Positions 1-64,000 of a stretch of 64,000 nucleotides of DNA are shown here, one piece after another. Source of the stretch: Sphingobacterium sp. PCS056 (GTDB lineage Bacteria > Bacteroidota > Bacteroidia > Sphingobacteriales > Sphingobacteriaceae); assembly GCF_023273895.1 (NCBI RefSeq), contig NZ_CP096883.1, positions 1,116,001 to 1,180,000 of the forward strand, given 5' to 3'. Position 1 is the stretch's first letter. Each line of letters opens with the position of its first letter. The notes beneath the pieces are model-generated. The model was not told the origin of the DNA. It did not search any database and worked only from the letters and a program-made list of their open reading frames with translations. Position numbers and translations under genes: made by a program.

Positions 1-985
1 TGATTACTTTATCTCCATAGTTTTTAGAGATATGTTCCAATTCTAAAATTTTTGATCCTTGTCTGCTGATCTTCATACTCAACTGAACAGAATCATTTGC
101 CTTCTGGGCTTTTGATTTATCTTCAAGTTCGTAATATGCATCTATCCTTGATTTGGATTTTGTACCACGTGCTTGTGGTTGTCTTCTCATCCATTCCAAT
201 TCGCGACGTAAGAGATTTCTACTGCGCTCAACCATCACGGCATCGATGGCTTCACGGTCGGACTTCTTTTCTAAGAAATAAGAATAATTACCTTTATAAG
301 TAAACAGCTTGCCCCTATCCAACTCTCTAATTTCAGTACAGATATTATCCAAAAAGTATCTATCGTGTGTCACCAATAGCACTGTTTTATTTCCTGTTGT
401 CAACAGTTTTTCTAACCATTCGATCGTTTCGATATCTAGATGATTGGTAGGCTCATCTAGAATATATACATCTGGCTCATCGATTAAAAGCTTAGCAAGT
501 GCAAGTCGTTTACGTTGACCCCCTGAAAGACTTTTGATATCTTGATGAAAATCGACAATGTTAAGTCTATTTAAAATAGTCTTGATATTATATTCGTATT
601 CCCAAGCATTTAATGTTGTGATCTTCTCTGTAAGTTCTTCCAGTTTATTCTGATCGATTTCAGGCATAGCCAAAAGCTCTTCGTAATCTCTGATCAGTCG
701 TTGTTCTTCGTTGTCTGTGGAATAAATAAAATCGTTAATAGAAGTCAGTCCATCGTACTTTGGATCTTGATCCAAAAAACCGATTTTAATTCCTTTTTCT
801 TTAACAACTTTTCCGGAGGTAGGTTCTAATTTGCCACCTAATATGGAGAGAAGGGTTGATTTTCCTGTTCCGTTGATACCTACTAAGGCTACTCTATCCC
901 CTTTTAGAAGTCCAAAATGTAAATCTTTAAAAAGCCATCTGTCATGAAATGAATGACTTACTTGTTCAGTTGCTAATATACTCAC
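1..985 (-). CDS. ABC-F family ATPase (Uup-like), C-terminal part beyond window
   Basis: Soluble ABC-F proteins bind the ribosome and help with stalled or antibiotic-blocked translation; they have two ATPase domains and no membrane part. The visible 328 residues hold a full first domain: Walker A GINGTGKST (about 36-44), signature LSGGQRKR (153-160), Walker B with DEPTNHLD (177-184) and the switch histidine in THDR (206-209). A basic linker typical of ABC-F follows (about 245-290) and the second domain begins near 312. The start is GTG at 983-985. The frame is open to the window edge, so the stop lies outside. Which ABC-F subgroup it belongs to cannot be settled without the second half. Confidence 0.9.
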   Translation of the reverse strand, partial: MSILATEQVSHSFHDRWLFKDLHFGLLKGDRVALVGINGTGKSTLLSILGGKLEPTSGKVVKEKGIKIGFLDQDPKYDGLTSINDFIYSTDNEEQRLIRDYEELLAMPEIDQNKLEELTEKITTLNAWEYEYNIKTILNRLNIVDFHQDIKSLSGGQRKRLALAKLLIDEPDVYILDEPTNHLDIETIEWLEKLLTTGNKTVLLVTHDRYFLDNICTEIRELDRGKLFTYKGNYSYFLEKKSDREAIDAVMVERSRNLLRRELEWMRRQPQARGTKSKSRIDAYYELEDKSKAQKANDSVQLSMKISRQGSKILELEHISKNYGDKVI

Positions 986-1440
986 GTTAATTTCCTAATT
1001 TTCTTTGTTCAATAATTTTGCATAAAAAATCTATATATCTGATTATCAGTATATTGACTTTAAAATATAAGCATACAGATACCTCTGTATGAAAAAAAGT
1101 TATATATATCCTCCAATATTCAAAAATATGAAGGGGTAATAAATTATATGCAATAGTTAGCTTTATTGCTAACGTTATTATTTTATAAAGAGTAAATGAT
1201 AAAACATCATTTAATTAAGAATTTTGGTACGTTGATCTCCTAACAACTGTATGCCCTGACTATCCTGATATTGATTATCTATTGAAAAATAGGTAATGCA
1301 GAATACAGGCATTTATCAATTTGATTATATTATCAGGGATCAAATCGATAAATGTACCATGCAAAAGTAAGTAATTTCCGCCTTTTTGTATGTAATCTTA
1401 TGAGAAGATGTATAGAAGATGAAATGCAGGTGATATTGAC
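986..1440. other. 455-base gap between ABC-F and apaG genes
   Basis: No coding region is recognisable. The stretch is AT-rich. A short hairpin (GTTAGC / GCTAAC with a few flanking A-T pairs, 1152-1178) is visible. It could end a transcript from the minus-strand apaG gene, but it lacks a clean T-tract. Nothing else could be supported. Confidence 0.5.
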
Positions 1441-1827
1441 CTAGTTCAATACATAGTTTGCGATCAAGTTGAATCTTGGTATATCCACCTTAAAGGTAGT
1501 TTCGTCTATCAATTTAACCATGTTATAATGTCCTTCCATATAACCCATTTCACTTTTTAAATTGCAACCAGATGTATACTGATGCATTTGTCCAGGTTCG
1601 ATAATGGGTTGCTCACCAACAATACCATCTCCGTACACTTCATTGTGATCTCCGATTGAATCGAAAATATTCCAATAGCGACTTATGAGCTGGATACTGT
1701 AATCACTTAAGTTTTCTATACTTATTTGATAAGCAAACATAAAATGATCTCTTTCTGGATTTGAATATTCTGGTTGAAAAATGCATTCTACCGAAATCTT
1801 TATTCCTTCTGTAATTTGAGTCGTCAT
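1441..1827 (-). CDS. apaG: ApaG family protein
   Basis: The 128-residue protein matches the usual ApaG length and pattern. An immunoglobulin-like beta sandwich is suggested by alternating strands, with the family segments FAYQISIEN (about 31-39), SRYWNIFDS (49-57) and the glycine-rich GDGIVGEQP (66-74). ApaG has been linked to cobalt and magnesium homeostasis in enterobacteria, but its biochemical role is not settled. The gene stands alone: its start faces the divergent RsmI-like gene 126 bases away, and the long gap lies downstream of its stop. Confidence 0.9.
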   Translation of the reverse strand: MTTQITEGIKISVECIFQPEYSNPERDHFMFAYQISIENLSDYSIQLISRYWNIFDSIGDHNEVYGDGIVGEQPIIEPGQMHQYTSGCNLKSEMGYMEGHYNMVKLIDETTFKVDIPRFNLIANYVLN

Positions 1828-1953
1828 ATGAGTAATTTCTGCTTTGCAACTAAGTTACTAATAATGAGATTAAATACTCAAGAAATAAGAAGGTTTTACA
1901 TTAAATTGAAAAACCATATGTGATATGGTCGACATTTTAGTAGGTTTGTAAAT

Positions 1954-2664
1954 ATGGAAAAAGGTACGTTATTTTTAATTCCAGTTCCACTTAGTGAACA
2001 AGCTTCGGCCAAATCATACACTTCTTATTTAGTGGAAACGATCAATAGCTTGGATGAATATATTGTGGAGAATGAAAAAACTGCACGTAAGTTTTTAAAA
2101 CAGGCAGGCTTGAAAATCCCTCAGCAGGATTTGATTATATATGACTATGGTAAGCATGCTAGAGAAAAAGGAAATATTAAGGATTTCTTCAAAGGTTTAT
2201 TAGCAGGTAAAAATGTTGGATTGATGTCTGAGGCCGGTTGTCCCGGCGTTGCTGACCCTGGTGCTGATATCGTAGCAGAAGCCCACCGGATCGGTGTCAA
2301 GGTTGTACCTTTGGTAGGACCAAGTTCTATTTTGCTGGCTTTAATGTCTTCTGGGTTTAGTGGACAAAAATTTGCTTTTCAAGGTTACTTACCGATCGAT
2401 AAGGCTGATCGTACCAAAAGAATAAAAGAATTGGAGATCCAGGCATCAAAAGAAAATCAGACCCAAATTTTTATTGAAACTCCATTTCGAAATAATCAGC
2501 TATTGGCTGAACTTTTGAAAACATGTAAGGGACAGACAAAACTGTGCATCGCATGCGATCTAACAGATGAACATGAATTTATTAAAACAATGACGGTAGA
2601 ACAGTGGAAAAAGAGGACGGATGATTTCCATAAAAGACCTGCTATATTTTTAATGTATTCATGA
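1954..2664 (+). CDS. RsmI-like SAM-dependent methyltransferase (tetrapyrrole methylase fold)
   Basis: The 236-residue protein belongs to the RsmI / tetrapyrrole methylase family, which in RsmI 2'-O-methylates C1402 of 16S rRNA. It opens with LFLIPVPL, the family's first strand. The SAM-binding signature MSEAGCPGVADPG (about 91-103) follows, then LVGPSSILLALMSSG (119-133), and FIETPFRNN (173-181), typical of RsmI. RsmI itself usually has about 280 residues, so this is the shorter Bacteroidota relative often found beside a true RsmI. Its substrate is therefore uncertain. Confidence 0.8.
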   Translation: MEKGTLFLIPVPLSEQASAKSYTSYLVETINSLDEYIVENEKTARKFLKQAGLKIPQQDLIIYDYGKHAREKGNIKDFFKGLLAGKNVGLMSEAGCPGVADPGADIVAEAHRIGVKVVPLVGPSSILLALMSSGFSGQKFAFQGYLPIDKADRTKRIKELEIQASKENQTQIFIETPFRNNQLLAELLKTCKGQTKLCIACDLTDEHEFIKTMTVEQWKKRTDDFHKRPAIFLMYS

Positions 2665-3173
2665 GGTTCTCCCCTACCCTATTGAGATTTAAATCACCTT
2701 ATTCATAATAAAGTTGCTTAAAAAGGCTTTTAAGGATATTTCATAAGGTAAGTAAGTACTTATTTACCTCTTATTTTTTAGCATCAGTATGCTGCATCCG
2801 TGGTGGCTTTGTCTGCTGCTGATAAAATTGATGATGTGTAGTTGACTAAATTGAGATTGGTTATTTAGTATATATTATTGATTATAAGTGTTATAGTTGT
2901 TTATATATTAATATGAGTTTTAGTATTGACTACAAAAGGTACTATATATCAGCCAAGTCATCATACGATCGGTTATGTGCTATGCCCCACCCTGTTTGAA
3001 TGATGTTGGATGATTTTACCTTACTAACAAATTATCAGAAATGATGATCTGTAATTTTTAAGAATTGCTAAAAAAATAAAATTAAAGTGATAGAACTGGC
3101 GGGTGATCATTAATCCACAGATAAAGAAACTAAAAGATTTGGTATATTTACTGCATCACGAGAACTAGCATAG
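2665..3173. other. 509-base intergenic region with a near-perfect palindrome
   Basis: No gene is recognised. A 24-base near-perfect palindrome centred on GTAC spans 2746-2769 and is followed by CTCTTATTTTTT, so it could terminate the upstream methylase transcript. The rest is AT-rich sequence with no repeat or promoter motif that I could support. Confidence 0.45.
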
Positions 3174-3674
3174 ATGAATCAAGAAGAATTACAAGAACAG
3201 CTCTTGAAAGAATTTTCAAAACCTGAAGTTATGTATACTGCAATTGCGGTTTTGGTCGTTCATATTGTTATTTGGTTATTTTTTGCCAATACGATGCGAA
3301 AAACATTAAAACTGATAGCAACCGAGAACCAGTGTATAAAACCTAACCAAGTATTTGGTGTGGCCATTCCTTTGTTTAATATCTATTGGAATTTTGAAGT
3401 TGCGAGACGTTTACGAGATTCTTTAATCAATGAATTTTTCGATCGTAAGATTGCCATTGACGAAGCGCCCACTTATAAAAAAGGATCGCTCTACGGATGG
3501 GTTTATTTAGTGAAAAATTTACCTTTACCGGCCTTTATTTCAGTTATTGCAGTAGTTTTTCAATTTGTTACTTTGATCAATTATTGGGTGGAAATCAACA
3601 ATTATAAACGTATATTAGAGCAACATAATACTTTTAGATCACAAGAAGAATTAGAGAAAGAGCATGAAGATTAA
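3174..3674 (+). CDS. uncharacterised membrane protein
   Basis: The 166-residue protein has two clear hydrophobic helices, at about 21-41 (YTAIAVLVVHIVIWLFF) and 117-137 (LPAFISVIAVVFQFVTLIN), with a basic segment between them. A charged tail ends in EELEKEHED. A weaker hydrophobic stretch (VFGVAIPLFNIYW, 60-72) may be re-entrant. I do not recognise the family with certainty; it resembles small DUF4328-like membrane proteins. Its last 11 bases overlap the nif3 gene, so the two are probably translated from one message. Confidence 0.6.
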   Translation: MNQEELQEQLLKEFSKPEVMYTAIAVLVVHIVIWLFFANTMRKTLKLIATENQCIKPNQVFGVAIPLFNIYWNFEVARRLRDSLINEFFDRKIAIDEAPTYKKGSLYGWVYLVKNLPLPAFISVIAVVFQFVTLINYWVEINNYKRILEQHNTFRSQEELEKEHED

Positions 3675-4764
3675 GGAGGTTACGGCTTATCTGGAACAGA
3701 TAGCTCCATTAGATTTGCAGGAGTCCTATGACAACTCAGGGTTGATCGTGGGAGATCCGGATCAAGATATTTCAAAAATATTAATTTCTTTGGATTGCAC
3801 TGAAGCTGTTGTTGCTGATGCAATTGCAAAAGGATGTAATTTAATTATTTCTCATCACCCTATTGTCTTTAAGGGCCTGAAAAGATTTAATGGAAATAAT
3901 TATGTGGAGCGCACCGTTATTAAAGCAATTCAACACGATATTGCGCTGTATGCGATTCATACCAATTTGGATAATGTCACAGGAGGAGTTAACACGAAGA
4001 TTGCTTCTTTGCTATCGCTTCAAAATCAAGCTATTTTGGAGCCAAAATCCGATCTTTTGTATAAATTGGTGGTGTATGTTCCGAGAAGCCATGTTGAATT
4101 GGTGAGAGAGGCGCTTTTTGAAGCAGGTGCAGGTCAGGTCGGGGCTAAATATGATCAATGCAGTTTCAATACGGCTGGTTACGGTACATTTAGACCTCAA
4201 GAAGATGCACAGCCTGCAATTGGTGAAATAGGTCTTCAGGAGCGTGTTGAGGAGACGCGTATTGAGGTTGTCTATACCAAGGCTATCGAAAGAAAAGTAT
4301 TATTGGCCATGTACGAAGCTCATCCTTATGAAGAGGTCGCCTATGATACGATAAAATTGGAAAATAAAAATCAAGAAGTCGGAGCTGGTGTTATTGGAAA
4401 TTTAGAAAATCCGTTATCAGAGCTGGACTTTTTGGCTTACTTAAAAAATAAATTAAATCTTAATGTTATTAGACATACCGCTTTACAGGGTAAGGCTGTA
4501 TCGCGGGTTGCTGTTTGCGGGGGTGCTGGTGGTTTTTTGCTACCTGCTGCTAAACGATCAGGAGCTGATTTTTTTGTAACTGCAGACTATAAATATCATG
4601 AGTTTTTTGATGCAGAAAATAAAATTGTGATTGCCGATATTGGTCATTATGAAAGCGAACAATTTACGCAAGAATTATTGTTCGATATAATTACAGAAAA
4701 ATTTCCTAACTTTGCAGTCCTAATAACAGAAGTAGATACAAATCCTATAAAACACTATTGTTGA
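3664..4764 (+). CDS. Nif3-like dinuclear metal-centre protein
   Basis: The 366-residue Nif3 / YbgI family protein forms toroidal hexamers with two metals per subunit. It is often labelled GTP cyclohydrolase 1 type 2 homolog, although its reaction is unproven. Metal-binding motifs are visible at both ends: ISHHPIVFK (about 63-71) and HTNLDNV (99-105) near the N-terminus, and GHYESEQF (about 327-334) near the C-terminus. The central insert of roughly 110 residues (about 130-240, with HPYEEVAYD) is the PII-like domain of the long Nif3 form. It overlaps both neighbours, pointing to an operon with the following zinc-ribbon gene. Confidence 0.9.
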   Translation: MKIKEVTAYLEQIAPLDLQESYDNSGLIVGDPDQDISKILISLDCTEAVVADAIAKGCNLIISHHPIVFKGLKRFNGNNYVERTVIKAIQHDIALYAIHTNLDNVTGGVNTKIASLLSLQNQAILEPKSDLLYKLVVYVPRSHVELVREALFEAGAGQVGAKYDQCSFNTAGYGTFRPQEDAQPAIGEIGLQERVEETRIEVVYTKAIERKVLLAMYEAHPYEEVAYDTIKLENKNQEVGAGVIGNLENPLSELDFLAYLKNKLNLNVIRHTALQGKAVSRVAVCGGAGGFLLPAAKRSGADFFVTADYKYHEFFDAENKIVIADIGHYESEQFTQELLFDIITEKFPNFAVLITEVDTNPIKHYC

Positions 4765-5516
4765 TGGAACAAACCGTAGAACAAAAATTGAAAGCATTAT
4801 GGTTATTACAGGCCATACATACTAAAGTAGATAAAATTCGCCAAATAAGAGGTGAATTACCTATCGAGGTTGCAGATCTTGAAGATGAAATTGCGGGCTT
4901 AGAAACACGTATCGAAAAGATCAGAACAGACTTAGATGAGTTAGAAGATTCGATCGTTAAGCGTAAAAACATGATTAAAGACGCTCAATTGGCTATCAAA
5001 AAATATGAAAGCCAACTGAACGAAGTAAAGAATAATCGTGAATATGATGCTATTTCGAAAGAAATTGAAATTCAAGGATTAGAAATCCAAGTTTGTGAGA
5101 AAAGAATCAAAGAATTCGAATTCGAGATTCGTAATAAAACAGAAAACTACGATACTACAGTATCTAATTTAGATTATAGTAAAAGTGAGTTAGAAGGTAA
5201 AAAGAAAGAATTGGAAACAATTACTTCTGAAACTCAAAAAGACGAAGATGATTTGTTAGCTAAAGCTGAAAAAGCAGAAGAAAACATTGATGAGCGTTTA
5301 AATAAAGTATATTACCGTTTACGTAATTCATTTAAAAATGGTCTAGCAGTTGTTTCTATCGACCGTGATAGCTGTTCGGGCTGTCATAATAAGATTCCTG
5401 CTCAATTGCAATCAGAAATTCGTCAACGCAAAAAAATCATTATCTGTGAACACTGTGGACGTGTTTTAGTAGATGAAGGTGTTGTTTTGGAAATAGAACA
5501 AGATTACGGGTTTTAA
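4764..5516 (+). CDS. zinc-ribbon, coiled-coil protein
   Basis: About 250 residues. The first 180 are almost all charged heptad sequence (LEDEIAGLETRIEKIRTDL and similar), predicted as a long antiparallel coiled coil. The C-terminus carries a zinc ribbon with CSGCHNKIP and, about 22 residues later, CEHCGRVL. This architecture is the C4-type zinc ribbon family that commonly follows Nif3 in bacteria; it is thought to bind nucleic acid, but its role is unknown. The ATG at 4764 overlaps the nif3 stop as TGATG, which suggests translational coupling. Two TTG codons just upstream are less likely starts. Confidence 0.85.
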   Translation: MEQTVEQKLKALWLLQAIHTKVDKIRQIRGELPIEVADLEDEIAGLETRIEKIRTDLDELEDSIVKRKNMIKDAQLAIKKYESQLNEVKNNREYDAISKEIEIQGLEIQVCEKRIKEFEFEIRNKTENYDTTVSNLDYSKSELEGKKKELETITSETQKDEDDLLAKAEKAEENIDERLNKVYYRLRNSFKNGLAVVSIDRDSCSGCHNKIPAQLQSEIRQRKKIIICEHCGRVLVDEGVVLEIEQDYGF

Positions 5517-5538
5517 TAGCCCATACATATCGATATTG

Positions 5539-5567
5539 AAGCCCCTTTTGAAAAATTGGGGCTTTTC
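5539..5567 (+). terminator. rho-independent terminator of the Nif3 / zinc-ribbon operon
   Basis: A stem of AAGCCCC and GGGGCTT with a 12-base loop is followed by TTC. It sits 22 bases after the zinc-ribbon stop codon. Confidence 0.8.
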
Positions 5568-5624
5568 TTATTGCAACTTATTTGATATAAATAGTTTGTG
5601 TGTATAAAATGATAAATTATTGAT

Positions 5625-5632
5625 TATTTTTG
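5625..5632 (+). promoter_or_regulatory. possible -7 element for the tricorn-like protease
   Basis: TATTTTTG fits the Bacteroidota -7 consensus TAnnTTTG. No -33 TTTG stands at the usual 19-base distance; the nearest is at 5595-5598. The start codon is 36 bases downstream. Confidence 0.4.
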
Positions 5633-5667
5633 TAACACAATAAAAACCCTATTTTATTATTCAATAT

Positions 5668-8600
5668 ATGTTAAAACCTAAACTTAGATTTTTAGGATTA
5701 GTAATAGCTTTATCGGGTGCTTTTGCAGTAGAAGCCCAAGAAACTTTATTATTAAGAAGTCCTAGTGTGAGTGCCGATCATGTTGCATTTGTATATGGCG
5801 GCGATATTTGGATTTCGGATAAATCTGGAGCCAATCCAAGAAGACTAACCACAAACCCAGGAGTTGAACAAAATCCGATTTTCTCACCGGATGGCAAACA
5901 GATCGCTTTTACTGGAAATTATGATGGTAATACCGACGTCTATGTTCTCCCTATTCAGGGTGGTGAACCTAAACGAATTACTTTTCATCCTTCGTCCGAT
6001 GTATTGAGAGGTTGGTTAAATAACAACGAAGTGTATTATACCACTACACGTGAGTATAACTATGCGCTAAGTCCACGTTTATATTCGTCATCGACTACAG
6101 GATTGACATTGGACAAAGCGCTGCCCATGCCCGAAGCCTATCAAGGTAGTCCATCAAAAGATGGCCGCTATTGGGCTTATATCAAAAACACTGATCCTAC
6201 TGAGCGTGATCGTGTCGCTTTTAAGCGTTATAGAGGCGGTGGTATGCCTTCAATTTGGATATTTGATACCAAGACTAATCAAATCGAAACCATCCCTGGA
6301 GAACGCTGTAATGACGTGAAACCTGTTTGGTTAGGAGACCAAGTTTATTTCCTATCTGACCGAGATAAAATTGTCAATATCTTTTCTTACGATGTAAAAT
6401 CTAAGAAAGTGAATAAATTGACCAACTTTACCGATTATGATGTCAGAACTTTAGCTGGAAATGGTTCCGAATTGACTTTCGAACAGGCAGGAAAAATCCA
6501 TATTTTTAATATCAAGGCGCAATCGTCAACTGCTTTACAGATTCATGTAAGTAGTGATGCTCTTTATAAAAGACCGCATTATGATAATATGCGCGATGAT
6601 GTCCGCAATTTCACGATTTCTCCGACAGGTCAGCGTGCGCTTATTGAAGCGCGTGGCGAGATTTTTTCCGTACCCAAAGAAAAAGGTGAGGCGCGCAATA
6701 TTTCAAATTCTCCAGGCGTGCATGACCGTTTCCCAAGCTGGTCTCCCAATGGTAAGTGGATTTCTTATATTTCAAGCGAGAAAGGAAAATATGTACTCCA
6801 ATTACGGGATCAATTAGGAAAAGATGAACCATTGATCTATAACTTGGGTGAAACAAATTTTTATTTTGAACCTACTTGGTCACCAGATTCTAAAAAACTT
6901 TTTTATAATGATTCACATCTGAATCTATTCTACATCGATATCGATACGAAGAAAATAGTGCTGGTGGACGCTGATAAAGAAAGTGCACAGACAGGTCGTG
7001 TTTTCAATCATTTTCAACCAAGCTGGTCTCCAGACTCAAAATGGATTTCTTATATAAAAACACTTCCAAATGCTGTTCCGGCGATGTTTTTGTATAATAT
7101 AGATACCAAAAAGAGTACACAGATTACGGATGGAATGAGTGCCATTAGATCGACTTCGTTCAGCAGAGACGGCAAGTATCTATTCTTTACAGCTAGTACC
7201 AATGTTGGATTGACCAATTCGGGCCTGCATATGTCAGCAACAGAACGTCGTGCTAACTATGAAGCATATGCCTTTATTCTATCGAGTAAAACACCTTCTA
7301 TTTTCAAAAATGAAAGTGATGAAGAGACGATAAAAGATGATCAAACTGAAGGCGACAAGCCTAAGGAAGTGGAAAAGTCTGATAAGAAGAAGAAAGACGT
7401 CAATAAAGATACTAAGAAAGAAGATACTAGTAAAGAACCTGCTAAACCGGTCGTACAGCCGACAGTAATAGATTTTGATCGTATCAATAACCGTATTGTT
7501 GCTCTCCCACTTGGAGATGGTATATACGGTATCAACGGATCTGTTGCCAATCAATTGACTTATGTGAAGAACGGGACACTCTATGCCTATGATTTTACAG
7601 AGTTGAAAGAGAAAGATCTTGTTGCTGGTATCCGTGCGTATGCGATCAGTGCCGATGGCAAGAAAATGATTATTCAGACAAGTGCAGGTATCAGTATTGT
7701 AACTGCTGGTCAGAAAGTCGCTACTCCAACAACGGGTGTATTAAAACTAGATAATATCAAGCAGTTAGTAGATCCAGTTGCCGAGTGGAAACAGATCTTT
7801 GATGAGGTATGGGCGATGCAGAAAGACTATTTCTACGTTGAAAATATGCATGGAGCAGATTGGAATGCGATTAAAACAAAGTACGAAAAGTTCTTACCGT
7901 ATGTAAGCCATCGCTCTGATCTGGGATATTTACTGAACGAGATGATGGGTGAAATGGTGGTTGGACATAATTATATTTATCCAGGTGATCAACCTTCTGG
8001 TCCTTCGGTAAGTGTAGGGGTACTGGGTGCTGATTATAAGATTGAAAATGGATTTTATAAAATTGATAAGATCTTTACACGCTTAGATTGGAACCCATCG
8101 TTTAAAGCGCCTTTGTCAGAACCAGGGTTAAACATTACACCTGGCATGTATTTAGTAGCTGTCAATGGTATAGCTGTGACTGCAGATATGGACTTGTATA
8201 GTTTATTTGACAATACTGTTGGAAAGCAGCTGAGCATTAAAGTCAATTCAAAGCCTAGTTTGGTTGGTGCTAAAGAATATGTCGTTAAGCCAATATCATT
8301 CTCTGATGAGATGAGCTTGAGAAGTGCTGAGTGGATGGAGCGCAATAGAAAACGTGTTGAAGACTTGAGTAAAGGACAGATTGCTTACATCTATATGCCT
8401 AATACCGGTGGTGAAGGATATACTGCTTTTAACCGTTACTATTTCTCTCAAATGGACAAAAAGGCGGTTCTGATTGATGAGCGCAATAATGGTGGTGGTT
8501 GGGTTGCCGATTACGTGATCGATTTATTATCCCGTGATTTAATAGCCGGATGGGGAATACGGGACGGAAAGGGATTCAATACTCCAGGTAATGGTATCTA

Positions 8601-8979
8601 TGGGCCGAAAGCCATGATCATCAATGAAAATGCAGGCTCTGGTGGTGATATGATGCCGTATATGTTCCGTCATAAAGGTTTAGGAAAATTAGTAGGTCGT
8701 ACTACTATGGGAATCTTAGTGGGTATCAGTGGTTATCCTCCTTTATTGGATGGCGGCAGAATTACTTCTCCAAACTTTGGTGTATATGATCTAAAAGGGA
8801 ATTATATTATTGAAAACGAGGGTGTTGCTCCTGATATTTTTGTTGAGCAAACACCAAAGGACCTCATAGAAGGTCGTGATCCTCAGTTGGAAAAAACTGT
8901 TCAAATCTTGTTGGAAGAAATGAAAACTTATCCATACAAGAATTTGAAAAAACCAGCAGATCCGATTCGTGTCAATTAA
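5668..8979 (+). CDS. secreted tricorn-like S41 protease with beta-propeller
   Basis: The 1103-residue protein has a signal peptide (about 1-23, ending VEAQ). Repeated TolB/WD-like blades follow, with recurrent SPDGK, SPNGK and SPDSK turns (about 40-540). A highly charged lysine-rich linker (about 550-595) precedes further propeller sequence and a C-terminal S41 core with a PDZ-like domain. By comparison with archaeal tricorn protease, His767 (in VVGHNY) and Ser991 (in NAGSGGD) are the likely catalytic pair. The protein probably acts in the periplasm on peptides. A paralogue of the same layout lies at 30371-33553. The gene appears monocistronic, with its own terminator. Confidence 0.88.
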   Translation: MLKPKLRFLGLVIALSGAFAVEAQETLLLRSPSVSADHVAFVYGGDIWISDKSGANPRRLTTNPGVEQNPIFSPDGKQIAFTGNYDGNTDVYVLPIQGGEPKRITFHPSSDVLRGWLNNNEVYYTTTREYNYALSPRLYSSSTTGLTLDKALPMPEAYQGSPSKDGRYWAYIKNTDPTERDRVAFKRYRGGGMPSIWIFDTKTNQIETIPGERCNDVKPVWLGDQVYFLSDRDKIVNIFSYDVKSKKVNKLTNFTDYDVRTLAGNGSELTFEQAGKIHIFNIKAQSSTALQIHVSSDALYKRPHYDNMRDDVRNFTISPTGQRALIEARGEIFSVPKEKGEARNISNSPGVHDRFPSWSPNGKWISYISSEKGKYVLQLRDQLGKDEPLIYNLGETNFYFEPTWSPDSKKLFYNDSHLNLFYIDIDTKKIVLVDADKESAQTGRVFNHFQPSWSPDSKWISYIKTLPNAVPAMFLYNIDTKKSTQITDGMSAIRSTSFSRDGKYLFFTASTNVGLTNSGLHMSATERRANYEAYAFILSSKTPSIFKNESDEETIKDDQTEGDKPKEVEKSDKKKKDVNKDTKKEDTSKEPAKPVVQPTVIDFDRINNRIVALPLGDGIYGINGSVANQLTYVKNGTLYAYDFTELKEKDLVAGIRAYAISADGKKMIIQTSAGISIVTAGQKVATPTTGVLKLDNIKQLVDPVAEWKQIFDEVWAMQKDYFYVENMHGADWNAIKTKYEKFLPYVSHRSDLGYLLNEMMGEMVVGHNYIYPGDQPSGPSVSVGVLGADYKIENGFYKIDKIFTRLDWNPSFKAPLSEPGLNITPGMYLVAVNGIAVTADMDLYSLFDNTVGKQLSIKVNSKPSLVGAKEYVVKPISFSDEMSLRSAEWMERNRKRVEDLSKGQIAYIYMPNTGGEGYTAFNRYYFSQMDKKAVLIDERNNGGGWVADYVIDLLSRDLIAGWGIRDGKGFNTPGNGIYGPKAMIINENAGSGGDMMPYMFRHKGLGKLVGRTTMGILVGISGYPPLLDGGRITSPNFGVYDLKGNYIIENEGVAPDIFVEQTPKDLIEGRDPQLEKTVQILLEEMKTYPYKNLKKPADPIRVN

Positions 8980-9000
8980 TCTTTGATAACAGTAGATATA

Positions 9001-9039
9001 GAAGCCAGTTTCATCATTCATGAAACTGGCTTCTTTTTT
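9001..9039 (+). terminator. rho-independent terminator
   Basis: A 14-base-pair stem (GAAGCCAGTTTCAT and its complement) with a 5-base loop is followed by seven T residues, directly after the tricorn-like protease gene. Confidence 0.92.
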
Positions 9040-9147
9040 ATATACGGTGATCGTAAAGAAATGCTTTTAAAACCAATCGCTTTTGGAAGAATTTGAGGTA
9101 ATAAAATTTAAATATGATATCTTTATGAAATAAATTATTTGCGATAC

Positions 9148-10077
9148 ATGGAAGAATTAGGGATAAAAATAAAGCCAGGTAAGTCATTATTTAGGCTATT
9201 GTTATACATGATAGTTTTGGGTACAAGTATTCAGTTGGTATTAATGGGCTTGGTACTTTTGGTTATGAAGATCATGAATCCCGATAGCCCACTCAGTTTT
9301 TCGTTTTTTCAAGAAAATACAGCTGCACTTAAGGGGATACTGCTGATGAGTAGTATTTTTACATTTATTGTACCGGCATGGACGTTATATCGCTCAGAAT
9401 CAAGAGTAAATCGTTATTTTGAGCGGACGGGAAATATTTCGTTAGTACAGTATCTGCTCGTCTTTGCATCTATGTTATGCTTTATTCCGATGATGTCTTT
9501 AATTGCGCATTGGAATGAATCTATGCAACTGCCAGATAGCCTACAGGGCATACAGCAGTGGATGAGGTCTAGTGAGGACAGTGCCGCTGTCATGACTAAG
9601 CAGATCGTAGAAGAATCTACCTGGTTGGGGTTATTCATCAATCTGATCATCTTGGCTGTCGTACCTGCGATAGGTGAAGAAATGGTATTTAGAGGTTGTC
9701 TTCAACATATATTTGGGCGGTGGATAACGAATAAACATGTGGTCATATGGTTGGTGGCTATTCTATTTAGTGCATTTCATCTGCAGTTCTTCGGATTCTT
9801 TCCAAGATTGCTACTTGGTGCTTTTTTTGGGTATCTTTATATCTGGAGTAAAAACATATATTTACCGATTTTCGGACATTTTATTAATAACGCAAGTGCC
9901 ACGATAACAGCGTTCTATTATACAAGAAAGGGAATCTCTTTTGAACAAATGAATGCTTTTGAGCAAGAACCATTTTGGGTTTATCTTGCAAGCTTAATAT
10001 TTACTGTTATTTTTGTGGTATTATATTATCGTTCAACTAAAAAAATACCACATGGAGCAAGATTGGAAGAAGATTAA
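9148..10077 (+). CDS. CPBP family intramembrane metalloprotease
   Basis: About 309 residues with roughly eight membrane helices. The CPBP (CAAX protease / bacteriocin-processing) motifs are all present: EExxxR as EEMVFR (Glu177, Glu178, Arg182), FxxxH as FSAFH (His211), and HxxxN as HFINN (His244, Asn248). The glutamates and histidines would bind the catalytic zinc. Substrates of bacterial members are mostly unknown. The ATG at 9148 was preferred to a TTG nine bases upstream. The end overlaps the next gene by 26 bases. Confidence 0.88.
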   Translation: MEELGIKIKPGKSLFRLLLYMIVLGTSIQLVLMGLVLLVMKIMNPDSPLSFSFFQENTAALKGILLMSSIFTFIVPAWTLYRSESRVNRYFERTGNISLVQYLLVFASMLCFIPMMSLIAHWNESMQLPDSLQGIQQWMRSSEDSAAVMTKQIVEESTWLGLFINLIILAVVPAIGEEMVFRGCLQHIFGRWITNKHVVIWLVAILFSAFHLQFFGFFPRLLLGAFFGYLYIWSKNIYLPIFGHFINNASATITAFYYTRKGISFEQMNAFEQEPFWVYLASLIFTVIFVVLYYRSTKKIPHGARLEED

Positions 10078-10267
10078 AGTCTATACAAATGCAATAGAAG
10101 CTGAAATCGTCAAACAAATGTTAGAAGAAAGCGGTATCCCAGCTATCGTATTGAATAAGCAAGATTCCTCTTATCTGGTATTTGGTAAGATTGAACTGTA
10201 CGTCAACCAACAAGACGAAGAGCAAGCCATCATGCTGATTGATTCCACGATAGAAAAAGAAGATTAA
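10052..10267 (+). CDS. DUF2007-type small protein
   Basis: The 71-residue soluble protein opens with MEQDWKKIKVYTNAIEAEIV, continues with MLEESGIPAIVLNKQDSSY and ends in acidic residues. It fits the DUF2007 pattern (a PII-like alpha-beta fold thought to be a signal-transducing or binding module; function unknown). The ATG at 10052 lies inside the end of the CPBP gene, and the stop is one base before the cdsA start, so all three are probably in one operon. Confidence 0.75.
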   Translation: MEQDWKKIKVYTNAIEAEIVKQMLEESGIPAIVLNKQDSSYLVFGKIELYVNQQDEEQAIMLIDSTIEKED

Positions 10268-10268
10268 G

Positions 10269-11069
10269 ATGAAAACTAGAGCTATTACAGGTTTTTTCTT
10301 TATCGTGGTTATGGTTGGTGCGATGCTTTTAGGTGCTGAAGTTTTTCTGGGCTTCTTTACCTTATTGAGTGCTTGGTGTTTGTTTGAGTTCTATGGCATC
10401 GTGAGTTCCGAAGACCGGAAACCGAACAAGTTTCTAGGTATATTGACGTCATCAACACTGTTTATAACGACTGCATGCTATAGTTTAGGGTGGCTAGAAG
10501 CAAAATTTATATTGTTGTTCATTCCATCACTTTTAGCGATATATATTCATGCACTTTACCAAAAAAGGGACTTTCCTTTTAATGATATTGGCTTTACGAT
10601 TTTAGGAATTCTGTATGTTGGATTTCCCTTCTATTGTTTTACAAGATTAGGTTATATTTCTGGTGATTTTAACCACTTTTTGCCTTTGGGGTTTATGATT
10701 CTACTCTGGACCAGTGATACCGGAGCTTATTTGGCAGGTAGGTCTTTGGGAAAGCATAAACTATTTGAACGCATTTCGCCTAAGAAAACGTGGGAAGGAT
10801 TTTTTGGTGGCATTCTATTAGCCGTGTTAGTCTCCCTGTGTTTAGGGCATTTTTTTGAAACAATACCGCAATGGCAATGGATAGTTACTGCGATTATCAT
10901 TGGCGTATTTGGCACATTGGGTGATTTGGTTGAGTCCATGCTTAAGAGAAGCTTAAATGTGAAGGATTCAGGAAATATCTTACCTGGTCACGGTGGTTTT
11001 TTAGATCGATTTGATGGATTATTAATAGCTGGACCTTTGGTTTATTTATTTTTGTATTTGGTCAATTAG
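10269..11069 (+). CDS. cdsA: phosphatidate cytidylyltransferase
   Basis: CdsA makes CDP-diacylglycerol from phosphatidic acid and CTP, the branch point of phospholipid synthesis, in the inner membrane. The 266-residue protein has about eight hydrophobic helices. It carries the family signature SMLKRSLNVKD (about 221-231) followed by the PGHGGFLDRFDG segment (235-246), including the metal-binding aspartates. Length is normal for the family. It begins one base after the DUF2007 gene and is followed after 12 bases by the DUF2461 gene. Confidence 0.93.
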   Translation: MKTRAITGFFFIVVMVGAMLLGAEVFLGFFTLLSAWCLFEFYGIVSSEDRKPNKFLGILTSSTLFITTACYSLGWLEAKFILLFIPSLLAIYIHALYQKRDFPFNDIGFTILGILYVGFPFYCFTRLGYISGDFNHFLPLGFMILLWTSDTGAYLAGRSLGKHKLFERISPKKTWEGFFGGILLAVLVSLCLGHFFETIPQWQWIVTAIIIGVFGTLGDLVESMLKRSLNVKDSGNILPGHGGFLDRFDGLLIAGPLVYLFLYLVN

Positions 11070-11081
11070 GATTATATATTT

Positions 11082-11753
11082 ATGGCACATATCAATCAAA
11101 ATACTTTTACGTTTTTAAAAGATTTACAAAATAACAATACACGAGAGTGGTTTGCGGAAGAAAAGGACCGCTATGAGGCAGCTTTAGCTGATGTCCGTTT
11201 ATTTGTGGCAGATTTGATTATCGAATTATCCAAATTTGATCCTCATATCACAACCGATATTCAGGCCAATAAATGTTTGTTTCGTATCTACCGTGATACC
11301 CGTTTTTCAAAAGATAAAACCCCATATAAGAATTGGTTTGGAGCAGGGATTTCCAAAGATGGCCGTAAATTAGATGGTCCAGAGTATTATATTCATATAT
11401 CACCGGAAAATTCATTTATCGCTTGTGGTTATTGGCGTCCAGAAAAGAAACATCTAGATGCTATTCGTCAAGAAATAGATTATAATGGAGACAAATTTAA
11501 CCGTATTGTTGCCGAATTAAAAGAGTTAGGCGGTCTGGAATTAGAAACTGAAGATAAACTCAAACGCCCTCCTGCGGGATATGATGCCGATCATACTGCG
11601 ATTGAGTTTTTAAAATTAAAAAGCTTCGTTAGTCATAAGAGCTTAACCAATAGTGATTTGACGGATAAAAAAGCCTTAGAAAATATCATCGATTCGTACA
11701 AAATCATGCTTCCGTTGAAGCAGTATCTGCATGAGGCGATCGACAATGATTAG
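11082..11753 (+). CDS. DUF2461 family protein
   Basis: The 223-residue soluble protein has the family's opening (FLKDLQNNNTREWFAEEKDR, about 9-28), the core RIYRDTRFSKDKTPYK (about 68-83) and YYIHISPENS. These conserved positions identify the DUF2461 / TIGR02453 family, whose function is unknown. It follows cdsA by 12 bases and converges with anmK, whose stop is two bases away. Confidence 0.82.
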   Translation: MAHINQNTFTFLKDLQNNNTREWFAEEKDRYEAALADVRLFVADLIIELSKFDPHITTDIQANKCLFRIYRDTRFSKDKTPYKNWFGAGISKDGRKLDGPEYYIHISPENSFIACGYWRPEKKHLDAIRQEIDYNGDKFNRIVAELKELGGLELETEDKLKRPPAGYDADHTAIEFLKLKSFVSHKSLTNSDLTDKKALENIIDSYKIMLPLKQYLHEAIDND

Positions 11754-11755
11754 TC

Positions 11756-12952
11756 TTATTGTGGAAGACTAATTTTACCCATACAGACAGCAGGTGAGTC
11801 TTTTATTTGACTCACATTGTCTGCGTTGCCGACTAATGTTTCATTGGCTAAAAGGGCAAATAAGACGGCTTCTTTAGCATCAGGATCAATGCCGAGATCA
11901 GCAAATGAGCTTACCAGATGCTGCGGTAATCCAGCTTTTATTTTATCAATTAATAAAGGATTGTGCAAACCTCCGCCACTGACATAGATATGTACTTGAT
12001 TGAGGTGCTGCGATTGTTTGTGGATAGCAGTGACAATACATGTTGCCGTAAATTGATTTAATGTCGCCATGATATCCTCAGGACTGATGTCTAGACAATC
12101 GGATTTCATTTGACAGCTTTTCAAATAATCTAAATTAAATAATTCGGGACCAGTGGTTTTAGGGAATTCATCTTGCAAAAACGGTTCTTTAAGAAGTTCA
12201 TGAAGTAAAGGTTCAATGACTTTGCCTTTTTTTGCAATCGCTGCATCTTTATCCATTTCGATATGAAACGATTCTTTTGCAAATTGATTCATCATAGTAT
12301 TTCCTGGTCCAATGTCCGTTGCAAAGGCTTTTTGATCACTACCTTGATTTGGAATAAACGTATAATTTGCGATTCCTCCAATATTTAATAAAAAACGATT
12401 TTCTACAGGGTGCGAAAAAAGTAAGTAGTCACCGTAGGCTGCTAAAGGAGCTCCTTCCCCACCGGCAGCAATATGTTTTTGTCTAAAATCAGAAATGGTA
12501 ATTATGCCTGTTTTGACCGCAATATGATCCCCATCTCCGATCTGAAGTGTGCTATTGGGCATGGATGTATCTTTTGTGAGGCTTTGTGGGGCATGGTAGA
12601 CCGTCTGTCCATGGCTCGCAATACAGTCAATATCTTCTTTGGATATTCCCCACTTTTGGAGAGCCTGATTGATCAGTGCTGCATGGACATGTCCAATATA
12701 GGCATTCAGACCACTTAACAGCTGCTGATCAATAGATCTTTTAGCAAATATACCTCTGATATATGTTCTAAACTCATCGTCGTAATCCATCGTTATAAAA
12801 TTTTCTAAGCTTACGACGGTAGATTTACCATTATTACTAATTTTACAGAGTGCAATATCGAGCCCATCTAAGGAAGTTCCTGACATAAGACCGATAATGA
12901 AACGGCTATCTTTTTTTGCAATTCTGTAAAGTTTTTCAATCATTGAGTTCAT
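11756..12952 (-). CDS. anmK: anhydro-N-acetylmuramic acid kinase
   Basis: AnmK phosphorylates and opens 1,6-anhydro-MurNAc released during cell-wall turnover, giving MurNAc-6-phosphate for recycling. The 398-residue protein shows the ASKHA fold motifs: GLMSGTSLDGLDIAL (about 21-35, phosphate 1), ASHGQTVYH (about 113-121, substrate site), FATDIGPGN (about 210-218) and YVSGGGLHNP (about 323-332). Length is slightly above the usual 370 residues because of a longer N-terminus; starts at residue 4 or later are possible. Confidence 0.92.
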   Translation of the reverse strand: MNSMIEKLYRIAKKDSRFIIGLMSGTSLDGLDIALCKISNNGKSTVVSLENFITMDYDDEFRTYIRGIFAKRSIDQQLLSGLNAYIGHVHAALINQALQKWGISKEDIDCIASHGQTVYHAPQSLTKDTSMPNSTLQIGDGDHIAVKTGIITISDFRQKHIAAGGEGAPLAAYGDYLLFSHPVENRFLLNIGGIANYTFIPNQGSDQKAFATDIGPGNTMMNQFAKESFHIEMDKDAAIAKKGKVIEPLLHELLKEPFLQDEFPKTTGPELFNLDYLKSCQMKSDCLDISPEDIMATLNQFTATCIVTAIHKQSQHLNQVHIYVSGGGLHNPLLIDKIKAGLPQHLVSSFADLGIDPDAKEAVLFALLANETLVGNADNVSQIKDSPAVCMGKISLPQ

Positions 12953-13059
12953 AGGTTAAAAGTAGGAACAAAATAGCAGAGAACACACAAGATTTTTGTG
13001 ATATCAATATATTTTGTAACTTCATGGCGTAATTAAATAGAAGATTAAAAAAAAATAAA

Positions 13060-13440
13060 ATGAATTTTCCAGCTGAATTAAAATACACTAAAGATCACGA
13101 ATGGATTCGTGTTGAAGGTGATGAGGCCGTTATTGGTATTACTGATTTTGCGCAACGTGAGTTAGGCGATATCGTATTTGTAGACATCAACACAATTGGT
13201 GAAGAAGTAGCTGCAAACGAAATTTTTGGAACGATCGAAGCTGTAAAAACTGTTTCCGATTTATTCATTCCAGTTACAGCTACAGTTTTATCTGTTAACG
13301 AAGCAATCGATGCTTCACCAGAATTAGTAAACTCAGATCCATATGGAGAAGGTTGGATTATTCGTATTAAATTGAATAATGCAGCTGATGTTGATGCTTT
13401 ATTAACTGCTGATCAATATAAAGAAGAGATTAACGCGTAA
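13060..13440 (+). CDS. gcvH: glycine cleavage system H protein
   Basis: The lipoyl carrier shuttles the aminomethyl group between the P, T and L proteins of glycine cleavage. The 126-residue protein contains the family's [11 protein letters not shown] and the lipoylation site [11 protein letters not shown], with Lys63 as the modified residue. Length is normal. It stands alone here; gcvP and gcvT are not in the window. It has its own terminator. Confidence 0.95.
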
Positions 13441-13469
13441 TTTTAAAACTTACGTTCAATAAAACCAGG

Positions 13470-13496
13470 AAAGAGCCGTCTACAAACGGCTCTTTC
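13470..13496 (+). terminator. gcvH terminator
   Basis: A 9-base-pair stem (AAGAGCCGT / ACGGCTCTT) with a 6-base loop lies in the 62 bases between the convergent gcvH and the minus-strand secreted-protein gene. The stem is flanked by A- and T-rich sequence and may serve both directions. Confidence 0.85.
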
Positions 13497-13502
13497 TTGG
13501 TT

Positions 13503-14246
13503 TTATAGGATTTCTATTTTGCTTGTGACATCTATATCATCTTTTTTGACTTTTGTTTCGATAGTCGCTGCTTTTAGATAATGTGTTTTGGGGTTTAACA
13601 GGTATTGTCCTGTCACTGAACCAATGGATTGTCCTTCAGCATTGATCTGACCTTCGGTAGTGATGGAGATACCATCAGCGGAGATGCTTTTAAGGGTATA
13701 CGTTTGTTCTATTGGACCCAAAGCTTTATTATTGGAGATTGCTTTCCATTGTTCGCCCACCTTCAACTCCTTGCTCGGATATTCAAAAGCTGCTTCCTTC
13801 AACATATTCGGGTCAAAGAGATCATTGCCATCAGGAGCATCTTCGACATCTTTTACTTTTCCGTCCAAACTCATGACTGCTATAATTGGATTTTCCAGCA
13901 TGGTTTTAACTTTTTCATGGATCTGTTTTGAAAACTCGTTAGCATCTGGATTTTTTGAATCATAGTTGATGGTCATCATACCTGCATCCATGGCCATGAT
14001 CATCTCCGTAAATTTTGTTGAATACGTTATTGTGCTATCTGTGGCTGCCGTATTTGTCGTTAATGATAGCATAGTCGCATCAATCATAGTGCTTTGGGCT
14101 CCAGCATTGACATCTATTGTCATGTGCAATTTTTGCGCAATTGGATTATTAAGATCAGGCTTTAGCTTGAGTAATACTTTGTCTTGAGCATTAGAGGTCG
14201 TTATCAAGAAGAACGACAAAAATGCAAGTGAGAGTGGTTTGATCAT
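13503..14246 (-). CDS. secreted protein of unknown function (DUF6263-like)
   Basis: The 247-residue protein has a signal peptide (about 1-20, ending SNAQ). The mature part is rich in T, S and beta-strand sequence, with a lipid-binding-protein feel: PSKELKVGEQWKAI, YTLKSISADGISITTEGQIN and GQYLLNPKTHYLK near the C-terminus. The pattern recalls DUF6263 of Bacteroidota, but I am not certain. Expected in the periplasm or on the surface. No partner gene is evident: it sits between the convergent gcvH and the upstream pdhB terminator. Confidence 0.6.
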   Translation of the reverse strand: MIKPLSLAFLSFFLITTSNAQDKVLLKLKPDLNNPIAQKLHMTIDVNAGAQSTMIDATMLSLTTNTAATDSTITYSTKFTEMIMAMDAGMMTINYDSKNPDANEFSKQIHEKVKTMLENPIIAVMSLDGKVKDVEDAPDGNDLFDPNMLKEAAFEYPSKELKVGEQWKAISNNKALGPIEQTYTLKSISADGISITTEGQINAEGQSIGSVTGQYLLNPKTHYLKAATIETKVKKDDIDVTSKIEIL

Positions 14247-14273
14247 GTAAAATTAGTTAGTATAATAAACCCT

Positions 14274-14317
14274 AAATTAAAAAAGTCCTTTGGTATACCA
14301 AAGGACTTTTTTAATTT
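14274..14317 (-). terminator. pdhB terminator (perfect palindrome)
   Basis: A perfect 20-base-pair inverted repeat with a TATA loop lies 18 bases after the pdhB stop. The outer part is a run of A residues on one side and T on the other, so it can work on either strand. Confidence 0.92.
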
Positions 14318-14334
14318 AAGCAATATAAATGCTT

Positions 14335-15321
14335 TTATTTTTTGATGTAGGCAACTTCTTTTACAGCTTTTACCACTTTAGCTACACTTGGAAGTGCTGC
14401 TTCAATTAATGTTGCTGCATATGGAAGAGGTACGTCTGCTGCTGTAATACGAACAATCGGAGCATCTAGGTAATCAAATGCATTGCGTTGTACAGCATAT
14501 GTAATTTCAGATGAAATTGATGCTAAAGGCCAAGCTTCTTCTACAATAACCAAACGATTTGTTTTCTTAACAGACTCAATAATCGTTGGGTAGTCAATAG
14601 GGCGTACAGAGCGTAAGTCAATTACTTCCACATTGATACCTTCTTTTGTCAATTCTTCGACAGCAGGTAATACAACACGTGGAACCATTTTACCGAAAGA
14701 AACGATGGTGACATCAGCACCTTCTTTTACCACATTAGCTTTACCAATAGGTAAGTAATATTCTTCTTCAGGCACATGACCTTTATCACCGTACATAACT
14801 TCAGATTCCATAAAAATAACTGGATCTGGATCGATGATAGCAGATTTTAATAAACCTTTTGCATCATATGGATTTGAAGGAACAACAACTTTTAATCCTG
14901 GAGTATTGGCGTACCAGTTCTCAAAATTTTGAGAGTGCTGTGCACCTAATTGTCCAGCGTTACCTGTTGGACCACGGAATACCATTGGAATAGAGAATTG
15001 ACCTCCACTCATGGAACGAATCTTTGCAGCGGCATTGATAATTTGGTCAATAGCAACTAAAGAAAAGTTAAATGTCATGAATTCAACGATTGGTTTTAAA
15101 CCATTCATCGCAGCACCTACTGCGATACCAGCAAAACCTAATTCTGCAATAGGTGTATCTATCACGCGTTTAGCTCCGAATTCATCCAGCATACCTTGGC
15201 TTACTTTATAAGCACCATTGTATTCTGCAACTTCTTCTCCTAATAAAAATATTGTTTCGTCTTTACGCATTTCTTCGTTCATCGCTTCACGAAGTGCTTC
15301 TCTGAATTGTATCTCTCTCAT
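14335..15321 (-). CDS. pdhB: pyruvate dehydrogenase E1 component, beta subunit
   Basis: E1-beta pairs with E1-alpha to decarboxylate pyruvate with thiamine diphosphate. The 328-residue protein has the family start REALREAMNEEMRKDE, LGEEVAEYNGAYKVSQGM (about 27-44), FRGPTGNAGQLGAQHSQ (about 114-130) and the C-terminal transketolase domain with VEEAWPLASI. Length is standard. E1-alpha is not adjacent, so the complex is encoded at several loci, as is common in Bacteroidota. A branched-chain 2-oxoacid E1-beta is less likely but cannot be fully excluded by eye. Confidence 0.88.
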   Translation of the reverse strand: MREIQFREALREAMNEEMRKDETIFLLGEEVAEYNGAYKVSQGMLDEFGAKRVIDTPIAELGFAGIAVGAAMNGLKPIVEFMTFNFSLVAIDQIINAAAKIRSMSGGQFSIPMVFRGPTGNAGQLGAQHSQNFENWYANTPGLKVVVPSNPYDAKGLLKSAIIDPDPVIFMESEVMYGDKGHVPEEEYYLPIGKANVVKEGADVTIVSFGKMVPRVVLPAVEELTKEGINVEVIDLRSVRPIDYPTIIESVKKTNRLVIVEEAWPLASISSEITYAVQRNAFDYLDAPIVRITAADVPLPYAATLIEAALPSVAKVVKAVKEVAYIKK

Positions 15322-15460
15322 CAGTTGTAAAATAGTGTCAAATTTTAGATTACAAATCTACTATTTATTATTGATATTTTGAAGGTCATTACCTCCTAAA
15401 TATCTGCTTTTATGTCATTTTTTAATAACAGGATGGCGAAAACAGGAATATAATCGAAAT

Positions 15461-16090
15461 TTAAACTTGATATATTTCCGATAAAATTTGGAAAAGAACA
15501 GCATTACTATTCTCGATAGCCAGTGGTATGTTCCACGTGGCACGGTTGCGTTTTTCTACATAATTAGATATCCCGCGAAGCTGAATGGTTTGGGTTTGCG
15601 TTTCGGCAGCGGCCAAAAATACAGCTGCGCCTTCCATCGATTCTATTAATGCCTCTGGAACCTGAGTCAATAATTTTGCTATTTCGTTGGCATTTCCATG
15701 AACCTTATTGACCGTGATTCCTAGTCCGCTAGGTAGCTTATGCACGAGTTCTCGTGTTGTTGGGTTTTGTAATGCTTGATAATGTGCGGTACCAAAACCC
15801 AGTTCATCAATTGGAATAAACTGTTCATCATTTTCAGCTCCGAGCTCGGAAAATAATTCCCGATCTACCGAAACGACCGCGCCAATAGGCAAAGCACGGT
15901 TGAAACAACCTCCTATTCCGATATTAATAAGGAGATCGTAATTGTTGTGGGCAAGATGCTTGCCTAGGTGATATGCCGTTTGCACCATTCCGACCTGACT
16001 GATCAAGTAGTTGGTCTGTGGATATTGATCGATGCGATCGATATAAGGCTGAATTTCGAAAGTTGTTGCCGCTACAATGAGTGTTTTCAT
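15461..16090 (-). CDS. mqnB: futalosine hydrolase
   Basis: MqnB splits futalosine into hypoxanthine and dehypoxanthine futalosine in the alternative menaquinone pathway. The 209-residue protein has the nucleoside phosphorylase-like fold: INIGIGGCFN (about 63-72), PIGAVVSVDRELFSELGAE, the MEGAAVF segment with the catalytic region, and the diagnostic C-terminal RNRATWNIPLAIENSN. MTA/SAH nucleosidases share the fold but lack that last motif. ATG at 16088-16090 was chosen over one 21 bases upstream because MKTLIVAAT is the usual beginning. No other mqn gene is in the window. Confidence 0.85.
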   Translation of the reverse strand: MKTLIVAATTFEIQPYIDRIDQYPQTNYLISQVGMVQTAYHLGKHLAHNNYDLLINIGIGGCFNRALPIGAVVSVDRELFSELGAENDEQFIPIDELGFGTAHYQALQNPTTRELVHKLPSGLGITVNKVHGNANEIAKLLTQVPEALIESMEGAAVFLAAAETQTQTIQLRGISNYVEKRNRATWNIPLAIENSNAVLFQILSEIYQV

Positions 16091-16182
16091 GTCATATAAA
16101 CCTTTGTACAATATTACTTAATAATTTACGCAAATGTGATGGTAATCATTTTCTCAAAAGCAATATTCTGCTTGTAAACATG

Positions 16183-16190
16183 TATCTTTG
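16183..16190 (+). promoter_or_regulatory. -7 promoter element directly before the PTPS gene
   Basis: TATCTTTG matches TAnnTTTG and ends 7 bases before the ATG at 16198. Transcription would start at or next to the start codon, giving a leaderless or nearly leaderless message. No clear -33 element was seen. Confidence 0.45.
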
Positions 16191-16197
16191 TGTTATT

Positions 16198-16611
16198 ATG
16201 GTATATATCACTCGTCGTGAGCGCTTTTGCGCTGCACATAAGCTTTACCGAGAAGATTGGAGTATTGAAAAAAACGAAAATGTTTTCGGCAACTGTTCTA
16301 ATGTTAACTGGCATGGTCATAACTATGATTTGTTTGTAACGGTCAAAGGTGACGTAAATCCAACTACAGGTTTTTTGATTGATTTAAAATTGATGAAAAC
16401 CATCATTCTGGAGCATGTTGTGAATAAGGTCGATCATAAAAATATTAATCTTGATGTCGATTTTATGAAAGATAAAATGGCATCTACAGAAAATATTGCG
16501 ATTGCCATATTTGAAGTCTTACAACCATTATTCGAAGCAGAGCAGGTGCAATTGCACAGTATTCGTCTGCATGAAACTGAAAATAATTACGTCGAATATT
16601 TTGGCGATTAA
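16198..16611 (+). CDS. queD: 6-pyruvoyl tetrahydropterin / 6-carboxytetrahydropterin synthase
   Basis: The 137-residue enzyme of the PTPS/QueD family converts dihydroneopterin triphosphate, the FolE product, for queuosine or pterin synthesis. Zinc ligands are His14 (FCAAH), His39 and His41 (WHGHNY). Cys33 (GNCSN) is the likely catalytic cysteine and Asp79-His80 the relay pair. The ATG at 16198 is chosen because the family sequence starts there and a -7 element sits just upstream. folE follows after 27 bases, which fits a shared pterin pathway. Whether it serves queuosine cannot be told without queC and queE. Confidence 0.85.
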   Translation: MVYITRRERFCAAHKLYREDWSIEKNENVFGNCSNVNWHGHNYDLFVTVKGDVNPTTGFLIDLKLMKTIILEHVVNKVDHKNINLDVDFMKDKMASTENIAIAIFEVLQPLFEAEQVQLHSIRLHETENNYVEYFGD

Positions 16612-16638
16612 TCTTATACACTAATTTATTTAATAACT

Positions 16639-17268
16639 ATGAGTAATCACTCATTTGAAGAGGAAGAGTTAGACGGCTACGTTAAAATTGATCAATATAA
16701 TCAAGATAAAGTTGATCGTATTGCAGCTCATTATACAGATATTTTAGAATCTTTAGGCGAAAATCCAAATCGTGAAGGATTAATCAAAACACCAGAGCGT
16801 GTAGCAAAAGCATTGCAGTTTTTAACACATGGCTATGATATTGATCCGGCAAAAGTATTGCAAGGAGCCATGTTTGAAGAAGACTATAGCCAAATGGTAG
16901 TGGTAAAAGATATTGAAGTCTATTCGATGTGCGAGCACCATATGTTGCCATTCTTTGGTAAAGCACATATTGCTTATATTCCAAATGGTCATATCGTAGG
17001 TCTGAGTAAAATACCTCGAGTAGTTGATATTTTTGCAAGAAGACTACAAGTACAGGAGCGTTTGACCAATGAGATTCGAGATTGTATCCAAGAAACTTTG
17101 GGAGCTAAGGGTGTCGCCGTCGTGATCGAATGCAAGCATATGTGTATGGCGATGCGCGGTATTCAGAAGCAAAATTCTGTAACCACCACATCGGCTTTTA
17201 CTGGAGCTTTTCAGAATGATGTGACACGTTCAGAATTCTTAAAATTAATTACGGCAAACTTGACGTAA
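16639..17268 (+). CDS. folE: GTP cyclohydrolase I
   Basis: FolE opens GTP to 7,8-dihydroneopterin triphosphate, the first step of folate and of queuosine precursor synthesis. The 209-residue protein carries [12 protein letters not shown], the zinc and active-site segment [19 protein letters not shown] (about 95-113; Cys and His ligands), [20 protein letters not shown] and the third ligand in [11 protein letters not shown] (about 164-174). Normal length, with an extended acidic N-terminus. It lies 27 bases after the PTPS gene and ends at a strong terminator. Confidence 0.96.
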
Positions 17269-17292
17269 TTCATTAAAAAATACAAAACTTTT

Positions 17293-17327
17293 AAGTCGAA
17301 TCTTTAGCTAAAGATTCGACTTTTTTT
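17293..17327 (+). terminator. folE terminator
   Basis: A perfect 30-base palindrome (centre AGCT) is followed by a T-tract, 24 bases after the folE stop. Confidence 0.93.
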
Positions 17328-17480
17328 GCTTTAAAATTCCTTAATTTATAAAAATCTCTAAAATTGCAAAAGTGTTTCTATCGCCCATAAGGGCATATGT
17401 CATTTTTTATGTAACATTTCCTTAAATATTAATTTCCTTAAAATCAGTTTGTTATGTTTTAATTTTTCTGAATATAAATC

Positions 17481-18137
17481 ATGTTCAGTAAATTTGTTGT
17501 TATGGACATTTGTAATGAGCATTTAGAATCCTACTTAGAGCATACCTGTGACGATGAAAATTCGTTGCTAAAAAGTATCAATAGGGAGACCTATTTGAAG
17601 GAAACAATGCCCCATATGTTGTCTGGACATTACCAAGGAAGAGTGCTTGCTATGTTGAGTAAATTAGCTGCTCCAAATACTATTTTGGAGATTGGTACGT
17701 TTACTGGATACGCTACACTTTGTCTAGCTGAAGGCTTGTCAAAAGAAGGTATCATACATACAATCGATGTCAATGCTGAGCAAGAAGAACGGGTACAGGG
17801 TTATTTTGACCGATCACCTTTTGCATCCCAAATCAAGTATCATATTGGCGATGCAGCAACAGTGATCCCGACGATTGAGGGTAGCTTTGATCTGGTTTTT
17901 ATAGATGCTGATAAGAAACGTAATCATTACTATTACGAATTAATTTTAGATAGAGTCCCGTCTGGAGGGCTGATTTTAATCGATAATGTCTTGTGGAAAG
18001 GCAAAGTATTAGATGAAAATCCAGACAATCAAACAAAGCAAATCATAGATTTGAATGAACAATTAGCTCAGGACCAGCGCATCGAAAAGGTTTTATTGCC
18101 CATTCGAGATGGACTTTTTGCATTACGCAAAAAGTGA
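17481..18137 (+). CDS. class I SAM-dependent O-methyltransferase
   Basis: A 218-residue (or 211 if translation starts at the ATG at 17502) protein of the catechol O-methyltransferase-like family 3. SAM motif I is ILEIGTFTGYATLCLAEGL (about 68-86), motif II is HTIDVN (about 93-98), and the metal site is FIDADKKRNHYYYE (about 135-148) with DNVLWKG (162-168). The natural substrate is unknown. The following glucosaminidase gene begins 22 bases later, so they may share a transcript. Confidence 0.85.
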   Translation: MFSKFVVMDICNEHLESYLEHTCDDENSLLKSINRETYLKETMPHMLSGHYQGRVLAMLSKLAAPNTILEIGTFTGYATLCLAEGLSKEGIIHTIDVNAEQEERVQGYFDRSPFASQIKYHIGDAATVIPTIEGSFDLVFIDADKKRNHYYYELILDRVPSGGLILIDNVLWKGKVLDENPDNQTKQIIDLNEQLAQDQRIEKVLLPIRDGLFALRKK

Positions 18138-18159
18138 TTAGTGGACTAAATGATTCTTT

Positions 18160-18687
18160 ATGAATTTTAAAACATTAAAAAACTATGTTGCTGTATTAAT
18201 TTTGGTCGTCAGTAGTTATACTACTGTATCCGCTCAAAGCAATCAATTTTATATTGATAAATACAGCCCCGTAGCACAAGAGATGATGCAAGAACATGGT
18301 GTTCCAGCATCGGTAATTTTAGCTATTGCAATGCATGAAAGTGCACATGGAAATAGTAAGATTGCTAAAAATTTAAATAATCACTTCGGTATTAAAGGAA
18401 AAAATAATAGCAAAGTGATTAATTCAGCATATAAAGGTTATAAATCAGTACTTGATTCTTATAATGACTTTATATCGTTGGTTAAACGAAAGAAAACCAC
18501 GACTCCCCTATTTGAGGATAATCGGGGACAAAATTATAAAGCTTGGGTAGGCGCTTTAGCAAAGGCGGGATATTCAAGAACTAAAGATTGGTCCGCTAAG
18601 GTTATCAGAACAATCGAAATGTATGATTTAGATAGTTTTGATAAAAATCCAACACCTATATCTAGAAAACTCACCGCTTCGAAGTAA
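18160..18687 (+). CDS. secreted glucosaminidase (GH73-type)
   Basis: The 175-residue protein has a signal peptide (about 1-25, ending VSAQ) and a glucosaminidase fold domain that cuts the peptidoglycan glycan strand. Family features: HGVPASVILAIAMHESAHGN, whose MHES glutamate is the probable catalytic acid, NNHFGIKG (about 81-88) and YKSVLDSYNDF. The next gene encodes a second, lipid-anchored member 13 bases later. Both match the short FlgJ/LytD-like muramidases of Bacteroidota. Confidence 0.82.
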   Translation: MNFKTLKNYVAVLILVVSSYTTVSAQSNQFYIDKYSPVAQEMMQEHGVPASVILAIAMHESAHGNSKIAKNLNNHFGIKGKNNSKVINSAYKGYKSVLDSYNDFISLVKRKKTTTPLFEDNRGQNYKAWVGALAKAGYSRTKDWSAKVIRTIEMYDLDSFDKNPTPISRKLTASK

Positions 18688-18700
18688 TTACGCTCATACG

Positions 18701-19528
18701 ATGAAAAAAATTGCTTTTATCTTACTTGCCATTACTGTTTTTTTTAGTTCATGCTCATCCAAAAAAAACACTGTTTATAAAAGTAAAAATCATACAGGTA
18801 CTCCCTCTTCCAATCTTCCAAGTAAAACCAGACCAGCTGTTTCGGGGAATGCTTATGTTGAAAAATACAAAGATATTGCGATTGCAGAAATGAATAAGTA
18901 TGGTATTCCTGCGAGTATCAAACTTGCTCAGGCCTTACTGGAGTCTGGCAATGGAAATAGTTATTTAGCAACACAGGCTAATAATCATTTTGGAATCAAA
19001 TGTGGCGGGGTATGGAAAGGAAAATCCATTACTCGTCCTGACGATCGCTTTGATGATTGTTTTCGTGTATACGAAAGTCCTGAACAATCATTTCGGGATC
19101 ATTCGGAGTTTTTGTTGCGCAAACGATATTCAGATTTGTTCCTACTCAACAAAAATGACTATAAAGGTTGGGCAAAAGGATTAAAAGCGGCAGGTTATGC
19201 CACCAATCCACGGTATCCGGACTTATTGATTGATATGATTGAACGATATGAACTGTATCGATACGATCGTGTAGAGACGCGTGTAGAGAAGGAGAAAAGA
19301 GAAGTTGTTGTTGAACGGGAGATTGTGCACAATGCAGTCGAAGCTCCTGTGGTACAAACAGAGCAAATCAAGAGTCCTGTAGCAATGCGTATTCATGAAG
19401 TGCAGGGTAAAGATACGCTGTATTCTTTGAGTAAACTGTATGGCATCTCTGTGGATCAGATTAAAGCGTTGAATGGTCTTACGGATACCAATTTGTTTGT
19501 AGGTCAGCTTTTGGTGATTTCGAAGTAA
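18701..19528 (+). CDS. lipoprotein glucosaminidase with C-terminal LysM domain
   Basis: About 275 residues. A lipoprotein signal (ITVFFSSC, lipid cysteine near residue 18) precedes a low-complexity linker. A GH73-type domain follows with YGIPASIKLAQALLESGNGN (catalytic Glu in LLES), NNHFGIKCGG and GWAKGLKAAGYATNP. The C-terminal LysM is HEVQGKDTLYSLSKLYGISV, then IKALNGL. It would be anchored in the outer membrane and bind and cut peptidoglycan. The start was set at the ATG 13 bases after the previous stop, where the lipoprotein signal begins. Confidence 0.85.
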   Translation: MKKIAFILLAITVFFSSCSSKKNTVYKSKNHTGTPSSNLPSKTRPAVSGNAYVEKYKDIAIAEMNKYGIPASIKLAQALLESGNGNSYLATQANNHFGIKCGGVWKGKSITRPDDRFDDCFRVYESPEQSFRDHSEFLLRKRYSDLFLLNKNDYKGWAKGLKAAGYATNPRYPDLLIDMIERYELYRYDRVETRVEKEKREVVVEREIVHNAVEAPVVQTEQIKSPVAMRIHEVQGKDTLYSLSKLYGISVDQIKALNGLTDTNLFVGQLLVISK

Positions 19529-19586
19529 ATCATCAAAAGATGTTAAATATTTCACTTTTGCGAAGCTAAAACGTAGTTTTACAGGA

Positions 19587-20345
19587 GTGAAGAATCTACA
19601 AAATATCGTTATACTCCTTCTTTTTTTTGCGATAGTACCAACAGCTATTGCGCAAAAGAAAATTGAAGGTATTGTTTCCGATTTCCACACGAAACAAAGA
19701 ATTTCCAAAGTAACGATTCGCAATGTCAGGACCAACGAAGAGGTTTATAATAATACGAAAGGTGAATTTTCTATTTTAGCAGAGAAAGGTGATGCTTTGA
19801 TCGCCATTTCACGCGAATACTTCCCAGATACTGTAGTGGTCAGTATGTCTCCCGTTATCTTATTTCATCTGAAACGGGAATCGATATATATTGACGAAGT
19901 TTCTGTAGTAGCAAAAAAAGATCCAGATGAAATATTGAAGAAAGCAAAAACCGATTATGAGAAAGCCTTTAGATTGTCCGAATCAGGAGATTTGTTCTCT
20001 GTGGGACAAAATGGAGCGGGCTTAAGTATCAATTCCATTTATAGTCTTTTTAGTAGAGAAGCTAAGAATGCGAAAAGATTAAAGAAATTGATTGAAAATG
20101 ATTATAAAGACAATGTGATCGAGTATAAATTTTCAACGCAATTGGTAAGCCGTACGACAGGGCTTACTGGTGATGAACTTGATAAATTTAGAAGAATTTT
20201 TAAACCGAGCTACTTTTTTATCATCAGTTGCACGCAATATGAACTGACAAATTATATCAAAGATTGCTACCAGAAGTATCAAAAAAATCCTTCTCGATAT
20301 TTTATTGAGCCATTACCAACAATAAATCCTATTTTAGTACCTTAA
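19587..20345 (+). CDS. secreted protein with carboxypeptidase-regulatory-like domain
   Basis: The 252-residue protein has a signal peptide (about 1-23, ending AIAQ). A CarboxypepD_reg-like beta-sandwich segment follows (IEGIVSDFHTKQRISKVTI, then EFSILAEKGDALIAISREYF), as seen at the N-terminus of many Bacteroidota outer-membrane proteins, and then a helical charged C-terminal part without recognised domain. No barrel is present. The GTG start is supported only by the signal peptide; an AGGAG lies too close to it to be a normal ribosome site. The DUF3078 gene begins 29 bases after its stop. Confidence 0.6.
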   Translation: MKNLQNIVILLLFFAIVPTAIAQKKIEGIVSDFHTKQRISKVTIRNVRTNEEVYNNTKGEFSILAEKGDALIAISREYFPDTVVVSMSPVILFHLKRESIYIDEVSVVAKKDPDEILKKAKTDYEKAFRLSESGDLFSVGQNGAGLSINSIYSLFSREAKNAKRLKKLIENDYKDNVIEYKFSTQLVSRTTGLTGDELDKFRRIFKPSYFFIISCTQYELTNYIKDCYQKYQKNPSRYFIEPLPTINPILVP

Positions 20346-20374
20346 AATTAAGAAAAGAAAAAGAGTCGCTTGAT

Positions 20375-21412
20375 ATGAAGTTACAATCCTTATTTGCCTT
20401 ATTAATTCTTGGTGTATCGTGCAGTACAGTTCGAGCTCAGGTTTTGAAAGACCTTAGAGTAAAGCCAGATTCAGTTATTTCGGAGAATAAACAAGAAAAT
20501 GTCTCCTTAAAGAATATAAGACCTATCGTTCCTAAGTTAGAATTAGAAGTTGATTATTGGAAACATTGGACCAGTTTTGGAGTCAATATCAATCAAGCAG
20601 CATTCAATGATAATTGGAAAGGTGGTGGTGTCGGATCAACAGCGGTAGGCTTAATTGCTAACCATAAGTCGGACTATACCAGAGATAATTTCAACTTCGT
20701 AACCGAGATCGATTTGCGTTACGGAAAAATTAAAAATAAGAGTCAAATTGCAAAGAAAAATAATGACCGTATTTTTTGGGATAATAAACTGTCCTATAAA
20801 TTGTCTCCGAAATGGGCTCTGTATACCTCATTGACATTTGAATCGCAATTTGATGATGGGTTTAGATACAAGACAGAGAACGGTAGAGATACGATTGATT
20901 ATATCGAAAATGCTTTTATGGCACCTGCATACATAACAGAATCTCTGGGTCTTGAGTATAAACCGAGTGCTTCCTATTCGATTCGTTTTGGTACCGGTAC
21001 GGCACGTCAAACGTTAATCTTAGATAATCGGGTTAAGCCTAGATCGGCAGAAGACTATTTTAGAGAATTTGGTGAATATTTTGACCCGAAAAAACCTGAA
21101 AGAGGAACGGGTGAACGTTTTGGGATTAAAGAAGGGGAAGACTTTAAAAATGACCTCGCTTTTCAGATCACCGGAAATATGGATAAAAATTTTACGGATA
21201 AATTGAATGTGAAAGCACGTTATAATTTATTTGCGAATTATAAAAAATTAAATGATCCTTCACATCGTTTGGATGTAACGGTTACAGCTAAAGTTTCTAG
21301 AGCGATCAATGTAAACTTAAATGGAATTATGGTTTACGATTCAGATGTTATTTCACGAGTTCAGTTAAGTGAGTCATTAGCTTTAGGATTAGTCTATAAG
21401 TTACCGAGATAA
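20375..21412 (+). CDS. DUF3078 outer-membrane beta-barrel protein
   Basis: The 345-residue protein has a signal peptide (about 1-22, ending VRAQ) and alternating aromatic strands through to the C-terminus, expected of a beta barrel. The family pattern is YWKHWTSFGVNINQAAFNDN followed by WKGGGVGSTAVGLIANHKS, typical of DUF3078 in Bacteroidota. Function is unknown. The stop overlaps the amidase start as TAATG, so the pair is translationally linked; a role in envelope maintenance is inferred from these neighbours. Confidence 0.75.
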   Translation: MKLQSLFALLILGVSCSTVRAQVLKDLRVKPDSVISENKQENVSLKNIRPIVPKLELEVDYWKHWTSFGVNINQAAFNDNWKGGGVGSTAVGLIANHKSDYTRDNFNFVTEIDLRYGKIKNKSQIAKKNNDRIFWDNKLSYKLSPKWALYTSLTFESQFDDGFRYKTENGRDTIDYIENAFMAPAYITESLGLEYKPSASYSIRFGTGTARQTLILDNRVKPRSAEDYFREFGEYFDPKKPERGTGERFGIKEGEDFKNDLAFQITGNMDKNFTDKLNVKARYNLFANYKKLNDPSHRLDVTVTAKVSRAINVNLNGIMVYDSDVISRVQLSESLALGLVYKLPR

Positions 21413-22287
21413 TGTTGGCAAGGAAATACTTTTGCTGGTATGCTTTATTCTATTGCTTTTTATTCCTAACGGGGTGTAAGAGCAAATCGAGTGTGGTCAA
21501 AAAAGGACCTGCAGAGCAGGTCATACCTGTCAAGATCGATACAGTCATCAAGACGGTGATCGTACATGATACGGTTCCTAAGCTGAGTATAGGCGAGCAT
21601 AAAGTATGGACCTTAGGAAAAATGGGGTCGCATGCAGGTATGAGACAAGAAACCGCTATCCATTATGATATACGTAAACCTAACTACGTTATTATCCATC
21701 ATACTGCACAAAATAGCCTGGATCAGACCATTAGAACTTTTCAAGTTGAGCATACTAAGGTCAGCTCCCATTATGTGATAGGGCGCGATGGTGTCATTGT
21801 CCAGATGCTCAATGATTATGTCAGGGGATGGCATGCCGGCCTATCGAAGTGGGGTACGATCACTGATATGAATTCGATCTCGATTGGAATAGAATTGGAC
21901 AACAATGGCAGAGAAGCATTTCCCGAAGCACAGATAGCAGCTCTTTTGGTCGTTTTAGATACATTAAAAACAAATTACGGAATTCCAACAGCCAATTTTA
22001 TTGGTCATGCAGATATTGCTCCAGCTCGTAAAAATGATCCCAGTGTATTTTTTCCATGGAAAAAATTAGCAGATCGAGGATTTGGCATCTGGTATAATCC
22101 CGCTGAACTCGTCACTGCTCCTGAGACCTTCAATCCAATCGATGCACTGAAAATTATTGGTTATGATACATCCAATTTAAAAGCGGCAATAATAGCCTTT
22201 AAGAGAAAATTTGTGATCAATGATGTGAGTCCTGAACTGACGGTGTACGATAAAAGTATTTTATACAATTTATATTTAAAATATTAA
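21412..22287 (+). CDS. lipoprotein N-acetylmuramoyl-L-alanine amidase (Amidase_2 / PGRP fold)
   Basis: The enzyme cuts the amide bond between muramic acid and the stem peptide. The 291-residue protein has a lipobox (FLFLTGC, cysteine near 22). The amidase domain shows zinc ligands in VIIHHTAQNS (about 94-103) and FIGHADIAPARKNDP (about 196-210), with SSHYVIGRDGVIVQM, GWHAGLS and IGIELDNNG between. Expected on the inner face of the outer membrane. It ends the envelope gene cluster and converges on the symporter gene. Confidence 0.88.
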   Translation: MLARKYFCWYALFYCFLFLTGCKSKSSVVKKGPAEQVIPVKIDTVIKTVIVHDTVPKLSIGEHKVWTLGKMGSHAGMRQETAIHYDIRKPNYVIIHHTAQNSLDQTIRTFQVEHTKVSSHYVIGRDGVIVQMLNDYVRGWHAGLSKWGTITDMNSISIGIELDNNGREAFPEAQIAALLVVLDTLKTNYGIPTANFIGHADIAPARKNDPSVFFPWKKLADRGFGIWYNPAELVTAPETFNPIDALKIIGYDTSNLKAAIIAFKRKFVINDVSPELTVYDKSILYNLYLKY

Positions 22288-22288
22288 G

Positions 22289-23989
22289 CTATTCTACGGA
22301 ATGGCTTTTTTTTCGATCTAACTTTTTCATTAGGTAAGCCAGAATCATAACGGCAAGGCAGCCGATCACATTGAGCCACAAAAAGGCTATGACATCCATC
22401 TTCCAGATTATAAAAATAATGACTTCCGACAGTATTGCGGCGTAAAATACGGCCTTCCCTCCTATCTTTTTCATGTAAAATGCTACGATAAAGATACCAA
22501 GTATGGTCCCATAAAATAAGGATCCTAATATGTTCACTGCCTCGAGGAGATTGCCCAGTTTACTTGCGTAAAGAGCAACAGCAATTGAAAAGATACCCCA
22601 AAATAGGGTGAACATGCGGGACCAAAAAAGATCCTGTTCAGTAGTCGATTGTTTATTGATAAATCGTTTATAGATATCCACAGTACTTGTAGAAGCTAAG
22701 GAGTTGATGGCGCTAGCTGTCGAACCCATGGATGCAAGAAAGATGACCGCGATCAGCAAGCCAATTAAGCCCTTAGGGAACGTGTTGTTGACAAAGGACA
22801 AGAAGATGTAGTTGTTGTCGTTTGTTTCCGCTGAGGGGTTATTTTTCTTGATTAATCCAATGACTTCTGTTCGCATATCATTGAGCTGTTCATTTGAATG
22901 CTTTAGTGCTGCACGGCTTTCATCAATGGTTGATTGGTCATCGAGGTCGATCGCTTTTGTTAACCGATCGATGGTTGTACGTTTCTCATTGCTCAGCAAG
23001 ATCTGTTGCTTTTCCAGATCCTGATAGGAGCTGTTATATTCACTCTGTTTTAATTTATCGATCTCGGCTTGATTGAAAAATATAGGTGGCGTATGGTATT
23101 GATAATAAACAAAAACGAGCACTCCAATAAGTAGAATACAAAATTGCATCGGAATTTTCAATAAACCATTCATGAGTAGGCCTAGTCTGCTTTCTTTAAT
23201 CGAAGATCCCGTCAAATAACGGCCTACTTGACTTTGGTCTGTACCAAAATAAGATAGCTGCAAGAAAAAACCACCGATAATACCTGTCCATACGGTATAT
23301 TGATTATTCAGATCAAATGTGAAGTCTATTGCATTTGTTTTTCCGGATTTTCCTGCGATGTGGAGCGCCTTATAGAGTCCGATATCGGATGGTAATAGTT
23401 TGACCACCAGTATTCCGGCGACAAGTAATGCCCCAAATATAATACTCATCTGGATCAATTGCGTGTGCGAAACAGCTTTAGTACCTCCATATGTCGTATA
23501 GATAACCACCACAGTTCCTATTAACAAGGTCGTGATCGGAAGGTTAATATGTAAGATGCTGGCGATGATCAATGCTGGAGCAAAAATGCTGATACCTGTT
23601 GATATGCCGCGTTGTATCAAGAATAAGAAGGCGGTCAATCCACGAGTTCGAATGTCAAATCGTTTTTCCAAAAACTCATAGGCAGTATATACTCGCAGCT
23701 TATGAAAGATGGGGACAAAAGTGATACACAGTACAATCATGGCCAAAGGAAGGCCAAAATAGAACTGTACGAAACTCATACCCGAACTATATGCCAGACC
23801 AGGGGCAGAAAGAAAGGTGATGGCACTTGCTTGAGTCGCCATCACCGAAAGCCCGACATGATACCAGGGCAAAGATTGATTGCCGAGTAGGTATCCGTCA
23901 ATATTTTTGATTCCTCTACTTTTGTACATACCATACAGTACGATGAGCAAAAGTGTCAGAATAAGGACTATCCAATCGATCGTACTCAT
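22289..23989 (-). CDS. sodium:solute symporter family transporter
   Basis: The 566-residue protein has about 13-14 membrane helices in the SSS (LeuT-like) arrangement, including YLLGNQSLPWYHVGLSVMAT near the N-terminus and FLASMGSTASAINSLAST (about 422-439), which corresponds to the conserved sodium-binding region. A hydrophilic, coiled-coil-like insert of roughly 80 residues (about 310-390) sits between two helices and is unusual in length. The substrate cannot be told from sequence. The start ATG overlaps the stop of a 39-codon membrane ORF by ATGA. Confidence 0.85.
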   Translation of the reverse strand: MSTIDWIVLILTLLLIVLYGMYKSRGIKNIDGYLLGNQSLPWYHVGLSVMATQASAITFLSAPGLAYSSGMSFVQFYFGLPLAMIVLCITFVPIFHKLRVYTAYEFLEKRFDIRTRGLTAFLFLIQRGISTGISIFAPALIIASILHINLPITTLLIGTVVVIYTTYGGTKAVSHTQLIQMSIIFGALLVAGILVVKLLPSDIGLYKALHIAGKSGKTNAIDFTFDLNNQYTVWTGIIGGFFLQLSYFGTDQSQVGRYLTGSSIKESRLGLLMNGLLKIPMQFCILLIGVLVFVYYQYHTPPIFFNQAEIDKLKQSEYNSSYQDLEKQQILLSNEKRTTIDRLTKAIDLDDQSTIDESRAALKHSNEQLNDMRTEVIGLIKKNNPSAETNDNNYIFLSFVNNTFPKGLIGLLIAVIFLASMGSTASAINSLASTSTVDIYKRFINKQSTTEQDLFWSRMFTLFWGIFSIAVALYASKLGNLLEAVNILGSLFYGTILGIFIVAFYMKKIGGKAVFYAAILSEVIIFIIWKMDVIAFLWLNVIGCLAVMILAYLMKKLDRKKSHSVE

Positions 23990-24105
23990 GAAAAATAATT
24001 CGTGAATAGATAGAGGAATAGTATGACCACAAGTAGGCTACACGCAACTAAAATATAAAAGCGCTTCCATTTTTGTGTTAAGGGAGTCTGTTCCCTATCT
24101 GTCAT
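23986..24105 (-). CDS. 39-residue single-helix membrane protein paired with the symporter
   Basis: A short gene reads MTDREQTPLTQKWKRFY, then a single hydrophobic helix (ILVACSLLVVILFLYLF, about 18-34), then a short tail ending FS. The stop overlaps the symporter start as ATGA, and its own start lies inside the end of the next small membrane gene. The basic pre-helix segment suggests a cytoplasmic N-terminus. Small single-helix partners are known for some solute symporters; a companion role here is inferred from position alone. Confidence 0.65.
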   Translation of the reverse strand: MTDREQTPLTQKWKRFYILVACSLLVVILFLYLFTNYFS

Positions 24106-24295
24106 GTGGCTTTTGAGCGTAAAGGTAGCTATTGAAGAAAACTGCAATTACTAAACCAATAACAGCTCCTCCTATGATACTTAAAAATGTCTCGTTTGCA
24201 GTGAATGAAATTAAAGCTCCAAATATGACACCGATTAATACGATTAATCCTTTTGGATTAGGTGCACATGCGCTGTTTTCAACTTGATTTTCCAT
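24095..24295 (-). CDS. 66-residue two-helix membrane protein
   Basis: The protein has two hydrophobic helices (about 17-32 and 39-57; GLIVLIGVIFGALISF and IIGGAVIGLVIAVFFNSYL) with small residues in GxxxG-like spacing that favour helix packing. The tail is QKPHDR. Its end overlaps the 39-residue ORF by 11 bases. The PIG-L gene ends 13 bases before its partner region, so PIG-L, this gene, the small ORF and the symporter run in the same direction as one likely operon. Family not recognised. Confidence 0.6.
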   Translation of the reverse strand: MENQVENSACAPNPKGLIVLIGVIFGALISFTANETFLSIIGGAVIGLVIAVFFNSYLYAQKPHDR

Positions 24296-24308
24296 TGTAA
24301 TGTCTATT

Positions 24309-26762
24309 TTATTTTGATTTTGATAACAAATTTACAAATAATCTGTAAGCTCCGGGAACTCCAGCGGGCAATTGTCTGAAAAATGACAATGATGTATAGA
24401 CAAATCTACCACTTCCATAGTTAGCAATCAAGAGTGATCCATGATGAAGAGGTTCATTTTTATCTTGTATCTGGATCGGTGTCTGGTACCGACTATCGAT
24501 GTCTTCAGCAAAGTATAATCCCCTTTCCTGGATCCAATTGTCAAAATCAGATGCCGTGATTTTATTTGGGTAATTGAAAATCGGGTTTTGTGCATCAAAA
24601 TGGACCACCGCAAGTTCTTCTGTTACCCTACTATTACCGATCCGGAAAGGGTAAGGGCCAAATTGACTGGACAATAATTTATTGTTTACATTATATTGCT
24701 CCAAGACAGTACCCCCATTTTTGACATATTCGTTTAGTTTTGGGCTTACCTGATCCATGGTTTTCAATACATTAAAAGCTCTGATGCCGACAATAATCGC
24801 ATCATACTGCTGTAAGTTTTGCTGTAAAATCTGGGATTCAGACAATATATCCACCGATATGCCAATTGCTTTGAGCGATTCTGGTATCAAATCTCCTGCT
24901 CCGATCAGATAACCAACCTTTTTAATCGGCACTTGTAACTGCAGATTGCTGACCCTCACGGCCAGATCTGGAAACCAGTTAATGGTTGGGATATGATCGT
25001 AATGGATCTGACGATCTATCTTAACCTTTTCATCCGTATCAAAACGGAAGGATAGCGTATCCAATCGCGTCTCTTTTGTTTGAGCTTGAATCGTGAATTC
25101 TTTGCTGATGTGTTGAAGATTGTCCGAAAATTCTAATGTAAACACCTCTGGTGTTATTTTCCAGTTCTTATTGATGACTGAAGAAACTGTTTTCGTTATG
25201 TTTTTAGTATTGCTTTCATTATCAAAAGTCAGTGTGAGCTTCTGTGGAGTGCTGTTTTGACTGAGTACGACCGTTTGATTTGTCGATGCGGTGACAGCAG
25301 GAGCAATTACAATTGGATCGTAGATTTCTCCCCTCACAGGATCTGTAAATTTGTACTGAATAGGCTTTTTATAAGTTAGGGAATTTCCATTGATAAGCAA
25401 TTCATAACTCACAGATGGGTAATCTGGATTTTCTGGTTCTCCAGTTTTATTAAAGTCTGAAAATTGAAATCGACCGATTAGAACCGGTTCGTTGAGCCAA
25501 TACGGCTGGGTCGTTGAAATTGCGTCAAAGGTGCCAGAAAAGCTCGTTAGTGAATTATTTTCCAGCTTTTGATTGATAGCTTGTTCATTTATTTTTTTCA
25601 GTTGCACAGAGGCAATATCTGCTCTTACAATAAGTTGATTGTTTACCTTGATCTGGTCTCCAACAACAAAGTGTGCTCGGTCTGCTAAGCTTTCAATTCG
25701 TATTCCGGCGCATGCAAGTATCAAATCTTTGATTTCATTTGTTTTTTCTAATTTCCAATACGGATCATCGATCGTCTGGATGAGATTCAATACTTCAAAT
25801 AATTGCGGTAGTGACTTTTCAGGAGCGCGGAGTTGATAAGACGCATTTATAGCTTTGATTTTGTCACTTATGATTTTGCCTTTACCTATTCTAGACCAAG
25901 ATTGATCGATTCCTTCGAAGATGTCTATTTTAGCGGGTTTTCCAGCAATAAACTCAAAATATTCTTTCGATTTTCCTACTTGAGCAGCACTACCAAATCC
26001 TTGACTTTTATGCGATGATCTGCTATCCGCAGCAATTTCACCATAAGATTTTCCAATTAAGGGATTGTATTGCCCGATTTCTACCTGCAGTTGATTTTCG
26101 TTTATCGTATTCTGATTGCCAAAATTGTAGGTATTCCAAAGTAATCGTGCTGCTTGCCATGGTTTTACTTGCGTAAGTTGTTCGGGAAAACGAGTTGGAT
26201 CTGCAGCAGCTAGAAAGGCTTCGTGTGCAAGTATTGCTGATGCTTGATGATGGCCGTGTCCGCCCCTTGCATCTGGTGGAAAACGGGTGATAATCACATC
26301 AGGTCTGAATTTTCGAATGATCCATACGGCTTCCCTAAGCACCTGATCTTTATCCCAAAAATTAAAAGTTTCTTCCGATGTTTTGGAAAATCCAAAATCA
26401 AATGCTGAGGTAAAGAACTGCTCACCATGATCGATTTTTCTTGCCGCTAAAAGCTCTTGTGTTCTGATCAAACCGAGCTCGATGCCCTGTTCTGTGCCAA
26501 TTAAGTTTTGACCACCATCTCCTCGAGTCAGTGAAAGATAGCCTGTTTTATAGTGTTTTTCTTGCGCTAGCCAAGCGATTAATTTCGTGTTTTCATCATC
26601 AGGATGAGCTGCAAAGTATAAGACAGAGCCCAGAACATTCAATTTTTCTAATTTTGATTTGATCGTAGCACTATTCCAATTTGTTGCTGCCTTTTGAGCA
26701 TGAGCATGTTGAAAAAGTCCCAAGAAAAGAAGAACGTTGGTAAATAGAATTGATTTTAGCAT
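24309..26762 (-). CDS. large secreted PIG-L family deacetylase
   Basis: The 817-residue protein has a signal peptide (about 1-22, ending AHAQ). The N-terminal PIG-L / LmbE domain carries the zinc motif AAHPDDEN (His53, Asp55, Asp56) and RGGHGHHQASA (about 167-177), which supplies the third ligand. A middle region of beta-rich sequence follows, and a C-terminal alpha-beta part (about 620-817; VGYLIGAGDLIPESL, YDAIIVGIRAFN) resembles a glutamine-amidotransferase-like domain. PIG-L enzymes remove acetyl groups from N-acetylglucosaminyl substrates. The linked symporter may import the product, which is inference. Confidence 0.8.
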   Translation of the reverse strand: MLKSILFTNVLLFLGLFQHAHAQKAATNWNSATIKSKLEKLNVLGSVLYFAAHPDDENTKLIAWLAQEKHYKTGYLSLTRGDGGQNLIGTEQGIELGLIRTQELLAARKIDHGEQFFTSAFDFGFSKTSEETFNFWDKDQVLREAVWIIRKFRPDVIITRFPPDARGGHGHHQASAILAHEAFLAAADPTRFPEQLTQVKPWQAARLLWNTYNFGNQNTINENQLQVEIGQYNPLIGKSYGEIAADSRSSHKSQGFGSAAQVGKSKEYFEFIAGKPAKIDIFEGIDQSWSRIGKGKIISDKIKAINASYQLRAPEKSLPQLFEVLNLIQTIDDPYWKLEKTNEIKDLILACAGIRIESLADRAHFVVGDQIKVNNQLIVRADIASVQLKKINEQAINQKLENNSLTSFSGTFDAISTTQPYWLNEPVLIGRFQFSDFNKTGEPENPDYPSVSYELLINGNSLTYKKPIQYKFTDPVRGEIYDPIVIAPAVTASTNQTVVLSQNSTPQKLTLTFDNESNTKNITKTVSSVINKNWKITPEVFTLEFSDNLQHISKEFTIQAQTKETRLDTLSFRFDTDEKVKIDRQIHYDHIPTINWFPDLAVRVSNLQLQVPIKKVGYLIGAGDLIPESLKAIGISVDILSESQILQQNLQQYDAIIVGIRAFNVLKTMDQVSPKLNEYVKNGGTVLEQYNVNNKLLSSQFGPYPFRIGNSRVTEELAVVHFDAQNPIFNYPNKITASDFDNWIQERGLYFAEDIDSRYQTPIQIQDKNEPLHHGSLLIANYGSGRFVYTSLSFFRQLPAGVPGAYRLFVNLLSKSK

Positions 26763-26795
26763 AGATTAAAGGTAAATATATTGTGGTTAAATAAA

Positions 26796-26827
26796 AAACG
26801 GAAATTCTGTGGGGAGAATTTCCGTTT
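26796..26827 (-). terminator. terminator of the AhpC operon
   Basis: A 13-base-pair perfect stem (AAACGGAAATTCT / AGAATTTCCGTTT) with a 6-base loop is followed on the minus strand by a T-run. It lies 235 bases after the last gene of the operon and close to the start of the PIG-L gene. The rest of the 299-base interval (26763-27061) shows nothing further. Confidence 0.8.
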
Positions 26828-27061
26828 CTAACAATTAAAATATTTTCTTAAAATCTACCCTTTTAAAAGTTTGTTTTTGAGGATAGTCAATTCTTTAAGT
26901 GGTAACCTTTATTACCGCTAAAGATAGTATAATCTTTATTGCAGTTTAGCATTAATTTAGAACAAGTTTTCCACAACATACAGCTTATAAACATTTTCCT
27001 ACTAAAAATGAGTTCTTTAATTGTTAAAACAAGTATTGCTAAAGTGCATTAAAACTATAAT

Positions 27062-27316
27062 TTATTTATCGATAGAACCCAATACACGTTTCATAAACAT
27101 GTTCATGGCATCTTTTTTACTGTTTCCTTCTTTCATTAATTTGTCGACTTCAACAGCACCATAAAGATTGGAGATCAATTCGCCGATCACATCAAGTTCC
27201 TCGTCTTTTAAAGGAGCTTCAACTAAAGATTCCAAGGTTTCGATTGTTTCTAAGACATAATCAACGTCGTTTTGTTCGATAAACTCGGTGATATGTTTAA
27301 TTACTGGAAGCTTCAT
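27062..27316 (-). CDS. small conserved protein of the AhpC operon (DUF6952-like)
   Basis: The 84-residue, acidic, helical protein (MKLPVIKHITEFIEQ, then ETIETLESLVEAPLKDEELD) overlaps the thioredoxin gene by 20 bases. It has no cysteine. The position after a peroxiredoxin and a thioredoxin is conserved in Bacteroidota as far as I recall (DUF6952). Function unknown; a regulatory or partner role in peroxide defence is inferred from context. Confidence 0.6.
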   Translation of the reverse strand: MKLPVIKHITEFIEQNDVDYVLETIETLESLVEAPLKDEELDVIGELISNLYGAVEVDKLMKEGNSKKDAMNMFMKRVLGSIDK

Positions 27317-27611
27317 TGAATAAGTCGATTAAGGCGTCAAATTTATTTGTCTGTACTTGATTTACTAATTTACCGTTTTTAAAAGCTGCAAAAGTTGGCA
27401 AATTGCTGACATTCGCTAGTTTTCTAGATTCAGGAAATTTTTCAGCATCAGCGATAACAAAAGTTACATTTTCATTTTCTGTTGCCAATTTCTTGAATTT
27501 TGGTTTCATTATTTTACAGTTACCACACCAAGTAGCTGCATATTGAACCATTACAATATCGTTATTTTCTACAATTTCTTGTAAATTATCGTTTTCTAAT
27601 TCTTGTACCAT
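27297..27611 (-). CDS. thioredoxin family protein
   Basis: The 104-residue single thioredoxin domain has the active site WCGNC (Cys29, Cys32) rather than the standard WCGPC, and LPTFAAFKNGKLV with the cis-proline (about 74-86). It lacks a signal peptide, so it acts in the cytoplasm. It lies 96 bases downstream of ahpC and probably recycles the peroxiredoxin. The asparagine in the CxxC motif should raise or lower its redox potential relative to classic thioredoxin; the direction is not predictable from sequence. Confidence 0.88.
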   Translation of the reverse strand: MVQELENDNLQEIVENNDIVMVQYAATWCGNCKIMKPKFKKLATENENVTFVIADAEKFPESRKLANVSNLPTFAAFKNGKLVNQVQTNKFDALIDLFNEASSN

Positions 27612-27707
27612 GATTTTGTTGTTTATTTATTGAGAAAGATGAATAAACAAAGGGGAAATGGGATTATCCCCTTTGTCAAAAGACTGCAATGTCGTCTTTA
27701 TTATGGT

Positions 27708-28340
27708 TTAGTTACCAGCTAAATAGCTAGCTACACCGTCACGAGTCGCATGCATAGCTTCTTTTCCTTCTTCCCAGTTTGCAGGACATACTTCACCGAA
27801 ATTTTGAACGTGTGCATAAGCATCGATCAAACGTAAATATTCTTTCACATTACGACCTAATGGCATATCGTTTACAGATTCGTGGAATACGCGACCTGTT
27901 TCATCGATTAAGTAAGTCGCTCTGTAAGAAACTGCAGAACCTTCTACCAATGTACCGTACTCTGGGTGCTCTACTTCTTTAATATCTAAAATACCTAATA
28001 CTGAAGATAAGTTACGTGTAGTATCTGCTAAAATTGGGTATGTTACACCTTCGATACCACCGTTATCTTTAGCTGTATTTAACCAAGCGAAGTGAACTTC
28101 GTTTGTGTCACAAGATGCACCGATAACGATTGTATTACGTTTTTCAAATTCTGGTAAAGCTTCTTGGAAAGCATGTAATTCTGTTGGGCAAACAAAAGTG
28201 AAATCTTTTGGGTACCAAAACAATACTACTTTTTTACCTTCTTGAACTGCTTTTTCGAAAACGTTAATTTGTAAATTATCGCCTAAATAATCGATTGCAT
28301 CTACAGTGATGCTTGGAAAACTTTTACCTGTGAAACTCAT
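27708..28340 (-). CDS. ahpC: 2-Cys peroxiredoxin (AhpC type)
   Basis: It reduces hydrogen and alkyl peroxides. The 210-residue protein has the peroxidatic Cys51 in DFTFVCPTEL and the resolving Cys185 in GEVCPANWEEG, giving a typical 2-Cys enzyme. The C-terminal tail after Cys185 is about 25 residues. No AhpF is adjacent; the downstream thioredoxin is the likely reductant. It is the first gene of an operon ahpC, thioredoxin, small protein. Confidence 0.93.
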   Translation of the reverse strand: MSFTGKSFPSITVDAIDYLGDNLQINVFEKAVQEGKKVVLFWYPKDFTFVCPTELHAFQEALPEFEKRNTIVIGASCDTNEVHFAWLNTAKDNGGIEGVTYPILADTTRNLSSVLGILDIKEVEHPEYGTLVEGSAVSYRATYLIDETGRVFHESVNDMPLGRNVKEYLRLIDAYAHVQNFGEVCPANWEEGKEAMHATRDGVASYLAGN

Positions 28341-28366
28341 AATATATCTTTCTTTTTTTGTTGCTA

Positions 28367-28374
28367 CAAAGATA
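28367..28374 (-). promoter_or_regulatory. -7 promoter element of ahpC
   Basis: On the minus strand TATCTTTG matches the Bacteroidota TAnnTTTG, 26 bases before the ahpC ATG. A clear -33 TTTG at standard spacing is not visible, so it may need an activator. Confidence 0.5.
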
Positions 28375-28483
28375 CCTCAAAATTGGTTAATAAAGAATCG
28401 ATTTTATCAATGAGCTATCGTTAAAATCTATTTTTACATTGAGGGTACAATCAATTTTGTCGATATATTTTTTATAAATAAAT

Positions 28484-28514
28484 TTTGCATATATCAGACA
28501 AAATTCTACCTTTG
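28484..28514 (+). promoter_or_regulatory. tRNA-Tyr promoter
   Basis: TTTG at 28484-28487 and TACCTTTG at 28507-28514 are separated by exactly 19 bases, the ideal Bacteroidota spacing. The tRNA begins 65 bases downstream. Confidence 0.85.
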
Positions 28515-28579
28515 TAGCGTTCCATAAGGAAATTGAGATTCAATAAATCTTAATACTTTATAAGTCAACAAATTATACT

Positions 28580-28660
28580 GGGGGGGTTCCAGAGCGGTCA
28601 AATGGGACGGACTGTAAATCCGTTACTTCGGTTTCGAAGGTTCGAATCCTTCTCCCCCCA
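28580..28660 (+). tRNA. tRNA-Tyr (GUA)
   Basis: Acceptor stem of seven G residues pairs with TCCCCCC, closing with one G-T pair. The anticodon loop holds GTA (CTGTAAA). A long variable arm (class II), the T-arm GAAGG-TTCGAAT-CCTTC and discriminator A are present. No encoded CCA. Confidence 0.95.
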
Positions 28661-28752
28661 CAGTATTTTTTCTCTCCTCTATTTTCATCAATATTTTACA
28701 AAATAAGTTTGGGATTAAGCAATATATTTGAAATATTTGCATACGATTTGTC

Positions 28753-28824
28753 GGCCCTGTAGTTCAACGGATAGAATAGATGTTTCCTAAACATTAGATA
28801 GCAGTTCGATTCTGCTTGGGGCTA
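28753..28824 (+). tRNA. tRNA-Arg (CCU)
   Basis: Acceptor GGCCCTG pairs with TGGGGCT, with G-T pairs at both ends and one inside. The anticodon loop TTCCTAA gives CCT. The T-arm is AGCAG-TTCGATT-CTGCT. It lies 92 bases after tRNA-Tyr and probably shares its transcript. Decodes AGG. Confidence 0.92.
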
Positions 28825-28825
28825 C

Positions 28826-28872
28826 AAAATAATAAATGTGAGATCGCTCAATGACCTCACATTTATTATTTT
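28826..28872 (+). terminator. terminator after the two tRNA genes
   Basis: A 17-base-pair stem beginning AAAATAATAAATGTGAG, with a 13-base loop and ending in T residues, begins one base after tRNA-Arg. The A/T flanks also make it usable for the convergent MFS gene. Confidence 0.85.
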
Positions 28873-28934
28873 ATACGATGAGGAGACCCATCTCTAACCT
28901 TTGATCGCGCTCATAATCAATAGATATAAATTGC

Positions 28935-30110
28935 TTAGCCTTTAAATACCTTTAATTTACTGGCCATCACAAACATCATAATGCCGAATAAAGAAAATAC
29001 ACCATAAGAATAGCGTAAACTTGTCAGCTCTGCAATATATCCAATCAGAGGCGGTCCCATTAGGAAGCCCAAAAAGCTGATGCTCGATACCATCGCTAAT
29101 GCTACTCCCGAAGGGACATTTTTGTTTTGTCCAGCGACACTATATACCGTTGGTACATTACAAGCAACACCTATACCGACCATCATAAAGGCTAGTGTTG
29201 AAATATAGAAGTCCGGAAAAATCACGGAGGTCATCATACCGGTAAACATAAGGATACCACTAATTTGCAAGGTGCGTTTTCGTCCAAGCCGACTAATAAC
29301 AGCGTCGCCAATAAATCGACCTAATGCCATCATCACCATGAAGGAAGCATAACCCACGATAATAAACTGCTCGGGAGCATGAACGATCTCCTTAAAATAG
29401 ACACCACTCCAATCAAACATGGCGCCTTCTGTTGCCATGCTAAAAAATCCAATGATGCCCAATTGCACTAAGCTACTTTCTGGTTTCGAGAAAAAAGAGG
29501 TCTTTTTAGTTTGAACCGCTTTTCCCGGTACCAGGTATCGGTAATTGATCGTCGTATTGATGACTATTAATATAAAAATAATCATAAAATGGGGTATGGT
29601 ATCGACAGCAATATTCATGGTGAGCAGGCCAATGAGTGCACCTGTAAATCCAGCAATGCTCCATGCGCCGTGAAAAGAAGACATGATTGATTTCTTAAAT
29701 ATTTTTTCAGCCGCCACACCTTGCGTATTGACCGCGATATTGCACATGTTGCCAACCACCCCAAATAAGAATAAAACCGCTCCCAATTCCCAGGCATTTC
29801 GTGCAAATCCTACCAAGCAAAGTACTAAAGCATAGATAATGGCTACAATCCGTAATACCTTGGCACTGCCATATGTGGTCACTAATTTTCCAGACAGTGC
29901 CATCGTCACCAATTGTCCCACCGGTAGCATCAATAATATGGTTCCCAATTGGCCTTCAGTAAGATCTAAGCGCTCTTTGATAATTGGAATACGACTTGCC
30001 CAAGAGGCAAATGCTAGTCCTTGGCAAAAATAAAATAGAGATACGGCAATCCGAATGCGATTGCGTTTTTGATAAAGCTCTTCTTCAGAGTAGGTTAGGG
30101 TTGAGTCCAT
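28935..30110 (-). CDS. MFS permease (YbjJ-like)
   Basis: The 391-residue inner-membrane transporter has about 12 helices. The segment FASWASRIPIIKERL (about 34-48) after helix 1 and SFHGAWSIAGFTGALIG in helix 5 (about 144-160) match the YbjJ-type group of the major facilitator superfamily. The substrate is not predictable. It has no operon partner; the next gene is divergent. Confidence 0.83.
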   Translation of the reverse strand: MDSTLTYSEEELYQKRNRIRIAVSLFYFCQGLAFASWASRIPIIKERLDLTEGQLGTILLMLPVGQLVTMALSGKLVTTYGSAKVLRIVAIIYALVLCLVGFARNAWELGAVLFLFGVVGNMCNIAVNTQGVAAEKIFKKSIMSSFHGAWSIAGFTGALIGLLTMNIAVDTIPHFMIIFILIVINTTINYRYLVPGKAVQTKKTSFFSKPESSLVQLGIIGFFSMATEGAMFDWSGVYFKEIVHAPEQFIIVGYASFMVMMALGRFIGDAVISRLGRKRTLQISGILMFTGMMTSVIFPDFYISTLAFMMVGIGVACNVPTVYSVAGQNKNVPSGVALAMVSSISFLGFLMGPPLIGYIAELTSLRYSYGVFSLFGIMMFVMASKLKVFKG

Positions 30111-30370
30111 TGTTGATGTTATGAGTGACCAAAGTTACATGTAAGAAATTAAAATTTAGGTACAGGTCTATTTCTTCTTTCAAAATAAGACCCGATTTAA
30201 TTTACAGCAAGCAGTACCGACGGTCAGTTTTTGATACAACACTTTGTTTTTAAAACAGTTTTAGTAAAGGGTACAATTTGTGCAATCAGTCGATGGATTA
30301 TTTATTGGTTTTTAACAAGTTCTTAAGTAACTTTATAGAGTCATATCATCCATTAACCACCTATAAAAGT

Positions 30371-33300
30371 ATGATCAAAAAATTTTTGTTGGGTACTTGT
30401 CTTACCCTTTGTGGAGCTGTGCTTACATTCGCGCAGCAGCAGCCGACTTTTTTATCGCATCCGACCTTAAGTCCTGATGGAAAAATCCTTGTTTTTAGTT
30501 TTGAAGGCGATCTATGGAAGGTCGAAAGTCAGGGCGGAGTGGCTGTCAGGCTCACTGGCATGGAAGGCAACGAAATTAATCCGCGGATATCACCTGATGG
30601 AAAACAGCTTGCCTTTTCTGCGAATCAGAATGGAAATATGGACGTCTATGTCATGCCATTAGCAGGTGGTGATATCCGTCAACTCACCTCTCATGAAGGG
30701 GCAGATGAAATAGACAGCTGGAGCTGGGACAGCAAAACGCTCTATTTTACTTCTACCCGTTACAACCGAATGAGTAGCTATCAAGTTGCGGCCACAGGCG
30801 GTACGGCAAAACGCTTATTCCCACATTATTTCAATTATATCAGTCAAGTCGTGGAGACACCTTCAGGGGAACTGTTGTTCAATGACAGTTGGGAGGGTTA
30901 CAGTTCTGCAAACCGGAAGCGATATAAAGGAGCATTCAATCCCGACATAAAATCATATAATCCCAAGACAAAAGCATTTAAGCAATATACCGATTATAAC
31001 GGCAAAGACTTTTGGCCTACTGTAGATCAGCGTGGAAAGATCTATTTTGTTTCCGATCAGGGAAATGCAGAATATAACCTTTACCAGCTCATCAATGATA
31101 AGCCAACAGCATTGACCTCATTTAAAGAGTCTATTAAAAGACCTGCTGTTGCTGCCAATGGAAAAATGATAGCCTTTGAAAAAGGGTATCAGCTGTTTCT
31201 CTATGATGTGGCATCAAAGAAAGTGACACAGTCCAATATCGCATTAAGTAGAAATCAGGTGCTTGGCAAAAGCAAAGAATTTAATGTCAATAGCAATATC
31301 AGCTATTTTGATGTTGCGATGGATGGAAAGAAAATGGCTTTTGTGTCTAGAGGTGAACTTTTTGTTTCGGACAGCGAAGGTAAGTTTATCCGTCAGATGC
31401 CGAGTCAAGGACAGCGCATTATGGAAGTAAAGTGGCTCAAGGATAATAAAACATTGCTTTATAGTCAGACCTATCAAGGATATCTAAACTGGTATACGCG
31501 TAGTGCGGATGGTACGGGCGAAGTCAAACAATTGACCCAAGATCTTCGAAACAATAGAGAGATTACATTTAATGCGGATAAATCGCAAGCAGTCTACTTA
31601 AGCGGAAGGGACGAGGTTAGGGTATTGGACTTGACGAGTCTGAAAAGTAAAACAGTTGTTAAAGATGAGCTGTGGGCTTTCCAAAATTCATCTCCATCCT
31701 TCTCCCCAGATGGTAAATATCTTTTATTTACGGCTATCCGCAATTTTGAGCAAGATATATTTGTCCATCAGCTCGCGTCAAACCAGACAACCAATTTGAC
31801 CAATACGGGTGTGTCAGAAACCTCTCCTTCTTGGTCTCCAGACGGAAAATATATCTATTTTGCCAGCAACCGTACAAAACCAGCTTTCCCTACAGGAATG
31901 CAAAATTCGAGTATTTTCCGCATGGCACTGGAAAATTTTGATGAACCGTATCGAAATAATAAATTCAACGAATTATTTAGTCAGCCAGTAAAAAAAGATA
32001 CCATTGCGGACAAAAAGACTGATGATCAATCAAAAGGTAAGGATAAGAAAGATGAAAAAGCAATCGCCACGCATACACCTAGTGATAAAAAGGTAGTGGT
32101 GACTATTGATCTGCAAGGTTTACGAGACCGTATCGAACAAGTGAGCCCGGCTTTTGGAACACAGTCCGATCCGATCGCCATACAAAAAGGAGAAAAGAAT
32201 TATGTTTTCTTCTCATCCAACCACGAAGGGAAATACAGTCTGTACAGAACGATTTATGAACCATTTGAAACGAGCAAAACAGAGAAGGTGATCGAGAGCG
32301 GGATTAATCAATTTACAGAAGCGAATGGTAAATATTTTATCCTCAATAAAGGTGCTATACAAAAATATAACCTTGAGCAAAATAAGCTTGATGCAATAAA
32401 TATCAATTTCAAGTTTAACCGTGATCTAGAAAATGAGTTTAATCAAATGTTCTATGAGACTTGGGCTGGATTGGAGGAAAACTTCTATGATAGTACTTTC
32501 CACGGTATCGATTGGGGAGTGATGAAAAAGAAGTATGAACCTTATCTGACAGGGGTTAATAACCGCAGCGATCTACGGATTTTACTCAATGATATGTTGG
32601 GCGAGTTAAATTCATCACATCTCGGATTTAGTTCAATGGGAGCAGAAGAGCGCAAGCCATTTGGATTTGTGACCAATGAAATAGGCGTTCTGTTTAATCA
32701 GGAAAACCCTTATCAGATCGAGCATATTGTCGATCATAGTCCAGCTTCACGAAAAGGTGTAGATCTAAAAGAAGGGGATGAAATCATAGCAGTCAACGGC
32801 AATAAGGTGGATCCAAAGATCGATCGTGATGTCTATTTTACCTGGCCGTCACTGGCAGAAGAAGTCCAATTAACCATTAAGCGTGCAGGAAAAGAGATCA
32901 TGGTCAATATCCGTCCCTTGACAAGTACCGCCTTTAAGGATCTTATATACGATGAATGGATAAAGAGCAATCGTGGTAAAGTGGATACCTGGAGTAAAAG
33001 TAGGATCGCTTATTCGCATATGAAAAATATGGGCGGACCGGAATTGCAGCGCTTTTTAATAGATATGGCGGAACAAGAAAATAATAAAGAAGGTATTATT
33101 TTAGATTTACGATACAACACCGGAGGCAATGTACATGATGAAGTCTTGCGTTTTCTATCGCAAAGACCTTACCTGCAATGGCAATATCGAGGCGGTAAAA
33201 TGGCGCCACAAAGTAACTTTGCGCCAGCATCAAAACCCATTGTATTGTTGATCAACGAGCAGTCTTTAAGTGATGCTGAGATGACTGCAGCTGGATTTAA

Positions 33301-33553
33301 AGAATTAAAATTGGGTAAGATCATCGGAAATGAAACGTATCGCTGGATCATCTTTACCTCGGCAAAGGGATTGGTAGACGGATCTAATTATCGCCTACCT
33401 GCTTGGGGCTGTTATACTTTAGATGGCAAAGATCTGGAATACACAGGTGTAGCGCCAGATATTTTTGTGCATAATACCATTGCTGATCGATCTAATGATC
33501 GAGACCCGCAGTTAGAAAGAGCTGTGCAAGAAATATTGAAAGATTTAAAATAA
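30371..33553 (+). CDS. secreted tricorn-like S41 protease with beta-propeller (second copy)
   Basis: The 1060-residue protein has a signal peptide MIKKFLLGTCLTLCGAV ending in TFAQ. TolB-like blades with SPDGK turns follow (about 25-530), then a lysine-rich linker (about 550-590), further blade sequence and the S41 core with a PDZ segment (about 780-850). His750 (in NSSHLG) and Ser967 (in SLSDAE) are the probable catalytic residues. The ATG at 30371 was chosen because the signal peptide starts there; an in-frame start 93 bases upstream would hide it. The layout equals that of the protease at 5668-8979, but the sequences are clearly diverged. Confidence 0.88.
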   Translation: MIKKFLLGTCLTLCGAVLTFAQQQPTFLSHPTLSPDGKILVFSFEGDLWKVESQGGVAVRLTGMEGNEINPRISPDGKQLAFSANQNGNMDVYVMPLAGGDIRQLTSHEGADEIDSWSWDSKTLYFTSTRYNRMSSYQVAATGGTAKRLFPHYFNYISQVVETPSGELLFNDSWEGYSSANRKRYKGAFNPDIKSYNPKTKAFKQYTDYNGKDFWPTVDQRGKIYFVSDQGNAEYNLYQLINDKPTALTSFKESIKRPAVAANGKMIAFEKGYQLFLYDVASKKVTQSNIALSRNQVLGKSKEFNVNSNISYFDVAMDGKKMAFVSRGELFVSDSEGKFIRQMPSQGQRIMEVKWLKDNKTLLYSQTYQGYLNWYTRSADGTGEVKQLTQDLRNNREITFNADKSQAVYLSGRDEVRVLDLTSLKSKTVVKDELWAFQNSSPSFSPDGKYLLFTAIRNFEQDIFVHQLASNQTTNLTNTGVSETSPSWSPDGKYIYFASNRTKPAFPTGMQNSSIFRMALENFDEPYRNNKFNELFSQPVKKDTIADKKTDDQSKGKDKKDEKAIATHTPSDKKVVVTIDLQGLRDRIEQVSPAFGTQSDPIAIQKGEKNYVFFSSNHEGKYSLYRTIYEPFETSKTEKVIESGINQFTEANGKYFILNKGAIQKYNLEQNKLDAININFKFNRDLENEFNQMFYETWAGLEENFYDSTFHGIDWGVMKKKYEPYLTGVNNRSDLRILLNDMLGELNSSHLGFSSMGAEERKPFGFVTNEIGVLFNQENPYQIEHIVDHSPASRKGVDLKEGDEIIAVNGNKVDPKIDRDVYFTWPSLAEEVQLTIKRAGKEIMVNIRPLTSTAFKDLIYDEWIKSNRGKVDTWSKSRIAYSHMKNMGGPELQRFLIDMAEQENNKEGIILDLRYNTGGNVHDEVLRFLSQRPYLQWQYRGGKMAPQSNFAPASKPIVLLINEQSLSDAEMTAAGFKELKLGKIIGNETYRWIIFTSAKGLVDGSNYRLPAWGCYTLDGKDLEYTGVAPDIFVHNTIADRSNDRDPQLERAVQEILKDLK

Positions 33554-33572
33554 GGATAACATTTAAAAACCT

Positions 33573-33611
33573 AAAAAGACCAGATTCGGGATGTGAAATC
33601 TGGTCTTTTTT
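33573..33611 (+). terminator. terminator of the second tricorn-like protease
   Basis: A 14-base-pair stem (AAAAAGACCAGATT and complement) with a 10-base loop and a T-run lies 20 bases after the stop. Confidence 0.9.
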
Positions 33612-33712
33612 GTTTTATGATCTTACGAGTAAGTGGAGGGTTTATTCCATCATGAACCTTGCGATGATTGAACAAGATGATGATATGAATAGGTTGACGG
33701 ATAAAATAATGA

Positions 33713-34306
33713 CTATGCTTGCTGTTTTAAAAAGAAAACGGTCAGGCTGCGTGCTCCTTGGGCACCGCGGACTAGGTAAGCACCGATATCTGCTGTAGCA
33801 GAGGGGCCCATGACAAAACATCCATAAGTGGAAGCCTGAAAATCAATTTTACGATAGGCGGTATGCATATTTTCCGTGATTAAATCAGGATCCAGTAAAA
33901 TGGCAAGATGCTGAGAAAGAAAACCCAAAGAATTTACTTGCAACGAATTTTCTGTTAACCATATCATGCCCATTTCTGCGACACCAAACTCAGCTCGAAT
34001 GATCCCTAAGTCTACGTCCTCCAATTCCCTAGGATGGGCAATAGCTTGGATTGATTTGCTTCCCTCCCACTCCGAAGTTGCAGAACAAGTGACTCGTGTA
34101 TCTGGAAGTTTTTGGCGCATGATTTCCTTTGCTTCATCGATACTGCCTACCTCATAGCTTTCTCCTCCAGAAAGTCCCAGATTTACGATAAATTTATCTT
34201 TTAGATTAGTACCTTGTTTTTCATAGGTTGGTATCGTTGGATAATCCACCTTTTGAGCAGGAAGATTCTGCCGTATAGCTGCTAATAATTCTTCTAGTGA
34301 ACTCAT
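33713..34306 (-). CDS. lutC: LutC-type lactate utilisation protein (LUD domain)
   Basis: The 197-residue LUD-domain protein works with LutA and LutB in oxidation of L-lactate to pyruvate. Family positions include GLSGGESYEVGSIDEA, FGVAEMGMIWLTENSL (about 110-125) and the C-terminal GPSATADIGAYLVRGAQGAR (about 169-188). The start ATG overlaps the lutB stop as ATGA. It is the last gene of lutA-lutB-lutC on the minus strand. Confidence 0.88.
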   Translation of the reverse strand: MSSLEELLAAIRQNLPAQKVDYPTIPTYEKQGTNLKDKFIVNLGLSGGESYEVGSIDEAKEIMRQKLPDTRVTCSATSEWEGSKSIQAIAHPRELEDVDLGIIRAEFGVAEMGMIWLTENSLQVNSLGFLSQHLAILLDPDLITENMHTAYRKIDFQASTYGCFVMGPSATADIGAYLVRGAQGARSLTVFFLKQQA

Positions 34307-35688
34307 TTTTTCAATCTATTTTTAATATACCAATCCCTAAAAGTTTCTTTTTTGATTTCTGGCAATTCGCGATGTTTACCCCAAGCATTTAGCTTTTTAT
34401 GGTACAATAACCAATTCGGAGTCAGTTTCATTCCATAGTAAGCAGCTTTCTCTGCCAATCGGAATAATTTTGGATTCGCAAACACTTTTTCTACTGCCCC
34501 GAAAGCATAGTGAAGTGTTTTAGAGGATTCATTTATGTTGACCATGCGCTGCCTCCACAGACCGATCTGCTCCGCGATATTGATACGGACGGGGCACACC
34601 TCAGAACAAGATCCGCACAAAGAGGAGTGGAATGGAAGTTCGCTGAATTTGGATTCATCAAACGTCGGGTCGATAATAATGCCAATAGGTCCTGAATAAG
34701 TTGCGCCATAGGCAAGTCCCCCACTGCGACGATAGACTGGACAGGTATTCATACAGGCGCCACAGCGGATACATTTTAAAGATCGCCAAAAATCTTCCAT
34801 ACCAAGACGACGGCTTCTGCCATTGTCCGTGAGTACGATATGCATTTCGGTACCCGATTCGCGAGGGCCCATAAAATGAGAGGTGTAACGGGTCGCGGGA
34901 GTACCCAGTGCACTTCGAGATAAGAGTCGGATAAATAAACCCAGATCTTCTGTCTTAGGTAGGATTTTTTCGATCCCAATACTTGCAATATGCAGCGGTG
35001 GGATGCTCGCCGTCAAATCAGCATTACCCTCATTGGTGCAGACGACAAAAGCTCCAGTTTCGGCAATAGCGAAATTTGCACCTGTTAGACCAGCGTGGGC
35101 TTCCAAAAATTTGGGACGTGCATTATTGCGCATTGCTTCAGTCAATTGCTGTGGATCATCTTCGTTGGGATCCGTACCAATCGTTCGCGCAAAAAGTTCG
35201 GCGACATCTGCAGTTGTTTTGTGGATAGCGGGCATGACGATGTGACTTGGCATCTCTCCGGAGAGTTGTTGAATACGCTCTCCAAGATCCGTTTCGATCA
35301 ACTCGATCCCCCTAGCCTCTAGAAAAGCACCCATTTCACATTCTTCCTGCAACATGGATTTACTTTTCACGATTTTAGTCGCATGGTGACTTTTTAGAAT
35401 ATCATAAACAGTTTGATTGTGCTCAATGTCATCCTTTGCAAAATGAACGATCACGCCACGTTTAGTAGCTTCGGTCACAAACTGTTGGACATAGTGGTCT
35501 AAGTGTGTCAAGGTATGCTCTTTGATCTGGGAAGCCAGATCACGCATCTGTTCCCATTCGGGAATACCAGAAGCTGCGGTATCCCGTTTCATACGGGCAT
35601 TCCAAAGGTTTTTATCATGAGTCGGCTGATGGATGTCATCCATGTAGATGAAATCTGCCGCATTTTGGTCAACTTTAACTTTACTCAT
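34303..35688 (-). CDS. lutB: LutB-type iron-sulfur lactate utilisation protein
   Basis: A 461-residue protein with an N-terminal LUD domain (ETGAFVVCTNEGNADL, HFMGPRESGTE) and two ferredoxin-type clusters, CIRCGACMNTCPVYR and, downstream, CGSCSEVCPVRI, for [4Fe-4S] centres. The ATG at 35686-35688 (MSKVKVD) is preferred; an in-frame start 129 bases upstream would run through lutA. It lies 11 bases after lutA and overlaps lutC. Confidence 0.9.
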   Translation of the reverse strand: MSKVKVDQNAADFIYMDDIHQPTHDKNLWNARMKRDTAASGIPEWEQMRDLASQIKEHTLTHLDHYVQQFVTEATKRGVIVHFAKDDIEHNQTVYDILKSHHATKIVKSKSMLQEECEMGAFLEARGIELIETDLGERIQQLSGEMPSHIVMPAIHKTTADVAELFARTIGTDPNEDDPQQLTEAMRNNARPKFLEAHAGLTGANFAIAETGAFVVCTNEGNADLTASIPPLHIASIGIEKILPKTEDLGLFIRLLSRSALGTPATRYTSHFMGPRESGTEMHIVLTDNGRSRRLGMEDFWRSLKCIRCGACMNTCPVYRRSGGLAYGATYSGPIGIIIDPTFDESKFSELPFHSSLCGSCSEVCPVRINIAEQIGLWRQRMVNINESSKTLHYAFGAVEKVFANPKLFRLAEKAAYYGMKLTPNWLLYHKKLNAWGKHRELPEIKKETFRDWYIKNRLKK

Positions 35689-35699
35689 CTTCGTTCTAA

Positions 35700-36443
35700 T
35701 TAAAAAGGACCGTTGTTCAATACTTGTGCGATATGTACAAATTTTAAAGGTGCCTTTTGGCGCTTGGCTATACCCTCTTGATGCATCAAGCAAGACATGT
35801 CTGGAGAAACAATACAAGTCACTTCATGTTGCATATAATCAGCGACTTTATCTTGCCCCATTTTAACACTCACGGCTTCATCTGTTACGCAAAACGTACC
35901 CCCAAAACCACAGCATTCGTCTGGACGGGTGATCCGTTCTATCGTTACGCCTTGTACCTTACCTAACAACTCCTCTGTTTTATTGAAATACGGTTCCTGC
36001 CATTCCGATCTGGACTGTATATGTAGGCCACGTATAGCGCTACAACTATTGTGTACAGCGACCTTATGATTATAAGTCGCCCACGGAAATTCCTTGACTT
36101 GCAAGATATCGGTCAAAAATTCGACCAGTTCGTATGTGTTTTTACGCACATGCTCTACTTGTTTAGTCTGTGGAATAGCATCAAAATGCATGCGAACATG
36201 CTTGACACAGCTTCCCGCAGGACCAACGATGTAATCGAAACTTTCAAAATTATCACAGAAGAGCTGTTCTGAAGAAGCTGCATTTTTTTGATCACCTTCA
36301 TTTCCCATAGGTTGACCACAGCAGGTTTGATTTAAAGGTACGACTACGTCTACTCCAAGGCGTTCCAATAGTTCTAATGTTGCAATACCAACTTCAGGAT
36401 AGATGGCATCTATATAACAAGGAATAAATAATCCTACACGCAT
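35700..36443 (-). CDS. lutA: LutA-type Fe-S oxidoreductase (two CCG domains)
   Basis: The 247-residue protein has two cysteine-rich CCG domains, NQTCCGQPMGN (about 39-49) and DECCGFGGTFC (about 175-185), characteristic of the LutA/GlpC heterodisulfide-reductase-like family. With LutB and LutC it oxidises lactate. First gene of the operon; no regulator gene is adjacent. Confidence 0.9.
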   Translation of the reverse strand: MRVGLFIPCYIDAIYPEVGIATLELLERLGVDVVVPLNQTCCGQPMGNEGDQKNAASSEQLFCDNFESFDYIVGPAGSCVKHVRMHFDAIPQTKQVEHVRKNTYELVEFLTDILQVKEFPWATYNHKVAVHNSCSAIRGLHIQSRSEWQEPYFNKTEELLGKVQGVTIERITRPDECCGFGGTFCVTDEAVSVKMGQDKVADYMQHEVTCIVSPDMSCLMHQEGIAKRQKAPLKFVHIAQVLNNGPF

Positions 36444-36591
36444 ATTGTTGATTTAGATTGATGGGCTAAGTTTACAAATAATATTCGAAAATACTGTTCT
36501 TAACTGTGATGGTACAGTAATAAAATGACGATAACGATCTTTTTTACAAAAAAGATGGCGACACCCGCTTGATCATCTCAGTGGTAGTACT

Positions 36592-36638
36592 AAAAACAAA
36601 ATCCACAGAAAAGATATCCCGTGGATTTTGTTTTTTTT
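36592..36638 (-). terminator. terminator downstream of the coiled-coil DNA-binding-like gene
   Basis: A stem of roughly 14 pairs (AAAACAAAATCCAC / GTGGATTTTGTTTT) with A and T tails lies 16 bases beyond the stop of the minus-strand gene at 36654. Confidence 0.85.
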
Positions 36639-36653
36639 AAATGATTTGATTTC

Positions 36654-37034
36654 TTATTTTTTCTGAACTAAGAGCGCTTTGAGAACTTCGATCGTTTCAT
36701 TTTTTGCTGCGATGGTTTCTTTAAGTGCCAAGATCGTTTCTTGATGTCCAGAGTTTTCTGAATATGTCGTTGAGGTTAATTGCGTTGTTTCGTTTGGCGA
36801 TAAATACAGCTGATTGCTCGCTCCGACTAAGTAGTCCGTATTGATATAATTGTATGAAATTTTCATATCATGGATATGTTGAACACTCACCTTCTTACGT
36901 TCAGTTTTGAGATCATTGATCCCAACTTTAGTTTCGTTGATTAATTTACCGAGCTCTACGTATGTTTTTAATTCGCCTTTTTTCTTTAAATCCTCGAATA
37001 GGAGAAAGAAACGTTCGTTGTATGAAATTGACAT
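36654..37034 (-). CDS. small protein with helical DNA-binding-like N-terminus and coiled-coil tail
   Basis: The 126-residue protein starts MSISYNERFFLLFEDLKK. Its first 70 residues (LGKLINETKVGINDLKTERK, then SVQHIHDMKISYNYINTDYL) resemble the HTH region of Bacteroidota phage-repressor-like regulators. The C-terminal 30 residues (ILALKETIAAKNETIEVLKA) form a leucine-zipper-like heptad pattern, suggesting dimers. The family is not securely recognised. It stands alone between divergent lutA and bioA, with its own terminator. Confidence 0.55.
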   Translation of the reverse strand: MSISYNERFFLLFEDLKKKGELKTYVELGKLINETKVGINDLKTERKKVSVQHIHDMKISYNYINTDYLVGASNQLYLSPNETTQLTSTTYSENSGHQETILALKETIAAKNETIEVLKALLVQKK

Positions 37035-37188
37035 TTTGTATGAATTGTTTTTACTATTGTTTTTTGATAGATGATATACTCATACTATCTTTGATTTTAG
37101 CATGTGCAAACATACATTTTATGTGTCGATCTGGTACGATAAAAGTGAACTTATTGTCAATTAAACAGCATCGGTAGATCCAAATACA

Positions 37189-38460
37189 CTAGTAGAGCTG
37201 CAGTGCATCGATGATGACGGTATAGATATAATCAAGATCATCATCGCTTATGCAGTAAGGAGGAACGAGATAAATGATATTGCCCAATGGTCTGATCAAG
37301 ATGCCTCGGCTTAAAAAATAGGGGTATAAGACCTCACTTAAAACACTAAAATAAGATGTTTTTTCATCCTGTTGTAGCTCGATAGCCAAAATAGTTCCCG
37401 TTTGCCTAGCATATTTGACCTTTGTATCTAGTACAATATGAGCAAGAAAGGTCTGATGCTTCTGTTCAATAGCTGTTATTCGATCACGAGTTTCCTTTTT
37501 TAATAAGAGTTCCATGCTTGCCAAGGCAGCTGCGCAGGCCAAAGGATTAGCTGTAAAGGAGTGACCATGGTAGAGAGCCTTTTTTTTATCATCGGCATAA
37601 AAAGCATCATAAATAATCGAGGAGCAAGTGGTCAGGCCTAAAGGCATGGTACCACCCGTAAGTCCTTTTGAAAAGCACATCACATCCGGATATTCGGTTA
37701 GGTGATCTGCCGCAAATAATTTACCCGTGCGCCCAAAACCGACAAAGATCTCATCTTGAATCATTAGAATACCTTTTTGACGGCAATAGTTCATGAGCAT
37801 ATTTAGATCTTCAGCTTTATGCATCAGCATGCCAGCCGCCCCTTGTATCAAAGGTTCGTAGATGAAACATGCGATGTCGTCAACATACTGGTCGATTTCT
37901 TCGAATAAGGATGCTATATTGTCGTGGGTCGGTATATCGATAAAAATAACATCAAAAAGAAGATGCCCAAATGGTTCGGTCCATACCCCACGTGCACTCA
38001 CCGACATGGCACCAAATGTATCACCATGATAAGCATTTTGAAAGGCTAGGATTTTTGATTTCTTATGCCCCTTGTTCGCGTGGTATTGTACACACATTTT
38101 AAGTGCGACCTCCACAGCTGTCGATCCATTATCCGTGTAGAATACTTTTTCTTGATTGCTCGGAAGGAGCTTTAATAAATTTTCGGCTAGCTGTATGGCT
38201 GGTTCATGTGTAAATCCTGCAAATATCACCTGTTCAAGGGTATTGAGCTGGCGGTACACGCGGTCTGCTATGTAAGGATGGGCGTGACCATGTAGCGTCA
38301 CCCACCAAGAGGAGACAGCATCGATATAGCGCTTGCCCTCGTTGTCATAGAGGTAAGTTCCTTCAGCGCGCACGATAGGTACGATCGCTGATGCCCCTTT
38401 CATTTGTGTATAAGGATGCCAATTTACTTTTTGATCCCGTGCTCTTAAATCGTCGTGCAT
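37189..38460 (-). CDS. bioA: adenosylmethionine-8-amino-7-oxononanoate aminotransferase
   Basis: BioA transfers the amino group of SAM to KAPA, giving DAPA in biotin synthesis. The 423-residue class III aminotransferase shows WHPYTQMKG (about 14-22), [13 protein letters not shown] (about 50-62), [14 protein letters not shown] (108-121), the PLP aspartate in [12 protein letters not shown], and Lys265 in CFSKGLTGG. The diagnostic SSWW supports BioA over other class III enzymes. It overlaps bioB by 16 bases and ends the operon. Confidence 0.95.
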
Positions 38461-39437
38461 GATCCCTCCTTGATTCCTTTGGCTAGGGGCTGGAGTCCCA
38501 ATGTCTGGAACATCTTCATATCCTGAGATACACCGGGGTTGGGAGTCACCAATAATGTTTCTTGTTCACCAGTAAAAATAGAATTTGCTCCAGCCATAAA
38601 ACACCATGCCTGTTCGGTTTCACTCATCTCAACGCGCCCTGCACTGAGTCTTACCATAGCCTTAGGCATGACGATACGGGCCGTCGCAATCATTCTGACC
38701 ATATCCCAGATGTCGACCTTTGGATTATTTTCTAAAGGAGTGCCCTTTACTCGAGCTAGTGCATTGACAGGGACGGATTCAGGATGCTTGGGCATTGTTG
38801 CTAAGGTTAATAGCATAGAGATGCGGTCTTTGTGAGATTCTCCTAATCCAATGATGCCGCCAGAACAAACGGTGATGCCCGCTTTGCGGACATGGTTGAT
38901 GGTATTGATCCGATTGTCAAATGAACGGGTCGAAATAATCTCGTCATAATAGTGTTCTGAGGTGTCCAAATTGTGATTATAAGCATATAAACCCGCTTCT
39001 TGTAGACGTATTGCTTGCTGTTCGGTCAACATCCCTAATGTACAGCACACTTCTAGCCCCAGTGCATTGACTCCCTTTACCATATCAATAATTCTGTCAA
39101 AATCACGGTTGTCACGCACTTCTCTCCAGGCAGCGGCCATGCAAAATCGAGTGGAGCCATTCTTTTTTGCCTTTTTAGCATGATCGATTACGGTTTCTGT
39201 CGGTAAGAGCGCCTGTACATGGATGTCAGTATGGTAGCGCGCCGCTTGACCACAATAGGAGCAGTCTTCAGGGCAGCCTCCGGTCTTGACAGACAGTAAG
39301 GTGCACACTTGTACTTCTGCAGGATTGTGAAATTCTCGGTGCACCGTAGCGGCTTGGTATATAAGCTCCATGAGGGGCTGATCATAGATTTGCTGTATTT
39401 CTTCTTTGGTCCAGTTGTTTCTGATCTTTGTTTTCAT
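38445..39437 (-). CDS. bioB: biotin synthase
   Basis: The radical-SAM enzyme inserts sulfur into dethiobiotin. The 330-residue protein has the cluster motif CPEDCSYC (Cys55, Cys59, Cys62), [11 protein letters not shown] (about 134-144), GGIIGLGE and the C-terminal [19 protein letters not shown]. Length and motifs are standard. It starts 16 bases after bioD and its end overlaps bioA. Confidence 0.96.
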
Positions 39438-39453
39438 ATTGTATTCGTTTGTG

Positions 39454-40065
39454 TTAAAGAGTTAAACCATGGGCAAGATTGCTGATGGCTTGTGCCGTTA
39501 TTGCGCTTAAATGCGGTATATGGATCACCCGAGTATCGGATGGTATGTGCTGGCTAATCACCTTTTTTGAATCGGGGTCGATGCCACCATTAAATAGGAT
39601 ATATTTCAAATGCAGGTTTCGTTGTTTTATGGCATTGATTGATAGCAAGGTATGATTGATGCAACCGAGATAGTCTTTGACTACTAGGGCAACAGGAACT
39701 GCAAATGATTGTATTAAATCAATCATAAAATGGTTATCATTAATCGGGACAAACAAGCCTCCGGCACCTTCTATGACCAGATGATTGTCTGTTGTCGGGA
39801 CTTCAAAGTCCGCTAGAGCAATGCTGACCGCTTCTAGTGCTGCCGACTTATGTGGTGATGCTGCAAGCTTTAGTTTATACCGTTCGCTGTGGATGACCAC
39901 ATCGCCTTGTAGCAGATCATAGATGCGCATACTGTCTGTTGCATGCAGTTCTCCAGATTGAATAGGTTTCCAATAGTCCGCTTTCAAATATTGTGTCAAT
40001 ACAGCAGCACATATTGTTTTCCCGATTTCTGTCCCGATTCCGGTGATAAATAGTTGTTCTTTCAT
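39454..40065 (-). CDS. bioD: dethiobiotin synthase
   Basis: BioD closes the ureido ring of biotin using CO2 and ATP. The 203-residue protein has the P-loop GIGTEIGKT (about 9-17), YWKPIQSGE (about 31-39), the switch II segment [10 protein letters not shown] (about 99-108) and a typical length. The 62-base gap to bioF shows no promoter of the TAnnTTTG type. Confidence 0.94.
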
Positions 40066-40127
40066 AGCTATTTAAAATGTTATTTTTCTTTTACTAAAAA
40101 TAATAGTAACATGTTGTTTTGCTCACT

Positions 40128-41234
40128 TCACAGCGATAGGTTTTCTTGTATAAGAGATGCCAGCAATCGGATATCTTCTTTCGTATTAAACGTATGAAGG
40201 CATATCCTCAGACGTTCTTGTCCCAATTTTACTGTTGGAGAAAAAACCGCGTAGGTCTGTAGGCCTTTGTGCAATAGGACGTCTCTTAATTGCAAGAGTT
40301 GCTCATTATTTTTTACCGCAAGTGCTTGAATAGGACTTTCTTTTGCAGATAGAATCGGGAGACCCTGTGATCGAAAAAACTGAATATTTTGTTGCAGCTG
40401 ATCATCTAAAGATGGATGATTAAGGATATACTGATATCCCATTTTTAGCTGCATCCACGTCAGATCTGTTGGTGCTGTACTGTATATAAATGGTGAACCA
40501 AAATTGATCAAATAGGATTTGACGATAGCTTTACATAGTACCGCAGCTCCATGACATCCCATTGCTTTGCCATAAGTAACAAGAGTCGCGAAAACGTTGT
40601 TTTGTAAATCCGATCGATGAACCAATCCATACCCAAATACTCCAAAAGCGTGTGCTTCATCGACGATTAAAGAAGCACCATATTTTTCAGTCAACTGTAT
40701 TATTTCTTTCAGCGGAGCGAAATCGCCTTCCATAGAATACAGGCTTTCAATAGCGACGTAGCAGATACCTTGGGTACGTTTGAGTTTATCTTCGAGATCT
40801 TGAAGATTATTGTGTTTGAATTTCCACTTTGTTGCGGTAGACATCATACATCCATCGTGTACAGATCGATGGATATACTCATCGACAATCACGGTTTCTC
40901 CTTTTTGTGGTAGGCATGAAAATAAAGTTAGATTTGCGATATAGCCCGATGGAAATAGTAGCGCGGACTCTGCGTGATGAGTTTGGGCAAGAAAATCCTC
41001 TGTTTCAAGTGCGACTTGGGTATGACCGCTGATGAGTCTAGATCCCGTGCTTCCGCCAATCAAAGTATGATCGTCTTGTATTGCTTGCAAAACTTCTGCA
41101 TGGAACTCTTGGTTACGGGCCATACCCAGATAGTCATTGCTATAAAAGTCAGTTGCCTTAGCACGAGCTTTGAGCGCTCTTAAAAATCCTGATTCGGATC
41201 TTTGCATCAATCGGGTCGCCAATAAACGATACAT
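40128..41234 (-). CDS. bioF: 8-amino-7-oxononanoate synthase
   Basis: BioF condenses pimeloyl-ACP or pimeloyl-CoA with L-alanine to KAPA. The 368-residue alpha-oxoamine synthase has FYSNDYLGMA (about 30-39), GGSTGSRLISG (60-70), VDEAHAFGVFG (191-201) and the PLP lysine Lys223 in YGKAMGCHG. It begins 9 bases after the ferritin-like gene, so these two are probably on one message. A second BioF-like enzyme is encoded at 53772-54818. Confidence 0.93.
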   Translation of the reverse strand: MYRLLATRLMQRSESGFLRALKARAKATDFYSNDYLGMARNQEFHAEVLQAIQDDHTLIGGSTGSRLISGHTQVALETEDFLAQTHHAESALLFPSGYIANLTLFSCLPQKGETVIVDEYIHRSVHDGCMMSTATKWKFKHNNLQDLEDKLKRTQGICYVAIESLYSMEGDFAPLKEIIQLTEKYGASLIVDEAHAFGVFGYGLVHRSDLQNNVFATLVTYGKAMGCHGAAVLCKAIVKSYLINFGSPFIYSTAPTDLTWMQLKMGYQYILNHPSLDDQLQQNIQFFRSQGLPILSAKESPIQALAVKNNEQLLQLRDVLLHKGLQTYAVFSPTVKLGQERLRICLHTFNTKEDIRLLASLIQENLSL

Positions 41235-41243
41235 CTTCTCTGT

Positions 41244-42017
41244 TTAATTGATGTACGATCCAATCGCCGAAATCCATTCTTTATACAAGCCTTGCTCTAT
41301 AGCCTGTATATCCTCGGCATAGCGTTCCCAATTGGGCGAAAACAGTTGAAGCTGAGCAGTCATTTCTTCCAGATGCCCTTCTTCTTCGAGAATGATAGAT
41401 TTTACCATTACTTTGCTTTGCTCTAGGTCGAGTGTATGTTGATAGATGGGATAAAGTTGATCAGCACGAACCTCAATAGCGTAAGTCACAAAGAGGTAAG
41501 CCGCATGCTTAAGCGCTGGTCCGCAGAGATTAAAAGTATCTTTGAGGTAACGGCAAGATTTAATATCCAACTGATGTAGGTATTGTCTGGTATATCTTGG
41601 AGCAATGAGATACTTGTCGTCATAAGTCTTGCACATATCGTTACTTAATTTTCCAATCTGTTTTTTCAGATAGTACGCATGCCGGTGTTCTTCAGCGGCA
41701 TGTTTGAGCTGAATAATATCTACTTTTGTGGAGTGTTCACATTGTGATATTTTTCTAGCACCGGCATTTTCCATAAATGATAGTGTGTTCAACCACTTTG
41801 CGTGCAGTTGATCTTGTTGGACAATATGTCGGATTACTTGGTGAATATCCATAGCCTTAATTTTGAGACAAAGGTATTGCCCTAGTAAACACGTATCATG
41901 TGCCAGTTTTAATTTTTCAGCTAGTCCGGATGAAAAGCTTATTAAATTTGTTAAGAATCGAAGTTTTTTATTTTTTGTGTTATTTAATTCTGATAGTGAG
42001 TCGATTATGTCATTCAA
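41244..42017 (-). CDS. ferritin-like di-iron protein of unknown function in the biotin operon
   Basis: The 257-residue, all-helical protein carries the ligand pattern of di-iron four-helix bundles: Asp69-xx-His72 (QQDQLH), Glu110-xx-His113 (AEEHRH), Glu182 (AIEVRAD) and Glu212-xx-His215 (EEEGHLEEM). I do not recognise the family by name; relatives of this fold include hydroxylases, desaturases and oxygenases. The TTG start overlaps the Cas12f-like gene by 8 bases, and the stop lies 9 bases before bioF, so it is embedded between the guide-type module and the biotin genes. No bioC, bioH, bioW or bioZ is in the window. A role in making the pimeloyl moiety is a hypothesis; a partner of the RNA-guided module is the alternative. 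Confidence 0.65.
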   Translation of the reverse strand: MNDIIDSLSELNNTKNKKLRFLTNLISFSSGLAEKLKLAHDTCLLGQYLCLKIKAMDIHQVIRHIVQQDQLHAKWLNTLSFMENAGARKISQCEHSTKVDIIQLKHAAEEHRHAYYLKKQIGKLSNDMCKTYDDKYLIAPRYTRQYLHQLDIKSCRYLKDTFNLCGPALKHAAYLFVTYAIEVRADQLYPIYQHTLDLEQSKVMVKSIILEEEGHLEEMTAQLQLFSPNWERYAEDIQAIEQGLYKEWISAIGSYIN

Positions 42018-43104
42018 TGATCACGTGGATTCCTGCCAATTTTGCTTTGTATTTGATCTTTTCCATGAGGCCGTAGTAGCTCCAATTACGCAGTAGGAAG
42101 TCATCCTCTTTGGCTAATCGTTCTTTGTTAGATTGATTGACCAAGAGCAAGGTACCTGCTTGCGATTTGATACATATATCAATAAGTCTACGGCTGTACA
42201 GGTGTAGTCTACTATCGACATAGTTTTTTTCTTTTTCATGATAATGATCGAGACTTTTGAGTTTTCTTTTTCTTCCATTTCCACCCTTATTATAGGTGGA
42301 AGCTTTCTGTAGGCGATATCTAGCAGCCTGTATCGCTATACGTCGGTATAGAAACTCCTCTTTTGAGCCGATCTGATAGTTGTCTCTATCAATAGCCACT
42401 GAAATCGGATGTTCGATGGATAATGATGCTTCGGCGATGATATGTTTGTTTAGTGTATGTTCTTTATTGGGTATTTCTAGTGCGAGGAGTATAAATATCT
42501 TGCCTTTTACGATTTTAATGGAACTTGCACAGATTTTGAGTTGGCCGATCAATGCGCGTTGCAGAAGTACGCGTTTATCGGTTCTATCTTTTCCTAAATA
42601 AGTGCGGAATGGGATTTTAAAGAGATTCAGTTTAAAATCTCGGCTATGCTCATCATGACTTAATTTAAGTGACCGAGAAGAAAAGGGAATAGGCATATCT
42701 TTCTTATAATTGCGCAGGGAACGCTGTCCTTTCCAATATGCTAAGCGGTCAGATTGAAAATTTTTTATCAGAGAAGTATTCACCTTCGATAATATATCAG
42801 TAGGAATCTGTCCTTTAAAATAGCTTGAGAGCAGTCGGTATGTGGTATTCATACGTGACGTGTTTAGTATTCCCTCCCCATCAGTACTGCTATCGGTTAA
42901 TGTTACTTTAACATCTGTTTTGAGGTAGATCAGATCTTTTATATTTTCTTGTACATATTGATGCGTAAGCACTAGATTTGCTCCCCGATACACAATATCT
43001 TGCCATTCGTATAATTTTTTGAAATATTCACTACGTTTTTCTTTATCATCGCAGTCGATAAAAATTTGAATTTTGCGAGTTAATATAGTCGTTTCACTGG
43101 CCAT
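42010..43104 (-). CDS. nuclease-dead Cas12f-family protein
   Basis: The 364-residue protein matches small Cas12f / TnpB-type proteins. It has a helical N-terminal part with EWQDIVYRGANLVLTHQY (33-50) and the Cas12f-like YWKGQRSLRNYKKDMPIPF (123-141). A wedge-like beta segment (SSIKIVKGKIFILLALEIP, 194-212) and a RuvC-like region follow: HPISVAID (232-239, Asp239 at the RuvC-I position) and a bridge-like basic helix (NGRKRKLKSL). The RuvC-II strand AGTLLLVNQ has Val322 where the catalytic glutamate belongs, and WSYYGLMEKIKYKAKLAG aligns with the segment before the zinc finger. The protein ends at residue 364, before zinc finger and RuvC-III. It should bind RNA and DNA but not cut. The sigma-like gene lies 11 bases upstream. 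Confidence 0.82.
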   Translation of the reverse strand: MASETTILTRKIQIFIDCDDKEKRSEYFKKLYEWQDIVYRGANLVLTHQYVQENIKDLIYLKTDVKVTLTDSSTDGEGILNTSRMNTTYRLLSSYFKGQIPTDILSKVNTSLIKNFQSDRLAYWKGQRSLRNYKKDMPIPFSSRSLKLSHDEHSRDFKLNLFKIPFRTYLGKDRTDKRVLLQRALIGQLKICASSIKIVKGKIFILLALEIPNKEHTLNKHIIAEASLSIEHPISVAIDRDNYQIGSKEEFLYRRIAIQAARYRLQKASTYNKGGNGRKRKLKSLDHYHEKEKNYVDSRLHLYSRRLIDICIKSQAGTLLLVNQSNKERLAKEDDFLLRNWSYYGLMEKIKYKAKLAGIHVIIE

Positions 43105-43115
43105 AATCCTTTACT

Positions 43116-43928
43116 TTAAGCAATTTGTTTACTAGGTTTTATTTTACTGTGCGCTTCTACAAATAACTTTTTAACGGTCGTAGGATCTAATTGTAGCTGT
43201 TGTGATATTTGCTCGAAAGACAACTGTAGTTCATAGCGCATGTGAAATATCTCGAATTGTTCATCCGTAAAATTTCCTTGCGCTATCATCTTTGGATTTT
43301 TGCTCACCTGACCTATTTTTTGATTACTGTTTAAGATCGCACGTAGCGTTCCAATTGTTTTTTCCACCTGCATATTGACTTCATAGTCCGATATGCCACC
43401 CAGATAATAAGCTATTCGTTCATAATTGAAGCTGTATTGTAGGCAAAGTTTAATGAAGAGCTGCTGTTCGATATTTAATGAAGGCAACAGGGTGTATATT
43501 TTATGTAGTTTATCCTTATTCTCATCCTCTAGTCTTTCCACATCGATCAAGTCTTCGACACACTCTTCTTTCGGCTCATATTCGTCCCTAAACTCTTGTT
43601 GATTTTTGAATGCATCTAGCTGTAAAAGACTTCTGTGAAAACGATTTCTAGACTTGTTGTAGTATGCATGGACTGCCATGCGAATCTGAGTTTTTAGAAA
43701 GTTGAAAATATCTGCTTCGCTATGTACATTTTCGCGAAATAGCCACAAGCGCAAGAAAGCTTCCTGGGTGATACTCTCTGCAATGCATGTATCCTGTATT
43801 GCACGGTTGGCTCTGCGGTAGCAATAAGGATAGAAGTGCTGGTAGAAAAAGTTAAGTCCCTTCTCTATGCCATTGTTCAGATAAGTAATTTGAATTTTGG
43901 TATTTTTTTTAATGTAAAGTTTGTTCAT
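43116..43928 (-). CDS. ECF-type sigma factor with duplicated sigma-4-like region
   Basis: The 270-residue protein has a sigma-2 domain at about 20-95: FFYQHFYPYCYRRANRAI, ESITQEAFLRLWLFRENV, and FNFLKTQIRMAVHAYYNKS in the -10-binding helix region. A charged linker (110-145) leads to a first sigma-4-like helix-turn-helix (about 147-200, LPSLNIEQQLFIKLCLQY, YERIAYYLGG) and a second one (about 218-264, FTDEQFEIFHMRYELQLSFE, ISQQLQLDPTTVKKL). No anti-sigma gene is adjacent. It heads a run of seven genes reaching bioA. Pairing with the dead Cas12f protein suggests recruitment of RNA polymerase by an RNA guide. Confidence 0.8.
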   Translation of the reverse strand: MNKLYIKKNTKIQITYLNNGIEKGLNFFYQHFYPYCYRRANRAIQDTCIAESITQEAFLRLWLFRENVHSEADIFNFLKTQIRMAVHAYYNKSRNRFHRSLLQLDAFKNQQEFRDEYEPKEECVEDLIDVERLEDENKDKLHKIYTLLPSLNIEQQLFIKLCLQYSFNYERIAYYLGGISDYEVNMQVEKTIGTLRAILNSNQKIGQVSKNPKMIAQGNFTDEQFEIFHMRYELQLSFEQISQQLQLDPTTVKKLFVEAHSKIKPSKQIA

Positions 43929-44246
43929 ATTTCGATCTCTAATTGGTTGAAGATTAAAAAAAAACGTAGTCAGCTCCTATTTCGGTGGATTTTTTTATGG
44001 GTCGAAGCAGGACAAGTTGAGTGATTTATGAATGGGCAAATTGGTATTGAAGTGAAAAATGGGAATCTGATTTTTTTTAAAGGGCTGCTATTCTTTTTAA
44101 AGTCCTTTTAATTTTGAAAGGTCAACAAAAGGCTACTTAACTCAAAATTCAATGTTGTAATGACAGGCTATATAGCTATGAAAAGTCAAGCTTATATATC
44201 GCTATATTAAAACTTAAAGAAATAATTTAAGTCTTTTTTTAGGTCT

Positions 44247-44296
44247 TTAGTGAGTGGCTATTGCCCTCACCCTACGGCTGTACAAGCAACCTCCAT
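44247..44296 (+). ncRNA. candidate guide-RNA scaffold, copy 1
   Basis: Shares about 42 of 49 positions with copy 3. A hairpin GTGAG-t-GGC/GCC-CTCAC is followed by CCTACGGCTGTACAAG and CCTCCAT, after which similarity stops. The next 15 or so bases (ACATGTTTTATAAAA) are unlike the other copies and would be the guide; an ATTAGAT/ATCTAAT hairpin follows at 44312-44331. The strand is chosen because conservation extends upstream and ends on this side. Confidence 0.5.
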
Positions 44297-44394
44297 ACAT
44301 GTTTTATAAAAATTAGATCAGGATATCTAATCGCTAACTTTCTCACCATACAATTTATATCGCTCAATCGTAGACTATATCTTCAAGCACGATC

Positions 44395-44461
44395 AGGGTT
44401 AGCGGTAACAGGTAAGGGCATGTGCTCTAGCCCTACCTTGCTACCGTGCTCAATTAACCCT
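44395..44461 (+). ncRNA. long imperfect hairpin, possible structured RNA
   Basis: Arms AGGGTTA/TAACCCT, GGTA/TACC, AGGTA/TACCT and GGGC/GCCC nest around a 10-base loop with small bulges, about 20 pairs in all. There is no T-run on either side, so it is not an ordinary terminator. It lies between candidate scaffold copies 1 and 2 and could be a tracrRNA-like or other structured transcript; strand is uncertain. Confidence 0.4.
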
Positions 44462-44656
44462 AAAGAGTTAAGTTCGCAATATTCTTAATTAATCTTTGGT
44501 AAACCTGCAATTTTCCGGTGAGCTGCTACGATAGGAATATCTCCTCATCAGACCAGCTCCATACTCGATAAGTATAAAAGTCCTTTGTTGTATATACCAG
44601 TGAGCCTATAATTTTAACAAACATAGCAGGGTTTTATTAAAATATAGTTAGGGTAC

Positions 44657-44706
44657 TTGATGAGGCGATTAAACACTCACCCTGCGGCTATACAAGTCGC
44701 CTCGAT
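44657..44706 (+). ncRNA. candidate guide-RNA scaffold, copy 2
   Basis: The core ACTCACCCTGCGGCTATACA, then AGTCGCCTCGAT, matches the other copies, while the left hairpin is replaced by a longer-range stem GAGGCGA/TCGCCTC that pairs across the core. The bases after CCTCGAT (GCCTATGCTGTATGAGTTTG) are unique; they can also form a hairpin CCTATGCTG/CAG-A-CATAGG, which complicates the reading as a free guide. Confidence 0.42.
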
Positions 44707-45092
44707 GCCTATGCTGTATGAGTTTGCAGACATAGGACATGTCGTTCTTCATGGTAGATGAATGTGTCATATTAAGGTGTCAAGTATAAAAATATGTCGC
44801 GCCAATATGTAATAGTAATCAATAATGAATGAGATTATTAATGCAATTATATAATGGTTGTGATAGTTTAAGTTTCATCATTAATTAAACTTAAACATAA
44901 TTGTGTATCGCTTCAAAATTTGGGGTCATAAACAAGACCAATATGAGTAGACCCTAATTATATGTTTACCAATGCAATTTTGGAAAACATAAAATAGGAT
45001 CAAAATCCATGATCATCTCATCTAGATGTGGCCAGTAGCTTTAACTATTGGAGTATATAACTCATGAATGGACCTGTTTAATTTTAAAGTAT

Positions 45093-45141
45093 TTAGTGAG
45101 TGGTCATGCCCTCACCTTACGGCTCCACAAGAAGCCTCGAT
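45093..45141 (+). ncRNA. candidate guide-RNA scaffold, copy 3
   Basis: Closest to copy 1. Hairpin GTGAG-t-GG/CC-CTCAC, then CTTACGGCTCCACAAG and CCTCGAT. A second small hairpin GGCT/AGCC is present. The following bases (CTTTCAATACCAGTATGTCA) differ from the other copies. Ten of them (TTCAATACCA) recur on the minus strand at 44042-44051, upstream of the sigma gene. Confidence 0.5.
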
Positions 45142-45459
45142 CTTTCAATACCAGTATGTCAAAGAACTTGCAAATGGAATCGGTCAATTTGGTAGAAAAA
45201 TAACATCAGTTGTTTTTTACACAAACAAGCACATTTCCTTATTCTTACATTCTAACGCGATCGCTTAAGGATTATAATTGGTAAAGTAGTCCATAATATA
45301 GATCGGTTACTTATCTTTTTTTAATATCATCATATATTTATTCAAATTGCTGATGATGCTTGATATCGATACAAATATAATAGTAATTGGATTATTGAGC
45401 AAATAAAATTACACTTTTATTTATATTTTATTTGCGCAAATAATTATTCTATTTGTTAC

Positions 45460-45936
45460 GTGTCAAGTAATAATGAAAATACAATTATAGATATTGGGAT
45501 CCGGTTTCGTAAACGAAGAGATGATTTGCGCTACTCTCAACGAGATGTCGCACATATGACCGGACTTACTATCAATACCATTGCTGCGGTTGAAAAAGGA
45601 AAGGGTACAACCATCTTCAATTTCTTATCGATCTGCCGTGCCTTAAAGATTCAACCTAAATCAATTTTTGAAAAAGAAATAGATTTAAAACCCTTATATG
45701 ATATTGAGCCAGAATCTAAACGGCGCATTGAAACAACACAAAAGCTAGATGATTTGGTTTATAATTCTGACTTTTTTGACACCCGAAGACGTGTCTCGGA
45801 AGTATTGGCCAAACTGAAATCGGATAAAAATGACAGTAATAAGTTTTCTGTTTACCTAACAGAATATTGTAAGCATGATGTGTTAGAATATGAAAAAGTA
45901 GGCAACTTTAAGCTGTATATAAAAAAACTAAAATAA
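45460..45936 (+). CDS. XRE-family HTH regulator
   Basis: The 158-residue protein has an N-terminal helix-turn-helix (about 10-70: IGIRFRKRRDDLRYSQRDVA, TGLTINTIAAVEKGKGTT, CRALKIQPKSIFE) and a charged C-terminal part without known domain. GTG start; no upstream ATG is in frame. It faces away from the sigma gene across the 1.5-kb element-bearing region. It could control that module, but its neighbour on the other side is the unrelated LytTR pair, so this is only a possibility. Confidence 0.75.
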   Translation: MSSNNENTIIDIGIRFRKRRDDLRYSQRDVAHMTGLTINTIAAVEKGKGTTIFNFLSICRALKIQPKSIFEKEIDLKPLYDIEPESKRRIETTQKLDDLVYNSDFFDTRRRVSEVLAKLKSDKNDSNKFSVYLTEYCKHDVLEYEKVGNFKLYIKKLK

Positions 45937-45983
45937 GGGTAATCAAACTCCGATCTCAAGCTAGATCCATGCATTTTGTTCTA

Positions 45984-46733
45984 CTATCTATCCAGCCATT
46001 TTTTAAAATCATTGACTTTTTCTCGGCTCACGATCATATCCGTTTGTTGATCATGATGTAAATAAACACGTAGTCTTGAATTGCTGTGAATGGCGATTTC
46101 TTTAATATGTTTGATATTGATCAACTGGCTGCGATTGATCCGGAAGAAGAGATTGGGATCTACGAGCTGCTCGATCTGATCTAAGCTTAGGTCTAATAAA
46201 TAATCGTGCTGATCCGAGCAACGACAATAAGTCCCTTTGTTCGCACTATAAAAGCAACTGATCATGTTTGTTTCAATCATTTTAATTGAAGCGCCTATCT
46301 TGATCGTAAAACGCTCTTTATAGTGCTTGACCTCATTGGTCAATAGTGATTTTATCTGAGCAAAATCAAAGGTCGGACGAGACTGAAATTGTTGTAAGAA
46401 CTTATTGAAAGCAAATACCAGTTCCTCATCGATAATGGGTTTTAATAGATAATCAATACTATTGAGCTTGAAAGCCTTGAGCACAAATTCATCATATGCC
46501 GTTGTGAAAATCAATGCTGAATCAACAGTTTGCCCTTCAAATATTTCAAAAGATAGCCCATCTGATAGTTGGATATCCATCAAAATTAGGTCTGGATGAA
46601 CATGCGTTGCAAACCATTCTTTCGCTTCTTTAACAGTATGTAACATGGTCTGGACGGTATAACCCATTTTTTCGATCTTTCGTTTCAGTAAACGTGCAGA
46701 TGGTAATTCGTCCTCAATAATGATGATGTTCAT
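45984..46733 (-). CDS. LytTR-family response regulator
   Basis: The 249-residue protein has an N-terminal receiver domain (MNIIIIEDELPSARLL, phospho-acceptor Asp53 in ILMDIQLSDG, LLKPI near 97) and a C-terminal LytTR DNA-binding domain (about 145-249, LFFRINRSQLINIKHIKEI). The start overlaps the kinase gene by ATGA, so sensor and regulator are translationally coupled. Confidence 0.9.
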   Translation of the reverse strand: MNIIIIEDELPSARLLKRKIEKMGYTVQTMLHTVKEAKEWFATHVHPDLILMDIQLSDGLSFEIFEGQTVDSALIFTTAYDEFVLKAFKLNSIDYLLKPIIDEELVFAFNKFLQQFQSRPTFDFAQIKSLLTNEVKHYKERFTIKIGASIKMIETNMISCFYSANKGTYCRCSDQHDYLLDLSLDQIEQLVDPNLFFRINRSQLINIKHIKEIAIHSNSRLRVYLHHDQQTDMIVSREKVNDFKKWLDR

Positions 46734-47776
46734 GATGCTTTATTTTCTTTTTTTATCAATGGGAGTCCTACAATAAAATGATCAGTAGTTTTGGTTACCG
46801 TTACTGGATGCTTGGTCAATAGTGCATATCGCTCTTTAATATTCTTCAGCCCTATTCCCATACCGTTTATACTTTCTTTTTCTTGCAAATTGTTTTGGAT
46901 GATAAGCCTGTCGTATTCTTTAAAAATGTGGATATGCAATTGGTTATGAAGACTAAGGCTGTTGTGCTTGATCGCATTTTCAATTAAAAGCTGTAAGGCC
47001 AAGGGTACGACTTGTTCATCCTGCTGGATATCTCCATCAGCAATATGAATCTCCAGCGATCCTTCAAAGCGGATCGCCAAGAGATTTAAAAATATGCGTG
47101 CGAAACTGATTTCTTGACTGGCCTCTACAAGGCTTTTGTCTTTTTGTTCCAGTACATAACGGTATACTCTCGATAAGGAAGTCGTAAAATTAACCGCTTT
47201 TTGCGGATCTTCTTCGATTAAACTTGTGAGTACATTCAGACTGTTGAATAAGAAATGAGGGTCTAGCTGATTTTTTAAAGATTCAAATTGAGCATTGGCA
47301 GACTTGGTGAGTGCGGTCTGTTTCCTGAGCTGACTCTCTTTATAAGCTTTATAAAAATAGAAACTGAATATTAAAAGAGAAACAATAATACTGATCAGAG
47401 TCATATTAAAATAAGTCCCAATATGTTGTTTGGCTACAAAATCTAGTAAAGACTGATCGACTGCGATTTTGATGATAGCAAATCTGATGATAAAAACAAC
47501 GATCGGGGTCAGTACTGCAGTTGCTGGTATAAACAATAATATTCTTTTCACATAATGTGAATTTTGTGGAAATACTTGACAGACCTGACGGTATAAAAAG
47601 GTATTTATAAGATAAAGGAAAAAACCAGTTAAGAATCCTGATAACATACCTTTGGATAAGACAAAAGATCTTAAATCGAAATTAGGATCAGAAGCAAAGT
47701 TAACAGCGGTAATGACAACACTAATGATGAGCGTAATGAGCAGGGCATTTATGCAAAGTGTTTTAAAAGGTTTCAT
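46730..47776 (-). CDS. LytS-type sensor histidine kinase
   Basis: The 348-residue membrane protein has four hydrophobic helices in its first 150 residues and no obvious periplasmic sensor. The His-kinase box is SLKNQLDPHFLFNSLNVLTS (about 190-209), followed by an ATPase domain with LLIENAIKHN and GMGIGLKNIKERY. Partner of the adjacent LytTR regulator. The signal is unknown; the TPR gene 11 bases upstream is probably in the same operon. Confidence 0.88.
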   Translation of the reverse strand: MKPFKTLCINALLITLIISVVITAVNFASDPNFDLRSFVLSKGMLSGFLTGFFLYLINTFLYRQVCQVFPQNSHYVKRILLFIPATAVLTPIVVFIIRFAIIKIAVDQSLLDFVAKQHIGTYFNMTLISIIVSLLIFSFYFYKAYKESQLRKQTALTKSANAQFESLKNQLDPHFLFNSLNVLTSLIEEDPQKAVNFTTSLSRVYRYVLEQKDKSLVEASQEISFARIFLNLLAIRFEGSLEIHIADGDIQQDEQVVPLALQLLIENAIKHNSLSLHNQLHIHIFKEYDRLIIQNNLQEKESINGMGIGLKNIKERYALLTKHPVTVTKTTDHFIVGLPLIKKENKAS

Positions 47777-47787
47777 CTTTTCCTATT

Positions 47788-48405
47788 TTACTGACCGCAG
47801 TTCTGAACAATCTGCTCCGCTCTTTCTTTACCCCATGCTGGAGCAAAAGGAAGTGCTGGTTTATGAGTCTCAAACAAATCTAATGCTTTCTTCACAGCTT
47901 CACACTCTTTGCTGATATCTTGTTTAAAATATTTTTTGCTTCCGATCTGAAACTCCGCAAGTCCTAATACCGCACGGGGATTGTTGGGATCCAATTGAAT
48001 TGCCTTTTCATACAAAGCGTAGATGGTCGGTGCTAAGGTCTTGGATTTTGTCATTGGATCTGTCGTCAATTCTGCAACCAGGTTCATTGCTTTTAAAGTC
48101 AGCCATTCCGAATTATTGTCTTGGCTGCTTTTGTTAAGGATGATTTTGGCGTTTTGGATCAGTTTTAATTTTTCCTCCGGATCTCTTATGGAAAAGGCAG
48201 TAGTTGTCCCGATGAGTGCTTGATAATAAAGTGGAATCCAATTATCAGGCTCCGCTTGTGCAATCCGTTCAAATTGTGCTGCTGCTTCGGTTGTATTTCC
48301 AGATTTCCATAGTGCTAAGCCTTGGGACATTCCTTTCTCATAAGGGGACTGTGCATAGGTGGCGACTGAGAATAGGGCAATAAATGCAATGATTAAAGTT
48401 TTCAT
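47788..48405 (-). CDS. secreted TPR-like protein
   Basis: The 205-residue protein has a signal peptide (about 1-18, ending TYAQ) and helical repeats of the tetratricopeptide kind (GLALWKSGNTTEAAAQFERI, then YEKAIQLDPNNPRAVLGLAE). Periplasmic, probably a protein-binding helper. It lies 11 bases before the sensor kinase and 95 bases after the TonB-dependent receptor, all on the minus strand, which suggests that receptor, TPR protein and two-component system belong together. Confidence 0.72.
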   Translation of the reverse strand: MKTLIIAFIALFSVATYAQSPYEKGMSQGLALWKSGNTTEAAAQFERIAQAEPDNWIPLYYQALIGTTTAFSIRDPEEKLKLIQNAKIILNKSSQDNNSEWLTLKAMNLVAELTTDPMTKSKTLAPTIYALYEKAIQLDPNNPRAVLGLAEFQIGSKKYFKQDISKECEAVKKALDLFETHKPALPFAPAWGKERAEQIVQNCGQ

Positions 48406-48500
48406 ATTGATATTGTTTTATACTATCAAATTTCATTATTTATCTAAATGCCAACAATTTTAATGTGCTCAATTGTTGTATTTATGGGACGAACTGTCGA

Positions 48501-50645
48501 TTATAAGTTGTCTAGTTGATTTTCTTTTTTATTTGAAGATAGGGTCCAGAAAAATCCAACAAAAACAAATCGCTTGGTACTAGGGGTGATCGCAATACGA
48601 TTGTATATACCTTGCTGATTTGGCTGATCGGCATATTGATATCCGTAGATCGGACTACTGCCCAGTAGATTATTGACAGATAAGTGAATGATCTTTTGTT
48701 GCGATATAAGATAGGACCAGCTGGCAGAGAGTGTATTGTAGGCGTCTGTCTTGCGCTGTGTGTAAGACGGGAGATTAGGATCATGGTAGCTCCTTCCAGA
48801 AAGATAATTGTTTGTTAAACTGACTTGAGAGTGCAGGGCATTGATCCAATATTTTGCTACTACCGATAGGGTGTGTTTGAATACATAGGAAGGGGTGACG
48901 GAAAATGGAGCATCAGTTTCATTACGTTTGGAGTCCGTGTAAGCATAGGATATCCAATATTGTAAGTTTTTGATCGACCTATTATCTCTGAAAAACAGAT
49001 CCATACCCTGCGCATACCCTGTCCCTGTATTGGTAAATATACTGCTGCTATTGATGCGCGGGGTATCGTACTTGATCAGGTGATCGTATGTTTTTCTGTA
49101 TGCCTCAACACGGACTGTCCTTCCTTTTTTTTCGTAATAATAATTGAGGATGTAATGATGCGCTTGTTGCCATTTTATTTGCTTATCGTATATGAGCATC
49201 TCCTGTGGCCCCTGTTGATGAAAATCACCATAAGCAAAAGAAAGCTGGTTGTAAGGATCGATGAGGTAGCCTAAAGAAAATCGCGGCTCCAAGAGAAAGG
49301 GTTCAGCAGTGCTTGAAGTCCCCCGAATACCTAATTTTGCAATGAGGTTGTTATTCATGGCATAGGTGGTTTCAGTGTAAAGAGCAGCTATAGAAGAGGT
49401 GGAGGAGGCTTCTTTGCGTATACCTGGGCTTGTAAAATCCTGTGTAAAATCAGTATAGAAATAGTCTATCCCAAAGATGCTTTTTAACCGGTTGTTCCAT
49501 GATTTTGTGAACTTTTCTTTCACATGGACAGCGATCTCTTGATGTGGCATACCCATGCTGTCTGCTTGTAGTTTTTCATTTAGATAACCGATACCCATAC
49601 CTGATTGCAAGTCCCATCCGCCACCGAGATTTTGCTGGTAATCGGTATTGAAATAACTGTTGTATGCCCTCTTTTTGATCGCTATAGGATGAGTATAGTT
49701 GCTATTTTTCTGATATAAGCCCATATCTTCAAAATTGAACGAAGCATAGGAGCTGATAAATCCAGCTTTTAATTTTTGACGATAGATGAGTTCTCCAGAA
49801 GCGTTTTCATAGGGTTTAGTCCAATCAATGTTGGGTGTGATGATTTTACTGTAAGGCTTGAGGTTGGTGTAAGAAGTATTGAAAGTAAGGGATTTTGTTT
49901 TCCAGTTTTGTGTATTACTCAGACCTGCCCCAACAGAAGAGATGGAAATCTCAGTTTTGTTGGGTTCGATTTGATTCGCTGTATTGAGAATCAGTACACT
50001 GGAAAGGGCATTTCCATATTCAGCAGAGTAGCCTCCGGTAGAGAAATTGATCCCTTTAAAAAGAAACGGTGAGAATCTTCCTCTTACAGGAACATCATTG
50101 GGAGAAGACGTATAAGGCTGCGGTACTCGAATACCATTGATGTAGGTCTGTGTCTCTGCTGCACTTCCCCCATGAACCATCAATCTTCCATTTTCTCCTG
50201 CTACCTGTGCGCCGGGAAGTGTCGCTAATGCTCCAAAAATATTACCCATACTCCCTGCCGTAGTGACAATATCCAACGGGGTCATCACGGTGTTTTTGCC
50301 CTTATCTCCAGCCTGCAATAGACCCGCTTGGATAACCACTTCATCCAATTGCTTTGCTTGCTCTTGGAGTTGTATCTGCAGGGGCTTGTTTTGCGCGAGA
50401 TCGAAGGGTATCGATTTAGATTCACGGCCTATTGCAGTAATTTTTAAAAGTTGATTTCCAACTTCGTACGTCATAAATGAAAAATTACCGAGGGAGTCTG
50501 TTGTGCCTCCATCATATGTCCCTACAATGAAAATATTGGCGTACTGCACCGCCTTTTTATTGCCGTCTGTGACGTTTCCATTGATTTTTATTTGACCGGA
50601 GACTTTTATAGAACAAAATAGGATGATGGATAGGATGTACTTCAT
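48501..50645 (-). CDS. TonB-dependent outer-membrane receptor
   Basis: The 714-residue protein has a signal peptide (about 1-17). A CarboxypepD_reg-like domain follows (INGNVTDGNKKAVQYANIFI, about 20-95), then a plug domain (VVIQAGLLQAGDKGKNT, SMGNIFGALATLPGAQVAGE, GGSAAETQTYINGIRVP) and a beta barrel to the C-terminus. No SusD partner is adjacent. The substrate is unknown. An 8-base inverted repeat CAACAATT/AATTGTTG at 48452-48478 downstream may end the transcript. Confidence 0.9.
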   Translation of the reverse strand: MKYILSIILFCSIKVSGQIKINGNVTDGNKKAVQYANIFIVGTYDGGTTDSLGNFSFMTYEVGNQLLKITAIGRESKSIPFDLAQNKPLQIQLQEQAKQLDEVVIQAGLLQAGDKGKNTVMTPLDIVTTAGSMGNIFGALATLPGAQVAGENGRLMVHGGSAAETQTYINGIRVPQPYTSSPNDVPVRGRFSPFLFKGINFSTGGYSAEYGNALSSVLILNTANQIEPNKTEISISSVGAGLSNTQNWKTKSLTFNTSYTNLKPYSKIITPNIDWTKPYENASGELIYRQKLKAGFISSYASFNFEDMGLYQKNSNYTHPIAIKKRAYNSYFNTDYQQNLGGGWDLQSGMGIGYLNEKLQADSMGMPHQEIAVHVKEKFTKSWNNRLKSIFGIDYFYTDFTQDFTSPGIRKEASSTSSIAALYTETTYAMNNNLIAKLGIRGTSSTAEPFLLEPRFSLGYLIDPYNQLSFAYGDFHQQGPQEMLIYDKQIKWQQAHHYILNYYYEKKGRTVRVEAYRKTYDHLIKYDTPRINSSSIFTNTGTGYAQGMDLFFRDNRSIKNLQYWISYAYTDSKRNETDAPFSVTPSYVFKHTLSVVAKYWINALHSQVSLTNNYLSGRSYHDPNLPSYTQRKTDAYNTLSASWSYLISQQKIIHLSVNNLLGSSPIYGYQYADQPNQQGIYNRIAITPSTKRFVFVGFFWTLSSNKKENQLDNL

Positions 50646-50832
50646 GTTTTTTCTAATTTGACCTGAAAATGTGAAGCTTTAGCCAGCGGAACAAATAAGA
50701 TTGGATCAGTTGTTGGATTATGGTGATGAGCTGTTTATTGGTGGATATGAACGGAATTTGGTCAGATTGTCATGTTAATTGTATTCACTAAAACTGGTTG
50801 TACTTATTTGACTGGTTTTTTTTATTTTTTTG

Positions 50833-50863
50833 TTTGATATAAAAAAAATCTAAGTTACATTTG
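50833..50863 (+). promoter_or_regulatory. tRNA-Lys promoter
   Basis: TTTG at 50833-50836 and TACATTTG at 50856-50863 are separated by exactly 19 bases, matching the Bacteroidota consensus. The tRNA starts 11 bases downstream. Confidence 0.82.
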
Positions 50864-50874
50864 AATATAGACAT

Positions 50875-50947
50875 GACTTTGTAGCTCAGCTGGTAGAGCA
50901 ATTGACTCTTAATCAATGGGTCGAGGGTTCGAGCCCCTCCGAGGTCA
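50875..50947 (+). tRNA. tRNA-Lys (CUU)
   Basis: Acceptor GACTTTG pairs with CGAGGTC. Anticodon loop GACTCTTAATC contains CTT. The T-arm is GAGGG-TTCGAGC-CCCTC and the discriminator is A. No encoded CCA. The dinucleotide G-T pairs in the acceptor are within tolerance. Confidence 0.93.
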
Positions 50948-50956
50948 CTTGATATA

Positions 50957-50988
50957 GAAAAGCTTTTCCATTTGGAGAAGCTTTTTTT
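50957..50988 (+). terminator. tRNA-Lys terminator
   Basis: A 12-base-pair stem beginning AAAAGCTTTTCC, with a 4-base loop and one G-T pair, is followed by T residues. It begins 10 bases after the tRNA. Confidence 0.85.
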
Positions 50989-51162
50989 ATAGGACATAAT
51001 TGAAGGAATCAAACCTGAAAACAAACATAAAGGTTTTTGCATTTTGCTAGAAGACTATAGGTTTGGTTGAATCTGATCATTGTAGTACTCGTCCAAGACA
51101 CTTTTATAAATTTTTATTAAATTTATAATTTTAAATCAAACCTACAACTTTCTTAATTAAGT

Positions 51163-52461
51163 ATGAAGAAGCTAATCTGTTTTACATTACTATTTATTTT
51201 GGTATGTTCCACTTATGCTCAAAACCAAGTCAAAGAAGAGTCTATCCGCTTATTTTTTAATGAACTCAAGGCAGCATCAGATGGAGCGAAACAATTATGG
51301 AATCAAGATCTGTACGGTCCTACCCTATTGATTGATCCCAGTACCCGAAAAATATATGCAAATGAATCGGATAACATGGGCACTCTAGCGCCCAAGGACA
51401 GTATTTATATTGGAATCCTACCTCAGGATGTAAATTTTTCCAACACGGCATTGGACTGGAACGGTAAACGTTGGGCGATGATCATGCTGCCTTTGCCAGA
51501 AAATAGAGACGACCGTATCAATCTGCTTGCTCATGAGTCGTTTCATCGGATACAGCCTGATCTGGGATTTGCACTGCACAATGCAGATAATAAGCATCTT
51601 GATGAGATGGAAGGAAGGATAAGCCTTCGACTTGAAATGGAGGCTTTGAAAAAGGCACTTCGTTCATCAGATCAAGATGAAATACGAAAACACTTGACCA
51701 ATGCTCTGATTTTTAGGAAATATCGTTACAAACAATTTGCAGAAGGTGCAGTAAATGAAAATCTGCTTGAGATGAATGAGGGAATTGCGGAGTATACAGG
51801 AATAATTGTGACCAGTAGACAGGATGAACAAACAAAATCCTATTTAATTAATGGTATGGAGCGTTTACTGAAAAACCGAACTTTTGTGCGCTCATTTGCC
51901 TATCAAACTATTCCTTCTTATGGCTACATACTTTATAAAAAGGATCATGAATGGAATAAGCAGATTAACGCTAATACAGATTTAACAGCCTTTTTTATCA
52001 AAAAATTCGAACTTAAAATCCCAAATCCAACACAACAGATTTTCAAAAAATTAGCAACAGCTTATAATGGGAAGATCATCTTTGAAGAAGAGACAACTAG
52101 AGACATCGAAAACAAGCGAGTAGTAAAAGCGTACAAAGAAAAATTTGTCGAATCGCCTCATTTTGAAATAAAGTTTGAAAGTATGAATTACTCTTTTGAC
52201 CCCAGGACCATTATTCCTATTGGAGCATATGGGACTTACTATCCTACAACTCGAATCACAGATAATTGGGGTATCCTTACTGTTGAAAAAGGAGGATTGA
52301 TCAGTGCTGACTGGGGAAAAATTTCACTTTCTATTCCAATTTCGATTGATAAGAATCTAATAAAAGGAGATGGATGGATGCTTGAACTCCATGATCAATA
52401 TACTGTTGAGGCGGATGAACAAAAAAGAAATTATTATCTGAAAAAAAACGTCCAAAAATAA
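51163..52461 (+). CDS. secreted HExxH putative metallopeptidase
   Basis: The 432-residue protein has a signal peptide (about 1-20, ending TYAQ). The zinc-site motif is HESFH (His124, Glu125, His128) in LLAHESFHRIQP, and a likely third ligand lies about 80 residues later in LLEMNEGIAEYTG (Glu206 or Glu210), the gluzincin arrangement. I do not recognise a named family. The C-terminal part is beta-rich. It is expected in the periplasm or outside. No neighbour suggests a substrate. Confidence 0.65.
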   Translation: MKKLICFTLLFILVCSTYAQNQVKEESIRLFFNELKAASDGAKQLWNQDLYGPTLLIDPSTRKIYANESDNMGTLAPKDSIYIGILPQDVNFSNTALDWNGKRWAMIMLPLPENRDDRINLLAHESFHRIQPDLGFALHNADNKHLDEMEGRISLRLEMEALKKALRSSDQDEIRKHLTNALIFRKYRYKQFAEGAVNENLLEMNEGIAEYTGIIVTSRQDEQTKSYLINGMERLLKNRTFVRSFAYQTIPSYGYILYKKDHEWNKQINANTDLTAFFIKKFELKIPNPTQQIFKKLATAYNGKIIFEEETTRDIENKRVVKAYKEKFVESPHFEIKFESMNYSFDPRTIIPIGAYGTYYPTTRITDNWGILTVEKGGLISADWGKISLSIPISIDKNLIKGDGWMLELHDQYTVEADEQKRNYYLKKNVQK

Positions 52462-52738
52462 GTTTTAAGATCCATTTTAATTCAGCATGTACCATTTCAA
52501 ATGAAACACTTACCTATTGATTCGTATGATACAATCAAAAGTATGGGGTCAAAAATTGTATCCTGAATCGTTTTTTAAGTAATTTTTTCCGCTTCTTCTA
52601 TTTTTCGGTAAGTAGATCGCTGTAGGTGGTACAAAAATTTTAAAATGATATGTTGTTTTTGTGACTCAAGAAAAACGTTTTTAGATATTAATTGTTCTGA
52701 TGATATTGATTAATGTTTATACTTCGTATTTTAGCTAC

Positions 52739-53215
52739 ATGAATATAAAAAGATTGACCATCATTTTTATTGGATTATTATCATGTTTTGGAGTATTTGC
52801 GCAAAATAACCCATTACCAGCGCATAATAATTGGATATTTGGACCATCGGTAGGTTATCAGTACCAAAGTGGAAGTTTCTTGAAGGCATCTGCTTGGGGA
52901 TTATTTGCACCGAATGAGACACAATATATGAAAATTGATGCAGGTGCAAATTTTACTTGGATGGGAGGAAAGACAACCGTTATCCCTGAATTGGGATTTA
53001 CTTATTATGTCAATGACTTTATCTTACTCCCTTTTGTAAAAGCTGAATTGACACCCTATACGGTAACTCCGAAGGTTGGAATCAGCATTTTCTCTCTGCT
53101 TGACTTTGGTGTAGGCTATGGTTTTGATTATAATACAAAAAAAGATTTTAAGCAGATTAAAGGTGTCAATTTATCTTTAGGTGTCAATATTCCCTTAAAC
53201 TTTCATCTTTATTAG
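52739..53215 (+). CDS. small outer-membrane beta-barrel-like protein
   Basis: The 158-residue protein has a signal peptide (MNIKRLTIIFIGLLSCFGV, ending FAQ) and alternating aromatic strands (FGPSVGYQYQSGSFLKAS, ANFTWMGGKTTVIPELGF, FVKAELTPYTVTPKVGIS). The pattern suggests an eight-strand barrel of the OmpW/OmpA-transmembrane type. It is followed after 8 bases by a paralogue with the same motifs, so the two arose by duplication. The start ATG at 52739 matches the signal peptide. Confidence 0.65.
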   Translation: MNIKRLTIIFIGLLSCFGVFAQNNPLPAHNNWIFGPSVGYQYQSGSFLKASAWGLFAPNETQYMKIDAGANFTWMGGKTTVIPELGFTYYVNDFILLPFVKAELTPYTVTPKVGISIFSLLDFGVGYGFDYNTKKDFKQIKGVNLSLGVNIPLNFHLY

Positions 53216-53223
53216 GCTTGATT

Positions 53224-53682
53224 ATGAAGAATTTTGTCATTAAAGTAATTTGTATTGCTTTATTCAGTATTGGCCTGCAGGCAAGGGCACAGGAGACTTT
53301 ATATGGTCCTACGTTGAGTTACCAATACCAAAAAGGAAGTGCTATAAAAACAGGAGGTTATTTTGCTTTTGCCTTTTTAGGTGAAAATATTTTGAAAACA
53401 GATGTAACGGCTAATTTCACCTGGACCCAAAGTAAGTTTGCTGTAATTCCCGAACTAGCTTTTTCCTTCTATCCCCAATCTTGGGTCGTTGCACCCTTTG
53501 TGCGAACAGAAATCACTCCGTATACCATAACTCCAAAGGTGGGGATTTCGTTGGCGACTATTTTAGATCTGGATTTTGGATATGGATTTGCTACGGCTGA
53601 TAAGCAAGACTACCGTCCAATAAAGGGATTTACAGCTTCTCTACGTTTTAACATTCCACTCAACTACAAACTCAATATGTAG
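53224..53682 (+). CDS. small outer-membrane beta-barrel-like protein (paralogue)
   Basis: The 152-residue protein parallels the previous gene: signal peptide ending ARAQ, GPTLSYQYQKGSAIKTGGYF, ANFTWTQSKFAVIPELAF, VRTEITPYTITPKVGISL. The shared order of motifs shows tandem duplication. An in-frame TTG 6 bases upstream is a weaker start. Function unknown. Confidence 0.63.
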   Translation: MKNFVIKVICIALFSIGLQARAQETLYGPTLSYQYQKGSAIKTGGYFAFAFLGENILKTDVTANFTWTQSKFAVIPELAFSFYPQSWVVAPFVRTEITPYTITPKVGISLATILDLDFGYGFATADKQDYRPIKGFTASLRFNIPLNYKLNM

Positions 53683-53771
53683 TTTTCCGTTTATCCACGA
53701 TGACGGATAAACTTGTCATGATCGCGATCAATATGCTGAGCGATTTGTATTTTAAAGTGAGCGATTAAATA

Positions 53772-54818
53772 ATGAAAGATTTTAGAAATCTGCACCAATC
53801 GACCGGTCGGCTGATTCACCATCATCAAAAAGATTATCTTTTTTTTGGAGGGACAGCATATTTAGGGTTGTTGGTCAATGAAGCCTATATTGATATGTAT
53901 AAGGAGGGCTTATCCAGATACGGATTAAATAACGGAACCTCTCGTAATAACAACATACAACTTGATATTTTTGATGTAGCGGAACATCGTGCAGCGAGTC
54001 GATTTGGTTTTGAGGCTGCCCTTTTGGTATCCAGTGGTTATTTGGCAGCGCAGTTGGCCGTAAAATCTCTTTCCTCTGTAGGAAAACTTATTTATGCACC
54101 CCATACTCATCCTGCACTGTGGCTAGATACAAATCCGCAAGTGGTGGGAAATATGGATTCTTGGCTTATTCAAACGGTACAACAGATCAATAATGCAGTT
54201 GATGATCAACAATTTGTGATTGTTAGTAACTCCATGGATAATTTGACTCCAGAACATTATGATTTCAGCCCTTTGTTGACAATAAATCCCGATAAAAAAG
54301 TGATTTTGTTAGTCGACGACTCACACGGAATTGGGGTGGTGCGTGCCAACAGAACTTCTACTGATCTATCTATATTTGAGGGTTCGGCCATTGAGGTTGT
54401 GGTTGTTGCTTCATTGGCAAAGGGTTTGGGTACGGACGCAGGAATGATTTTGTCGTCCAATAAATGGATGCAAAGATTTCGGAAATCACCCTTTTTTACT
54501 GGGGCCTCCCCTGCTTCTCCTGCTTCGATGTATGCATTTACGCATTCGCAAGATATTTACATGGACGCATTCGAAAAACTGCATCAGAATATAGATTTTT
54601 TTGCCAATTTAATAGGCGATCGTCTGAGCCATATCCCTAATTTTGCTGTTTTTAGCTCTACTGAACCTGAGTTATATGAAAAATTGGTGCAAAATGGATT
54701 TCTGATCTCTAGTTTTCCATATCCTTTGGAAACAGACCCTCCTTTGAATAGAATTGTCTTAAGCAGCTTACATCAGGAGGAAGATTTGAAAAAATTAGCC
54801 CAGATAATATGTGCTTAA
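53772..54818 (+). CDS. BioF/KBL-like PLP-dependent acyltransferase
   Basis: The 348-residue alpha-oxoamine synthase-type enzyme has the PLP lysine Lys217 in SLAKGLGTD and the aspartate-histidine pair in DDSHGIGV (about 182-189). It lacks the GGSTGSRL of true BioF; the equivalent region reads NNGTSRNNNIQL. It could make a 2-amino-ketone from an acyl-CoA and an amino acid. Relation to the biotin operon is unlikely because of distance and motif changes. Confidence 0.75.
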   Translation: MKDFRNLHQSTGRLIHHHQKDYLFFGGTAYLGLLVNEAYIDMYKEGLSRYGLNNGTSRNNNIQLDIFDVAEHRAASRFGFEAALLVSSGYLAAQLAVKSLSSVGKLIYAPHTHPALWLDTNPQVVGNMDSWLIQTVQQINNAVDDQQFVIVSNSMDNLTPEHYDFSPLLTINPDKKVILLVDDSHGIGVVRANRTSTDLSIFEGSAIEVVVVASLAKGLGTDAGMILSSNKWMQRFRKSPFFTGASPASPASMYAFTHSQDIYMDAFEKLHQNIDFFANLIGDRLSHIPNFAVFSSTEPELYEKLVQNGFLISSFPYPLETDPPLNRIVLSSLHQEEDLKKLAQIICA

Positions 54819-54842
54819 AAATAAAGTCATCGGCTTATCATT

Positions 54843-54858
54843 TGTTTCACGTGGAATG
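54843..54858. promoter_or_regulatory. parS-like site
   Basis: TGTTTCACGTGGAATG matches the ParB-binding consensus TGTTnCACGTGnAACA at 12 of 14 fixed positions. It lies in the non-coding gap after the BioF-like gene. A similar site is at 15529-15544. Confidence 0.35.
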
Positions 54859-55029
54859 ATAAAAATAAAATTAAAGGTTTGATATTCAGTAATAAAGTGT
54901 ATTTTTGTGATTCTTTGAAAAATGAGTTTAGCGATGTAAAATGGCTAAGCTGTTGTAAATGATCTCCTTTAGAATAATTTTAAAATAAAAAAAATGGTTA
55001 AATTATTTCCAAACGTCATTTTAAAGAGA

Positions 55030-55037
55030 TACTTTTG
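55030..55037 (+). promoter_or_regulatory. -7 promoter element of the HU gene
   Basis: TACTTTTG fits TAnnTTTG, 58 bases before the HU start codon. No clear -33 TTTG is at the standard distance. Confidence 0.5.
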
Positions 55038-55095
55038 CAACCCCAAAGTACATTGGGTTAAAGGTTGAGAAATAAATAATTACAGTAAAATTGAT

Positions 55096-55380
55096 ATGAC
55101 TAAAGCAGAAATTATTGCAGAAATCTCTAACAAAACTGGCTTAGAGAAGGTAGATGTTCAAGAAACCGTAGAGGCATTCTTCAAAGTGGTTAAAAACGCA
55201 ATGGTGGGTGGAGAAAATGTATACGTAAGAGGTTTTGGTAGCTTTGTTGTTAAAAAAAGAGCTGAAAAAACTGCTAGAAACATTTCTAAAAATACAGCGA
55301 TCATCATCCCTGAACATTTCGTTCCTAGCTTCAAACCAGCAAAAGTATTTGTTGAGAAAGTAAAAAACGGCAATAAATAA
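55096..55380 (+). CDS. HU/IHF family DNA-binding protein
   Basis: A 94-residue nucleoid protein of normal length: MTKAEIIAEISNKTGLEKVD, VKNAMVGGENVYVRGFGSFV and a flexible arm with RAEKTARNISKNTAIIIPE (about 56-74), in which the asparagine and proline bind the minor groove. It bends DNA as a dimer. The TPR gene follows after 18 bases. Confidence 0.93.
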   Translation: MTKAEIIAEISNKTGLEKVDVQETVEAFFKVVKNAMVGGENVYVRGFGSFVVKKRAEKTARNISKNTAIIIPEHFVPSFKPAKVFVEKVKNGNK

Positions 55381-55398
55381 TCTTAAAAACAGATTAAA

Positions 55399-56229
55399 AT
55401 GGCAAAAACCAAACAGATTATAGTAGTAGGCGTGGTTGCAGCATTAGTTGCGGTACTATTTGCACAACCTATCAAAGGTTTGGTAAACGAGAAGGAGGAA
55501 TCTGCTGAAAAACAGCAACCTTCTTCTGAAATCAATTTGGAGAACATATCGTTAATGACAAAACAAGGATTAGATGCAAATTTAATCAAAGATATTTCCG
55601 ATATTGAGACCCAAATTACAAAGTCATCTGGAGAAGAGAAAGTTTCTTTACTTCAAAAGTTGGCCGTAAAGTGGGACGATCTGGCTAAACCGGCACCTCA
55701 AGGGTTCATTTACGAAGAAATGGCTAAAATTTCTCCGAAATATGAATACTGGTTGAAAGCAGGGAATTCATATCGTACTGCTTACACAAATTTACAAGAC
55801 TCTACTTTAGCTCAAGCTTTGACGCAAAATGCAATTCGTTCATACGAAGCTGCTTTGAAATTAAATGCTGCTAGTTTAGAAGCGAAAACAGGATTGGGAG
55901 CTGCAATGGTCTCGGGTACAAATAACCCAATGGCTGGAATTGCTTTACTTCGTGAAGTGGTTCAGGCAGATCCAAAAAATGTAGAAGCAAACAAAACTTT
56001 GGGATTGTTTTCATTACAATCTCGCCAGTTTGATAAAGCGATTGATCGTTTCAAAACAGTTATTGAATTGAAACCAGATGCGGAATCTTACTTTTATTTA
56101 GCCACAGGCTATGAAAATATTGGGATGAAAAGTGAGGCGGTTGCTGCTTTTAAACAAAGTAAACAATTAGCTGCTGACCCTTCCCTTTCACAATTTATCG
56201 ATCGTAAGATCGCTGAGTTGAGTAAGTAA
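55399..56229 (+). CDS. membrane-anchored TPR protein
   Basis: The 276-residue protein has an N-terminal anchor or signal (IIVVGVVAALVAVLFAQPI, about 6-24), an acidic linker and tetratricopeptide repeats in the C-terminal half (AIRSYEAALKLNAASLEAKT, AIDRFKTVIELKPDAESYFY). Probably a periplasm-facing scaffold. It lies between HU and the tiny basic protein gene in the same direction. Confidence 0.72.
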   Translation: MAKTKQIIVVGVVAALVAVLFAQPIKGLVNEKEESAEKQQPSSEINLENISLMTKQGLDANLIKDISDIETQITKSSGEEKVSLLQKLAVKWDDLAKPAPQGFIYEEMAKISPKYEYWLKAGNSYRTAYTNLQDSTLAQALTQNAIRSYEAALKLNAASLEAKTGLGAAMVSGTNNPMAGIALLREVVQADPKNVEANKTLGLFSLQSRQFDKAIDRFKTVIELKPDAESYFYLATGYENIGMKSEAVAAFKQSKQLAADPSLSQFIDRKIAELSK

Positions 56230-56265
56230 TTAATTTAGTTTATAATCATTTAAAAAAAATTAGCT

Positions 56266-56355
56266 ATGCCAAGCGGAAAAAAAAGAAAAAGACACAAAAT
56301 GGCTACTCACAAACGTAAGAAACGTTTAAGAAAAAATAGACACAAGAAAAAATAG
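56266..56355 (+). CDS. 29-residue AURKAIP1/COX24-type basic protein (probable ribosomal)
   Basis: The peptide MPSGKKRKRHKMATHKRKKR, ending LRKNRHKKK, is almost entirely basic. The KRKKRLRKNRHKK segment matches the COX24/AURKAIP1 (mS38-like) motif known from mitochondrial and some bacterial small subunits. It is conserved in Bacteroidota as a short gene. It lies 36 bases after the TPR gene and is followed by a terminator. Confidence 0.75.
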   Translation: MPSGKKRKRHKMATHKRKKRLRKNRHKKK

Positions 56356-56426
56356 TCTTTCTTGTATAAGACTCCGATAGTATATTGCTGCATGAAAATA
56401 ACGCAATTTTAGTATGGAAGTTTGAT

Positions 56427-56466
56427 AATCTACACGTAATTTATTGCGTGTAGATTGTTTTTTTTT
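56427..56466 (+). terminator. terminator before the RNase E/G gene
   Basis: A perfect 10-base-pair stem (AATCTACACG / CGTGTAGATT) with a 10-base loop is followed by G and a T-tract. A short ACGCAAT at 56401-56407 could pair with ATTGCGT inside the loop and right arm, a possible competing structure. Confidence 0.9.
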
Positions 56467-56546
56467 ATAAAAAACGTTCTTTAAGGTTTAATCAGATACA
56501 ATAGAATTAGCAGGGTGTGCTAATCTGTATCGTAAATATGTAGCTG

Positions 56547-58100
56547 TTGGTAAAGGAATTAATTATTGATTCTACTCCTGAAAAAGGAGTTACTATTGCT
56601 TTGCTACAAGATAAGCAGCTTGTTGAACTAAATAGGGAAACGGTTAACAATAATTTTTCAGTTGGAGATATTTATCTTGGGCGAATCAAAAAAATTATGC
56701 CGGGATTAAATGCAGCATTTGTAGACGTAGGTTACGAAAAAGATGCTTTTCTCCACTATTTGGACTTAGGTCCTCAGGTTCAATCTTTGCTAAAACTTAC
56801 TCGGATAGTAAAGAATGGCAGTTATCAAGAGAAACTGCTAAATAGTCTAAAACTTGAAAAGGACATCGATAAGGCTGGTAAGATATCGGATATCTTAAGC
56901 AAAAACATGCTTTTACCAGTTCAAATCGCAAAAGAACCAATATCAACAAAAGGACCTCGATTGAGCTCCGATCTATCTATTGCAGGTAGATTTGTCGTAC
57001 TGGTACCTTTTTCAAGCGCGGTTTCCATATCCAAGCGAATCAAAGGAAGTAATGAGCGTACACGTCTCAAGAAGATTGTCGAAGGAATAAAACCTCCAAA
57101 CTTTGGAGTTATTATCCGTACGGTATCCGAAGGAAAAGGTGTAGATGAATTACAGAAGGATTTACTGGATTTAATCTCTAAGTGGGAAATATTTACCAAG
57201 CGACTTCGGACAGCTGAACCTCCTCAAAAAGTATTGGGCGAAATGGATAGAGCTTCTACCATCTTGCGCGATCTATTGACAGATGAATTTACACATATTC
57301 ATGTAAATGACCCTGTGATATATGAAGAGACAAAATCTTATGTCCAAGACATCTCTCCTGATTTAGAAAAAATTGTAAAACTTTATAAACATAAAGAACC
57401 AATTTTTGACCATTTTGGCGTAGAGAAACAAATCAAAGCTGCTTTTGGAAAAACTGTTACACTACAAGGTGGTGCTTATCTCGTAATCGAGCATACTGAA
57501 GCACTTCACGTCGTTGATGTCAACAGTGGTAATCGTTCTGCTAATAAAGAGAACCAAGAGGATAATGCGCTCCTGGTTAATATGGAAGCTGCAAAAGAAA
57601 TTGCGCGTCAATTGCGCTTAAGAGATATGGGAGGGATCGTTGTTATCGATTTTATCGATATGCATAAACCTACTCATCGTAAAGAGTTATACAGCTTTTT
57701 GAAAGATTGTATGGCAACGGATCGCGCCAGACACACTATACTACCTCCAAGTAAATTTGGACTAGTACAGATTACGCGTCAACGTGTCAGGCCAGAAATG
57801 AATATCGTTACAAACGAGAAATGTCCCGCTTGTGATGGTACTGGTGAAATCCGATCAAGTATTGTCCTGATGGACGATATTGAAAATAATTTAAGTTTTA
57901 TTCTTCAAGAACAAAACGAAAAAGGAATATCACTATGTGTACATCCTTATATTGCCGCTTTTATTAAATCGGGCTTTATTTCAAAAAGAATAAAATGGTT
58001 TTTGAAGTTTCAAAAATGGATCAAAGTTGTTCCTGTTACTTCATATTATTTAACGGAATTCCACTTCTTTAATGCTAAAGACGAGGAAATAAAGTTATAA
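56547..58100 (+). CDS. ribonuclease E/G
   Basis: The 517-residue endoribonuclease processes rRNA and mRNA. It has an S1 RNA-binding segment (VGDIYLGRIKKIMPGLNAAF, about 32-51), the RNase E-type DNase I-like core with catalytic aspartates in VVDVNSGN and VVIDFIDM (magnesium site), QITRQRVRPE, and the zinc-link CPACDGTG. The TTG start is forced, because an in-frame TAG lies 6 bases upstream. RNase G length; no long C-terminal scaffold. Confidence 0.9.
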   Translation: MVKELIIDSTPEKGVTIALLQDKQLVELNRETVNNNFSVGDIYLGRIKKIMPGLNAAFVDVGYEKDAFLHYLDLGPQVQSLLKLTRIVKNGSYQEKLLNSLKLEKDIDKAGKISDILSKNMLLPVQIAKEPISTKGPRLSSDLSIAGRFVVLVPFSSAVSISKRIKGSNERTRLKKIVEGIKPPNFGVIIRTVSEGKGVDELQKDLLDLISKWEIFTKRLRTAEPPQKVLGEMDRASTILRDLLTDEFTHIHVNDPVIYEETKSYVQDISPDLEKIVKLYKHKEPIFDHFGVEKQIKAAFGKTVTLQGGAYLVIEHTEALHVVDVNSGNRSANKENQEDNALLVNMEAAKEIARQLRLRDMGGIVVIDFIDMHKPTHRKELYSFLKDCMATDRARHTILPPSKFGLVQITRQRVRPEMNIVTNEKCPACDGTGEIRSSIVLMDDIENNLSFILQEQNEKGISLCVHPYIAAFIKSGFISKRIKWFLKFQKWIKVVPVTSYYLTEFHFFNAKDEEIKL

Positions 58101-58112
58101 TCGAAAGAAATT

Positions 58113-58145
58113 AAAAAGGGTTGATCCACAAGGTCAACCCTTTTT
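58113..58145 (+). terminator. bidirectional terminator between RNase E/G and miaA
   Basis: A 12-base-pair stem (AAAAAGGGTTGA / TCAACCCTTTTT) with a 9-base loop lies in the 66-base gap between the convergent genes. Confidence 0.92.
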
Positions 58146-58166
58146 CTATTCATAACAATTAGAATA

Positions 58167-59069
58167 CTAATCTATCCAATTGATCGTAATACCATCTTTT
58201 TCCATTTTGCGGAAATAAGTCATCTGCCGTTTGGCATATCGATGTATTTCTGTCTCCAATTTCTTATAAAAATCAGCATAGTTTAACTCGCCCAAAAGAT
58301 ATTTAGACACATACTTATATTCTAGACCGTAATATTGGAGTTCTGCATGACTAACACCTGAAACTAATAATCCTTCGACCTCTGCTATTAGTCCATCCTG
58401 TATACGCTGTTTTAGGCGGTTGGATATTTTCTCCCTTCTTAACATGACATCCGGATTTAATCCAATAACCAATGAATCAAGATTTTTATTGTTCATGGGC
58501 GCTAATGAATGATGTTTAAGCCATTCTAGAACTTCTATGCCGCGTATGATTCTTTTTTTTGTTGATAGATCTAGATAAAGATCTGGTGGTTTTTGATATT
58601 TAGATAATCGGGTAAGCAGTTCTTCGTGATCAAATTGATATAATGCTTCTTTAAATCCAGGTTGACTTGGTATTTGAGCATATTTGTTGCCTTGAAGGAC
58701 ACTTTGGATATAAAGTCCAGTGCCGCCGCATAAAATAATACGCTTGCCCTGAGACAACAGAGATTCATAAACGCGTTGAAAATCTTCAATAAACTGTCCT
58801 AAATGATATTTTTCTCCAGGATCGCATATATTAATAAGATGATGTGGAATATCGCCATATTCGGAAAGATCTTTACCAGTTCCGATATCCATACGGCAGT
58901 ATACCTGACGAGAGTCTGCACTAATGATTTCAGCATTTAATTCTTTCGCTATTTTGACCGCTAAAGCTGTCTTTCCAGAAGCTGTAGGACCTAAAATAAC
59001 AATAACCTTCTCCTTAGGCACTGTGGAAAGAGCCAGAGGAGAAAGTAATGTTTGTTGTTTATCTATCAC
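58167..59069 (-). CDS. miaA: tRNA dimethylallyltransferase
   Basis: MiaA adds the dimethylallyl group to A37 of tRNAs that read UNN codons. The 300-residue protein has the P-loop GPTASGKTALA (about 27-37), AEIISADSRQVYCRMDIGTG (about 49-68), GGTGLYIQSVL (about 115-125) and the C-terminal KRQMTYFRKM. Length is standard. The start overlaps the oxidoreductase stop by 4 bases. Confidence 0.93.
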   Translation of the reverse strand: MIDKQQTLLSPLALSTVPKEKVIVILGPTASGKTALAVKIAKELNAEIISADSRQVYCRMDIGTGKDLSEYGDIPHHLINICDPGEKYHLGQFIEDFQRVYESLLSQGKRIILCGGTGLYIQSVLQGNKYAQIPSQPGFKEALYQFDHEELLTRLSKYQKPPDLYLDLSTKKRIIRGIEVLEWLKHHSLAPMNNKNLDSLVIGLNPDVMLRREKISNRLKQRIQDGLIAEVEGLLVSGVSHAELQYYGLEYKYVSKYLLGELNYADFYKKLETEIHRYAKRQMTYFRKMEKDGITINWID

Positions 59070-60238
59070 ACAACAAATTTAGTCCATTTTTCAGAACCAT
59101 TATTGTTATTGACAACATTTTCTATAAAAGCCATACCTCGTACACCTTCATGCACCTGAGGGAAATCTTGCATTTCTGCAGTTGGCGTATTGCCTTCCAA
59201 TTTTGCAGAAACTGTTTGAGCAAAATTACGGTAAATATTACCAAACGATTCTAGCAGTCCTTCCGGATGTCCTGCTGGGATACGGGTATTGTGACCTGTA
59301 AATGAACTCAATTGATTTGGACTATTATAGCTATTTCCTGTACGGAATACTTGACGAGGTTCGCCTAACATTTTTATGGTTAAGTTATTAGGGTCTTCAT
59401 TTGCCCATTCCAAACCGCCATGCTCACCATAGATACGGATTCTTAATGCATTCTCTTCTCCGGCAGCAATCTGTGATGCCCAAAGCATGCCTTTAGCCCC
59501 ATCTTCAAAACGTAATAAAACAGAACCGTCATCATCCAAATGTCTACCTTCAACGAAAGTAGTCAAGTCAGCACATAATTCAGTGATTTTTAATCCTGAA
59601 ATGTATTCTGCAAGGTGAGCAGCATGTACGCCGATATCACCCATTGCTAACGATTTTCCTGATTTTGCAGGATCAGCGCGCCATGCAGCACCAGCATTTC
59701 CTTCGCGCTCTGTCAGTTTACTCAACCATCCTTGAGGATATTCGACAACGATTTTACGAATCTTACCGAAATGACCAGCCTTTACCATAGCTTTCGCTTG
59801 TTTTACCATTGGGTATCCCGAGTAAGTATGGGTTAAGCAAAGTGTTTTATTTGTGCTTTTTACAATTTCTTCCAAAGATTTTGCTTCCTCTAACGTCAGC
59901 GTCATTGGTTTTTCAATAACGACATTGAATCCATTCTCTAAAGCCATCTTAGCTGGCGGATAGTGCATGAAATTTGGGGTAACGATCGTTAGGAAATCCA
60001 TACGTTCTCCTTCAGGAAGTTGACTTTCTTTTAAAATCATCTCCTCATAATTTGCATAACAACGGTTTTCTGGAATGAATAAATCTTCTGCAGACTGTTT
60101 GTTGATTTCAGGATTGATACTGAATGAACCACATACAAGTTCGATTTTACCATCCATATTTGCTGCAATACGGTGTACGGCGCCAATGAAAGCATCATTG
60201 CCACCTCCGACCATACCCATTCGTAGTTTTCTCTTCAT
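59066..60238 (-). CDS. Gfo/Idh/MocA family oxidoreductase
   Basis: The 390-residue NAD(P)-dependent sugar oxidoreductase-like protein has a Rossmann start (LRMGMVGGGNDAFIGAVHRI, about 5-24), EKPMTLTLEEAKSLEEIV with the conserved EKP (about 109-126), and GDIGVHAAHLAEYISGL (about 200-216) with the catalytic histidine. Substrate not predictable. It shares an overlap with miaA, which probably reflects transcription rather than function. Confidence 0.87.
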   Translation of the reverse strand: MKRKLRMGMVGGGNDAFIGAVHRIAANMDGKIELVCGSFSINPEINKQSAEDLFIPENRCYANYEEMILKESQLPEGERMDFLTIVTPNFMHYPPAKMALENGFNVVIEKPMTLTLEEAKSLEEIVKSTNKTLCLTHTYSGYPMVKQAKAMVKAGHFGKIRKIVVEYPQGWLSKLTEREGNAGAAWRADPAKSGKSLAMGDIGVHAAHLAEYISGLKITELCADLTTFVEGRHLDDDGSVLLRFEDGAKGMLWASQIAAGEENALRIRIYGEHGGLEWANEDPNNLTIKMLGEPRQVFRTGNSYNSPNQLSSFTGHNTRIPAGHPEGLLESFGNIYRNFAQTVSAKLEGNTPTAEMQDFPQVHEGVRGMAFIENVVNNNNGSEKWTKFVV

Positions 60239-60294
60239 GTGATATATTTTAATTTTTTCTGTTTAGATTAATTGACAAGATACAAAAAATGATT

Positions 60295-61083
60295 TTATTT
60301 TATAAATAGAATCATCTTAAGGCTACCTAAATTTTCCTTCAAATAGCCATTTGGAAATTCCTTTTGTAAATTTTGGTATTGTTCGTTATCACGAATTAAA
60401 ATTCTAGAGGTACCGTTTACCCAGAATTTGAGCGGATCAAGTTCAGATTTTTTGACGAACCCAATTTTTTCCAATGTCGACTCTTGACTCCAGTCTTTAT
60501 CGGTGTATGTCATAATATCTTGTGGTTCGAAATCAGTGACAAAAGCTTTGATTAATTTGCTGATCCCTCCTACTACATTATAACCAAGTTTATTGCAAAA
60601 ACGTATTAATTCAAATGAACGATAATTTTCAATTTGTAATTCAGGCATCTTCCGCCCCCCACTAAATACAGCTAAGGAAATAAGTTCACCATCTAAAAAT
60701 AAACCATAGCGATATTTTCCAGGCATTGCTCCTTGTAGGTGATTTTCTTCTAAAAATACGATCGTATTTTTCTTATCTACTCGAGCAACAACAGTTTTTC
60801 GAGCATAAGCTTTTTTTTGATGAAGTGCTAAAGCAAGAATTCGTTTTACAATGATATCATATTTACTGTGCAACATATCTTCATCTATATGAACTATTTT
60901 TTCATTTTGATCGCAAATTCTTTTTGTGATATTTGACCTATATAGATGAATGACAAATGGAAGATCCCCGCCTGTTATTTTGGTAAATGAAGGCGATTTT
61001 TGGGATATTACAAGTTCAGAGTCGAAGTTCTTTTGTAGTATATCACAAAAGCTTGCTAATATTTGATGGTATGGATCTGTCAT
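60295..61083 (-). CDS. uncharacterised protein with GNAT-like C-terminal domain
   Basis: A 262-residue protein (266 with the TTG 12 bases upstream). The middle and C-terminal parts read IVFLEENHLQG, YGLFLDGELISLAVFSGGR, ELIRFCNKLGYNVVGG, FEPQDIMTYTDKDWSQE and IGFVKK. This order resembles an acetyltransferase-like module found in some phage-encoded proteins and homing-endonuclease-associated proteins. I cannot name the family. No phage genes surround it. Confidence 0.5.
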   Translation of the reverse strand: MTDPYHQILASFCDILQKNFDSELVISQKSPSFTKITGGDLPFVIHLYRSNITKRICDQNEKIVHIDEDMLHSKYDIIVKRILALALHQKKAYARKTVVARVDKKNTIVFLEENHLQGAMPGKYRYGLFLDGELISLAVFSGGRKMPELQIENYRSFELIRFCNKLGYNVVGGISKLIKAFVTDFEPQDIMTYTDKDWSQESTLEKIGFVKKSELDPLKFWVNGTSRILIRDNEQYQNLQKEFPNGYLKENLGSLKMILFIK

Positions 61084-61146
61084 TTCGAATAACAAAAATA
61101 TGATTTATTGCAAACAAAGTGTGGTTTTCGATTGAATTTTAATGCT

Positions 61147-61154
61147 TACCTTTG
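61147..61154 (+). promoter_or_regulatory. -7 promoter element of def
   Basis: TACCTTTG matches TAnnTTTG, 21 bases before the def ATG. The -33 region is AT-rich without an exact TTTG. Confidence 0.5.
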
Positions 61155-61175
61155 TTCTTCAAAAAAAATAAAAGT

Positions 61176-61757
61176 ATGAAACTTCCAATTGTGGCTTACG
61201 GAGATCCAGTATTACGTAAGGTAGCAGATGAAATAGATGAGGATTATCCAAACTTGAAGCAATTGATTGCTGATATGTTTGAAACCATGTATGCAGCAAA
61301 TGGTGTTGGGCTGGCTGCCCCACAGGTAGGTTTGCCTATTCGTCTTTTTGTAATCGATGCAACTCCATTTGCAGAAGATGTTGAAGAAGAGAAAGAGATA
61401 TTGCGCTCTTTTAAAAAGGTATTTATCAATCCGATCATGGTTGAAGAAACAGGTGAAAAATGGGCTTTTAGCGAAGGTTGTTTAAGCATTCCTGATATTA
61501 ATGAAGAGGTGATGAGACATCCGAATATTAAGATTAATTATTTGGATGAGAATTTTGAGGAACATGAGATTGACTTGACTGGTTTAGCGGCACGTGTTGT
61601 ACAGCATGAATATGATCATATCGAAGGTAAATTGTTTACTGATAAATTGTCAACGTTAAAGAAAACAATGTTGAAAGGTAAATTGGATACCATTTCTAAA
61701 GGTATGATTCGTGTAGGATATAAAATGAAATTCCCTCTCCAAAAGAAAAAGCGCTAA
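61176..61757 (+). CDS. def: peptide deformylase
   Basis: It removes the formyl group from new proteins. The 193-residue protein has all three motifs: GVGLAAPQ (43-50), EGCLSIP with the metal-ligand Cys102, and QHEYDH with His144, Glu145 and His148. Length is standard. ATG at 61176 is chosen because MKLPIVAYGDPVLR is the family start; a TTG-type start 24 bases upstream is unlikely. Confidence 0.95.
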   Translation: MKLPIVAYGDPVLRKVADEIDEDYPNLKQLIADMFETMYAANGVGLAAPQVGLPIRLFVIDATPFAEDVEEEKEILRSFKKVFINPIMVEETGEKWAFSEGCLSIPDINEEVMRHPNIKINYLDENFEEHEIDLTGLAARVVQHEYDHIEGKLFTDKLSTLKKTMLKGKLDTISKGMIRVGYKMKFPLQKKKR

Positions 61758-61794
61758 CTCTATTAACGCTTTTTCTTTTATTCTCTAGTTTTAT

Positions 61795-62406
61795 TTATCC
61801 ACCGACTATGGGAAGAGAGAATTTATATTTGACAGCTAAGATGCGCACTACAAATACTAAAAGTGCACTCAGAAATGCATTTATGCTTTCATTTACACCA
61901 AAAAAAGGTAGCGTCACAAAAAGAATTGCTCCCGATAGGCAAGCTGTCGCGTATATTTCTTTTCTAAAAATTAGCGGATTTTCATTCATCAGTGTATCTC
62001 GTATCACTCCTCCCATTACGGCTGAAAACATCCCTAATATGACTGCTGCAATCGTAGAGCTTTCGTAAGTTAATGACTTTTGTACACCAACGATGGTAAA
62101 AAAGGCAATACCCATAGCATCAAAAAGGGTCAAAGTTCGAGAAAATTTATCGAGTTGATCATTGAGTATAGCAGAAAGAAATACGCCTATTAATATAGCA
62201 ATTAAGTAATTGCCATCATCAACCCAAATAGGTCGAAGGTTTAGAAAAACATCTCTTAAAGACCCTCCTCCTATAGCGGTAACGAAACCGGTAAAGGTTG
62301 CTCCGAAAATATCAATTTTTCTACGATTTGCGGCCATAGCTCCTGAAATAGCAAAAAGCATCGTACCTAATAAATCAGTATAATATATATAATCGGTGCC
62401 TGTCAT
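61795..62406 (-). CDS. TRIC-like / UPF0126 membrane protein
   Basis: The 203-residue protein has about seven helices in two inverted repeats, with GFVTAIGGGSLRDVFL (about 40-55) and GMFSAVMGGVIRDTLM (about 125-140), the paired glycine-rich RD motifs of the UPF0126/TRIC channel family. Members include monovalent-cation channels and a proposed glycine transporter. The gene converges with def. Confidence 0.88.
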   Translation of the reverse strand: MTGTDYIYYTDLLGTMLFAISGAMAANRRKIDIFGATFTGFVTAIGGGSLRDVFLNLRPIWVDDGNYLIAILIGVFLSAILNDQLDKFSRTLTLFDAMGIAFFTIVGVQKSLTYESSTIAAVILGMFSAVMGGVIRDTLMNENPLIFRKEIYATACLSGAILFVTLPFFGVNESINAFLSALLVFVVRILAVKYKFSLPIVGG

Positions 62407-62717
62407 TTATCCGCATTGAATGATTTAACTATTTGTCTGTAAAGTTATGATTTTTTATAAAAAAAATATGTTTGTCATATTATAGTCGATTTGCCAATTA
62501 AGTTACTAATAATCAGTATGGTATAGCTGTATTGATTTCATGTTCTATACTTTCTCTTTCTCTACTCATCTATAAGGCACGCGATATCTGATTATTTATC
62601 GAGTTAATACATCTGTTATACTCTATTGGGGAGTAATTATATCTATAATAGGAAAAAGGTATTGCGGTCTTCTACAAAATTATATCAAATGATATAGGGA
62701 TTCCTCCCTTAGAAGTA

Positions 62718-62899
62718 ATACCAACTACATATCAAATTCTGACCAACTTCGTATTTAATACCGGTATAGTAGGGGGATAACAGGGGGTTTATAGGGGGTT
62801 AGTAGGGGTATACCCCTACTAACCCCCTATAAACCCTAAGTAATGTCTGGTGTATTCCCCATTTAATAGTGAAGTTGGTATCTAGTTGGTCAGAATTTG
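62718..62899. repeat. nested inverted repeats with a 52-base perfect palindrome
   Basis: The centre (62785-62836) is a perfect 26+26 palindrome without loop, rich in GGGG/CCCC. Around it lie CAAATTCTGACCAACT (62733-62748) with its exact complement at 62884-62899, and ATACCAACT (62718-62726) with its complement at 62873-62881. It could be a cruciform, a MITE remnant or a strong transcription block upstream of rRNA. Confidence 0.8.
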
Positions 62900-62924
62900 T
62901 CTTTAAGATCTGGTATATATTGTA

Positions 62925-63110
62925 AAGTAACGGAGGGATCGAGTGATGTGACGCATTAACCAAGTAACGAAGTGATGAAGTGACGAAGCTAAAACAGTAA
63001 CGAAGTGACACATTAATTAAGTAACATAGTGATGTAGTAACCTAGTAACGCAGTAACCGAGTGATCAAGTGACCAAGTAACGGAGTGACGAAGTAACCGA
63101 GTAACGCAGT
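62925..63110. repeat. degenerate 8-base tandem repeat
   Basis: About twenty units in 8-base phase, of the forms AAC(C/G)NAGT and GA(C/T)NAAGT, run up to the rRNA promoter region. A few units are offset or altered. The composition is unlike the flanks. Confidence 0.8.
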
Positions 63111-63289
63111 ACTTGTATGATGATCCCATACCAATCAACAATGTGATCCATAGCAAAAGCTAATCCATATCCGACCCAGCATGATCATCAGGCGGCATCC
63201 AGATAAATTATCGGTCACATTTCTAGCCCTTTACCGTGTCGCGGTAAACTATTTCCGGAAAACATTAGGAAGTGAAGGATAAAAGTTCC

Positions 63290-63297
63290 TATCTTTG
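63290..63297 (+). promoter_or_regulatory. rRNA promoter P1 (-7 element)
   Basis: TATCTTTG fits TAnnTTTG. No exact TTTG stands at the -33 position; it may be a secondary rRNA start. Confidence 0.5.
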
Positions 63298-63416
63298 CAC
63301 CACTCCGCAAGGGAGGAACGTCCGATCCGAGAGGGGAAGCACTGAAAAAAGAAGGGTTTAATTTAGTTTAAACGCAGAAACGAAAGGAAAACAAAAAAAT
63401 AAATTTTCACATTTAT

Positions 63417-63447
63417 TTTGGAGATACCAAAAAGATTTCTACCTTTG
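63417..63447 (+). promoter_or_regulatory. rRNA promoter P2
   Basis: TTTG (63417-63420) and TACCTTTG (63440-63447) are separated by exactly 19 bases, a full Bacteroidota promoter. The 16S gene begins about 245 bases downstream, which is a normal rRNA leader length. Confidence 0.8.
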
Positions 63448-63642
63448 CAGTCCCAACGGAAACGAAGGGAAAACAAACAAGACCGATACCGGCGCAATGC
63501 CGACATCATATAAAGCCGAAGCGAGATGCGGGAGCGAAGAAAGTTCTTTAAAAATATAATCATGTAACGTAACGAGTAGTGTTGAGAAACAACGAAAGTT
63601 AAAAAAATCAACCTGTTCAATTTTAGAATTAGAAATAAAATA

Positions 63643-63674
63643 CAAGACAATTCTATTTATTATAAATAGTCTTG
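63643..63674 (+). other. rRNA leader stem
   Basis: CAAGAC and TATTTA pair with TAAATA and GTCTTG around a TTA loop, with a small bulge, just before 16S rRNA. It may take part in RNase III processing or antitermination. Confidence 0.5.
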
Positions 63675-63692
63675 ATCTTACACTTCATTTTA

Positions 63693-64000
<308 letters not shown>

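What the first reader, a model, noticed from the sequence alone, without database searches (positions are those of the whole stretch)
42010..43928. Sigma factor adjacent to a nuclease-dead Cas12f protein: a candidate RNA-guided transcription module
Seen: an ECF-like sigma gene is followed after 11 bases by a Cas12f-family gene on the same strand, and the latter has lost RuvC-II and RuvC-III. Known (as I recall from recent work on Bacteroidota): sigma-E factors paired with nuclease-dead Cas12f use a guide RNA to start transcription at sites lacking ordinary promoters. Inference: this pair works the same way. It heads a seven-gene run ending in the biotin operon, a context I have not seen described.
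Basis: partly seen in the sequence, partly recalled or inferred. Interest (0 to 1): 0.95.

Follow-up and report, generated by a model that had tools for sequence, protein, structure and literature searches.

The report
RNA-guided sigma factor with native guides
This Sphingobacterium carries a sigma factor paired with a Cas12f protein that can no longer cut DNA, plus three small guide-RNA genes; one guide exactly matches the start of a transporter gene under a vitamin B1 riboswitch, giving a directly testable natural target for a recently discovered RNA-guided gene switch.

Summary
A 270-aa ECF-like sigma gene is followed after 11 bases by a 364-aa Cas12f homologue that has lost all three RuvC catalytic sites, not only two. 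The pair belongs to a known kind: closest solved structures are nuclease-deactivated Cas12f (PDB 9n9c/9n9m, about 54% identity, full length) and its RpoE partner 9n9q_C. Upstream lie three tracr-like RNA units on the sigma strand, with strong compensatory changes across 40 relatives and a boxA-like leader before the first. Related species carry CRISPR arrays here (36-nt repeats, 30-nt spacers), almost always without cas1. In the window the arrays have eroded to single guides. Guide 1 (17 nt) matches one other place in the genome: the 5' UTR of a TonB receptor under a TPP riboswitch. In 94 congeneric genomes this sequence is absent (89) or present exactly twice, as guide and target (5). The guide is antisense to that receptor, whereas most matched spacers of relatives lie upstream of SusC-type operons in sense. 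Activation of those operons is well supported for relatives; the sign of the effect at the TPP-linked receptor is inference. The biotin-operon neighbourhood is local and probably incidental.

The parts
43116..43928 (-). ECF-like sigma factor (270 aa), homologue of the RpoE chain in PDB 9n9q
   Evidence: E 1.1e-28 over residues 39-269
42010..43104 (-). nuclease-dead Cas12f (364 aa); RuvC-I D to S, RuvC-II E to N, RuvC-III and zinc finger absent
45146..45167 (-). boxA-like leader GTTCTTTGACATACTGGTATTG before the first tracr unit; the full 22-mer is unique in the genome
   Evidence: same place in 28 loci; boxA of a CRISPR leader GTTCTTTAAAA in PMC7862264
45089..45138 (-). tracr-like unit 3 (two hairpins, start of anti-repeat)
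44900..44935 (-). degenerate CRISPR-like repeat of unit 3 (...GACCCCAAATTTTGAAGCGATACACAAT), pairs with the anti-repeat CTTTAAAATT
44880..44899 (-). guide 3 TATGTTTAAGTTTAATTAAT; seed TATGTTTA[AT]GTTTA shared with three related species; target unknown
44653..44703 (-). tracr-like unit 2
44567..44586 (-). guide 2 AAAGGACTTTTATACTTATC (after GGTATATACAAC); seed AAAGGACT shared with three related species; target not established
44243..44293 (-). tracr-like unit 1
44137..44153 (-). guide 1 ATTGAATTTTGAGTTAA (after CATTACAAC); exact match to the 5' UTR of a TPP-riboswitch TonB receptor at G000:C1:793067-793083
44099..44108 (-). 10-nt match to the guide 2 seed (AAAGGACTTT), sense, about 180 bases upstream of sigma; possible autoregulatory site, weak
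45460..45936 (+). divergent XRE-type HTH gene, conserved at the far edge of the guide region in many Sphingobacterium loci
41244..41852 (-). ferritin-like protein, probable first gene of the biotin operon (neighbour, not part of the module)

Best explanation
This is a dCas12f-sigma (RNA-guided transcription) module with its own guide genes. A transcript started upstream of the boxA-like leader runs along the sigma strand through three tracr-repeat-guide units. Each unit folds into a guide RNA that dCas12f binds; dCas12f recruits the sigma factor and, through it, RNA polymerase to the DNA matched by the guide. In relatives, guides sit 130-780 bases upstream of SusC-type TonB receptor operons, pointing towards the gene, and so start their transcription. 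In this genome guide 1 binds the 5' UTR of a TonB receptor governed by a TPP riboswitch, on the antisense strand and just before the start codon; the most likely outcome is lower expression of that receptor, by roadblock or by antisense transcription starting next to the riboswitch. Shown here: proteins, lost catalytic residues, sigma pairing, RNA structure and strand, guide-target identity and its co-occurrence in the genus. Inferred: guide binding by dCas12f, sigma recruitment (from the solved homologues), transcription of the guides, and the sign of the effect.
For: PDB dCas12f E 1e-127 and RpoE E 1e-28; fold match to dCas12f-gRNA-DNA 9n9m E 1e-37; sigma upstream in 48 of 49 loci; tracr unit: 93% of cells paired, 67 two-sided changes against 18 in shuffles, covariation 0.398 against 0.137, collapse on sliding; 116 tracr units on the sigma strand and none on the other, boxA-like element only before the first unit in 28 loci; arrays of 36-nt repeats and 30-nt spacers in relatives; spacers with 20-30 nt matches upstream of SusC-type operons in sense; guide 1: 0.004 exact matches expected by chance, 1 observed besides itself, and in 94 genomes 5 have the 16-mer exactly twice, 89 have none, none has one; TPP riboswitch E 1.8e-7.
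Against: No expression or binding data. Guides 2 and 3 have no established target. Guide 1 is antisense to the receptor next to it, unlike most of relatives' matched targets. The five genomes with guide 1 are related (two nearly identical at the locus), so co-occurrence counts at most four lineages, and the receptor's short 5' UTR is conserved as a whole, not only the 17 bases. No fixed target-adjacent base was seen in 12 candidate targets. Unit 1 has a weak anti-repeat in this strain.
Confidence: 0.85

Rival explanations
1. Guide 1 activates the divergent operon (amidohydrolase, acylphosphatase, flippase-like) that starts about 790 bases away on the antisense side of the target, rather than repressing the receptor.
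For: Direction matches that of relatives' SusC targets, and distances there reach 780 bases; the divergent operon is conserved in the four species examined.
Against: The stretch between the riboswitch and that operon is poorly conserved, and the target sits exactly at the receptor's start.
Confidence: 0.25
2. A plain RNA-guided repressor: dCas12f blocks RNA polymerase at its targets, and the sigma gene only serves to express the locus.
For: Two targets (TPP-linked receptor here, a LytTR response regulator in G205) lie antisense across or just before a start codon.
Against: Sigma is adjacent in nearly all loci and its only PDB homologue is deposited in the same entry series as the dCas12f; most of relatives' matched targets lie upstream of SusC-type genes in sense.
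Confidence: 0.1
3. The guide RNAs act as ordinary antisense RNAs on mRNA, independent of the protein pair.
For: Guide 1 is complementary to the receptor mRNA just before the start codon.
Against: The units carry a conserved covarying scaffold found beside dCas12f genes; the SusC-type targets are in sense and so cannot pair with mRNA.
Confidence: 0.05
4. A decayed defence CRISPR remnant without current function.
For: Window arrays are eroded to single guides; some relatives have broken copies (G190 second copy, G229).
Against: Open frames conserved at 43-91% identity in many genomes, covarying RNA and conserved guide seeds.
Confidence: 0.03

Closest known systems
dCas12f-RpoE RNA-guided transcription complex (PDB 9n9c, 9n9m, 9n9o, 9n9q; from memory: Hoffmann et al. 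2025 preprint on exapted CRISPR-Cas12f homologues)
   Same: Full-length homologous dCas12f of the same size and an RpoE-type partner, both matched by sequence; fold matched by model.
   Different: About 54% identical; here three separate tracr-guide units behind a boxA-like leader, an antisense target at a riboswitch-controlled receptor, and a biotin-operon neighbourhood. The minimal 5'-G target-adjacent motif that I recall for the published systems was not seen in the candidate targets. The paper could not be read here.
TldR, nuclease-dead TnpB repressors of flagellin genes
   Same: Dead nuclease of the TnpB/Cas12f lineage that regulates a host gene through a guide (from memory).
   Different: No sigma partner in TldR (from memory); here an adjacent sigma gene and CRISPR-type tracr and repeats.
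Type V-F CRISPR-Cas12f
   Same: Cas12f fold, tracrRNA, repeat-spacer arrays in relatives.
   Different: No catalytic residues; no cas1 in 13 of 14 genomes; the matched spacers point at host genes.

Membership tests
dCas12f-sigma RNA-guided transcription systems | Cas12f homologue with inactivated RuvC | tested here: met
   all three catalytic positions lost
dCas12f-sigma RNA-guided transcription systems | genetically linked ECF/RpoE-type sigma factor | tested here: met
   11 bases upstream; 48 of 49 related loci; homologous to 9n9q_C
dCas12f-sigma RNA-guided transcription systems | cognate structured guide RNA gene at the locus | tested here: met
   three tracr-repeat-guide units, strong covariation
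dCas12f-sigma RNA-guided transcription systems | guides matching sites upstream of host genes in the transcribed direction | tested here: inconclusive
   met in relatives (SusC-type operons); in this genome the one clear target is antisense and two guides have none
dCas12f-sigma RNA-guided transcription systems | guide-dependent recruitment of RNA polymerase and promoter-independent start | not testable with these tools
   needs ChIP-seq and 5'-end mapping
dCas12f-sigma RNA-guided transcription systems | minimal 5'-G target-adjacent motif (from memory of the preprint) | tested here: inconclusive
   base before the target was mixed in 12 candidate targets and A at guide 1's target; whether the motif defines this clade is not known
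Type V-F CRISPR-Cas immunity | active RuvC nuclease | tested here: not met
Type V-F CRISPR-Cas immunity | adaptation module (cas1) in the genome | tested here: not met
   no Cas1 in the window's genome and in 12 of 13 relatives

The most novel reading that the evidence does not exclude
A CRISPR-derived host regulon: cas1-less arrays of host-matching spacers, read as one boxA-led transcript, that switch nutrient receptors on (sense guides upstream of SusC-type operons) or off (antisense guides at a start codon, as at the TPP-linked receptor), so that one dCas12f-sigma complex has both signs of control set only by guide orientation.
Probability: 0.35. Interest if true: 0.85.

Novelty: new member of a known kind. 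Interest (0 to 1): 0.66.

Why it matters
RNA-guided transcription by sigma-linked dead Cas12f is very recent, and natural guide-target pairs are what make it testable. This report gives one with strong comparative support (a guide and a TPP-riboswitch receptor that occur together or not at all across 94 genomes), the architecture and strand of the guide genes, a likely antitermination leader, and relatives in which the guides form CRISPR arrays aimed in part at SusC-type operons. It also raises a clear question: whether the same complex activates or represses depending on guide orientation.

Tried and rejected
Guide on the + strand (after ACAAG): rejected, because all 116 tracr units lie on the sigma strand, the boxA-like leader precedes the first unit on that strand, and the matching guide follows CATTACAAC there. 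Guide directly after CTCACTAAATAC: rejected, that part is the anti-repeat. Guide 2 genome search with 3 mismatches: no more hits than the reversed control. Guide 3: only AT-rich chance-level matches in the whole-region search. Whole-region hit near an anti-sigma-like gene (249344, E 2.7e-4): lies between scaffold and repeat of unit 3, not at a guide position; left unexplained. General autoregulation of the sigma gene by array spacers: tested in all arrays, no sense seed match above 7 nt, so the 10-nt guide 2 match stays a weak lead. Guides 2 and 3 in the SusC-type locus of this genome that has the 124-aa gene: nothing beyond chance. Spacers of four further genomes: no new self-targets. The 22-nt boxA-like element elsewhere in the genome: none, so identity with the rRNA leader was not shown. 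Open-access text on dCas12f-sigma systems: none found.

Full report
What is there. On the - strand, sigma 43116-43928 is followed after 11 bases by a Cas12f-like gene 42010-43104. The sigma protein matches ECF families (1.7e-15) with region 2 at residues 28-88 and region 4 at about 221-264. The Cas12f-like protein matches TnpB-family models and, far better, the PDB entries named nuclease-deactivated Cas12f (9n9c and three more; E 1e-127, residues 4-363 of 364); the sigma protein matches the RpoE chain of 9n9q (E 1.1e-28) and no other PDB chain at E 0.1. An AlphaFold2 model from 25 orthologues (mean pLDDT 79) finds 9n9m, dCas12f-gRNA-DNA with a partial R-loop, as best solved fold (E 1e-37, 54% identity).

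Dead nuclease. Aligned to the Cas12f 9nzo, the RuvC-I aspartate position holds serine (AEASLS), the RuvC-II glutamate position holds asparagine (LLVNQ), and the chain ends before the zinc finger and RuvC-III. These features hold in nearly all 25 orthologues, which all end at the same point.

Distribution. 55 of 251 family genomes carry a homologue, and 29 loci were found in named genomes, mostly Sphingobacterium, also Aequorivita and Leeuwenhoekiella. In 49 neighbourhoods, 48 have the sigma gene upstream on the same strand, 42 within 50 bases, and 47 have at least one guide scaffold. The biotin operon lies next to it only in the window, S. faecium, G190 and G247 among the loci examined, and in G247 only bioB and bioA were seen to follow. 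The gene after Cas12f probably starts at the ATG 41852, about 157 bases downstream, so co-transcription of the seven genes is not shown.

Guide RNAs. Three diverged copies of a 35-nt repeat lie between the sigma gene and a divergent HTH gene. The unit recurs in nearly all relatives. On the sigma strand it reads GAGGC..CTTGT..GCCGTAGGGTGAG-loop-CTCACTAAATAC. In 40 distinct sequences the two hairpins are paired in 93% of cells, with 67 two-sided changes against 18 in shuffles and a covariation score of 0.398 against 0.137; sliding the partners destroys it. All 116 units found lie on the sigma strand and none on the other. A boxA-like element, about G[TC]TCTTTGACNTATTGGTATTG, stands 7-65 bases before the first unit in 28 loci and before no other unit. 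BoxA elements before CRISPR arrays are described (PMC7862264, citing Stringer et al.), with the Legionella form GTTCTTTAAAA; function here is inference.

Arrays. Downstream of the scaffold, relatives hold CRISPR arrays with degenerate 36-nt repeats (GGTGTTACTCACCACAATTTGAAAGGTATACACAAC and clade variants) and 30-nt spacers at a period of 66. The scaffold end ATACCTTTT or ATACCCT complements the repeat's AAAGGTAT or AGGGTAT and changes with it between clades, so I read it as the anti-repeat. Cas1 is absent from the window's genome and from 12 of 13 relatives searched. In the window each scaffold has a single degenerate repeat and guide; in G247 and G190 unit 1 still appears to have two repeats.

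Targets in relatives. About 80 spacers were searched in six genomes. Twelve places outside the arrays matched at 20-30 nt and were examined. Seven lie 130-780 bases upstream of SusC-type TonB receptor operons, often with a 124-aa gene first, in the operon's direction; three more lie 2-2.7 kb upstream of such genes in the same direction. Exceptions are one inside era (G220) and one antisense across the start codon of a LytTR response regulator (G205; Pfam). Several of these matches are between a spacer of one species and the genome of another. Four further genomes gave no new self-targets, so most spacers have no visible target at this sensitivity.

Target of guide 1. ATTGAATTTTGAGTTAA (window 44137-44153) has one other exact match in the 5.2-Mb genome; 0.004 would be expected by chance. 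It lies directly before the ATG of a TonB receptor (Pfam barrel 2.4e-21) with a TPP riboswitch upstream (RF00059, E 1.8e-7, 45 bits, under the family's gathering score of 54). The same holds in S. faecium, G190 and G247. In 94 congeneric genomes the 16-mer TTGAATTTTGAGTTAA occurs in five, exactly twice in each, and never once; the fifth, G252, has the same two places and is close to G190. In the guide copies the 17 bases are invariant while the sequence after them differs. The guide equals the antisense strand of the receptor. If transcription runs in the guide's direction, as relatives' SusC targets suggest, it would start beside the riboswitch and run away from the receptor towards a divergent amidohydrolase operon about 790 bases off, conserved in the four species. 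Reduced receptor expression by roadblock or antisense transcription is my preferred reading; activation of the divergent operon is the main rival.

Other guides. Guide 2 shares an 8-nt seed and guide 3 a 13-nt seed with the three related species, but neither has an established target. A 10-nt match to the guide 2 seed lies in sense about 180 bases upstream of sigma in the window and S. faecium; the same test over all arrays shows no general autoregulation, so this is only a lead.

Verdict. The pair is a new member of the dCas12f-RpoE kind. What is added is a natural guide-target pair with strong comparative support, the anatomy and strand of its guide genes, a probable antitermination leader, and cas1-less regulatory arrays in relatives. 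The published description could not be read here, so I cannot say which of these additions are already reported.

Noticed in passing
window 41244-41852: Ferritin-like protein (only weak Pfam matches to Rubrerythrin and COQ7) directly before bioF; possibly a biotin-synthesis enzyme replacing a known early step.
   Followed up: no
L167, L168, L169, L171, L172, L173, L175 (target loci in relatives): SusC-type operons hit by spacers often carry a 124-aa gene of no Pfam family before the receptor and small HTH-like genes on the divergent side; the receptors have an unusual N-terminal extension before the hydrophobic stretch.
   Followed up: partly
G190:C32:279877-280965 (L124), L053, G229:C1:587437, G247:C1:1174139-1174653: Broken second copies of the dCas12f gene with in-frame stops; L053 and L124 still carry six scaffold units, so guide genes outlast the protein gene or serve the intact copy in trans.
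   Followed up: no
G000:C1:249344-249377 (L061): 34-base 88% match to window 44990-45023, the stretch between scaffold and repeat of unit 3, inside a gene next to another sigma-like gene (E 2.7e-4); unexplained.
   Followed up: partly
G220:C3:32677-32700 (L166 5678-5701): A 30/30 spacer match inside the era GTPase gene in sense orientation, a host-derived spacer in a genome without cas1.
   Followed up: no
window 44380-44440: Near-palindromic stretch GAGCACGGTAGCAAGGTAGGG...CCCTTACCTGTTACCGC between units 2 and 1, nearly identical in S. faecium and similar in G247; possibly a terminator or processing site.
   Followed up: no
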